A DNA stretch of 32,258 nucleotides, taken from the NCBI GenBank assembly GCA_902537275.1, contig CACBAW010000009.1, positions 1-32,258 of the forward strand. Direction: 5' to 3'. A program made the position numbers and the translations under genes. Origin of the DNA: an uncultured Synechococcaceae cyanobacterium. GTDB taxonomy: Bacteria; Cyanobacteriota; Cyanobacteriia; PCC-6307; Cyanobiaceae. Shown piece by piece: positions 1-32,258 of the stretch (position 1 is the first letter of the stretch; the number at the start of each line of letters is the position of its first letter). The notes beneath the pieces are model-generated. The model worked only from the letters and a program-made list of their open reading frames with translations. It did not search any database and was not told the DNA's origin.

Positions 1-1262
1 GTTTGGCATGTGGAAATGGCTTTGATCCGAAAATTGAAAAAGAAAGAATTAAAAATTGCTGGAGTTATAGAAACTTAAAAGATCAAGATTGGAATTGGTG
101 TCTTGACTTTTTAGAGTATGGCGGAAAATGTCTTAAAGCATATCCAAAATATAAAAAGATAGTTAAAGAAGAATCACAAAACAACAATGAAAACTTTAAA
201 TATTTTGTAAAAGACAAATCTTTAATAAGAATGCATAAGTTCAATATTGGGACCATTACAAGTGACAAATTCGTGAATGTCAAATATATGAAAGGTAAAT
301 CCTTAGGTAATTTAGAGGAGAATTTTGCTTCAAAATTAAATCCTGGAGATACATTTTATTTTGCCGGCAAAATGCTCCAATTCGTAAGAATTAGAGATAT
401 GATTTTATACGTTAAAAAATCAACAAAAAAAAGTTCTCTAATTCCTGCATGGGTTGGAGGTCAAATGGCAATTTCTGATCTGCTTTGTGAGAGTTTGAGA
501 AAAGAAATAGATATATGCAACGAACTAGAAAATTATGATTGCTTAAATCCTGAACTCAATTCATTACGCCCAATATTGAAGAAACAAAAAGTTCTTTCAA
601 ATATTCCAAAGAATGATGAATTCCTTATAGAAATATATAAAACCAAGGATTTATCAAATATTTTTGTTTTTACACTTGATGGCAAATTTGTGAATGAAGG
701 AATTGCATTTTTATGGGCTTTGAGATTGGCGAAATTAAAACAATCTACATTTAGTATTACTGCTAATGATTTTGGATTCAGCTTAACTACCGCAGAAGAT
801 TATGATTTTTCCATAATAAAAAAAGAAGCTGATTACTTTTTGAATAACAAAAAATTAGAACAAGATCTAGAAAATGCAATTAATTTTTCAGAATTAACAA
901 AACGTAGATTTAAAAATATTGCCCAAATAAGTGGACTTGTAAATCAAAATAATCCAACCAAAACAAAAACCTCCTCTCAACTTCAAATAAGTTCAAGTCT
1001 TTTCTACGACGTCTTTACTAAATATGAAGAAGACCATCTTTTGATAAAACAATCGCATCAAGAAGTTAAAGAATATCAATTAGAAAATAAAAGAATATCT
1101 AGATCATTAGACAGATTAAAAAATTCAAAAATTCTATTAAACGAGATAAAAACTCCAACCCCTTTTGCATTCCCTTTATTAGTTGAAAGACTTAAAAATA
1201 CTTTAAGTAATGAACCAATAGAAAAAAGAGTAGAAAAACTCATAAAAAAATATAGTGATTAA
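1..1262 (+). CDS. Ligase-associated Lhr-type DEXH helicase, C-terminal part (5' end outside window)
   Basis: This is the C-terminal ~420 residues of a large helicase whose start and motor domains lie upstream; the frame is open from the window edge, so no start can be assigned. The segment around residues 75-150 (IGTITSD, then a LNPGDTFYFAGKMLQFVRIRD stretch, then WVGGQM) matches the conserved Lhr C-terminal core of bacterial ligase-associated helicases. Such helicases normally sit with an ATP-dependent DNA ligase, an exonuclease and the phosphoesterase PdeM in a DNA-damage module. Here the next gene is PdeM-like and begins on the base after the stop, which supports the call. The lysine-rich tail (residues ~340-419) has no recognisable motif. 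Confidence 0.85.
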   Translation, partial: LACGNGFDPKIEKERIKNCWSYRNLKDQDWNWCLDFLEYGGKCLKAYPKYKKIVKEESQNNNENFKYFVKDKSLIRMHKFNIGTITSDKFVNVKYMKGKSLGNLEENFASKLNPGDTFYFAGKMLQFVRIRDMILYVKKSTKKSSLIPAWVGGQMAISDLLCESLRKEIDICNELENYDCLNPELNSLRPILKKQKVLSNIPKNDEFLIEIYKTKDLSNIFVFTLDGKFVNEGIAFLWALRLAKLKQSTFSITANDFGFSLTTAEDYDFSIIKKEADYFLNNKKLEQDLENAINFSELTKRRFKNIAQISGLVNQNNPTKTKTSSQLQISSSLFYDVFTKYEEDHLLIKQSHQEVKEYQLENKRISRSLDRLKNSKILLNEIKTPTPFAFPLLVERLKNTLSNEPIEKRVEKLIKKYSD

Positions 1263-1913
1263 ATGAAAAAAAGTTCTTTTAAATTTATTTGGGAAGATAC
1301 ATTATTAGAAATGCTTCCTTCGAGAGCTTTATTTCTACCGGAAACAAAAGAATTGTTAATATGCGATATTCATCTTGGTAAGGCTGAGTATTTTCAGCAG
1401 AATGGTATACCTCTTACTAATAATTCAGATAAAAACAATTTCGTAAGAATAACAAAAATAGTAAAAAAATATAGTCCTGAAAAGTTAATCATATTGGGAG
1501 ATTTATTCCACAGCAAATATTCAATAGATAAAACTCTTCAAAAAAAAGTTGAGGATCTTCCTGAACTACTTAAAACTAATGTTGAACTAGTCCTAGGTAA
1601 TCACGATGTAGGTTGCGATATTAAAAATATAAAAATTTTTGATATTAGAAAAACTAAAAATATTACTTTTAGCCATGAGCCAATTAATTCAGAAAACAAT
1701 AAAACCTTGAATATTTGTGGACATTATCATCCAAAAATCTATTTAAAAAGCAATGGAGATAAATTATCTTTTAGGTGTTTTGCAATGGATATGAATAAAA
1801 ATGTTTTATATATTCCTGCATTTGGAGACTTAACAGGAGGATATCCCTGCAAAAAATCATTCAAAAAATGGGCAATTGTATCTGAAGAAGAAATTATCGA
1901 AATAAAATCTTAA
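1263..1913 (+). CDS. pdeM: Ligase-associated DNA damage response metallophosphoesterase, PdeM-like
   Basis: The 216-residue protein shows the calcineurin-like dinuclear-metal motifs in order: D35-x-H37 (CDIHLGK), G79-D80-x-x-H83, GNHD at 112-115, H138 in a SHEP context, and GHYHP at 153-157. Length and motif spacing fit the small endonuclease of the ligase-associated repair cluster rather than a nucleotidase. The ATG directly follows the helicase TAA with no spacing, so translation is probably coupled and the two form an operon. Substrate is inferred from the family (DNA phosphodiesters). Confidence 0.88.
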   Translation: MKKSSFKFIWEDTLLEMLPSRALFLPETKELLICDIHLGKAEYFQQNGIPLTNNSDKNNFVRITKIVKKYSPEKLIILGDLFHSKYSIDKTLQKKVEDLPELLKTNVELVLGNHDVGCDIKNIKIFDIRKTKNITFSHEPINSENNKTLNICGHYHPKIYLKSNGDKLSFRCFAMDMNKNVLYIPAFGDLTGGYPCKKSFKKWAIVSEEEIIEIKS

Positions 1914-2119
1914 GAAAAATCCTATTGAAGTGACTTAAATTTTTCATTTAGATATACCAATTTATACTTAAAAGTCTCGATTAGTTTTTTTATCAATTAA
2001 TTTATATTCAATAATTATTTTCTACTAGCAAAAATAGATAATGAAAAATTTATACAGTTAATAACCCTTTCCTTAGCAAACAATCCACGTTATAAAAAAA
2101 ATAAACACATTTTATAGAA

Positions 2120-2422
2120 ATGAAAAAATTAATATCTTTGATTTTATTTCCATTTCTTGTCATCACATTTGGGGCAAAAGCAAATGATAATTTTTCTGTT
2201 GAGATAGAGGCACTTACACTCGTAATGGAGCAATATAAGGAAGATACGGAATCAAGTTTTGAACTAGATATAGAAGATAAAAAGCCAAGTTACATGGCTC
2301 TTAAACAAGACGAATGCAATGCCACTGTTGAAGTTACAGAAAAAACAGGATTAGAGGTTGTAAATACTGAATCTTTCGATGTAAATGTCTGCCTGAAAGA
2401 AATCTATAAAGTAATCAACTAA
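2120..2422 (+). CDS. Small exported protein of unknown function
   Basis: The 100-residue product begins with a clear signal peptide (MKK, hydrophobic residues 4-17, likely cleavage after AKA near residue 21). The mature part is acidic and has two cysteines (in DECN and NVCL) that could form one disulfide. I do not recognise the family. It stands alone between a 206-base gap and a convergent set of small minus-strand ORFs, so it is probably a single-gene transcript with a periplasmic product. Confidence 0.6.
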   Translation: MKKLISLILFPFLVITFGAKANDNFSVEIEALTLVMEQYKEDTESSFELDIEDKKPSYMALKQDECNATVEVTEKTGLEVVNTESFDVNVCLKEIYKVIN

Positions 2423-2463
2423 ATAAGCTGTTTATAAAAATATAATAAAAACAAGCAAATTAA

Positions 2464-2500
2464 AGAGGTCTTTTACTTAAAGAAGGTAAGACCTCGAGAC
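2464..2500. other. Imperfect hairpin between convergent genes
   Basis: GAGGTCTT-TT-AC pairs with GTAAGACCTC through a loop of about ten bases, with a two-base bulge. It lies between the 3' ends of the exported protein and the minus-strand small ORFs. The T-run after it is weak on both strands, so it may be a poor terminator or part of a small RNA. Confidence 0.35.
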
Positions 2501-2605
2501 CTAACAGAAAACTTTGGAACGGGTTCTGCATACCTAATTCATAACTACAATGGATTTGTAGAGGTGTAATTAAAAGTACAAAACCTAAAATTATTTTTTA
2601 ATTAA

Positions 2606-2752
2606 TTATTTCTTCTTTGATAATGTTTTTGATTCTTCCCTAGACATTAAAGCTTCGATTTGAGCAAGAACTTTTTGAAGTTCATCCGTTTTTGTAAGAG
2701 ATGCTTCTGCTACTTCTCTTAATTTTTCTAACTGTTCTTTAGTTTTATCCAT
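2606..2752 (-). CDS. Small coiled-coil-like hypothetical protein (48 aa)
   Basis: ATG at 2752 opens a 48-codon frame (MDKTKEQLEKLREVAEAS at the N-terminus, ending in SKTLSKKK). It has the charged heptad-like pattern of a short amphipathic or coiled-coil helix, with no membrane segment. It follows a 51-aa ORF on the same strand by 10 bases, suggesting one small transcript. Function is unknown. Confidence 0.55.
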   Translation of the reverse strand: MDKTKEQLEKLREVAEASLTKTDELQKVLAQIEALMSREESKTLSKKK

Positions 2753-2762
2753 GATAAATAAA

Positions 2763-2918
2763 TTAGAAATTAACCACTTTTAAAAATGGTTTTAATACAG
2801 ATTTTTCACTCCCACACAGATTCATATTCTCTCTTTTTTTTATAAAGTCAAATAAATTTCCCTTTATTAAGGTTTTATGAGGACTTCCAATTAATTCTTT
2901 ATTTAATATTGAAACCAT
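2763..2918 (-). CDS. Small hypothetical protein (51 aa)
   Basis: ATG at 2918 is preceded by a CAGG element seven bases upstream, a plausible ribosome binding site. The product (starting MVSILNKELIGSPHKTL) is basic, soluble-looking and has a single cysteine. It lies just upstream of the 48-aa ORF and downstream of a possible 29-aa membrane peptide on the same strand. No family is recognised. Confidence 0.45.
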   Translation of the reverse strand: MVSILNKELIGSPHKTLIKGNLFDFIKKRENMNLCGSEKSVLKPFLKVVNF

Positions 2919-2948
2919 AAGATTACCTGAAATAGAAATACTCTTAAA

Positions 2949-3038
2949 TTATGAAGTAAATACAGGCAATCCTATTGTTGCAGTTGTTATGAGAGCCCCT
3001 GCAAAAATCAAGAAAGGTAGAAAAGGGTAGTTTTTCAA
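2949..3038 (-). CDS. Possible single-helix membrane peptide (29 aa, TTG start)
   Basis: A TTG at 3038 opens a frame encoding LKNYPFLPF followed by a hydrophobic, Ala/Thr/Gly-rich helix ending LPVFTS. No ATG or GTG is available before the upstream in-frame stop and no good SD is visible, so the call rests on the membrane-like composition and on the run of same-strand small genes. It resembles the short photosystem-type peptides in size only; no identity is claimed. Confidence 0.3.
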   Translation of the reverse strand: MKNYPFLPFLIFAGALITTATIGLPVFTS

Positions 3039-3145
3039 GGATAAACTTACTAATTCGAAACAACTATATAGGTATTTATACTGTTTGTCTACCCTTTATC
3101 CGTTTTAAAGCTAAAAATCTTTCTTTTAAAAGTAAAAATTTAACA

Positions 3146-3955
3146 TCAGCCAAATTTCCCTGATATGTATTCCTGAGTGGTTTTTTCTTTTGGAGAGTTA
3201 AAAATTTTCTTTGTCGAATTAAATTCTGCGAGGTAACCAACCTTTCCTCCATCACCATCTTCATACTCAATTGCATTAAAAAATGCAGTCATATCACTGA
3301 CTCTTAATGCCTGTTGCATATTATGAGTAACGATTATTATTGTGTAATTCTTCTTAAGTTCATGCATCGTCTCCTCAATTTTTAAAGTAGAGATTGGATC
3401 TAAAGCTGAGCATGGCTCATCCATTAGAATTATTTCAGGCTCAATCGCAATAGTTCTTGCTATACAAAGTCTTTGTTGTTGTCCGCCAGATAAAGAGTAA
3501 CCACTGTCATTTAATTTATCCTTACATTCATCCCACAAAGCAGCTTTTCTAAGTGAACTTTCGACTAATTCATCCATATCACCAGAAAACCCATTAATTC
3601 TTGCTCCAAATGCAATATTTTCATAAATAGATTTTGGGAAAGGATTGGGTTGTTGAAAGACCATCCCAATTCTTCTTCTCACTTCAACTGGATCTACTCT
3701 TTTATCGTAAATATTAGTTCCATCAAAAAGCACAGTTCCCTTAAGTAAACAATTAGGAATTAAATCGTTCATTCTGTTTAGAGATCTAAGAACAGTTGAT
3801 TTACCACAACCTGAAGGTCCAATAAGGGAGGTTATATCTCCTTTTTTAAAATTACAAAAAACATTTCTTACTGCTTCAAAAGTTCCATAGCTAATAGAGA
3901 CATTCTCAAGAGATAAAATGATATTCTTAGGTATTTTTTTATTAGTTTTAATCAT
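3146..3955 (-). CDS. pstB: Phosphate ABC transporter ATP-binding protein PstB
   Basis: The 269-residue ATPase of the Pst phosphate importer shows Walker [10 protein letters not shown] (46-54), Q-loop FQQPNPFP (from 100), signature LSGGQQQR (155-162), Walker B ILMDEP (to 181) and H-loop His211. The FQQPNPFP and RMNDLIP stretches are characteristic of PstB rather than other importers. It is the last gene of pstS-pstC-pstA-pstB; its ATG begins on the base after the pstA stop, so translation is likely coupled. It acts on the cytoplasmic face of the inner membrane with PstA/PstC. No phoU follows. Confidence 0.96.
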
Positions 3956-4849
3956 TTATAATCTCTTAGTTTTCTCTGTAAAAGCGGCCAAAATCCTTGA
4001 AAATATATTTACTGATAGTATCGATAAAACAAGAATAAAGGAAGCTGCCCAGGCTAATTTATTCTGAGCATCATAAGGTTCTAGAGCAAAGTTGTAGATC
4101 AAAACAGCCAAAGAACCCATCTCATAAAACAAGTCGCCAAAGCCTGTTATGTAATAGTAAGAGAATAAAGCCGTAAATATCAAAGGTGCTGTTTCACCTG
4201 CAGCTCTTGCGATTCCAAGTACAACGCCAGTAGCAATAGACCTAAAGGCAGAGGGCAAAGTAACTTTCAATATGGTTGTATACATACTTGCTCCAACGCC
4301 AAGAGAAGCATATCTTAATTCGTTTGGAACTAACTTTAAACCTTCGTCAGTGGTCTTAATCACAGTAGGCAACATCAATATTGAAAGCGCCATCCCTCCA
4401 GCTAAACCGCTGTACATACTCCCAAACAAGATCTTTGTAGAAACAATTAAGGCATAAATAAAGACACCCGCAATTATTGAGGGGACTCCCGCCAGAACAT
4501 TAACTCCGAATCTAATAAATCTTGTGAAAGCTCCGCCTTTAGAGTATTCAGCTAGATATATTCCACCACCAACACCTACTGGAATAGCGATGATTGAAGC
4601 AATAGTAGTTATTATCAATGTTCCGATCAATGCAGGATTAATACCACCTGCATCTAAATCATCTCCAGGGGGATTTGGTTCTAAAGTAAATAGTTCGGGT
4701 GTAATTTGGGATCCACCTTTGATGAGAATATAAGTCACCAGAAAAATCAAAGGGAGTATTGCGATCAATGCACAAATTACTGATAAAGAAGTAAAGAATT
4801 TATCTCCTATATTTCTTGATAATCTTTTCTGGTAATAGAGTGAATTCAT
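3956..4849 (-). CDS. pstA: Phosphate ABC transporter permease PstA
   Basis: The 297-residue protein has about six membrane segments; the first is at ~25-45 and a permease block spans ~75-285. The cytoplasmic coupling loop contains the conserved pattern ELRYASLGVGASMYTTILKV, and ARAAGETAPLIFTA is a PstA hallmark. It forms the phosphate channel with PstC and docks PstB. Its start is six bases after the pstC stop and its stop abuts pstB, consistent with one operon. Confidence 0.95.
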   Translation of the reverse strand: MNSLYYQKRLSRNIGDKFFTSLSVICALIAILPLIFLVTYILIKGGSQITPELFTLEPNPPGDDLDAGGINPALIGTLIITTIASIIAIPVGVGGGIYLAEYSKGGAFTRFIRFGVNVLAGVPSIIAGVFIYALIVSTKILFGSMYSGLAGGMALSILMLPTVIKTTDEGLKLVPNELRYASLGVGASMYTTILKVTLPSAFRSIATGVVLGIARAAGETAPLIFTALFSYYYITGFGDLFYEMGSLAVLIYNFALEPYDAQNKLAWAASFILVLSILSVNIFSRILAAFTEKTKRL

Positions 4850-4855
4850 AATTAT

Positions 4856-5803
4856 CTAATATTTGAGACTAAATTTCTTAACTAGCCACTGCGCAAAGAT
4901 ATTTACAACTAAAGAAAGGATCATCAGTACAAAAGCCGCATAAAACAGCGATGAAACCTGACTTCCATCAGACTCACCAAACTGGTTTGCGAGCATGGAG
5001 GAAATGGTATATCCAGGAGATAATAGAGACCAACTAAATGCATTTGAATTACCAATAATCATTGTCACAGCCATTGTTTCTCCCATTGCCCTACCTAAAG
5101 CCAATAGAACACCTGCCATAATTCCTGATAATGCTGCCGGCAAAATTACTGAAAATATTGTTTTCCATCTACTTGCTCCAATTCCATAAGCCGCATTTCT
5201 TAGTTTTTTAGGAACCTGATTAAGTGTATCCCTTGCAATGGATGTCACTATTGGCAAAAGCATTACTACTAAAATCAATATTGCTAACAAAGAATTCCTG
5301 CTTGTAGGTTCTGTACTGAATAAAGGTATCCAACCAAAGAAATTGTGTAAAAAGACAAAAAAGGCTCTAAAAAAAGGTTCCATTACAAATATTGCCCAAA
5401 GTCCCAATACAACTGATGGAATTGCTGCTAATAATTCAACAAAGGAACCTATTATTTCTCTAACAACTTTCGGTACAAAGTCCTCGGTAATAAATATTGC
5501 AGTTCCAACGCCCAAAGGGATAGTTATTAATAACGAAAGGAATGAGGTTACTAATGTGCCATATATTGCGGTAAAAGCTCCGTATTCATCTTTTACAGGA
5601 TTCCATTCAGAGGTTACTAAAAACTTCAAGCCATACCTTGAAAAGGAATCAAATGACTGAAAAAAGACTACTAAAATAATTCCTAAAAGTATTATTGCTA
5701 CGAAACTAGACAAGACTAGAGCGGTATTCTTAAAGATAATATCTATATTTTTTTCGATACCGAATCTTTTACGATTCTTGAAAAGAGTTAATTTCTCTTC
5801 CAT
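4856..5803 (-). CDS. pstC: Phosphate ABC transporter permease PstC
   Basis: The 315-residue permease has an N-terminal helix (~30-52), a periplasmic segment containing EWNPVKDEYGAF, and the PstC-typical blocks AIPSVVLGLWA and LGRAMGETMAVTMIIGN. The coupling loop reads RNAAYGIGASRWKTI. It is the partner of PstA. It is separated from pstS by 105 bases that hold a stem-loop, so it may be expressed at a lower level than the binding protein. Confidence 0.95.
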   Translation of the reverse strand: MEEKLTLFKNRKRFGIEKNIDIIFKNTALVLSSFVAIILLGIILVVFFQSFDSFSRYGLKFLVTSEWNPVKDEYGAFTAIYGTLVTSFLSLLITIPLGVGTAIFITEDFVPKVVREIIGSFVELLAAIPSVVLGLWAIFVMEPFFRAFFVFLHNFFGWIPLFSTEPTSRNSLLAILILVVMLLPIVTSIARDTLNQVPKKLRNAAYGIGASRWKTIFSVILPAALSGIMAGVLLALGRAMGETMAVTMIIGNSNAFSWSLLSPGYTISSMLANQFGESDGSQVSSLFYAAFVLMILSLVVNIFAQWLVKKFSLKY

Positions 5804-5850
5804 TAAAAAAAGAATATCTCTATAAATCTACTACTAAATGCTGTAAAAGA

Positions 5851-5868
5851 CTTTAAGAGGACTTAAAG
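5851..5868 (-). promoter_or_regulatory. Stem-loop between pstS and pstC
   Basis: A perfect 7-bp stem CTTTAAG / CTTAAAG with an AGGA tetraloop, itself flanked by GACTTT...AAAGTC, lies in the 105-base gap downstream of pstS and upstream of pstC. In ABC importers such elements often stabilise the binding-protein mRNA or attenuate read-through; that role is inferred here. Confidence 0.5.
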
Positions 5869-5908
5869 GTATATGAAAGTCATGATAATTTGACATCTAT
5901 TCAAAAAT

Positions 5909-6880
5909 TTAACTACTTATTTTTTGAACGGCAGCTCTTGATTTCAAAAGGATATTCCCTTTTAAGGGGATAAATCCAAGGGATGAAGCCTTATCTTGAT
6001 ACTCATCACTTAACAATGTATTAAAGGTTTGTTTGATTGCTTTAGTTTTTCTACCATTACCTTTTTCGTAAGCAAGTATCCATGTCAATGAAGTTATAGG
6101 GTAAGCTCCTTTTGCTAATGGATTAGGATTTTTACCCGCAAGATTTTCATCTAAAGTAATACCATTAAGAGCCTTGGCTCCTGATTCTGTAGATGGTTTT
6201 AGAAACTCCCCTGAAAGATTTTGAATTGCAGCAGCCTTAACATTACCTTTAATATATGACTGGTTTACATAACCAATTGCGCCTGGAGTGTTTTGAATTA
6301 CACCTGCAACACCAGAATTACCTTTTGCTCCAACACCTCCTGGCCACTTAACTGATTTACCAGTTCCTAAAGTCCATGTTGGAGAAAATTCTTCCATAGT
6401 GTTTGTGAAAGCCTTAGTAGTTCCTGAACCATCAGAACGATGTGTCCAAGTTAACTTACCTGATTTACAGCCTAATTCTTTCCAGTTTTTAACCATACCC
6501 ATAGCAACTCTTACTGCTTGCTCTTGAGTAAGTTTCAAATCACAATCATAGTTATAACCAAAAGCAATAGTTCCTCCAACCATAGGAATCTGAACTAATC
6601 CTCTTGTTACTTTTGCTATATCTTTATCCTTCATAGGATCATCAGAAGCACCAAAGTCTACTGTCTGATCAATAAAAGCTTTTCTTCCAGAGCCCGAACC
6701 AACTGCTTGGTAATTAACTCTTGGCCCCCCTGATTTGGCTAAGTCAAAAAACCACCTGGTATAAATTTTCGAAGGAAATGTAGCACCTGCTCCGCTCAAT
6801 CTTTTTGAAGCAATAGCTTCTTGAGAGAGAACTAATGAGATAGCAGAAGAAAAAATAAGAACTTTTTTGAAAATGCCCAC
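5909..6880 (-). CDS. pstS: Phosphate-binding periplasmic protein PstS
   Basis: The 323-residue protein starts with a signal peptide (cleavage near residues 20-25, after AIA). Phosphate-binding loops of the PstS family are visible: AGATFPSK (31-38), GSGSGRKAF (61-69), DFGASDDPM (75-83) and RSDGSGTTKAF. It delivers phosphate to PstC/PstA. Its ATG is followed upstream by ~165 bases of AT-rich leader. I looked there for tandem CTTAACCT-like Pho boxes and saw none that I would call, and no phoB/phoR gene is adjacent. Confidence 0.95.
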   Translation of the reverse strand: MGIFKKVLIFSSAISLVLSQEAIASKRLSGAGATFPSKIYTRWFFDLAKSGGPRVNYQAVGSGSGRKAFIDQTVDFGASDDPMKDKDIAKVTRGLVQIPMVGGTIAFGYNYDCDLKLTQEQAVRVAMGMVKNWKELGCKSGKLTWTHRSDGSGTTKAFTNTMEEFSPTWTLGTGKSVKWPGGVGAKGNSGVAGVIQNTPGAIGYVNQSYIKGNVKAAAIQNLSGEFLKPSTESGAKALNGITLDENLAGKNPNPLAKGAYPITSLTWILAYEKGNGRKTKAIKQTFNTLLSDEYQDKASSLGFIPLKGNILLKSRAAVQKISS

Positions 6881-7046
6881 TTTGTAATGAGAAATGAGTC
6901 TGTTAAATATAAATTACAACCAAAAGGTAATTGAAAAATTTAAAAATATAAAAATCAAATTATTTTGATAAAAAAAATTATTATATATATCGGCATTAAG
7001 AGCTCAGCTAAAAATTTAAATTTTCAATTAAATATCAACTCTTTAT

Positions 7047-7415
7047 TTAGAATTTAATTTTTGTTGTTACTCTGTTTTTATTTTGAGATTTGAATTCAAA
7101 AAGTCCTGTATCAGTAAATATGGTCAACTCATCTCCAGATGTTTCTTCAATTGCAATTCCTTCAGACTCTAAATTTTTTACATATACATTACCTAGAAGT
7201 CTTAGAGATTTATCATCCTTGTCAAAAGAAAGCTTGTCAGAATAAGCCTCAAAATTACCAATATTACTTTTAATAACTACATTTCCAATAGCCTCTAGAT
7301 CACCTTCTAAAGTATTTGTTTGAGAATCAGATGTAATTGTGTAATTAATTAATTCCTCAGCAAAAGAATATTCAGCTAATAAAAATAAAAAAGATGCAAA
7401 AAATAAGCTTTTCAT
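7047..7415 (-). CDS. LptA/OstA-like periplasmic protein
   Basis: The 122-residue protein has a signal peptide (cleavage near residue 19, after SFA) followed by one OstA/LptA-type beta domain: an N-terminal strand with TNTLEGDLEAIGNVVI, then a SDKLSFDKDDKSLRLLGNV repeat. In that family such domains build the lipopolysaccharide bridge across the periplasm. The domain assignment is moderately secure; the transport role is inferred. Its ATG follows the cytochrome stop without spacing, so the two are co-translated. Confidence 0.65.
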   Translation of the reverse strand: MKSLFFASFLFLLAEYSFAEELINYTITSDSQTNTLEGDLEAIGNVVIKSNIGNFEAYSDKLSFDKDDKSLRLLGNVYVKNLESEGIAIEETSGDELTIFTDTGLFEFKSQNKNRVTTKIKF

Positions 7416-7769
7416 TTACTCCCAACCCTTTTCTGCATTTTGAATAATCCATTGTGCAAGAACCTTATCCTCTCCATCCTTCAATTTATTTTTATAACCT
7501 TTCATAAAACCAATCCCATCATTAGCAATGATTGTTATTGAATTTACATCTGCTATTCCTCTTTTTTCAAGGTCGGAAAGTTTTAATGATTTAGATCCTT
7601 TGAGAACGACTGATCCACCTCTTACATGGCAGCCTGCACAAACATTTCTAAAAATTTTTTCTCCATCTCTAATATCAGAAGCCATTAGATATCTATTATG
7701 CAAAGAGGTTTGAAAAATAATTATTAAAGTTATTAAAGGAATTACAAATAGAAATTTAAATATTTTCAT
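7416..7769 (-). CDS. Cytochrome c6-like monohaem c-type cytochrome
   Basis: The 117-residue protein has an N-terminal hydrophobic segment (~4-20) serving as signal or anchor, haem-binding C44-A-G-C47-H48, and a candidate axial Met89 in GIGFMKGYKNKL where c6 has MPAFGGRL. It ends with NAEKGWE, close to the QAEKGW end of c6. The Met-loop differs from standard PetJ, so it may be a c6-like paralogue rather than the plastocyanin substitute. It would carry one electron in the lumen or periplasm. It is followed directly by the LptA-like gene. Confidence 0.8.
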   Translation of the reverse strand: MKIFKFLFVIPLITLIIIFQTSLHNRYLMASDIRDGEKIFRNVCAGCHVRGGSVVLKGSKSLKLSDLEKRGIADVNSITIIANDGIGFMKGYKNKLKDGEDKVLAQWIIQNAEKGWE

Positions 7770-7822
7770 TTGATTATTTCACCCACAATTAATCTAGCAA
7801 TTAATTCTGAATCTCGATCTAT

Positions 7823-8878
7823 CTACTTTAATAGCTCGACTGCTACAACAAGATTACCCAACAAACCATTCAAAATATTAAGCTGTTCTTTACTACCAAA
7901 TGCTATTAATACCTGACCTGGCTGAAGTATGAAATTACCGCCAGGATTAGTAAACAACTTTTCGTTTTCCTTAATGGCTAATATTTTCGCACCACTCTTT
8001 TTGCCTATTCCAAGTTCAGAAAGTGATCTTTTCTCTGCAGTTTCAAAAAGACTAATATCATTACTTAATTCAAATTCCTCAATTTCACATTCACTTCCAG
8101 CAAGAAGATCTAGAAAGTCAATAGCAATAGGTCTTAATGCCATGGATGCCATTGCTCTTCCAGCTGCGATATAAGGACTTACAACTATGCTTGCACCAGC
8201 TAATCTCAACTTACTTGCAGCTTCTTCAGTTCCAGCTCTTGCAATTACTCTTATAGAACTTCTTATTCCTTTGGCGCTTAAAACGACATATAAATTAGCC
8301 GCATCATTAGGTAAGGTAACAACCAAACTTTTGCATTTTTCTAATCCTGCTAGTTTTAAAGTCTCGTCAAGAGTTGCATCAGCACAAAGAACTTCTAAAC
8401 CATTTTCTTCCGCAATCTTTTTTCTATCTTCATCGCTCTCAACCACAATAATTGGAATATTTTGCGTTTTTATTTGGTTAGATATTTCCTGACCTACCCT
8501 CCCATATCCGCACAAAATTACATGATTTTCCATTTTTCTAAGAATTCTTTTAAAACGTAATTCGTTTACTCTTTGAAAATAGCCAGATTCGAATAATCTA
8601 ACAGCTTTTTGAAAGGTAAATTGAATAAAGATCAATCCGCCAACGATTACTAAAACAGTAACGATCCTGCCTTCAGGACTTAAAGGTTGAACTTCTCCAA
8701 AACCAATAGTGGTTATTGTAATCAGAACCATCCATAAGCAATCACTCCATTCCCATCCCTCTGTTATTCGGTAGCCAATTGCACCTAAAAAAAACAGAAA
8801 GAATAAAGAATAAATAAGACCAAACCAAGGCCTTAAATAGTCTTTAATAAAATAGAACTCAAATAATCTAAGCTTCAT
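7823..8878 (-). CDS. Ion channel fused to TrkA-N (RCK) domains, probable K+ channel
   Basis: The 351-residue protein has two transmembrane helices (~20-37 and ~72-90) flanking a pore loop with filter TTIGFGE (56-62), where a K+ channel would have T-V-G-Y-G. It continues into a Rossmann RCK domain: GYGRVG (124-129) and E147 at the end of the second strand. A TrkA-C-like domain follows (~260-351). The order matches prokaryotic two-helix K+ channels gated by cytoplasmic RCK rings. Ion selectivity is inferred because Val is replaced by Ile and Tyr by Phe in the filter. Confidence 0.85.
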   Translation of the reverse strand: MKLRLFEFYFIKDYLRPWFGLIYSLFFLFFLGAIGYRITEGWEWSDCLWMVLITITTIGFGEVQPLSPEGRIVTVLVIVGGLIFIQFTFQKAVRLFESGYFQRVNELRFKRILRKMENHVILCGYGRVGQEISNQIKTQNIPIIVVESDEDRKKIAEENGLEVLCADATLDETLKLAGLEKCKSLVVTLPNDAANLYVVLSAKGIRSSIRVIARAGTEEAASKLRLAGASIVVSPYIAAGRAMASMALRPIAIDFLDLLAGSECEIEEFELSNDISLFETAEKRSLSELGIGKKSGAKILAIKENEKLFTNPGGNFILQPGQVLIAFGSKEQLNILNGLLGNLVVAVELLK

Positions 8879-9062
8879 ATCCCTTATTATCGTTAACTAT
8901 TCAAAAATTTCAAAAAAATTTTCTATTATGTTCCTAAAACTATTTATTTGTTTAAGTGAAATATATACTAAGCAGAATAATTATATTTATTTTCGTAGCT
9001 CTATGCATTAAACAAATGATTACTGTCTCAGGTCTTAATTTAATGCTTCATTAAAAGTTAAT

Positions 9063-9194
9063 TTAAGGTTTTACTTGTACTGATTCAATAAGAAAATCAG
9101 AAGCTGCTTTTAACCAATCAGCGACTGTAAGACGGAGATCAGGTTGAGAATATACAAGCGCGACAATGACTCCAACTAAGATTATCTTTACCAT
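9063..9194 (-). CDS. Small membrane-anchored hypothetical protein (43 aa)
   Basis: ATG at 9194 opens a 43-codon frame: MVKIILVGVIVALVYSQPDL, then an amphipathic part with DWLKAASDFLIES. One N-terminal helix probably anchors the peptide in a membrane. The codon use and hydrophobicity pattern look real, and the reading frame is flanked by gene-free sequence. Function is unknown. Confidence 0.6.
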   Translation of the reverse strand: MVKIILVGVIVALVYSQPDLRLTVADWLKAASDFLIESVQVKP

Positions 9195-9271
9195 GGCAAT
9201 TCAAATATTCTTATGAATTAAAGCACAAGTATTTAGTAAAAAGAACCTTAAATTTATAAAAAATAGATTAA

Positions 9272-9625
9272 TTAAAATTTCTCTAATTGATTAAACAAGT
9301 ATTCCACTCTTCTAAGATTTACGCCTAAATCAGATTGCCCTAATCTTGCTGCAGATCTTATCTGAATAATTCCTTTTGATCTGTCTACATAACTTCTTAC
9401 ATCAAGCTTTAAAATTTCGAGGTCATCTGGAAATCTAAAAATTAAGCTTCTACAAACGCCTCTCCAATAATTTCTACCACTTTCAATAACTTCTGTACGG
9501 GGTAAACCTTCTGCCAGAGAAACAAGTTGAATAAACTTTTGATCAACATTTATTAGTTTCTTTTCTACTAAGACACTATTTAATGGATTGGTTATTGGAG
9601 CAAGACCTTGAATGGAGGAAACCAT
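9272..9625 (-). CDS. DUF1499 family protein
   Basis: The 117-residue protein carries the C-terminal DUF1499 signature IQIRSAARLGQSDLGVNLRR (about 90-109), with the family's preceding FRFPDDLE and VDRSKG segments. There is no signal peptide in this version. The biochemical role of DUF1499 is not known. It is a single gene with ~120 bases of AT-rich leader. Confidence 0.8.
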   Translation of the reverse strand: MVSSIQGLAPITNPLNSVLVEKKLINVDQKFIQLVSLAEGLPRTEVIESGRNYWRGVCRSLIFRFPDDLEILKLDVRSYVDRSKGIIQIRSAARLGQSDLGVNLRRVEYLFNQLEKF

Positions 9626-9746
9626 ATTTTTAAGAAAGATATAGATGTTCTAACCGATTTCATACACAAAGTGAGAGAAAAAAAGTAAATAAACTCCCCA
9701 TAAATTTAATCTCTTTATAAAGATTCCTTATTTTTTGATCAAAATT

Positions 9747-9884
9747 CTAAAATTTGAGATTTTTAATTGTTTTTTTTGATAGAGATGGTTGTCTACCTTT
9801 ATTACTAGTTAGTTTCCTAACCCATAAAAAAACTCCCACAAACAAAAATATTTCAACAATAATTCCAACCTTTATTAGACTCAA
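9747..9884 (-). CDS. Single-helix membrane peptide (45 aa, TTG start, 4-base overlap)
   Basis: The frame begins at TTG 9884, which overlaps the stop of the upstream 30-aa ORF in the sequence TTGA. An AGAGGG element lies about six bases before it, and the upstream in-frame stop leaves no other start. The product (SLIKVGIIVEIFLFVGVFLW, then a basic KLTSNKGRQ tail) is a typical one-helix membrane peptide with a positive end. It is the last gene of a three-gene minus-strand operon. No family is recognised. Confidence 0.6.
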   Translation of the reverse strand: MSLIKVGIIVEIFLFVGVFLWVRKLTSNKGRQPSLSKKTIKNLKF

Positions 9885-9973
9885 TTTTTACCCTCTTTCT
9901 TCTTGTTGGTGCCCTCAATGTATGGCACAAAAATATTTAATAACCACTTTTTAAATGAATTTAACGGTTTCAT
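9881..9973 (-). CDS. Small basic peptide (30 aa) in three-gene operon
   Basis: ATG at 9973, seven bases after the stop of the 127-aa gene, opens a 30-codon frame (MKPLNSFKKWLLNIFVPYIE, then KKKEGKN). The peptide is short and amphipathic. Its stop overlaps the next TTG start, and the SD of that start lies inside this ORF. The tight spacing is the main support. Confidence 0.5.
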   Translation of the reverse strand: MKPLNSFKKWLLNIFVPYIEGTNKKKEGKN

Positions 9974-9980
9974 AATCTTT

Positions 9981-10364
9981 TTACTTACCTTTTCTCCACA
10001 AACTCCTCCCTTTAATGAGATCCTCTATATTTGGCCAAGCTGCTATTAATTCTTTAAGTGCCTTTCTGTTAGGAGTATAGAAAACACATGACAAAGCACT
10101 TATTACATAAAGTATGAACCATAACTTACTTTCTGAATAAGCTAAAAACAATGAGAAAAGAAAACTTCCAATAAAGAAAAAGAAAAATGACCTATTTAAT
10201 ATTTCTAATGGAGTTCTTTTGAGTCTGTAGAATTTAATCTTTTTAATATCTTCTTCAGTATCTTTCTGAAATTTACTTTCGTACGAATTAATTATTTCTT
10301 CTTCTAGAAATTTTTCATACTCTAAATTATCAATTGGATCACTTTGATCCTTTGTATTTATCAT
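9981..10364 (-). CDS. Two-helix membrane protein of unknown function (127 aa)
   Basis: An acidic, helical N-terminal region (residues 1-50, NLEYEKFLEEEIINSYES) is followed by two hydrophobic helices (~60-77 and ~80-98) and a basic C-terminus ending WRKGK. The topology suggests a small inner- or thylakoid-membrane protein with both ends in the cytoplasm. It is the first gene of a minus-strand operon with two tiny ORFs. I do not recognise the family. Confidence 0.65.
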   Translation of the reverse strand: MINTKDQSDPIDNLEYEKFLEEEIINSYESKFQKDTEEDIKKIKFYRLKRTPLEILNRSFFFFFIGSFLFSLFLAYSESKLWFILYVISALSCVFYTPNRKALKELIAAWPNIEDLIKGRSLWRKGK

Positions 10365-10647
10365 TGGTATCTATACAGTACAAATATGGTAACTAATTTA
10401 AGGTATTTTAAAAAGTATCAAATTTTATCTGTTAACTGGAGCTATACGAACAGATCATGGTTTTGAAAATACTTCAAGATTGTCTTATTTATAAAAGATA
10501 AATTAGTCAAAATATTCTTTTTAATTTTCCCAAATTTTTCGGTCATTTAAAACAATCACTTCTATAAACTTCATAGCATTAATTAAATTGGGAGGCAATA
10601 TCTAAATCTAGAGTTAAAATGGTTTAGAGATTTTAACAATAATCTAT

Positions 10648-10959
10648 ATGCAAAGGTATTTGATTTCCTACGAATTTACAGATGGCGAGGATCAAGAAGA
10701 AGGGGCAGAAATGCTAATTAATTGGTACGAATCAGGTGGTCCCCAAAACAGACCTGAAAACTATGAGGTTCATTCTTGGGTTTTTATGGTTCAAAATGGG
10801 ATTGGACATTCTGTAGTGAGTGCAGATTCTCTTGAGACAATTTGGAAGCAATGGCATCCCTGGAGAAGGTTAATGGATATAAGTATTCAGCCGTGCATGG
10901 ATCTTGATGAGACAGTCGGATTATTCAAAAAACAAAAAATGAATACAAGAATGGTCTAA
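10648..10959 (+). CDS. DUF3303-like protein
   Basis: The 103-residue soluble protein begins MQRYLISYEFTDGED and contains NWYESGGPQNRPENYEVHSW and an IWKQWHPWRRLMDISIQP segment. This resembles the small alpha/beta DUF3303 family (ferredoxin-like fold; function unknown). It is a single gene; the ~280 bases before it hold no convincing ORF. Confidence 0.65.
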   Translation: MQRYLISYEFTDGEDQEEGAEMLINWYESGGPQNRPENYEVHSWVFMVQNGIGHSVVSADSLETIWKQWHPWRRLMDISIQPCMDLDETVGLFKKQKMNTRMV

Positions 10960-11056
10960 AAATATTTCTCATTACACTTATAAATTCTTTTTTAGTAGCA
11001 GACAATACTACATACAGAATCCTTTGCGTTAAAAAGGATAAGATTTAATTTCCACT

Positions 11057-11248
11057 ATGAATGATTCTTATCACATTTACTTCAAAGGAGAAATTCTTTT
11101 CAAGAATTTAAGTAAAGATGAATTTGAATTTGTTTGGGGAAAACTTTATACATCTTATATAAATGCCCTTAATAAAGAGCTCACATACGAATTAATTAGC
11201 GAAAATAATATTAAAGAGCCTACCTTAAACCTTGAGCCATCTTACTAA
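11057..11248 (+). CDS. Small hypothetical protein (63 aa)
   Basis: A soluble acidic protein with MNDSYHIYFKGEILFKNLS followed by a DEFEFVWGKLYTSYI helix. It ends NLEPSY, echoing the KPSY end of the 68-aa membrane protein at 19482-19688, although the rest is unrelated. No family is recognised. The ATG is preceded by AT-rich sequence without a clear SD, which is common in this genome. Confidence 0.55.
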   Translation: MNDSYHIYFKGEILFKNLSKDEFEFVWGKLYTSYINALNKELTYELISENNIKEPTLNLEPSY

Positions 11249-11268
11249 ATCAAGAACTAAATCCTAGG

Positions 11269-11511
11269 TCATGAATAAAACAAGAAAAGTTTTTTCTCTT
11301 TTATATTGAGATACTCTTTTACCTCTTTAGTTATATCCAAACCAATTTTATTAGCCTCAATTTCGACATTTGAACTATAAATTTCATAGTTTTGCTTTTT
11401 TTTAAATAGGGCAGCAATACCAATATCTGTTATGAACCAAATAAAGTGATCAGTTTCTCCAATCGGCTCCTCTTTTAAATAGTCGATAATCAAATCACTT
11501 GTCGAATCCAT
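11269..11511 (-). CDS. Small hypothetical protein (80 aa)
   Basis: Reads as a compact soluble protein: MDSTSDLIIDYLKEEPIGET, a Phe/Trp/Ile-rich core, and a C-terminal helix with EVKEYLNIKEKK. No membrane helix and no motif are recognised. It is 21 bases downstream of the 78-aa membrane protein gene on the same strand, so the two are probably co-transcribed. Confidence 0.5.
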   Translation of the reverse strand: MDSTSDLIIDYLKEEPIGETDHFIWFITDIGIAALFKKKQNYEIYSSNVEIEANKIGLDITKEVKEYLNIKEKKLFLFYS

Positions 11512-11532
11512 TTATTTTTCTGTGAGAGAGTT

Positions 11533-11769
11533 TTAATTGCCCCCATTGCAATACCTTACCGCCTCTGAATTAGTACCACCATCTTCAATAATTTCGGCAA
11601 CACATTTATTAAAAAGTCTAGACTCTTTTTTTACTGAACAAAATCCAAAAGCAATCGCAGCTAAAGCTATTGCAGATACAAAACTAGAACCAAGTTGTAT
11701 AAAACCATAGGCAAACATAATGTTTTTCTTCCCAGAACATTTTTTTGAATCCTTTTTTTCTTCTGTCAT
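11533..11769 (-). CDS. Small one-helix membrane protein with four cysteines (78 aa)
   Basis: A lysine-rich cytoplasmic N-terminus (MTEEKKDSKKCSGKKN) precedes a long Ala/Gly-rich hydrophobic segment (~18-45). A short exterior domain with Cys in FNKCVAEI and RYCNGGN could form a disulfide. Unknown family. It heads a two-gene minus-strand unit. Confidence 0.55.
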   Translation of the reverse strand: MTEEKKDSKKCSGKKNIMFAYGFIQLGSSFVSAIALAAIAFGFCSVKKESRLFNKCVAEIIEDGGTNSEAVRYCNGGN

Positions 11770-12061
11770 TTTAAATTTTTTAACTCATACAAACTTATTT
11801 GATTAATTATATATTTGGGAAGTGTTGCCATAGAGAAAACCGAATCAAGACTTAATTTAAACAGTTGAGACAAATTTTCAAAAATTCAAGTTTCCTTTTA
11901 TTTTTCTTAACTTTATTTGTCAATTTGATACATAATTCAAAAATAAATTTATTAATTTTTTCTCAACACTAGTTTCTAGATAAAATCCTTTTTATAAATA
12001 TAAAAGTAATGATCCCACAGTTATGACAATAGGTTATGGTGCATCTTAAACTATATTTAAC

Positions 12062-12106
12062 CTTTTCTGGATGAAGTATTAATACTTAAAAAGTATTCCA
12101 GAAAAG
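12062..12106. other. Long hairpin with internal palindrome
   Basis: CTTTTCTGG pairs perfectly with CCAGAAAAG across a 27-base interior that itself contains the palindrome AGTATTAATACT. The right arm is followed by CTTGTTTTG, a weak terminator-like tail. No gene ends nearby on the plus strand, so it may be the 3' end of an unannotated small RNA or a cruciform-forming site. Confidence 0.45.
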
Positions 12107-12132
12107 CTTGTTTTGATCATGCTCCCCGAGAG

Positions 12133-12243
12133 TTATCCACTTTTTTAGTGTTTTTCAACAGGGTTTTCCACAATATGTTGATTAAATTAAATCTTCTATG
12201 TGCAAAATAAAATATTTTCTCTTTTTAAAAAAATATATCCACA
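12133..12243 (+). promoter_or_regulatory. Cluster of DnaA-box-like sequences
   Basis: Three 9-mers on the plus strand resemble the DnaA box TTATCCACA: TTATCCACT (12133-12141), TTTTCCACA (12164-12172) and ATATCCACA (12235-12243), each with one mismatch. A weaker TTTTTCAACA lies at about 12151-12160. TTTTCCACA is, to my recollection, the form common at cyanobacterial origins. The clustering is seen directly; DnaA binding is inferred. Confidence 0.4.
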
Positions 12244-12305
12244 TTTTGTTTTGATGATCAGTAGGATTGTTTGTGCCATTTTTTTTAAAGATTGATTTTA
12301 AATTT

Positions 12306-12431
12306 ATGAACACCAACAAAATTAAAAAAAATTCGACTTCTGAAATCAAAGAAAAACTTAAGAAATCAAAGTTTGGTTTACTTACTAACGAAAATGATTT
12401 TTTAGTTAAAAACCTAAAAAAGGCTGGATAG
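12306..12431 (+). CDS. Small lysine-rich hypothetical protein (41 aa)
   Basis: ATG at 12306 opens a 41-codon frame beginning MNTNKIKKNSTSEIKEKLKK and ending NLKKAG. The composition is soluble, basic and helical, and more protein-like than the overlapping minus-strand frame. There is no visible SD. Function is unknown. Confidence 0.45.
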   Translation: MNTNKIKKNSTSEIKEKLKKSKFGLLTNENDFLVKNLKKAG

Positions 12432-12730
12432 TCTCTTTGTTTACCAAAATGATATTTTTTCAAGAAAACTCTTTAATTTAAAATTTATTCTGCTAAATAA
12501 AACAATTAAACATTTTCTAAGGGTTTAAAATTAGTTCATTAAATATAAATTTTCTGTTAAAAATAAAAAAATAGTACTCTCAAATAAACAATAAAAGAAA
12601 TTATCCGTTATATTAATTTAATCTCAATATGAGATCAGATTAGAAATATAAACGGTAAATTCATAGGGCTTTTTTTTAATTATTTATTGCTTCTTTTTAC
12701 CTATATTTGAAAACTAGTTTTAGTTAAAAG

Positions 12731-12982
12731 ATGAATACCCAAGAACTTAAAGTCAACTACAAAAAGCTTTTGAATAAAGCTGCCAAAGCAAACGGTCGTA
12801 AAGAAACTGTTTCTTACTTAAATCGTGCTGCTAAAATTAAATCAAAAATCTATTCAAACACTAAAGTAAATTGCTTTAGATGTAATGGAGCAGGTTTTCT
12901 TAGAATTTCATTAGATGAGACTAAAACATGTCTATCTTGCTATGGGAAGGGTTTTTTAATTAAAGAAATACAACAGGTTTAA
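12731..12982 (+). CDS. Zinc-ribbon protein with DnaJ-type CxxCxGxG repeats (83 aa)
   Basis: A basic helical N-terminal half (residues 1-45) precedes two CxxCxGxG-type motifs, C48-x-x-C51 (CFRCNGAG) and C67-x-x-C70 (CLSCYGKG). These are spaced to bind one zinc ion as in the DnaJ cysteine-rich region. No J-domain is present. Such mini zinc-finger proteins in cyanobacteria are often linked to chaperone or assembly functions, which is inference here. A 51-aa membrane protein gene follows after 15 bases. Confidence 0.75.
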   Translation: MNTQELKVNYKKLLNKAAKANGRKETVSYLNRAAKIKSKIYSNTKVNCFRCNGAGFLRISLDETKTCLSCYGKGFLIKEIQQV

Positions 12983-12997
12983 AAAATTTGATTGTTC

Positions 12998-13153
12998 ATG
13001 AAGGATCTCATTCAAGCTCACAAAAAATTAATTAAAACAGTAAAAGAACAAATGGGATTTTCTGATTATGGGATGTACTGGTTGGCTTTCCTAGAAGGGG
13101 GTTTAACAATATGGTTGCTGGATAGAATATTTTTCCACTGGTTAAAATTTTAA
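12998..13153 (+). CDS. Small membrane protein (51 aa)
   Basis: ATG at 12998 opens a 51-codon frame: MKDLIQAHKKLIKTVKEQMG, then a Trp/Tyr-rich hydrophobic stretch (YWLAFLEGGLTIWLLDRIFF) and an HWLKF end. The N-terminal half is a basic amphipathic helix and the second half is probably one membrane segment. It follows the zinc-ribbon gene closely and may share its transcript. Confidence 0.6.
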   Translation: MKDLIQAHKKLIKTVKEQMGFSDYGMYWLAFLEGGLTIWLLDRIFFHWLKF

Positions 13154-13244
13154 ATTTTTATCTATGTCAAAAAAATTCCGCAGATATTAAATTAATTAAT
13201 TTATCGAAACCATTTGAAAAGTTGTAGGATGGTGAAAAACTAAT

Positions 13245-13472
13245 ATGCAATTACTCGGATTAATTCTTCTTCTAGCTAGTAGCTGGTATTTATGGAAATT
13301 AACATCAAACTTTCTTGATGAACCAACAAAAAAAGAACTTACTAATAGTTTAAATAATCTCAAAAATAAATTCTCTGAGGGAAAACAAAATTTCTCTAAG
13401 GCAAAAATAAGCGAGGCTTGGGAAAAATACAAAGAAGAAGGTGGAGCCTTATCTAATAAAGATGAAAGCTAG
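13245..13472 (+). CDS. One-helix membrane protein with helical tail (75 aa)
   Basis: An N-terminal hydrophobic helix (MQLLGLILLLASSWYLWKL) is followed by a charged, Lys/Glu/Asn-rich tail that is probably helical (residues 28-70). It is first in a four-gene plus-strand operon; its TAG shares its last base with the GTG start of the next gene. Function is unknown. Confidence 0.6.
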   Translation: MQLLGLILLLASSWYLWKLTSNFLDEPTKKELTNSLNNLKNKFSEGKQNFSKAKISEAWEKYKEEGGALSNKDES

Positions 13473-13726
13473 TGGCCTTTTTTATTATTACAAGCCTCAC
13501 GAAAGATATTTCTGGAATTGATCTGTTTGGTATTTTGATTGGTCATTTAATTTTTGGTGTTGCATTGACGAAGCTTTTAGATTGGACGTGGTTGAAAAAC
13601 CTTATGAGTGAAGAAGATAAAAAAAGGATGCTTAAAAGTTATACATGGAAAGACTTATTAGTTGATGGAGCAATTGTTACGGTTGTTCTAGGAATAATTT
13701 TTTTAATAATTAGCATCTTTCTATAA
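13472..13726 (+). CDS. Two-helix membrane protein (84 aa, GTG start)
   Basis: GTG at 13472 overlaps the stop of the previous gene by one base; the competing ATG at 13462 is in another frame. Hydrophobic segments lie at ~15-35 (IDLFGILIGHLIFGVALTKL) and ~65-84, separated by a charged loop with MSEEDKKRMLKSY. The C-terminus ends in the membrane. Its stop abuts the next ATG. Unknown family. Confidence 0.6.
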   Translation: MAFFIITSLTKDISGIDLFGILIGHLIFGVALTKLLDWTWLKNLMSEEDKKRMLKSYTWKDLLVDGAIVTVVLGIIFLIISIFL

Positions 13727-13819
13727 ATGAACGTAACTTACATACTTTTAATTTTTTTATTGATATCAATTGTCATTTTCACTCAAATAATAAATTACTC
13801 AGACAAAAATCAGAATTAA
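13727..13819 (+). CDS. Tiny membrane peptide (30 aa)
   Basis: ATG immediately follows the previous stop and the frame encodes MNVTYILLIFLLISIVIFTQ, then a short polar tail NYSDKNQN. One transmembrane helix accounts for nearly the whole peptide. The stop TAA overlaps the next ATG in the sequence TAATG, so reinitiation is likely. Confidence 0.6.
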   Translation: MNVTYILLIFLLISIVIFTQIINYSDKNQN

Positions 13820-13920
13820 TGACAGAAGTAACAAGCAACTCCTCAACTGGGTGGTATTTAATCGCTTTGGTAAGCACTATATCTTTTTTAGCTTTAATAT
13901 ATTTTGGGCAAAAAAGATAG
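13819..13920 (+). CDS. Tiny membrane peptide (33 aa)
   Basis: ATG at 13819 overlaps the preceding TAA by one base. A polar N-terminus (MTEVTSNSSTGW) precedes one hydrophobic helix (YLIALVSTISFLALIYF) and a GQKR end. This is a typical single-span topology with a positively charged C-terminus. It is the last gene of the operon, followed by a bidirectional terminator. Confidence 0.6.
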   Translation: MTEVTSNSSTGWYLIALVSTISFLALIYFGQKR

Positions 13921-13950
13921 CATACACTTTGAAAGATTATTTAAATTCAT

Positions 13951-13990
13951 AAAAAAAACTCTGCAACTTTTTGAGATGCAGAGCTTTTAT
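13951..13990. terminator. Bidirectional intrinsic terminator
   Basis: A perfect 7-bp stem CTCTGCA / TGCAGAG (13959-13965 with 13977-13983) is flanked by eight A's on the left and CTTTT on the right. The minus-strand transcript therefore ends in an eight-U tract and the plus-strand transcript in a shorter one. It separates the plus-strand four-gene operon from the convergent minus-strand micro-ORF. Confidence 0.75.
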
Positions 13991-14007
13991 TAAACAAAGT
14001 AACTGAT

Positions 14008-14130
14008 TTATATAAATCTATTGATTATAAAACCTTTTTTCTTGATCAAAGAAAAAGAGACCAATGAATGTGATGAAGATATTGAATTCACGGTCTCTTT
14101 CATAACCGCATTTTTCGGTAGATACGACAA
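14008..14130 (-). CDS. Micro-ORF with maximal Shine-Dalgarno (40 aa, TTG start)
   Basis: AAAGGAGGTGAT (minus strand, 14134-14145) is fully complementary to the conserved 3' tail of 16S rRNA and lies seven bases (from GGAGG) before TTG 14130. The frame encodes MSYLPKNAVMKETVNSISSS and continues to TAA at 14008. An internal ATG (codon 10) is an alternative start. A 9-bp plus 6-bp hairpin followed by TTTTTCTTT falls inside the ORF, so the message may end before the stop codon. It could be a leader or attenuator peptide rather than a stable protein. Confidence 0.45.
   Translation of the reverse strand: MSYLPKNAVMKETVNSISSSHSLVSFSLIKKKGFIINRFI
14056..14100 (-). terminator. Terminator-like hairpin inside the micro-ORF
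   Basis: On the minus strand AAAGAGACC pairs with GGTCTCTTT, and GTGAAT pairs with ATTCAT inside it (one G-U pair, one bulged T). The right arm runs into TTTTTCTTT. The structure is terminator-like for minus-strand transcription and is embedded in coding sequence. Confidence 0.5.
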
Positions 14131-14264
14131 TGAATCACCTCCTTTGCTAATGTATTTTTTTAAAGATAACTAAAAGAATTAAACAAGGAAAGAAATAAGT
14201 TAAAAATTTAAAAGTTTTTTAACAAATCTACGATATAAATCTCTTAAAAATAAAAATATAGGTA

Positions 14265-14930
14265 TTACCAAGGTAAAACTTCTCCGTTGGCATGCCAAAA
14301 CGTACCCGAGTTATTTTTATTTAATGAATCAATACGTTTTAAAAGGCCATTTGCTGATTCTTCAGGACTAATTCCATTTCTTGTAAAGCCAGTCATTCTT
14401 GTACTAACTAACCCAGGATGCAAAATAGCTACATAAATATCTTCTCGTGATAAATCTATGGAAAGTGATTTTGCTGCCATAGACAAAGCTACCTTAGACA
14501 TTCTGTAACCGTAAGAACTTCCAGATGTATTGTCTTCAATAGATCCCATTCTACTTGTGATAAAAGCAACTTTAGAAGATCTGTTCAAAAGATGTTTAAG
14601 TGATAGAGTCATAAATATTGGGCTCAATGCATTTACTTCAAATTGACGCCTAATACTTTTTTTATCTATATTTTCAAAAGAATTAAATTCATAAATTCCT
14701 GCATTATGAATTAAGCAATCTAAATTAACTCCGGATAGTTTTTTACACAAATTTGTTATCGACTCATCAGAAGAAATTTCTATATTTTCTTCAATTCTCA
14801 CTCCTAAATCTCTAAGTTCTTTTGAACCTTTCCTACACGTTGCAATTACGATATCTCCCCTCTTTTGAATTTGCCTACATAGTTCTAATCCAATACCCCT
14901 ATTTGATCCTGTAATTAGATAAGTCGACAT
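14265..14930 (-). CDS. Short-chain dehydrogenase/reductase (SDR)
   Basis: The 221-residue protein has the Rossmann motif TGSNRGIG (7-14), the NAG motif at 76-78, a serine-containing strand (ITSRMGS, 124-130) and Y142-xxx-K146 (YRMSK). This is a complete classical SDR active site. The GSNRGIG and HPGLVSTRM segments resemble C-factor-like SDRs. It should reduce or oxidise a small carbonyl or alcohol substrate with NAD(P)H; the substrate cannot be inferred. It is a single minus-strand gene with ~180 bases of AT-rich leader. Confidence 0.85.
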   Translation of the reverse strand: MSTYLITGSNRGIGLELCRQIQKRGDIVIATCRKGSKELRDLGVRIEENIEISSDESITNLCKKLSGVNLDCLIHNAGIYEFNSFENIDKKSIRRQFEVNALSPIFMTLSLKHLLNRSSKVAFITSRMGSIEDNTSGSSYGYRMSKVALSMAAKSLSIDLSREDIYVAILHPGLVSTRMTGFTRNGISPEESANGLLKRIDSLNKNNSGTFWHANGEVLPW

Positions 14931-15108
14931 CTCTAATGTAAAAAATAAAAAATCAATCTAAATCCAAATATAAAAGAAAACAGACTAGAAAAAGAAAAAA
15001 TTTATAAAAATCCTCTTTAGATTTTTTTAAGGGTATGATAAGTTGTAGTATTTTAAAAATTTTTATAAAAGCAAGCAAGCATGTAATTTAATCATCAAAA
15101 TTTAATGT

Positions 15109-15315
15109 ATGGAAATTTTCAATCAAGAATTTATACAAGAAATTATTAGGTTAACGTGGAGAAATCCTGCTTTCATGGCTGTAGCTATTGCATTAGTTTG
15201 GCTTATCCCACAATTATTTATCAGAAAAATAATGGCAAAAAAATATGAAAGAAGAAAAATAGAAATTCAGAAAAATAAAATTCAGAAGCTTTACCCAACT
15301 AATACTCCTAAATAA
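15109..15315 (+). CDS. One-helix membrane protein with basic coiled tail (68 aa)
   Basis: A short N-terminal helix (MEIFNQEFIQEIIRLTW) leads into a membrane segment (~22-40, AVAIALVWLIPQLFI). A strongly basic tail (KIMAKKYERRKIEIQKNKIQ) should stay in the cytoplasm. Unknown family. A small soluble gene follows after 63 bases. Confidence 0.55.
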   Translation: MEIFNQEFIQEIIRLTWRNPAFMAVAIALVWLIPQLFIRKIMAKKYERRKIEIQKNKIQKLYPTNTPK

Positions 15316-15378
15316 GATTTTTATTTATAAGATGATCTAATGAATCAAAAAAAAATACTTTTTGCATCTAAGTAAAAT

Positions 15379-15549
15379 ATGGCCTACAAATTAATTAGAA
15401 TTGATGGAAAAGATGACGAATTAACCGCTCAAAGCTTTGATAAGTATTCAGATGCATACGATTTGTTAGAGGAATTATATGGAGATATATGTTGCTCAGA
15501 TGCTGATAATGAAGACATAACCTATTACGATATTGTGGAAAATATTTAA
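15379..15549 (+). CDS. Small acidic protein (56 aa)
   Basis: ATG at 15379 opens a 56-codon frame starting MAYKLIRIDGKDDELTAQSF and continuing with a SDAYDLLEELYGD helix and a CCSDADNEDITYY segment. It is very acidic and soluble with a Cys-Cys pair. The next gene begins eight bases after its stop. Function is unknown. Confidence 0.6.
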   Translation: MAYKLIRIDGKDDELTAQSFDKYSDAYDLLEELYGDICCSDADNEDITYYDIVENI

Positions 15550-15557
15550 AGATATTA

Positions 15558-15767
15558 ATGGAGAATAAAAAATGGGTTCCCTCCCAAGAACAAAATTTAG
15601 GGGTAATAACGAGTGTTTATGAATTCATTAAAGAAGAACTTTCAGAACTTCAAAAAGAAACTGGATGTCCCGATTCATTTATATATGAATTTATTGGCAA
15701 GATTCAGAATGAATGGCATCCTGAATCTTGCCACTCCAAAGTTAGAAGTAAAAAACGGAAAAATTAG
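15558..15767 (+). CDS. Small soluble hypothetical protein (69 aa)
   Basis: Begins MENKKWVPSQEQNLG and has a helical core (YEFIKEELSELQKETG) and an IGKIQNEWHPES segment. The LQKE...I..I.NEW arrangement recurs in the 60-aa protein at 17489-17671 (LQKEADV...LITNEWEEK), so the two may be distant paralogues. It probably shares a transcript with the 56-aa gene. Function is unknown. Confidence 0.55.
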   Translation: MENKKWVPSQEQNLGVITSVYEFIKEELSELQKETGCPDSFIYEFIGKIQNEWHPESCHSKVRSKKRKN

Positions 15768-15836
15768 AAAATATTAAATCTTCAACTCAAATTTATAAAA
15801 CTTCTTTAAGATAATTGGAATTTAAAATATTAAAGA

Positions 15837-15923
15837 ATGATTATTAGAATACTCGGTATCGTACTTATTCTTGGCACGATTGCATATTATGGTTTAGTTT
15901 TGACTGGGCAAAGTAACCTTTAG
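15837..15923 (+). CDS. Tiny membrane peptide (28 aa)
   Basis: ATG at 15837 opens a 28-codon frame: MIIRILGIVLILGTIAYYGL, then VLTGQSNL. Essentially one transmembrane helix with a short polar end, of the size of accessory photosystem or respiratory-complex peptides, but with no identifiable homology by eye. Confidence 0.5.
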   Translation: MIIRILGIVLILGTIAYYGLVLTGQSNL

Positions 15924-15947
15924 TTTTTTAACTTTTTAAAATTTCTC

Positions 15948-16160
15948 ATGAAATGGCCTCCTACTCTTTGCTGGACAGCACCAAAAACAATTAATGGAAA
16001 TAGGCATTTTCAGGTTAAAGCTTATGGCGGTAAAAATGAAGATAGATGGGTTGATATTTTCCCTACCAAAAATAAAAAAGATATTAAAAGGATCTTATGG
16101 GTAAAACTAAAATCAGAATGGACTTCTGGATGGTTAAGGCTCCCAAAAGATAAAGATTAA
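15948..16160 (+). CDS. Small Trp-rich soluble protein (70 aa)
   Basis: MKWPPTLCWTAPKTINGNRH leads into VKAYGGKNEDRWVDIFPT, then a basic helix (KKDIKRILWVKLKSEW) and TSGWLRLPKDKD. Six tryptophans in 70 residues suggest a compact beta-rich fold. No family is recognised with confidence; the WVDI...W..L...W.SGW pattern is loosely like DUF1651-type proteins. Confidence 0.5.
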   Translation: MKWPPTLCWTAPKTINGNRHFQVKAYGGKNEDRWVDIFPTKNKKDIKRILWVKLKSEWTSGWLRLPKDKD

Positions 16161-16246
16161 ATTGTTTATGTAAACAAATATTATTAAGCAGAAAAATGTA
16201 AAAAATAATACCTAATACAAAAAAAATAACTTCTAAGATTTTTAAA

Positions 16247-16441
16247 ATGTTTTTTAATATGAAGCCAGAACCAAAGAAAAAACTGCCTAATAAAAAAGTT
16301 ATAAGTTCAGCAAAATTTGAGGCTAAAGAACAATTCACAAAATCTGCATTAGAAAACTTAAAAACAGAAAATGAAAGACTTGTTAATTCATTAAAAAAAT
16401 CTGGGGAAATAAAAGATTCAAAAAAAAATAGACTTACATAA
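16247..16441 (+). CDS. Small basic helical protein (64 aa)
   Basis: The frame opens at ATG 16247 (MFFNMKPEPKKK); ATG 16259 (MKPEPKKKLPNKK) is an equally likely start. The rest (SSAKFEAKEQFTKSALENLK, then TENERLVNSLKKSGE) is a long charged amphipathic helix with coiled-coil character. No membrane segment. Function is unknown. Confidence 0.45.
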   Translation: MFFNMKPEPKKKLPNKKVISSAKFEAKEQFTKSALENLKTENERLVNSLKKSGEIKDSKKNRLT

Positions 16442-16482
16442 TTAAAAATTTTTTATTATTATAAGTTTTTATAGATTGAGAA

Positions 16483-16602
16483 ATGATTGAAAAAATTTCT
16501 TTAGCAAATTCTCATTTACCTCAACTTATTGGGTTCGTACTTATGTCAATTGGATATACATTAGGCAATAAATTTTACCTTCCAGAGACTAAACAAAAGT
16601 AA
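16483..16602 (+). CDS. Tiny one-helix membrane protein (39 aa)
   Basis: ATG at 16483 starts MIEKISLANSHLPQLIGFVL, a hydrophobic stretch continues to about residue 27, and the end is NKFYLPETKQK. Single-span topology. It follows the 64-aa gene by 41 bases. Function is unknown. Confidence 0.5.
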   Translation: MIEKISLANSHLPQLIGFVLMSIGYTLGNKFYLPETKQK

Positions 16603-16954
16603 TAATTTCTAGTTGTTAAAAATTATTTTTAATAAATAAAATTTAATATATATTCTTTTAAAAAAAATTTCTATACTCTACTTGATTGGAAGAAATAAGA
16701 TTTTAAAGCTAATTTTGTATCTCAATTATAAACATTCTTGAGATATTACAGACACATAAATGTAACATTAAAGTCTTTAAAAATGTGAAATCCAAAGAAA
16801 AGGTAAGAATTCATACTAATTTTCTTTAAATATGTTACATTCTTTAATAATTAAAGGAATTCTTCCGTCAATAAAGCAGAAATAAGGAACTGTTTGATGC
16901 ATACAAACCTCATTTGCTCTTTGGCTACCAATTGATCACCTATGAAATTTAAAA
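16603..16954. other. 352-base gap upstream of the Hli gene
   Basis: I see no ORF worth reporting. The gap carries two copies of an AATGTWACATT palindrome (16759-16769 and 16831-16841) and the AT-rich promoter region of the downstream hli gene. The unusual length of leader suggests regulation of that gene. Confidence 0.5.
16759..16841. promoter_or_regulatory. Twin palindromes AATGTWACATT, possible operator pair
   Basis: AATGTAACATT (16759-16769) is a perfect odd palindrome. TATGTTACATT (16831-16841) repeats it with the centre base changed and one end mismatch. The 72-base centre-to-centre distance is close to seven helical turns. They lie about 110-190 bases before the Hli start. Regulator identity is not inferable. 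Confidence 0.4.
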
Positions 16955-17209
16955 ATGGATGCTCTTACTAGTTTTATAGTTGTTATCATCGCAATTACAA
17001 TACAATTCTCTTTATACGCCATCAAAAGGTTACAGGAACCTTTAGAACCAAATTATTTGATAGATAAAAATTCGAAAAAAATTAAAAATTATATGGGTAA
17101 ATTCTGGAAAAATGCCGAAATAACAAATGGAAGATTAGCTATGATTGGATTTTTGGCTTTAATAATAAACTACGGTCTTTTTGGGTGGATAATTCCTGGG
17201 TTTATTTAA
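16955..17209 (+). CDS. hli: High-light-inducible protein (Hli/Scp family)
   Basis: The 84-residue protein ends with a chlorophyll a/b-binding helix containing E55-x-x-N58-G59-R60-x-A62-M63-x-G65 (NAEITNGRLAMIGFLALI) and GLFGWIIPGFI, the Hli/LHC-superfamily signature. Hli proteins bind chlorophyll and carotenoid and protect photosystem assembly under excess light or stress. Unusually for the shortest Hlis, a first hydrophobic segment (residues ~6-24) precedes the binding helix, giving a possible two-helix topology. It is preceded by a long leader with paired palindromes. Confidence 0.9.
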   Translation: MDALTSFIVVIIAITIQFSLYAIKRLQEPLEPNYLIDKNSKKIKNYMGKFWKNAEITNGRLAMIGFLALIINYGLFGWIIPGFI

Positions 17210-17284
17210 GAAGAAAAAAGTATCCCGTTCAAAACAAACTCTCCTTTTAAAAAAAAAATTTTTATTATATGTAAAAAAAGGTAT

Positions 17285-17482
17285 TTGAGTAATTCTGATT
17301 TTGATAAAAATGGCATAGACAGCTATGGAATTCATTGGCTTCAATATGTTGCTTTTGCTTTTTCTAGTTTTGCAATATTTACGACCTGGGCATTTTTTTT
17401 TGATGAAAGATTCCATAATTTCATAATGAACATTTTTAGGATCATTAACTGCAGTGGTTTTAACTGTAATGGAGCATTTTAA
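17285..17482 (+). CDS. Small membrane protein (65 aa, TTG start), possibly frameshifted
   Basis: TTG 17285 with AAAGG just upstream opens MSNSDFDKNGIDSYG, then HWLQYVAFAFSSFAIFTTWA as one membrane helix and FFFDERFHNFI. The C-terminus (RIINCSGFNCNGAF) looks unnatural. The +1 frame from 17436 reads LGSLTAVVLTVMEHFKIL, a good second helix, so one base in the T5 run at 17433-17437 may have been gained. If intact, the stop lies six bases before the next ATG. Confidence 0.5.
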   Translation: MSNSDFDKNGIDSYGIHWLQYVAFAFSSFAIFTTWAFFFDERFHNFIMNIFRIINCSGFNCNGAF

Positions 17483-17488
17483 AATTCT

Positions 17489-17671
17489 ATGGCTAATCCA
17501 GATCAAAAAACAGTATTAATTGATAATGCTTTTGAGGAGATTCAAAATATTTGTATAAATCTTCAAAAAGAAGCTGATGTTACGAATTTAGAAATTAAAA
17601 GTTTACTAAGACTAATTACAAATGAATGGGAAGAAAAGGAAGAACAAAAAACTGGTTTTGGATTCAGGTAA
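17489..17671 (+). CDS. Small acidic helical protein (60 aa)
   Basis: MANPDQKTVLIDNAFEEIQN, then ICINLQKEADVTNLEIKSLL and RLITNEWEEKEEQ. Soluble, acidic, all-helix; shares the LQKE...NEW pattern with the 69-aa protein at 15558-15767. A good intrinsic terminator follows 30 bases after its stop. Function is unknown. Confidence 0.6.
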   Translation: MANPDQKTVLIDNAFEEIQNICINLQKEADVTNLEIKSLLRLITNEWEEKEEQKTGFGFR

Positions 17672-17701
17672 AGTTAGCGATTATCAAAAAAGAGACTTAG
17701 C

Positions 17702-17732
17702 CATCAAATCATTTTGATGTGAACAGATTTTT
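17702..17732 (+). terminator. Intrinsic terminator
   Basis: CATCAAA and TTTGATG form a perfect 7-bp stem with a TCAT loop, followed after GTGAACAGA by TTTTTTA. It would end the plus-strand transcript containing the 60-aa gene. Confidence 0.6.
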
Positions 17733-17784
17733 TACTTAAAAATTTAATATTTATAATTTACATTTCTTAGAAAGAAATTAAAAA

Positions 17785-17814
17785 GGAATGAATCTCAAAT
17801 ATAAGGTTCATTCC
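17785..17814 (-). terminator. Minus-strand intrinsic terminator
   Basis: GGAATGAA and TTCATTCC form a perfect 8-bp stem. On the minus strand the right arm is followed directly by TTTTTAATTTC. It lies 27 bases past the 13-codon micro-ORF and would define the 3' end of that short transcript. Confidence 0.65.
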
Positions 17815-17840
17815 AAATTTAGCATTAGTTTTATTTAGAT

Positions 17841-17882
17841 TTAAATTTTATAATTTAACTCCTCTGGTGGACTGTCAATCAT
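17841..17882 (-). CDS. Micro-ORF of 13 codons with strong SD
   Basis: AGGAGG (minus strand, 17889-17894) is followed by a six-base spacer and ATG 17882, which opens MIDSPPEELNYKI then TAA. Such a perfect SD is rare in this AT-rich window. The short acidic peptide ends 27 bases before an intrinsic terminator, so it may be a leader peptide, an sRNA with a coding region, or a genuine micropeptide. Confidence 0.4.
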   Translation of the reverse strand: MIDSPPEELNYKI

Positions 17883-17964
17883 TAGATCCCTCCTATTCAA
17901 CAAGTTAAACCTAAACGTTACTTATAAAGAAAGTAAATCAGTAAAAATGCTGAATTATTATTTT

Positions 17965-18063
17965 CTAAAATGTTTGAATTAAAGAAGCCAATTCTGGTGC
18001 ATCTAATAAAAGTGCAAAAAATGTAAGCACAACTAATAAAAATATGGAAAAATAGAACTGCAT
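17965..18063 (-). CDS. Tiny membrane peptide (32 aa)
   Basis: ATG at 18063 opens MQFYFSIFLLVVLTFFALLL followed by DAPELASLIQTF. One membrane helix with a short acidic end, similar in size to photosynthetic low-molecular-weight subunits, but not recognisable as any of them. It lies upstream of the 13-codon micro-ORF on the same strand and may share its terminator. Confidence 0.55.
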   Translation of the reverse strand: MQFYFSIFLLVVLTFFALLLDAPELASLIQTF

Positions 18064-18166
18064 GATTCTTCAAAATTACTTAAAAAGAATTTTTTAAGTT
18101 GTATAAAATAATGCTTTGTTTACATAATTAAATATCTCTACCTTTAGAAGTTTAATTAGAGAATAA

Positions 18167-18400
18167 TTAAGATCCTTCAGGAGAAAATATCGTCCTATTT
18201 CTTTCCCAATACTCGCAGCCTTTAAGTAAATGATCACCCTGTGGTATGCGTTTTTCATATTTTGGACAAATCAAGTTAGTAGCAAAAGTTTCTGTAGTAC
18301 TGTAGCGAAAGTGATTGCAAGTAATACAAATCTTTGTTCGTTTTCGTTTTAGGGTAGATTCTTTTAGATATTCCCATTTTGACGGATTTACCTTGATCAT
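18167..18400 (-). CDS. Four-cysteine putative zinc-binding protein (77 aa)
   Basis: Cysteines C25-x-x-C28 (CITCNHF), C45 (ICPKYEK) and C62 (GCEYW) are arranged like a zinc ribbon or small Fe-S binding module in a basic, soluble protein. There is no signal peptide. It starts two bases after the DUF1651-like gene on the same strand and is presumably co-expressed under that gene's promoter. Metal binding is inferred. Confidence 0.6.
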   Translation of the reverse strand: MIKVNPSKWEYLKESTLKRKRTKICITCNHFRYSTTETFATNLICPKYEKRIPQGDHLLKGCEYWERNRTIFSPEGS

Positions 18401-18402
18401 GA

Positions 18403-18693
18403 TTACTGGAATTTAGTAGTAACAATTTGCCAACCTCCTGAAATTAATTCATTCCATGTTTCGCAAGCACACTCAATAGAATGAAGCCTTGAATTTTTAA
18501 TTTGGGCTGGTTCACCTAATTCATTTGCATGGAAAAGATGAGTATATACTTTTAAGTTATTAGATACAGATTTCTTATAACTCTCAAAAAAAATTAATAA
18601 ACCACTTTTTTTGTTAAACAACCAGCCATTTGGGGGGTCAATAAGACTGCCACGATAAAAATAAGTCCGAACATTAGCGACTCCTGAAGTCAT
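18403..18693 (-). CDS. DUF1651-like protein, copy A
   Basis: The 96-residue protein contains GWLFNKKSGLLIFF, a YTHLFHANELGEPAQIKNS stretch and the C-terminal ACETWNELISGGWQIV, the Trp-rich end typical of the marine-cyanobacterial DUF1651 family. It is paralogous to the protein at 20841-21140 (shared ANV N-terminus, GWL, AN-x-LGEP, W-x-x-L...GW). The two genes also share a promoter and palindrome. Function is unknown. Confidence 0.75.
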   Translation of the reverse strand: MTSGVANVRTYFYRGSLIDPPNGWLFNKKSGLLIFFESYKKSVSNNLKVYTHLFHANELGEPAQIKNSRLHSIECACETWNELISGGWQIVTTKFQ

Positions 18694-18698
18694 AAAGA

Positions 18699-18745
18699 TG
18701 ATACACTTGTACTATTAATATAAATGTACTACTAGTAGATGTCAA
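18699..18745 (-). promoter_or_regulatory. Promoter and operator of DUF1651-like copy A
   Basis: On the minus strand TTGACA (18740-18745), a 17-base spacer and TATATT (18717-18722) form a near-consensus sigma-70 promoter, which is rare in this AT-rich genome. Just downstream lies the imperfect palindrome TGATACACTTGTACTA (18699-18714), core TACA-N2-TGTA, ending six bases before the ATG. The position suits repression. Confidence 0.7.
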
Positions 18746-18814
18746 GTATTCCTCTGGATAATTATTTAAATACAAAAATTTCTTTCCAGAAATAATCAGC
18801 CGTTAACTTCTTAT

Positions 18815-19123
18815 TTGGTAATAGTGAATACAAGTAAGTCCTTGAAAAGGAAAATATCATTTAAAGAGTATTTTCAAAAGAATGCAATGTATCGAAATCC
18901 CTTCTATTTAGGATGGAACAAAGGTTGGTCTTTTTTATTTTTTTTAGAGGGTGGCATTGCAAAAATTGAAGCAAAAGGTTTTGGTATTTCTATTACAACA
19001 AAAGTTGAGAAAGGAGAATCGCCCCTAGAATCTGCGGATAGACTAGTCTCGAAAGAGCAAAGGATTAGAAAATCAAGATATTATTCTTGGGTTAAATATA
19101 TTAATGAAAAAACAATAAAATAA
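18815..19123 (+). CDS. Hypothetical protein (102 aa, TTG or GTG start)
   Basis: The frame opens at TTG 18815 (MVIVNTSKSLKRK); GTG 18824 is an alternative. It contains NPFYLGWNKGWSFLFFLEGG and KGFGISITTKVEKGES, then a basic helix ending VKYINEKTIK. It is basic and probably soluble, with a Trp/Phe-rich core. The start is divergent from DUF1651-like copy A. No family is recognised. Confidence 0.55.
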   Translation: MVIVNTSKSLKRKISFKEYFQKNAMYRNPFYLGWNKGWSFLFFLEGGIAKIEAKGFGISITTKVEKGESPLESADRLVSKEQRIRKSRYYSWVKYINEKTIK

Positions 19124-19192
19124 GCAATACTTAATTTTCTAAAGTAATTTGTTGACAGTCAATTTAAAATAGAAAATATTCATTTATTTTTC

Positions 19193-19450
19193 GTGTCCAA
19201 TAAATTTTATGAATGGTGGAAAAAACATAGAAAAGTTGTAACCTATGGAGCTTTTATCATCTTGTTTGGTTTTTATTTATCTCCTGTTGTCAAAGAAGCA
19301 AAATACAAAAACCAATGTATTAAATACTCTACTAAAGGAGCTTTAACTAAATTTAATAAGGACGATATAGGAGAAACTTTACTAGAAGAAACAGGTTTGA
19401 ATATTGATGAACTAGCAAAGATTGAAGGTTATAAGAATTGCATTAATTAA
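19193..19450 (+). CDS. One-helix membrane protein with exposed domain (85 aa, GTG start)
   Basis: GTG 19193 starts MSNKFYEWWKKHRKVVTYGA, a membrane helix follows (~18-33), and an outer domain of about 50 residues carries Cys in NQCIKYS and YKNCIN that could form a disulfide. The topology resembles a small periplasmic anchor protein. It begins a close plus-strand series ending in the mini-ligase. Function is unknown. Confidence 0.55.
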   Translation: MSNKFYEWWKKHRKVVTYGAFIILFGFYLSPVVKEAKYKNQCIKYSTKGALTKFNKDDIGETLLEETGLNIDELAKIEGYKNCIN

Positions 19451-19481
19451 AAAGTTCGCAAAAATTACGTTGAGTTTTTAA

Positions 19482-19688
19482 ATGACTAAAGGTATGTTTA
19501 AATTTATTTTATTGATATTATTATTTGGATTTATATCAATAAGTCCAAAAACAAAATATTTGGTTGGCATAACTCTAAAAGAAATTTCTTCATTTCTTTT
19601 ATGGACTGTTAAATATGAAGATAGAGAAAAATGGATTATAGATAAACCAAGTTGGATACCTAGCCAAAAACTTAAGCCATCGTATTAA
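19482..19688 (+). CDS. Membrane protein upstream of mini-ligase (68 aa)
   Basis: An N-terminal hydrophobic helix (MFKFILLILLFGFISIS) is followed by a second weaker hydrophobic stretch (LKEISSFLLWTV) and a polar tail ending SWIPSQKLKPSY. Its TAA directly precedes the ATG of the ligase-like gene without any spacing, so the two are probably translationally coupled. Confidence 0.6.
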   Translation: MTKGMFKFILLILLFGFISISPKTKYLVGITLKEISSFLLWTVKYEDREKWIIDKPSWIPSQKLKPSY

Positions 19689-20438
19689 ATGAAGACTTAT
19701 TTAGAAGAACGAGTTGAATGTTATGACGATAATTATAGAAATGGTAATGCTTTAATTTCTGATAAGCAGTTCGACCAACTTGAAAAAAATTTATCAAGAA
19801 CAAACCCTAATTGTGATTACTTTAAAAAGAAAAATAAACTAGTTTTGCCTTCATTAGAAAAGGATTCAATAGATGAATTTTTGAAAGGATTATTAGTAGA
19901 TACCAGATTATTAATTGAACCAAAAATTGATGGTTGTGCTGTTGCTTTGCAATATAGGAATGGTACCTTGGAGAAAGCAATTTCAAGAAAAGGGGCAGAC
20001 GTTACTAGTAAACTTATTAAAGTCCAAGACATTCCCAATAATCTCCCTTTACAAGGAGTTCTTCAAGTTAGAGGTGAATTATATGCACCCAACCAAATTC
20101 CAAATATCTCCCAGAGAATCGCTTCTGGATTTCTAAGAGCTAAAGAAGGATTTTCTGAAAATCTTAGCTTCTGCGCATTTCAAATACTTAATTCAACACT
20201 TAACCAATATGAGTCCAAAAAGAGTCTTTCAAAGCTTGGCTTCACAATCCCTCAGGATATTTCATGCAACTTTACGAGCCAAGTTAAAGTTTTTAGAAAA
20301 CAATGGCTAGAAGGTAAGCTTTTTAGTAAATATCCAACAGATGGAATAGTAGTAAAAATAAATTCTAGAAAATTACAATTGATTAGAGAAAAATCAAATT
20401 TAGATTATCCTTATTGGCAAGTGGCAATAAAACGTTAA
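19689..20438 (+). CDS. Stand-alone NAD+-dependent DNA ligase adenylation domain (LigA-like, 249 aa)
   Basis: The protein has an N-terminal Ia-like segment (ISDKQFDQLEKNL, 23-35) that in LigA contacts NMN, and then the nucleotidyltransferase motifs. These are EPKIDG with lysine nucleophile K79, a shortened RKGADV (100-105), VRGE (127-130), DGIVVK (218-223) and WQVAIKR (243-249, K248). It stops right after motif V, so the OB-fold, zinc finger, HhH and BRCT domains of the ~670-residue LigA are all missing. It could self-adenylate; sealing would need a partner. It lies between coupled membrane-peptide genes. Confidence 0.88.
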   Translation: MKTYLEERVECYDDNYRNGNALISDKQFDQLEKNLSRTNPNCDYFKKKNKLVLPSLEKDSIDEFLKGLLVDTRLLIEPKIDGCAVALQYRNGTLEKAISRKGADVTSKLIKVQDIPNNLPLQGVLQVRGELYAPNQIPNISQRIASGFLRAKEGFSENLSFCAFQILNSTLNQYESKKSLSKLGFTIPQDISCNFTSQVKVFRKQWLEGKLFSKYPTDGIVVKINSRKLQLIREKSNLDYPYWQVAIKR

Positions 20439-20551
20439 TGGAATTAATTCACCAGATTTTTCCTACTTGGCATATTTACTTGGATATGTTTTTGGTTGGC
20501 TTTGCAACTTACGGTTTTCTGAGAATTAAGAAAAAAATAAAAACTAAATAA
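20438..20551 (+). CDS. Tiny membrane peptide coupled to mini-ligase (37 aa)
   Basis: ATG at 20438 overlaps the ligase TAA in TAATG. The frame encodes MELIHQIFPTWHIYLDMFLV, a continuing helix (GFATYGFL) and a basic end RIKKKIKTK. One membrane span with a strongly positive C-terminal tail, which could stay on the cytoplasmic side and contact nucleic acid or protein. Function is unknown. Confidence 0.65.
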   Translation: MELIHQIFPTWHIYLDMFLVGFATYGFLRIKKKIKTK

Positions 20552-20561
20552 AGTTTTTAAA

Positions 20562-20714
20562 TCATCCGTGGTCCTTAAGCATGGATTTAAGTTGCTCGGT
20601 ATCTAATTGTTCAAGATAATTTCTCATTGCCAACCAAGATCTTCTACTTTCTAACTTTCCACTTTGTTTAAATAAATTTGCGGAAACTTGATCTATCAAT
20701 TCTTTATGAGTCAT
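20562..20714 (-). CDS. Small helical protein (50 aa)
   Basis: The likely start is ATG 20714 (MTHKELIDQVSANLFKQSG), overlapping the end of the 46-aa ORF by 11 bases; an extended 62-codon version from 20750 is less natural because it reads back through that ORF. The product is helical with SRRSWLAMRNYLEQLDTEQL and ends MLKDHG. It is last in a three-gene minus-strand unit headed by DUF1651-like copy B. Unknown family. Confidence 0.6.
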   Translation of the reverse strand: MTHKELIDQVSANLFKQSGKLESRRSWLAMRNYLEQLDTEQLKSMLKDHG

Positions 20715-20844
20715 ATTTATAGTCTTCATCAAGTTCAATGACAACACCATTAAAAAATTCTGCTAATAATTTTGATGGATCTTGCATAGATATCTTTCTA
20801 TCTACTTTTGATAATTTCTTTTTGATTGGATTTAAGTTAGTCAT
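20704..20844 (-). CDS. Small charged protein (46 aa)
   Basis: ATG 20844 overlaps the stop of DUF1651-like copy B in the sequence ATGA. The frame encodes MTNLNPIKKKLSKVDRKISM, a LLAEFFNGVVIELDED segment and a YKYDS end. It is soluble, basic at the start and acidic at the end. The overlap indicates coupled translation. Unknown family. Confidence 0.6.
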   Translation of the reverse strand: MTNLNPIKKKLSKVDRKISMQDPSKLLAEFFNGVVIELDEDYKYDS

Positions 20845-21140
20845 ACAGATTCAGGTAATTCAAGTTCTTCAAAAGTCCAACCTTCTAATTGAAGGTCATG
20901 CCATTTATCCCAAGCATTATCCAAATACATTTGAGTGGATGATTTAATTGCAATTGGCTCACCAAGATCATTTGCATAATATGTATGAGCAAAAATTCTA
21001 ATACTATTTCTTGGAGATTTTTTATTCCTTATAAATAAAATTAATCTGTTGCGGTCGGGACTAAGCAACCAACCACTTGGGGACTCATTACGATAACCGT
21101 AAGAAAAATTAGTCCAAACATTAGCTCCTCCTAAAGTCAT
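20841..21140 (-). CDS. DUF1651-like protein, copy B
   Basis: The 99-residue paralogue of the protein at 18403-18693 has SGWLLSPDRNRLILFI, a HTYYANDLGEPIAIKSS stretch and NAWDKWHDLQLEGWTFEELE. By eye, conserved positions are concentrated in the GWL, AN-x-LGEP and W-x-x-L-x-x-x-GW blocks. It heads a three-gene overlapping unit, whereas copy A is followed by a four-cysteine gene, so only the DUF1651 gene and its promoter were duplicated or retained. Confidence 0.75.
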   Translation of the reverse strand: MTLGGANVWTNFSYGYRNESPSGWLLSPDRNRLILFIRNKKSPRNSIRIFAHTYYANDLGEPIAIKSSTQMYLDNAWDKWHDLQLEGWTFEELELPESV

Positions 21141-21147
21141 GACTTAG

Positions 21148-21195
21148 TAATACATGTGTACTACTAATATAAATATATTAGAAGTGGATCGTCAA
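21148..21195 (-). promoter_or_regulatory. Promoter and operator of DUF1651-like copy B
   Basis: On the minus strand TTGACG (21190-21195), an 18-base spacer and TATATT (21166-21171) form the promoter. Just downstream is the imperfect palindrome TAATACATGTGTACTA (21148-21163), matching TAnTACA-N2-TGTAnTA. It aligns with the element at copy A over about 55 bases. Confidence 0.7.
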
Positions 21196-21294
21196 GTATT
21201 TTGGCAAATAAATTATTGACACTTATAGAGAATAAAAACAGCTCAGTTATTCCAAAAAAATAAAATACCCACCAAAAGCCTGTTTTAACAAGCA

Positions 21295-21480
21295 CTTTGA
21301 TAGGTAACACCGGATCCCCGTCAGTTCTCTGCTGCATCGACCTGGAAATGCCAGAAGAGGATTCAAAGTGGGCTTTCGTTTCCGATTACAAGATCGGTTT
21401 ACTACCGCATCACGACAGTCTCCTCATGTCGAAAGAGAGTCAGATCAGAGCACATAAAGAAGAACTTAACCAAAGATCCA
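21295..21480 (+). ncRNA. ssrS: Probable 6S RNA (ssrS/ssaA, Yfr7 of Prochlorococcus)
   Basis: This stretch is markedly GC-richer than its surroundings and lies next to the 3' end of purK; as I recall, the cyanobacterial 6S RNA gene neighbours purK. Long-range pairing is visible: CTCT and TCGAC near 21322-21343 with GTCGA and AGAG near 21428-21440, and GATC at both outer ends. An apical CCGAT/ATCGG stem lies in the middle. A TTGACA lies ~80 bases upstream (21216-21221). 6S RNA sequesters sigma-70 RNA polymerase. The ends are approximate and the strand is inferred. An 81-codon frame across it is not credible. Confidence 0.7.
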
Positions 21481-21504
21481 GTAATCTAACTCTAACTTAT
21501 TTTT

Positions 21505-22695
21505 TTATGCATTTGGAGATGGCCAAATGTCTCTTACCATAGTTAATAAAATTTGAGCTTCATCATATCTTTCTGAATGCGTTTTACCATTTAATAAAAA
21601 TGTGATGTGAGCCATTTTTCTTCCCAGAATTTCGCGAGATTTGCCATAACAATGAATATTAGAACCCTCAATTTCAGATAACATTTTAATTCTGGTTTCC
21701 ATTGAGATTGGGAAATTCTTTTTTAACCCCAATAGATTTACCATAATTGCACCTTCACAGTTCATTTTAATTTCAGGTGGCATTATCCCAGAAGAAATGC
21801 AAACATATTGATCAAACTGACTTGAGGTGCAAGCTTCAATAGAGAAATGAGCTGAGTTATGTGTTCTAGGAGCTATTTCATTAATTAAAAGACCATTATC
21901 TCCATAGAAGAATTCAATAGCTAAAACTCCAACGTAATTAAGTTCATTGACTATTGAAGAGAAAATATTTATTGCAAATAAGTTCAAATCGTATTCATTT
22001 GTTCCAGGTGCAAGAACCCAATCGCAAACATGGTTTGATTGGAACGTCTCAACTATTGGAAAGAATCTTATCTTACCGGTCCTATCTCTCGAACCAACAA
22101 GAGCCAGTTCCTTTTCATACTCTATCCATTCTTCTATTAACCATTCATCAGAATTATTCTCTGTTAAAAAAGAATCTAAATCTTCTTTTGTCTTTATTTT
22201 TCTGTTCCCTTTACCGTCATATCCACCTTTGTTTGATTTTGCCATTAGAGGAAAAGTCCAATTATTAATTTCCTCATCCGAGAGATTTTTAAAATCTTCA
22301 ATACTTATCCATTTTGGGCAGGGAATATTCATTCTTTCTATTAATTTTTTTTGAGAAAACCTATCTACTAATGGCTTAATTGCATTAAGGCTTGGAACAA
22401 AAATATCTTTATTGTCAATCAAATTTAATTTATCTATTTTTATCCATTCATTTTCAAAAATTATTTTTTCACACTCATTAATTAATGATTTATTGCCTCT
22501 TATCTTTAAAGGATCAGCTTCTATGACATGATCTGCTTTTAAACCAGCAGGATCATCACAAGATTTTGTTTGCACACATACTTCTAGATCTCTTTTTTTT
22601 GCTGCCTCGGTTAACATCAAAGCCAGCTGACCACCTCCAATTATTCCTAAGGAATAATTTTTCTTAATATCGTTTATATTTTTTTTAAAACTCAT
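21505..22695 (-). CDS. purK: N5-carboxyaminoimidazole ribonucleotide synthase PurK
   Basis: The 396-residue ATP-grasp enzyme begins (after a short extension) with LGIIGGGQLALMLTEAA (16-32). It contains FPLMAKSNKGGYDGKGNRKI (ATP-binding lysine and glycine loop) and INEIAPRTHNSAHFSIEAC near the metal site, all diagnostic of PurK. It converts AIR, bicarbonate and ATP to N5-CAIR in purine synthesis. It is divergent from aroB across 125 bases, and its 3' end faces the 6S RNA locus. Confidence 0.95.
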   Translation of the reverse strand: MSFKKNINDIKKNYSLGIIGGGQLALMLTEAAKKRDLEVCVQTKSCDDPAGLKADHVIEADPLKIRGNKSLINECEKIIFENEWIKIDKLNLIDNKDIFVPSLNAIKPLVDRFSQKKLIERMNIPCPKWISIEDFKNLSDEEINNWTFPLMAKSNKGGYDGKGNRKIKTKEDLDSFLTENNSDEWLIEEWIEYEKELALVGSRDRTGKIRFFPIVETFQSNHVCDWVLAPGTNEYDLNLFAINIFSSIVNELNYVGVLAIEFFYGDNGLLINEIAPRTHNSAHFSIEACTSSQFDQYVCISSGIMPPEIKMNCEGAIMVNLLGLKKNFPISMETRIKMLSEIEGSNIHCYGKSREILGRKMAHITFLLNGKTHSERYDEAQILLTMVRDIWPSPNA

Positions 22696-22820
22696 AGCAC
22701 GATTTTATTACCATTTCTAATTCTTAACAACTGAATTTTTAAGGATCTAGAGCTTAGATTTTGCTAATATATAAAGTATTTAATACCAAATATTTATAAA
22801 TTTTAAATAGGTAATCAATT

Positions 22821-23912
22821 GTGAATAAAAGAAAAATATTAGTCCCATTAGGTGATAAGTCATACGAAGTAACTCTAGAAGCAGGGATACTGAATAATAT
22901 CAGCGAAGAACTTTTAAAAATTGGAATAACAAAAAATAGAAAAATACTTGTGATTTCAAATGAAGAAATATCAAATTTGTATGGAGAAAAATTTTTAAAT
23001 AATTTAAACGATAATAAATTTCAGGCCAAAATGTTTCTTATCAAGGCTGGGGAATCATATAAAAACTTAAAAACCTTAAGTGAAATATATGATATGGCAT
23101 TTGAATTTGGCTTAGATAGAAATTCAATAATTATTGCCCTTGGAGGAGGAATTGTTGGAGATGTAAGTGGTTTTGCAGCTGCGACTTGGCTGAGAGGTAT
23201 CGAATATATTCAGATTCCCACAACATTATTATCAATGGTTGATTCATCTGTGGGGGGGAAAACAGGAGTAAATCATCCAAAAGGTAAGAATTTAATTGGA
23301 GCTTTCAATCAACCTAAAGCAGTTTTTATTGATCCAGAAACTTTAAAAAGTTTGCCCAAAAGAGAATTTAGTGCAGGCATGGCCGAAGTAATAAAATACG
23401 GAGTAATAAGAGATAAAGAACTTTTCGAATACTTAGAAATTGAAAAAAACAAAAATGAACTTATAAATCTCAAAAATGAATATCTAATTAAAGTAATTGA
23501 TAGTTCAATTAAAACAAAGTCTCATATTGTTTCACAAGACGAACATGAGAATGGTCTTAGAGCAATATTAAATTATGGTCATTCTTTTGGTCACGTTATT
23601 GAAAATTTATGTGGATACGGCAAATTTTTACATGGTGAGGCAATATCAATTGGTATGAATATTGCGGGGAAAATCGCAATTGAGAAAGGGTTATGGTCTA
23701 AAGAAGAATTAGAGAGACAGAAGAATCTTTTGAAGAGTTACGATCTTCCTACCGAGATCCCCAAAATAAATAAAGAAGACGTTCTAACAATACTTATGGG
23801 CGATAAAAAAGTTCGTGATGGCAAAATGAGATTTATATTACCGAAAGAAATTGGTGTAGTTAATATATATAATGACGTAGAAGATTCATTATTTTTAAAG
23901 TTTTTTTCTTAA
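22821..23912 (+). CDS. aroB: 3-dehydroquinate synthase AroB
   Basis: The 363-residue protein has the NAD-binding [17 protein letters not shown] (from ~106), [20 protein letters not shown] (122-141) and metal-binding segments [18 protein letters not shown] and [11 protein letters not shown]. It converts DAHP to 3-dehydroquinate, the second shikimate step. GTG 22821 is the likely start, preceded by AGGT nine bases upstream. Its end overlaps the convergent methyltransferase gene by four bases. Confidence 0.96.
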
Positions 23913-25099
23913 CGCAAATAGGTTGAATTTATATTCATTTTCTTATCATTAAACTTTTTAAAAACAAACCACTTAAAATCACCTAAACAAACAGGATCAA
24001 CGAGTCTAAGTAATGCCTCTCTTCTAAGAAGGGCATTTGATAAATCCTCTTTAATTTCTTTCTGAATCCCATAAAGTCTCTCTGCTAATCCAAGTGCCAA
24101 CAAAGCCTCTCCTTGTTTAGTTATTCCAACAGTATCAAATCCATAAGTCTCAGCATCATTAATTAAAGTTTCTATGCACACATGAGATGTTAAATCGCAA
24201 TTTCCAGGAGAATCTAGGACATTACTCGTCATTTTTTGATTTTCATAAGAAACTATCGTCCCATCAGAATTCTTAGAGGTGTAGTATTTTTTAGCTTCTT
24301 TAGCGTAATCAATTATCAATAAAATACCATTATCAATTTTCTGATAAATAGCTTTTAACCATTTTGAGTTATCTATATGCCATTCTGTGGTCCATCCTTC
24401 AAGAGCATCTTCAGGTGGGATAGTAATGCCCAACTCACTTTTAGCAAGTTCAATACTTTTTCTTAATTCACTTGTAATTGGCATTTCATCAAAATATAAT
24501 TTATGAGATTTTTTGTCTATAGAAACTGCTTGTCGAAGTAATTTTCCTTTTGAGAAGGTAATTCTCTCTACTGGCAAAGCATCCAAAACCTCATTTGCAA
24601 GAACTATTCCATTTATATTATTTTCCTCTACTTCTTCCAAACCTTTCCATAAAATATCAATGCCTAAGTTTAAAAATTCTTCCAATTTATTTTTTTGTTT
24701 TTCTACCATCCCTTCATTAGGTTCAATAATTACAAAAGAAACTCCTTCCAAAAAATTCTTGTTATTTTCTAAAAAATATTTAATTAATCCACTCATTAAG
24801 CTTCCATCTCCTGCTCCAAATTCAATTACAGCTAATTTCTGATGAGATAAAAAACTATTTTTGAACTGAATCAACCAATCTTTTATTTGTTTACCAACCA
24901 AAAAAGCAAACTCATCAGATAAAGAGGGTGATGTGACAAAATCTCCTCGAACGCCTAACTCAGCTTTACCGCTGCCGTAGTAACCATAATTAGGATCATT
25001 TAATGCAAAATTCATAAAGTCATAAAAACTTATAGTCCCACCCATTTTTATTATTTTTTTTACTAACCAATCTGGATTATTCGCGGGTAAGCTATTCAT
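23909..25099 (-). CDS. Class I SAM-dependent methyltransferase, MidA/NDUFAF7 (DUF185) family
   Basis: The 396-residue protein has the family N-terminus ([39 protein letters not shown]), the SAM-binding [28 protein letters not shown] and IIDYAKEA. In eukaryotes the homologue methylates an arginine of respiratory complex I; the bacterial substrate is not established. In a cyanobacterium the NDH-1 complex is a reasonable guess. It is divergent from the Psb32-like gene across 31 bases. Confidence 0.88.
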
Positions 25100-25130
25100 C
25101 GGCGAAAATATAAAAAGACAGAACTTATTT

Positions 25131-25928
25131 ATGCCTTCAAAGATTAACTATTTATTAGGAATATTTCTATCTATATTAGTTTTAATTTCACATAAACCCG
25201 TTTTCGCTATAAATAATCCAAATCTCTTACCAGAAGAAAAAACACCAGTAATTGATTTAGCTAAAACATTAAGCCCTAATCAGAAAAAAACTTTAGAGGA
25301 AAAGCTCAATAATCTAGAAATTGAAAGTGGGTGGAAAATTAAATATTTATCTCAGTTTGATAGTTCTCCTGGTAGCGCAATAAAGGACTATTGGGATTTA
25401 GATGAGACAAGTTTGTTGATAGTTGCGGATCCTAGAGGGGGGAATTTGCTGAACTTTAACGTCGGAGAGGCTTATTTTAATTTTATGCCAAGGTTATTTT
25501 GGGTTGAACTTCAAACAAGATTTGGCAACCAATACTATGTTAAAGATCATGGTGAGGATGGGGCAGTATTAGATGCAATTGATTCAGTAAAGATTTGCCT
25601 CGAAAGAGGAGGATGCCAAGTTGTCCCTGGCCTACCCAAAGAGCAATATATTTGGACTTTATGTACATCTATTCTTGGAGGTTTAGTAGCAGGTTTTGCA
25701 TCTGCTCCAAGAAAAGAAGGTCAAGTCATATCAATTGGATTTTTAGCTCTTCTTTCTCCCTTATGGGGAATGTTATTTGGAATTTTTGGTTTGGCACCGA
25801 TAATATCCAGAACAAATGATTTATTACCTTTATTTAAAAATGGTTTAGCTTTTACAGCCGCAGGAATTGCAGGTTATATCTTGTCTCAAACATTATTTTC
25901 AAGATATGAAAAGCCTAAAAATACTTAA
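25131..25928 (+). CDS. TPM-domain protein, Psb32-like photosystem II repair factor
   Basis: A signal peptide (residues 1-26, cleavage after VFA) precedes a TPM domain: VIDLAKTLSPNQKKTLEEKL, ETSLLIVADPRGGNLLNFNVG and FWVELQTRFGNQYYV. A C-terminal membrane part with about three hydrophobic helices (~175-255) follows. Layout and length fit the cyanobacterial Psb32 family, which protects photosystem II from photodamage. The role is inherited from the family. Confidence 0.82.
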   Translation: MPSKINYLLGIFLSILVLISHKPVFAINNPNLLPEEKTPVIDLAKTLSPNQKKTLEEKLNNLEIESGWKIKYLSQFDSSPGSAIKDYWDLDETSLLIVADPRGGNLLNFNVGEAYFNFMPRLFWVELQTRFGNQYYVKDHGEDGAVLDAIDSVKICLERGGCQVVPGLPKEQYIWTLCTSILGGLVAGFASAPRKEGQVISIGFLALLSPLWGMLFGIFGLAPIISRTNDLLPLFKNGLAFTAAGIAGYILSQTLFSRYEKPKNT

Positions 25929-25951
25929 AAAATAAACAAAAATATCAAATC

Positions 25952-26785
25952 CTAAAAAAATTTATTTTCTTCACAAATTTCACCAGACTCTGAATACCAT
26001 CTGTGAGAGACATTTCTTAATTCCTTTTTTTCAAACTCAATCCAAGAAAAGTTAATAAGTAATTTCCCATCCTCATCAGTTTTATATCTTGGCACTACAG
26101 CAGTATTGAAATAAATTGTCCCTTTGCTATCAATTTTAAACATCTCTCTTAAACCAAGATTTCTTTTAAGCCGATTGTGCATATGACCAAAAATTACAAG
26201 ATCAACTTTTCTTCTTTTTTGTATTTGAGAGATAGCAACAGACAAATCTCTATCTCCCCAATCTAAAGAGGGTAATTTCCAGTCTTTCCCACAAATGCTT
26301 TTAGGTTCTGAACCTAAACCCGAAGGGCCAGCATGAGACATAATTATTAAAGGTATATCTTCTACAGTCTTTTCCGAACATTTGATAATTTTATTTATTG
26401 AATCTTGTTCGGTGATGGGTCCATAAACACCTTTAACTTCTTTCGAAAGATAATAGCCGCCCCCAGAACTACATGGTCTAGCAGACAATAAATTTATTTG
26501 ATTATTAAAAACTTTCAAATCCCATGCACAATATTTTTCACCAAGGACACGTATCTGTTTTGAGAGAGTTTCCCCTGTAGAATCTTTCCCTCTATCATGA
26601 TTTCCTAAAATCACATAAGTAGGAATTTTGATCTCATTGATTTTTTTAATTATTTTTACACTTCCCTCAGAAATATCACCAACAAACAAAACAACATTTG
26701 GTTTGATAATCGATAAAACTTTCAAGTCTAATTCAGACCATTGACCATGACAGTCACCAACAATAGCAATTTTTAAATTTGTCAG
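25952..26785 (-). CDS. Calcineurin-like metallophosphoesterase (TIGR04168-like), non-canonical start
   Basis: Motifs visible are GDISEG, GNHDRG, MSHAGPSG and FGHMHNR, giving a complete dinuclear metal site only if motif I (IAIVGDCHGQW) is included. That motif lies upstream of TTG 26725, in the same open frame reaching back to a stop at 26798-26800. The only plausible starts are CTG 26785 or ATT 26788; no ATG, GTG or TTG is available. I give the CTG version (277 aa); a TTG 26725 start would yield 257 residues and lose motif I. The family occurs in plants and cyanobacteria with unknown substrate. Confidence 0.8.
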   Translation of the reverse strand: MTNLKIAIVGDCHGQWSELDLKVLSIIKPNVVLFVGDISEGSVKIIKKINEIKIPTYVILGNHDRGKDSTGETLSKQIRVLGEKYCAWDLKVFNNQINLLSARPCSSGGGYYLSKEVKGVYGPITEQDSINKIIKCSEKTVEDIPLIIMSHAGPSGLGSEPKSICGKDWKLPSLDWGDRDLSVAISQIQKRRKVDLVIFGHMHNRLKRNLGLREMFKIDSKGTIYFNTAVVPRYKTDEDGKLLINFSWIEFEKKELRNVSHRWYSESGEICEENKFF

Positions 26786-26806
26786 AATTTTTTCTGTTTA
26801 AAGGCA

Positions 26807-26812
26807 TATAAT
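26807..26812 (+). promoter_or_regulatory. Probable -10 box of nadA
   Basis: TATAAT is a perfect -10 element in the 49-base divergent gap, placing the start of transcription near 26819. That is only about 16 bases before CTG 26835. No clear -35 is seen. Confidence 0.5.
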
Positions 26813-26834
26813 CTATTTAGAGATATTCTAAATC

Positions 26835-27803
26835 CTGACCAGTATAACTTCTACTGCAAAACAGAAATCAGTTCAAAATGAAGAGGATTTGATTTCTGAA
26901 ATAAAGGAGCGTTGCGAAAAAGCTAATGCAATTATTCTTGCGCACTATTATCAAGCTCCAGAGATTCAAGAAATTGCAGATTTTATTGGCGATTCATTAG
27001 ATCTATCTAGGAAAGCTGCAAATAATGACGCAGATATAATAATTTTTTGCGGTGTGCACTTTATGGCCGAAACTGCAAAAATACTTAGCCCTAATAAAAC
27101 AGTCTTATTGCCAGATTTTGACGCAGGGTGTTCATTAGCAGACGATTGTCCCTCAGATAAATTTCAAAAGTTCAGGGAAGAAAATCCAGATCACTATGTC
27201 GTAAGTTATATAAATTGTACTGCAGAAGTAAAAGCTCAAAGTGATCTGATATGTACAAGCAGTAATGCAGTTTCATTAATTAAAAAGATACCTGAAGAAA
27301 AAAAGATAATATTTGCACCAGATCAGAACCTTGGGAGATGGGTACAGAAAAATTCAGGAAGAGATCTTAAGTTATGGCCTGGCAGCTGTATTGTTCATGA
27401 ATCGTTTAGTGAAGAAGCACTTCTAAAATTAAAATATCAAAATCCAGGATCAAAAGTCATTGCTCATCCTGAATGTAGTCAAAATTTACTAATTCTCTCA
27501 GATTTTATTGGATCAACAAGTAAGCTGCTTGATTTCGTGAGTAAAGATCCATCTAAAACTTACATGGTACTAACTGAACCTGGAATAATTCATCAAATGA
27601 AAAAGAAAGAACCTAACAAAATTTTTATTGAAGTCCCAGATGTAGAAGGTTGTAAATGTAACGAGTGTCCTTATATGAAATTAAATACTTTAGAAAAAAT
27701 TCTAGATTGTTTGAAAAACAATTCCCCATCTATCGAACTAGACCCAGAAATAATAAGAAGAGCCTATGTGCCAATAAAGAGAATGCTGGATATGAGTAAT
27801 TAA
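26835..27803 (+). CDS. nadA: Quinolinate synthase NadA, start codon uncertain
   Basis: The NadA signature is clear: ILAHYYQAPEIQEIADFIGD, DSLDLSRKAA, FCGVHFMAETAKIL, the cysteine-containing CSLADDCP, HPECSQNLL, and the C-terminal CKCNECPYMKLNTLEKI. Together the conserved Cys residues bind a 4Fe-4S cluster. It condenses iminoaspartate with dihydroxyacetone phosphate to quinolinate for NAD synthesis. The only start after TTG 26889 (304 aa) has a poorly spaced SD. The frame is open upstream to CTG 26835 (322 aa, LTSITSTAKQKS), which I use here. Confidence 0.93.
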   Translation: MTSITSTAKQKSVQNEEDLISEIKERCEKANAIILAHYYQAPEIQEIADFIGDSLDLSRKAANNDADIIIFCGVHFMAETAKILSPNKTVLLPDFDAGCSLADDCPSDKFQKFREENPDHYVVSYINCTAEVKAQSDLICTSSNAVSLIKKIPEEKKIIFAPDQNLGRWVQKNSGRDLKLWPGSCIVHESFSEEALLKLKYQNPGSKVIAHPECSQNLLILSDFIGSTSKLLDFVSKDPSKTYMVLTEPGIIHQMKKKEPNKIFIEVPDVEGCKCNECPYMKLNTLEKILDCLKNNSPSIELDPEIIRRAYVPIKRMLDMSN

Positions 27804-29134
27804 TTTAATGAAAATACTTTATCTTCCTTATAAATTTTAAGGAATGCATTAAGGTTTGTAGTGTCGGGCTTAAATTCGCTTATCTGACTCTTTCTATTAA
27901 TTATATTTATTAGCTCTTTTTCACCAGCTCTATATTGTTTATCTTTTCTAGTTCCTATCTCTCTTTGGAGTATAGGGTTTATATTCATTTTTACTTCTAT
28001 GTCTGGAATAATTCCAGATTTGTTTATATCAGTGCCGTTCGGAGTTAAATACTTAGCGACTGTAACAGTTAGACCTGAACCATCAACTAATGTTCTCATA
28101 GATTGAACTAAACCTTTACCAAACGTTTTCTTCCCAACTAATTTTCCTCTTTTGTTATCCTTTATTGCACCAGAGACTATTTCACTAGCACTAGCAGATC
28201 CTTCATTAACTAATACAACTAAGGGTTTTTTTGTTAGAGCTTGACCGTTTCCTTTTTTGGTTTCTTTTAAACCATTTTTACTTACTGTACTTACTATTAC
28301 TCCTTTGTTAATGAAGTGCCTTGAGATATCAATGCTTGATTCTAATAAACCTCCAGGATTACTTCTCAAGTCAAGAACATATCCTGCTACTTTTTTTGTT
28401 TCTAAATCCTTAATAGCATCTCTAGTCTCTTTTGATGCATTTGCATTAAATTGTTTAATTCTTACATAGCCAATTGATAAGCCGTTTTTGGTTTGATTGA
28501 CTTTACTTGATACAGATTTTATTTCAATTTTTTCTCTTGATAAAATCTTAAAAAAGGATTTAGAACCTCTAAGAATTTCAAGCTTTACTTTAGTACCTCT
28601 TTGTCCTCTAATTAATTTCACGGCCTCCTCAATATTCATACCTTCAGTAGAAATATCATCTATGGATAATATTTTATCTCTAGCTTCAATTCCAGCATCA
28701 AATGCAGGGGTGCCCTCTATGGGAGAAATAATTATTAAATCATCAGATTCTTTATCTTTAACTATTTGGATACCAACTCCAGTTAATTCACCAGAGGTAT
28801 CGATTCTCATCTGATTAAATTCCTTAGGTTCTAAAAATCTTGTATAAGAATCATCTAAGTTAGAAAGCATATCTCTAATCGCATCATATGCTTCATTGCT
28901 ATCTGAATATGTTTTTGATAAAACTTTTTTTCTTAGATTAATCCAATTAGACTTTTGAAATTTGCCGCTTGAATCAAGAAAATCTCTATATACAATTTGC
29001 CAAACATGATCAATTACTTCCTTATAACTATTATTTAAAACTGTCGCCTCTGCAAAATTATTTAAAAACAGGCCAGAAAAGGATGTCGCAAGCAGAAATA
29101 TATATTTTTTTTTAAGCAATTTTTTTATCTTCAA
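27800..29134 (-). CDS. ctpA: C-terminal processing protease, CtpA/Prc family
   Basis: The 444-residue protein has a signal peptide (~1-30), an N-terminal helical region, a PDZ domain (~105-195, with GELTGVGIQIV and GTPAFDAGIEARDKI) and an S41 catalytic domain. The serine is S315 (GSASASEIV) and the base is K340 (GKKTFGKG), 25 residues apart as in the D1 protease. It should trim the C-terminus of photosystem II D1 in the lumen, or be a paralogue of that type. Its end overlaps nadA by four bases. Confidence 0.88.
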   Translation of the reverse strand: MKIKKLLKKKYIFLLATSFSGLFLNNFAEATVLNNSYKEVIDHVWQIVYRDFLDSSGKFQKSNWINLRKKVLSKTYSDSNEAYDAIRDMLSNLDDSYTRFLEPKEFNQMRIDTSGELTGVGIQIVKDKESDDLIIISPIEGTPAFDAGIEARDKILSIDDISTEGMNIEEAVKLIRGQRGTKVKLEILRGSKSFFKILSREKIEIKSVSSKVNQTKNGLSIGYVRIKQFNANASKETRDAIKDLETKKVAGYVLDLRSNPGGLLESSIDISRHFINKGVIVSTVSKNGLKETKKGNGQALTKKPLVVLVNEGSASASEIVSGAIKDNKRGKLVGKKTFGKGLVQSMRTLVDGSGLTVTVAKYLTPNGTDINKSGIIPDIEVKMNINPILQREIGTRKDKQYRAGEKELINIINRKSQISEFKPDTTNLNAFLKIYKEDKVFSLN

Positions 29135-29195
29135 ATAATTCGATATTTTTTATTATAAAAAGAATTTATTAATAATTCAAAAATTTGACAAATCC

Positions 29196-30413
29196 TTAAG
29201 GATCAATCCACTTTCCATCATCTTTAATAAGTTGGATTAAAGCATTAACCCCCTCATCTTCAGGTACTCTTTTTATCTCTTCTTTCCTTCTATATAAGGC
29301 AATAGTTCCTTTACCTTTCCCAACATAACCATAATCAGCATCTGCCATTTCTCCTGGCCCATTAACAATACATCCCATTATTGCTATATCTAGGCCCGTT
29401 AAATGTGAGGTGGCGTTCCTAACTTTATCTACAACTTCTTCTAGATTGAAAAGTGTTCTACCACAACTAGGGCAACTGATATATTCAACCATTGTTTTTC
29501 TTAATCCTAAAGATTGCAAAATTGAATAGCACACTGGTATTTCCTTTTCTGGAGCCTCTGTTAAGGAAACCCTGATGGTATCTCCTAATCCCTCTGCTAA
29601 AAGCGTTCCAATTCCAGCAGTACTTTTAATCCTTCCATAATCACCATCACCAGCTTCGGTCACTCCTAAATGTAAGGGATAGTTATATCCTTCTGAGTCA
29701 AGCCTATCTGCAATCATTCTGTAAGCTGCCATCATGACCGGAGCCCTAGAAGCTTTCATAGAAATAATTATGTTATGAAAATCAAGCTCATCACAAATTT
29801 TGACGAATTCCATCGCAGATTCTGTCATTCCTAATGGCGTATCTCCATAAGTAAAAAGCATCCTCTCAGATAGAGACCCATGATTAACTCCAATCCTTAG
29901 AGCTTTGTTTTCAGCCTTTAAAACTTCAACTAAAGGAGTAAATCTTTTAAGTATTGTTTGCTTAATAGTTTCAAATTCCTCATCTGTATATTTAGTTCTT
30001 GTAGGGTCTGATTTTTCAAAAACAAACAATCCAGGATTAATTCTTACTTTATCAACATGTTTTGCAACTTCCATTGCAATTTTCATACCATTATGGTGAA
30101 CATCAGCCACCAAGGGGGTATTGATATTATTCTCTAGTAATTTTGCCTTTATATCTCCTACCGCTTTGGCATGTGCTAAGGAAGGGACAGTTAACCTTAC
30201 TATTTCACAACCCACATCATGAAGCCTTTTGATAGCTAAGTAAGCATTTTCGACATCCATCGTATCTTCATTTATCATCGATTGAACTCTTACTGGATAA
30301 TCACTTCCAATAGCAACATCACCCACCATTACTGTTCTAGTTATCCTTCTCTCAATATGAGTTGAATATCTTTTGGAGATACTATTAACCTTTTTTGATT
30401 GAGTTAATGACAT
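29196..30413 (-). CDS. ispG: 4-hydroxy-3-methylbut-2-enyl diphosphate synthase IspG (GcpE)
   Basis: The 405-residue Fe-S enzyme carries the TIM-barrel segment [23 protein letters not shown] and [10 protein letters not shown]. The C-terminal domain has C314-x-x-C317 (CPSCGRT), C348 (GCIVNGPGE) and E355 as 4Fe-4S ligands. It catalyses the penultimate step of the MEP isoprenoid pathway, feeding carotenoids and chlorophyll side chains; in cyanobacteria the electrons come from ferredoxin. Its start is 35 bases after the glycosylase stop. Confidence 0.96.
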
Positions 30414-30448
30414 TAAAATTCTTGATATTCAAAAAGGATTTCACTAAA

Positions 30449-30952
30449 TTATACGGCATATAGTTTACCACTTACATTCTCTAGGTCTTTCAAAGTTAGA
30501 TGGTAAGGTTTATTGATTTCTTTTGAAGGAAATCTCAACAAATAAGATGGATGAAAAATTACCATAATTTCTCTCCCATATTTTTTAATCCATTGACCTC
30601 TTAAATTACTTATAGGATCTTTAACTTCTAAAATAGCTCTCATAGCAGTTGAACCAGTAAGTAATATAAATTTCGGATCAACTAGCTTTATTTGCTGTAA
30701 TAACCAAGGTTTATGAATATTAATTTCTCTAGCAGTGGGTTTTCTATTATTTGGTGGACGACATTTAATTACATTACAAAAATAAACATCCTTCTTATAG
30801 TGAATTCCAGCTTGTATTAATAATTCGTTTAATAGCTTACCAGATTTACCTACATAAGGTTTTCCTTCTAAATCTTCCTGTGCCCCAGGTGCCTCACCAA
30901 TTATTAACAAATCTGCAAATACACTTCCTCTACCAATTACTAACCTTTTCAC
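30449..30952 (-). CDS. Uracil-DNA glycosylase family 4-like, iron-sulfur ligands reduced
   Basis: The 167-residue protein has motif A GEAPGAQED (19-27), then GKPYVGKSGKLLN, CRPPNNR (64-70), and motif B HPSYLLR (134-140), diagnostic of family-4 UDG. The family normally has Cys-x2-Cys before motif A and two more Cys; here translation starts at GTG 30952, after the expected first pair. The only Cys are C59 and C64, and the fourth position reads His80 (INIHKPWLL). It removes uracil from DNA in the family; catalysis should remain possible without the cluster. Confidence 0.82.
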   Translation of the reverse strand: MKRLVIGRGSVFADLLIIGEAPGAQEDLEGKPYVGKSGKLLNELLIQAGIHYKKDVYFCNVIKCRPPNNRKPTAREINIHKPWLLQQIKLVDPKFILLTGSTAMRAILEVKDPISNLRGQWIKKYGREIMVIFHPSYLLRFPSKEINKPYHLTLKDLENVSGKLYAV

Positions 30953-31114
30953 CGAAATTAAAACTTTAAAATATTTTTATCTTAAGAACTCAAAACATGA
31001 AAATAAAATAGATTAAGAAAATGAACTAAATTAAACCATAGTGTGATAGTTTTATTTATTCTTAATTTATGCATTTGTCATTATTAAAAGTCATATTTGA
31101 AAAGTCATAGATCA

Positions 31115-32258
31115 ATGAGTCAAGTAAATTTATCTGATCGGGCACTTTCAATTGAGCCTTCTCTTACATTGCAGATAAGTGCTAAAGCAAATCAATTATC
31201 TGCAGAAGGAGTAGATATTTGCAATTTAAGTGCAGGAGAACCTGATTTTGATGCCCCAAAAGAAGTTATAGAGGCCACAAGTAAAGCAATATTTGATGGA
31301 TTCACAAAGTACGGGCCCGCAGCGGGGAATTTAGATCTCCGAAAAGAAATTGCAAATAAACTTCAAATTCAAAACGATTTAAATTATGAATTTGAAAATG
31401 TAATGGTCACAAATGGTGCTAAGCAAGCAATATATAATCTTTTCCAAGTCTTGTTAAATACTGGAGACGAAGTTATTATTCCTTCTCCATATTGGTTAAG
31501 TTATCCCCAGATGGTTAGATTGGCAGGTGGGAAGCCAATTTTTACAAATTCTTCTGCAGAAGATGGATTCAAAATAAATATAGATGATTTGAAGTCTAAA
31601 ATCTCTTCAAAAACTAAATTTATAATTATCAATTCTCCTAATAATCCTACTGGAAGAGTTATGTCAAAGGAAGAATTATTACAAATTGCCGATTTAGCTA
31701 GAGAAAATCCTAATATCAATATTCTTTCTGATGAGATTTACGAACTAATCCTTAAAAAAGAATTTAAACACTACAGTTTATCTTCACTAGCAAATGACTT
31801 AAAAGATAGAATTTTTATAATAAATGGGTTTGCGAAAGGATGGGCTATGACTGGCTGGAGGATAGGTTATTTAGTAGGTCCCAAAGATGTAATCAAAGCA
31901 TCCTCAGCATTACAAAGTCAAAGTACAAGTAATGTTTGCTCTTTTGTTCAAAAAGGTGCTTTAGAGGCTTTAAAAATTAATAATGAGTTTTTCTCAATGA
32001 TAAATAGCCATTATGATCAAAGAAGAAGACTTCTCTATGAGGGCCTTAATAATATAAATGGGATTTATATTGAAGAACCTAACGGAGCATTTTACGCATT
32101 TCCAAAATTACCTAACTCCTCAATTACTTCTGTTGATTTCTGCAATAAAGCTCTTCAAGATTACGGATTAGTTGTTGTACCTGGAAAAGCTTTTGGGGCT
32201 GATCAATGTATAAGAATATCTTGTGCAGCTTCAGAAGTTAAAATAAAAGATGGATTAC
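31115..32258 (+). CDS. Class I PLP-dependent aminotransferase (aspartate aminotransferase-like), 3' truncated by window
   Basis: ATG 31115 opens MSQVNLSDRALSIEPSLTLQ and the frame stays open to the window end (~381 codons). Fold-type-I motifs include LSAGEPDFDAPKEV, KYGPAAGNLDLRKEI, TNGAKQAIYNLFQ, IINSPNNPTGRV and the Schiff-base lysine in NGFAKGWAMTGWRIGYL. This fits the Prochlorococcus aspartate aminotransferase family (aspC-like) transferring amino groups between aspartate and 2-oxoglutarate. The last bases are the start of the C-terminal helix region. Confidence 0.9.
   Translation, partial: MSQVNLSDRALSIEPSLTLQISAKANQLSAEGVDICNLSAGEPDFDAPKEVIEATSKAIFDGFTKYGPAAGNLDLRKEIANKLQIQNDLNYEFENVMVTNGAKQAIYNLFQVLLNTGDEVIIPSPYWLSYPQMVRLAGGKPIFTNSSAEDGFKINIDDLKSKISSKTKFIIINSPNNPTGRVMSKEELLQIADLARENPNINILSDEIYELILKKEFKHYSLSSLANDLKDRIFIINGFAKGWAMTGWRIGYLVGPKDVIKASSALQSQSTSNVCSFVQKGALEALKINNEFFSMINSHYDQRRRLLYEGLNNINGIYIEEPNGAFYAFPKLPNSSITSVDFCNKALQDYGLVVVPGKAFGADQCIRISCAASEVKIKDGL

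Follow-up and report, generated by a model that had tools for sequence, protein, structure and literature searches.

A mini NAD+ ligase of Prochlorococcus that ends at its adenylation domain, and its relatives in phages and recombinase-linked elements

What can a DNA ligase still do when it stops where its adenylation domain stops? The question is raised by a stretch of 32,258 nucleotides (the window, meaning this whole stretch) from a Prochlorococcus genome that is 58.5% complete. ORF calling places in it a mini NAD+ ligase of 249 residues, whose relatives in the named collection are Prochlorococcus as well, strains MIT 9401 and MIT 9314 included. Is it a LigA cut short, one half of a split enzyme, or a catalyst of another kind? 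The features on which the answer first depends are the following.

19689..20438, + strand: mini NAD+ ligase, made of subdomain Ia (residues ~1-60) and the nucleotidyltransferase domain up to motif V
19923..19925, + strand: codon of K79 (KIDG, motif I), by homology the expected AMP-adduct site

The preliminary description of this DNA had seen a LigA-type adenylation domain devoid of the OB, zinc, HhH and BRCT parts and ending at the domain boundary, and both observations hold. PF01653 is the sole Pfam domain of the protein (E 2e-19), with no Pfam match to OB fold, zinc, HhH or BRCT, and in none of the window's reading frames does a profile built from LigA/LigB sequences find an OB fold or a LigA domain beyond it. 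The proposed profile search of adenylation domain versus full LigA gives the same picture: the NCBIfam LigA/LigB models match only in part, the best at 74.6 bits against cut-offs of 369 to 1051, and the LigA model TIGR00575 demands 444. The motifs run through to V, namely KIDG (motif I; K79-D81-G82), R100, RGE at 128-130, D218-G219, K223 and K248 (motif V), which is the penultimate residue, so that the protein stops one residue later. In LigA, according to a passage of a published account, subdomain 1a binds NMN and 1b the AMP part (PMC5052709); in the alignment, Y16, D25 and D29 of the window protein match the NMN-contacting positions of LigA subdomain Ia, and two further LigA positions are changed (H/Y23 to R17, Y35 to F28). 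The AlphaFold model (pLDDT 88; input of 25 sequences, the window and related loci) is matched best in the PDB by adenylation domains of LigA (TM ~0.7 by query length, E 4e-17 to 1e-12), with the PR1 phage heterodimeric ligase next in the list. The ligases matched in this way have more than an adenylation domain in life.

We regard the OB-less mini ligase as a variant of the NAD+ ligases and as no new kind of system. Like the LigA adenylation domain (PF01653; PDB 1b04, 1ta8, 4lh6, 7k72), it joins subdomain Ia to a nucleotidyltransferase domain with motifs I, III, IV and V; in LigA, however, this is one part of ~650-700 residues. The mini protein consists of nothing else, falls ~60-70 residues short of the crystallised LigA domain and is marked by a family-wide deletion in TRGDGxxGED. 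LigB of Enterobacteria has a similar Ia segment, and its NCBIfam model covers window residues 5-246, but it counts 560 residues, has an OB fold and lacks the four-residue deletion, the mini protein being the reverse on the last two points. The split NAD+ ligase of T5 and PR1 (phrog_3359 and phrog_3498; PDB 9hu3, 9i5i) is likewise a case of a short NAD+-ligase catalytic protein on mobile DNA, at ~27% identity to the mini protein over the whole length. Yet T5 subunit A (323 residues) includes an OB fold and is joined by a 259-residue partner encoded in its own gene; the mini family has neither. The publication cited above for LigA gives nucleotidyltransferase plus OB domains as the catalytic core of a DNA ligase (PMC5052709). 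The open-licence literature searched yielded neither an OB-less NAD+ ligase nor a recombinase-ligase pair.

Could the missing part be encoded elsewhere? T5 dnlj1/dnlj2 and the PR1 heterodimer (PDB 9hu3) demonstrate that NAD+ ligases can be split, and the mini protein may be a catalytic subunit of this sort, but we consider it unlikely. T5 subunit A itself carries the OB fold that the minis lack, and a separate OB partner frame, which had been anticipated as a possibility, was not found in the stretches searched. The OB profile built from LigA/LigB sequences was run in six frames over 127 stretches (1,377,207 bases), and 120 of them gave no OB or dnlj2-like frame, the other seven being LigA, LigB and T5 controls. 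Since the stretches from phages and elements are incomplete, and since a partner may have diverged strongly, such a search could overlook one. The profile does match T5 subunit A (dnlj1; E 2e-17), phmmer with T5 dnlj2 over the same stretches matches T5 and LigA stretches only, and PF03120 occurs in none of the 61 same-genus genomes sampled and in 11 of 14 controls.

Which ligases, then, does the genus have? The count takes in the window's own genome and 60 good ones, 61 in all, with controls exceeding the TIGR00575 cut-off in 11 of 14 cases. Full-length LigA is missing from 58 of the 60 good genomes, the cut-off being passed only in G370 and G373. Given this absence and a 93-residue C-terminal piece of LigA kept in one further genome, G237, the enzyme was lost here; elsewhere in the family, genera retain LigA at full length, some together with minis. 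An ATP-dependent ligase domain is found in 58/61 genomes, one or two in each, and in the window's own incomplete genome there is none. With LigA nearly absent, replication in these very abundant cells probably depends on ATP-dependent ligases. A passage of a 2019 paper mentions a "replicative NAD-dependent enzyme" alongside ATP-dependent ligases in some strains (PMC6698739); this enzyme was not found in most genomes examined here.

The ATP-dependent ligases also bear on the point at which the mini protein ends. Truncated T4 RNA ligase 2, reduced to its nucleotidyltransferase, performs steps 1 and 3 and needs another enzyme for step 2. By analogy, the mini ligase might seal only ends that are already adenylated; it is cut at the same place, right after motif V, and the one or two ATP-dependent ligases of the genus could supply step 2. 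We hold this possibility to be quite improbable.

The position of the protein among NAD+ ligases was addressed with 36 mini proteins and 11 LigA/LigB/T5 sequences. A shortened RKGADV motif had been remarked on in the window protein; it is real and extends to the family, four residues of the TRGDGxxGED motif being deleted in 36/36 minis and in 0/11 of the others. A branch with support 99/97 separates the two sets in the maximum-likelihood tree, which is midpoint-rooted for drawing only and has long branches for LigB, T5 and L312. K79 is invariant in the 25 sequences of alignment A2 and in the 47 rows of the family/LigA comparison. The rows nearest to the window copy are L151, linked to a tyrosine recombinase, and L152, linked to a serine recombinase, and the copy groups with these two and with L139 and L254, found at tRNA-Ser (84/95, an unstarred branch).

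Phages carry the family too. IMG/VR returned no relatives for the window protein alone and 28 for the family alignment, comprising 24 uninterrupted mini frames (231-280 residues), one frameshifted frame and three full-length LigA. In those marine phage contigs that were tested as representatives, the gene has next to it a primase-helicase, of VapE type or other, and a minor tail protein; the L288 phage copy lies beside a RusA resolvase and the L289 copy beside a PD-(D/E)XK exonuclease. The 15 phage members of alignment A2 retain K79, G82, E130, D218, G219 and K248. Catalytic residues are kept in the window copy, the recombinase-linked copies and the phage copies alike. The mini ligase is very probably a distinct OB-less family of mobile or phage origin. 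A phage or mobile source had been suggested for the adenylation-only protein, and the phage contigs, the recombinase-linked copies and the family tree all speak for it.

A truncated or frameshifted LigA is rejected as an explanation, given a separate family with its own deletion, phage relatives and 0/81 broken copies at the locus of the window; a sequencing error as the cause of the short frame is excluded by the same 81 copies, in which the frame is equally short. That the protein is a dead LigA remnant kept by chance draws on the absence of full LigA from 58/60 good genomes and on the C-terminal relic in G237. It is nevertheless extremely unlikely, provided that the tree is right, because the family is separate and has its own deletion, occurs in phages, is unbroken in 81 copies at a dN/dS of 0.185, and because LigA and partial mini-ligase matches coexist in G370 and G373.

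What company does the gene keep in the chromosome? Most genomes of the genus have a window-like copy, beside purK, and a second copy, ~50% identical, beside a short-chain dehydrogenase (SDR) gene. Outside these two loci, 20 full-length copies were examined, 13 from the orthologue search and seven from added genomes, the latter chosen for many repeat matches, so that the sample is non-random. Nine of the 20 lie directly 3' of an intact recombinase gene, eight by an ATGA four-base overlap and L219 by one base. The recombinase is a large serine recombinase in three (L149, L152, L219) and a tyrosine recombinase in six (L146, L151, L220, L222, L257, L264); L151 and L220 were called by a PHROG integrase profile, and L146, L222, L257 and L264 by similarity to L220. 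An HK97-type capsid gene is nearby in L146, L152, L220, L257 and L264, five of the nine. Six more copies follow a recombinase remnant, which is a C-terminal piece in L150 and, in the tRNA-Ser copies L139, L254, L255 and L256 and in L263, no more than a tail overlapping the ligase and up to 33 codons long; against the end of the best intact partner, 0 or 1 of 1000 shuffles score as high as these tails. Four copies (L143, L147, L266, L267) have a gene that is Xis-like by eye, and L137 has neither recombinase nor Xis-like gene. Further intact recombinase-ligase pairs are L319 and L331, and in the pair L350 a stop lies inside the ligase.

Seen from the recombinases, the ligase lies 3' of 8 of 30 tyrosine-recombinase loci, two of the eight being truncated. 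Serine-recombinase matches in 101 genomes number four, three followed by the ligase and the fourth a fragment. The ligase is an accessory of some integration modules and not their hallmark. Its presence after two unrelated recombinases argues against a single direct mechanism shared with the recombinase and suggests service to the DNA of the element instead of to the chemistry of one enzyme.

These elements invite comparison with tycheposons, the integrative elements of Prochlorococcus, defined by a tyrosine recombinase, a tRNA attachment site and cargo. A possible likeness lies in L151, where a tRNA adjoins the tyrosine recombinase, in the capsid genes and in the restriction-modification cargo, the order in L151 being tRNA-Ser, tyrosine recombinase, ligase and type I restriction-modification cargo. 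Unlike tycheposons under this definition, the elements here also have serine recombinases, and the window copy has no recombinase. In L151 the cargo directly 3' of the recombinase-ligase pair spans 4849-8902, with HsdM (Pfam) and the next two ORFs, which are unnamed. On the ORF maps, the serine-recombinase elements L152 and L219 appear to interrupt the host gloA near its 3' end, and themselves carry a complete gloA copy.

Does the protein have to act on DNA at all? A non-ligase nucleotidyltransferase, with a protein, an RNA terminus or a small molecule as the acceptor of AMP (the AMPylation or capping first suggested), would suit the missing OB fold, the shortened motif and the weak PF09414 RNA_ligase match of phage member L305 (E 0.0015). 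We judge it improbable: the enzymes next to the relatives are all DNA enzymes (recombinases, primase-helicase, RusA, exonuclease), and the PADLOC defence models match none of the six proteins tested. By the latter result a defence system is rejected as well.

The reading to which we lean, with slightly more for it than against it, is that the mini ligase is an NAD+-dependent adenylating, DNA-joining helper of mobile-element recombination that has become fixed in a host clade. K79 would take AMP from NAD+ with the aid of subdomain Ia, releasing NMN, as the conserved residues and the established chemistry of LigA indicate. The charged protein may then adenylate a 5'-phosphate, either at a nick or at an end of recombining or replicating mobile DNA, and help to seal it; for these two DNA steps, 2 and 3, we infer the role from the neighbours of the relatives. 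With no OB fold, either a partner, perhaps the co-translated recombinase of the element or some other protein, would hold the DNA in its place, or only part of the reaction would be carried out. The window copy could be an orphan left beside purK after loss of the recombinase, with catalytic residues intact and still selected, and may now be a host repair helper. It counts against the reading that an isolated adenylation domain of LigA is not known to seal nicks efficiently.

A family stopping at motif V would be a minimal NAD+ enzyme and makes the purpose of the OB fold directly testable. Its coupling to recombinases of two unrelated kinds is a hint that integration has a common requirement, so far overlooked, for adenylation or sealing. 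More tentatively, and less likely than not, OB-less NAD+ ligases could be widespread in marine phages and integrative elements, co-translated with serine or tyrosine recombinases and lending a strand-joining step to these or to the DNA intermediates of the element; one copy would have become fixed in those photosynthetic bacteria that are the most abundant of all and that have otherwise lost the NAD+ ligase LigA.

How well is the window copy kept? Orthologues at least 89% identical are present in 39/61 same-genus genomes searched, its own included. The alignment of the purK locus holds 81 copies, the window and 80 named loci, none with an internal stop, and dN/dS is 0.185 for the ligase and 0.125 for purK. 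K79, G82, R100, D104, R128-G129-E130, D218-G219, K223 and K248 are invariant in all 81 copies, while D25, D29 and D81 each differ in one; amino-acid constraint spans the whole protein, Ia residues included. The window copy has its catalytic residues and is under purifying selection, and it stands out against its decayed chromosomal cousins. In sister genera, chromosomal copies have lost subdomain Ia partly or wholly, along with catalytic positions (D81, E130, D218 or K248, for example); L135, the copy linked to the dehydrogenase, carries D29K, D218N and K248E. That several chromosomal relatives persist despite lost catalytic residues suggests a different role for part of the family. A 2018 paper includes, among the genes it lists as LLI-specific, a pair from NATL2A called "DNA ligase", 603 and 687 bp long (PMC6102989); by length and divergent arrangement, the L282 pair (200 and 228 residues) is probably this pair.

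Another question concerns the small membrane proteins that bracket the ligase at the purK locus, within the following features.

18403-18693 and 20841-21140, - strand: two DUF1651 genes (Pfam) flanking the ligase block
19193..19450, + strand: predicted membrane peptide of 85 residues (u85), in 79/80 named loci; dN/dS 0.171
19482..19688, + strand: predicted membrane peptide of 68 residues (u68); dN/dS 0.436, internal stops in 5/77
20438..20551, + strand: predicted membrane peptide of 37 residues, in 80/80 named loci; dN/dS 0.137

The bracketing is as tight as first described: the u68 stop at 19686-19688 abuts the ligase ATG at 19689, and the 37-residue frame begins within the TAATG of the ligase stop and ends in the Lys/Arg-rich LRIKKKIKTK. 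The functional pairing proposed on this basis fares unevenly. On the upstream side it fails, as u68 is weakly constrained (dN/dS 0.436) and recurs in only 3 of 105 other stretches, always inside the same u85-u68-ligase block; u68 is probably not a functional partner, and upstream coupling as a general functional unit is rejected. For the 37-residue peptide the claim stands in part, through its low dN/dS and its occurrence 3' of the ligase in L263 and of a ligase remnant in L265; it is absent from the nine recombinase-linked copies. Conservation of the neighbourhood, which was to serve as a check, is of little weight: the gene order is common to the 80 named loci, but these came out of a single scan as its top matches and are thus close kin, so that a common order says little alone.

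Neither a recombinase remnant upstream of the ligase nor a tRNA was found in the window, and the recombinase and attachment site of tycheposons are absent at the window copy. The promoter scan gave six promoter-like sites against a shuffle mean of 9.0, hence no excess, and the terminator scan gave none. The right-hand DUF1651 gene (20841-21140) is retained in 80/80 named loci, and a high-light-inducible protein gene at 16955-17209 has a phage-type profile match (phrog_178, E 1.7e-15).

Finally, the 3' end of the gene has a history of its own.

20355..20440, + strand: last 27 ligase codons plus stop, a dispersed repeat with copies elsewhere that lack the rest of the gene

Each of 81/81 genomes has at least one match to this stretch, full gene copies counted. 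Most tail fragments compared have an abrupt left edge at codon 223, and tail copies are joined to differing genes on either side (L140, L155-L162, L168, L205-L219), a pattern that site-specific or homologous recombination may have produced. Might the gene matter as DNA, its 3' end being a recombination site and the protein secondary? The many tail copies without the rest of the gene, with their sharp left edges, would fit, but the amino-acid constraint along the entire protein, Ia included, makes this very unlikely. The 3' end may also be the attachment site of the recombinases, given its copies in many contexts with sharp left edges. Yet these left edges differ between sites, a second repeat often precedes them, and in L152, L257, L264 and L220 the element runs on past the ligase, so that gene and element end at different places.

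A second dispersed repeat, a 5' start sequence MKRLLL... with 51 matches, often lies 5' of the tail copies and also precedes unrelated short genes and terminators; its loci are L137, L147, L157-L162, L205-L210, L217 and L263. Island genes look as if they had been pieced together from 5' and 3' ends that are themselves repeats. In L219, a gloA gene has tail copies on both sides, in the manner of a cassette.
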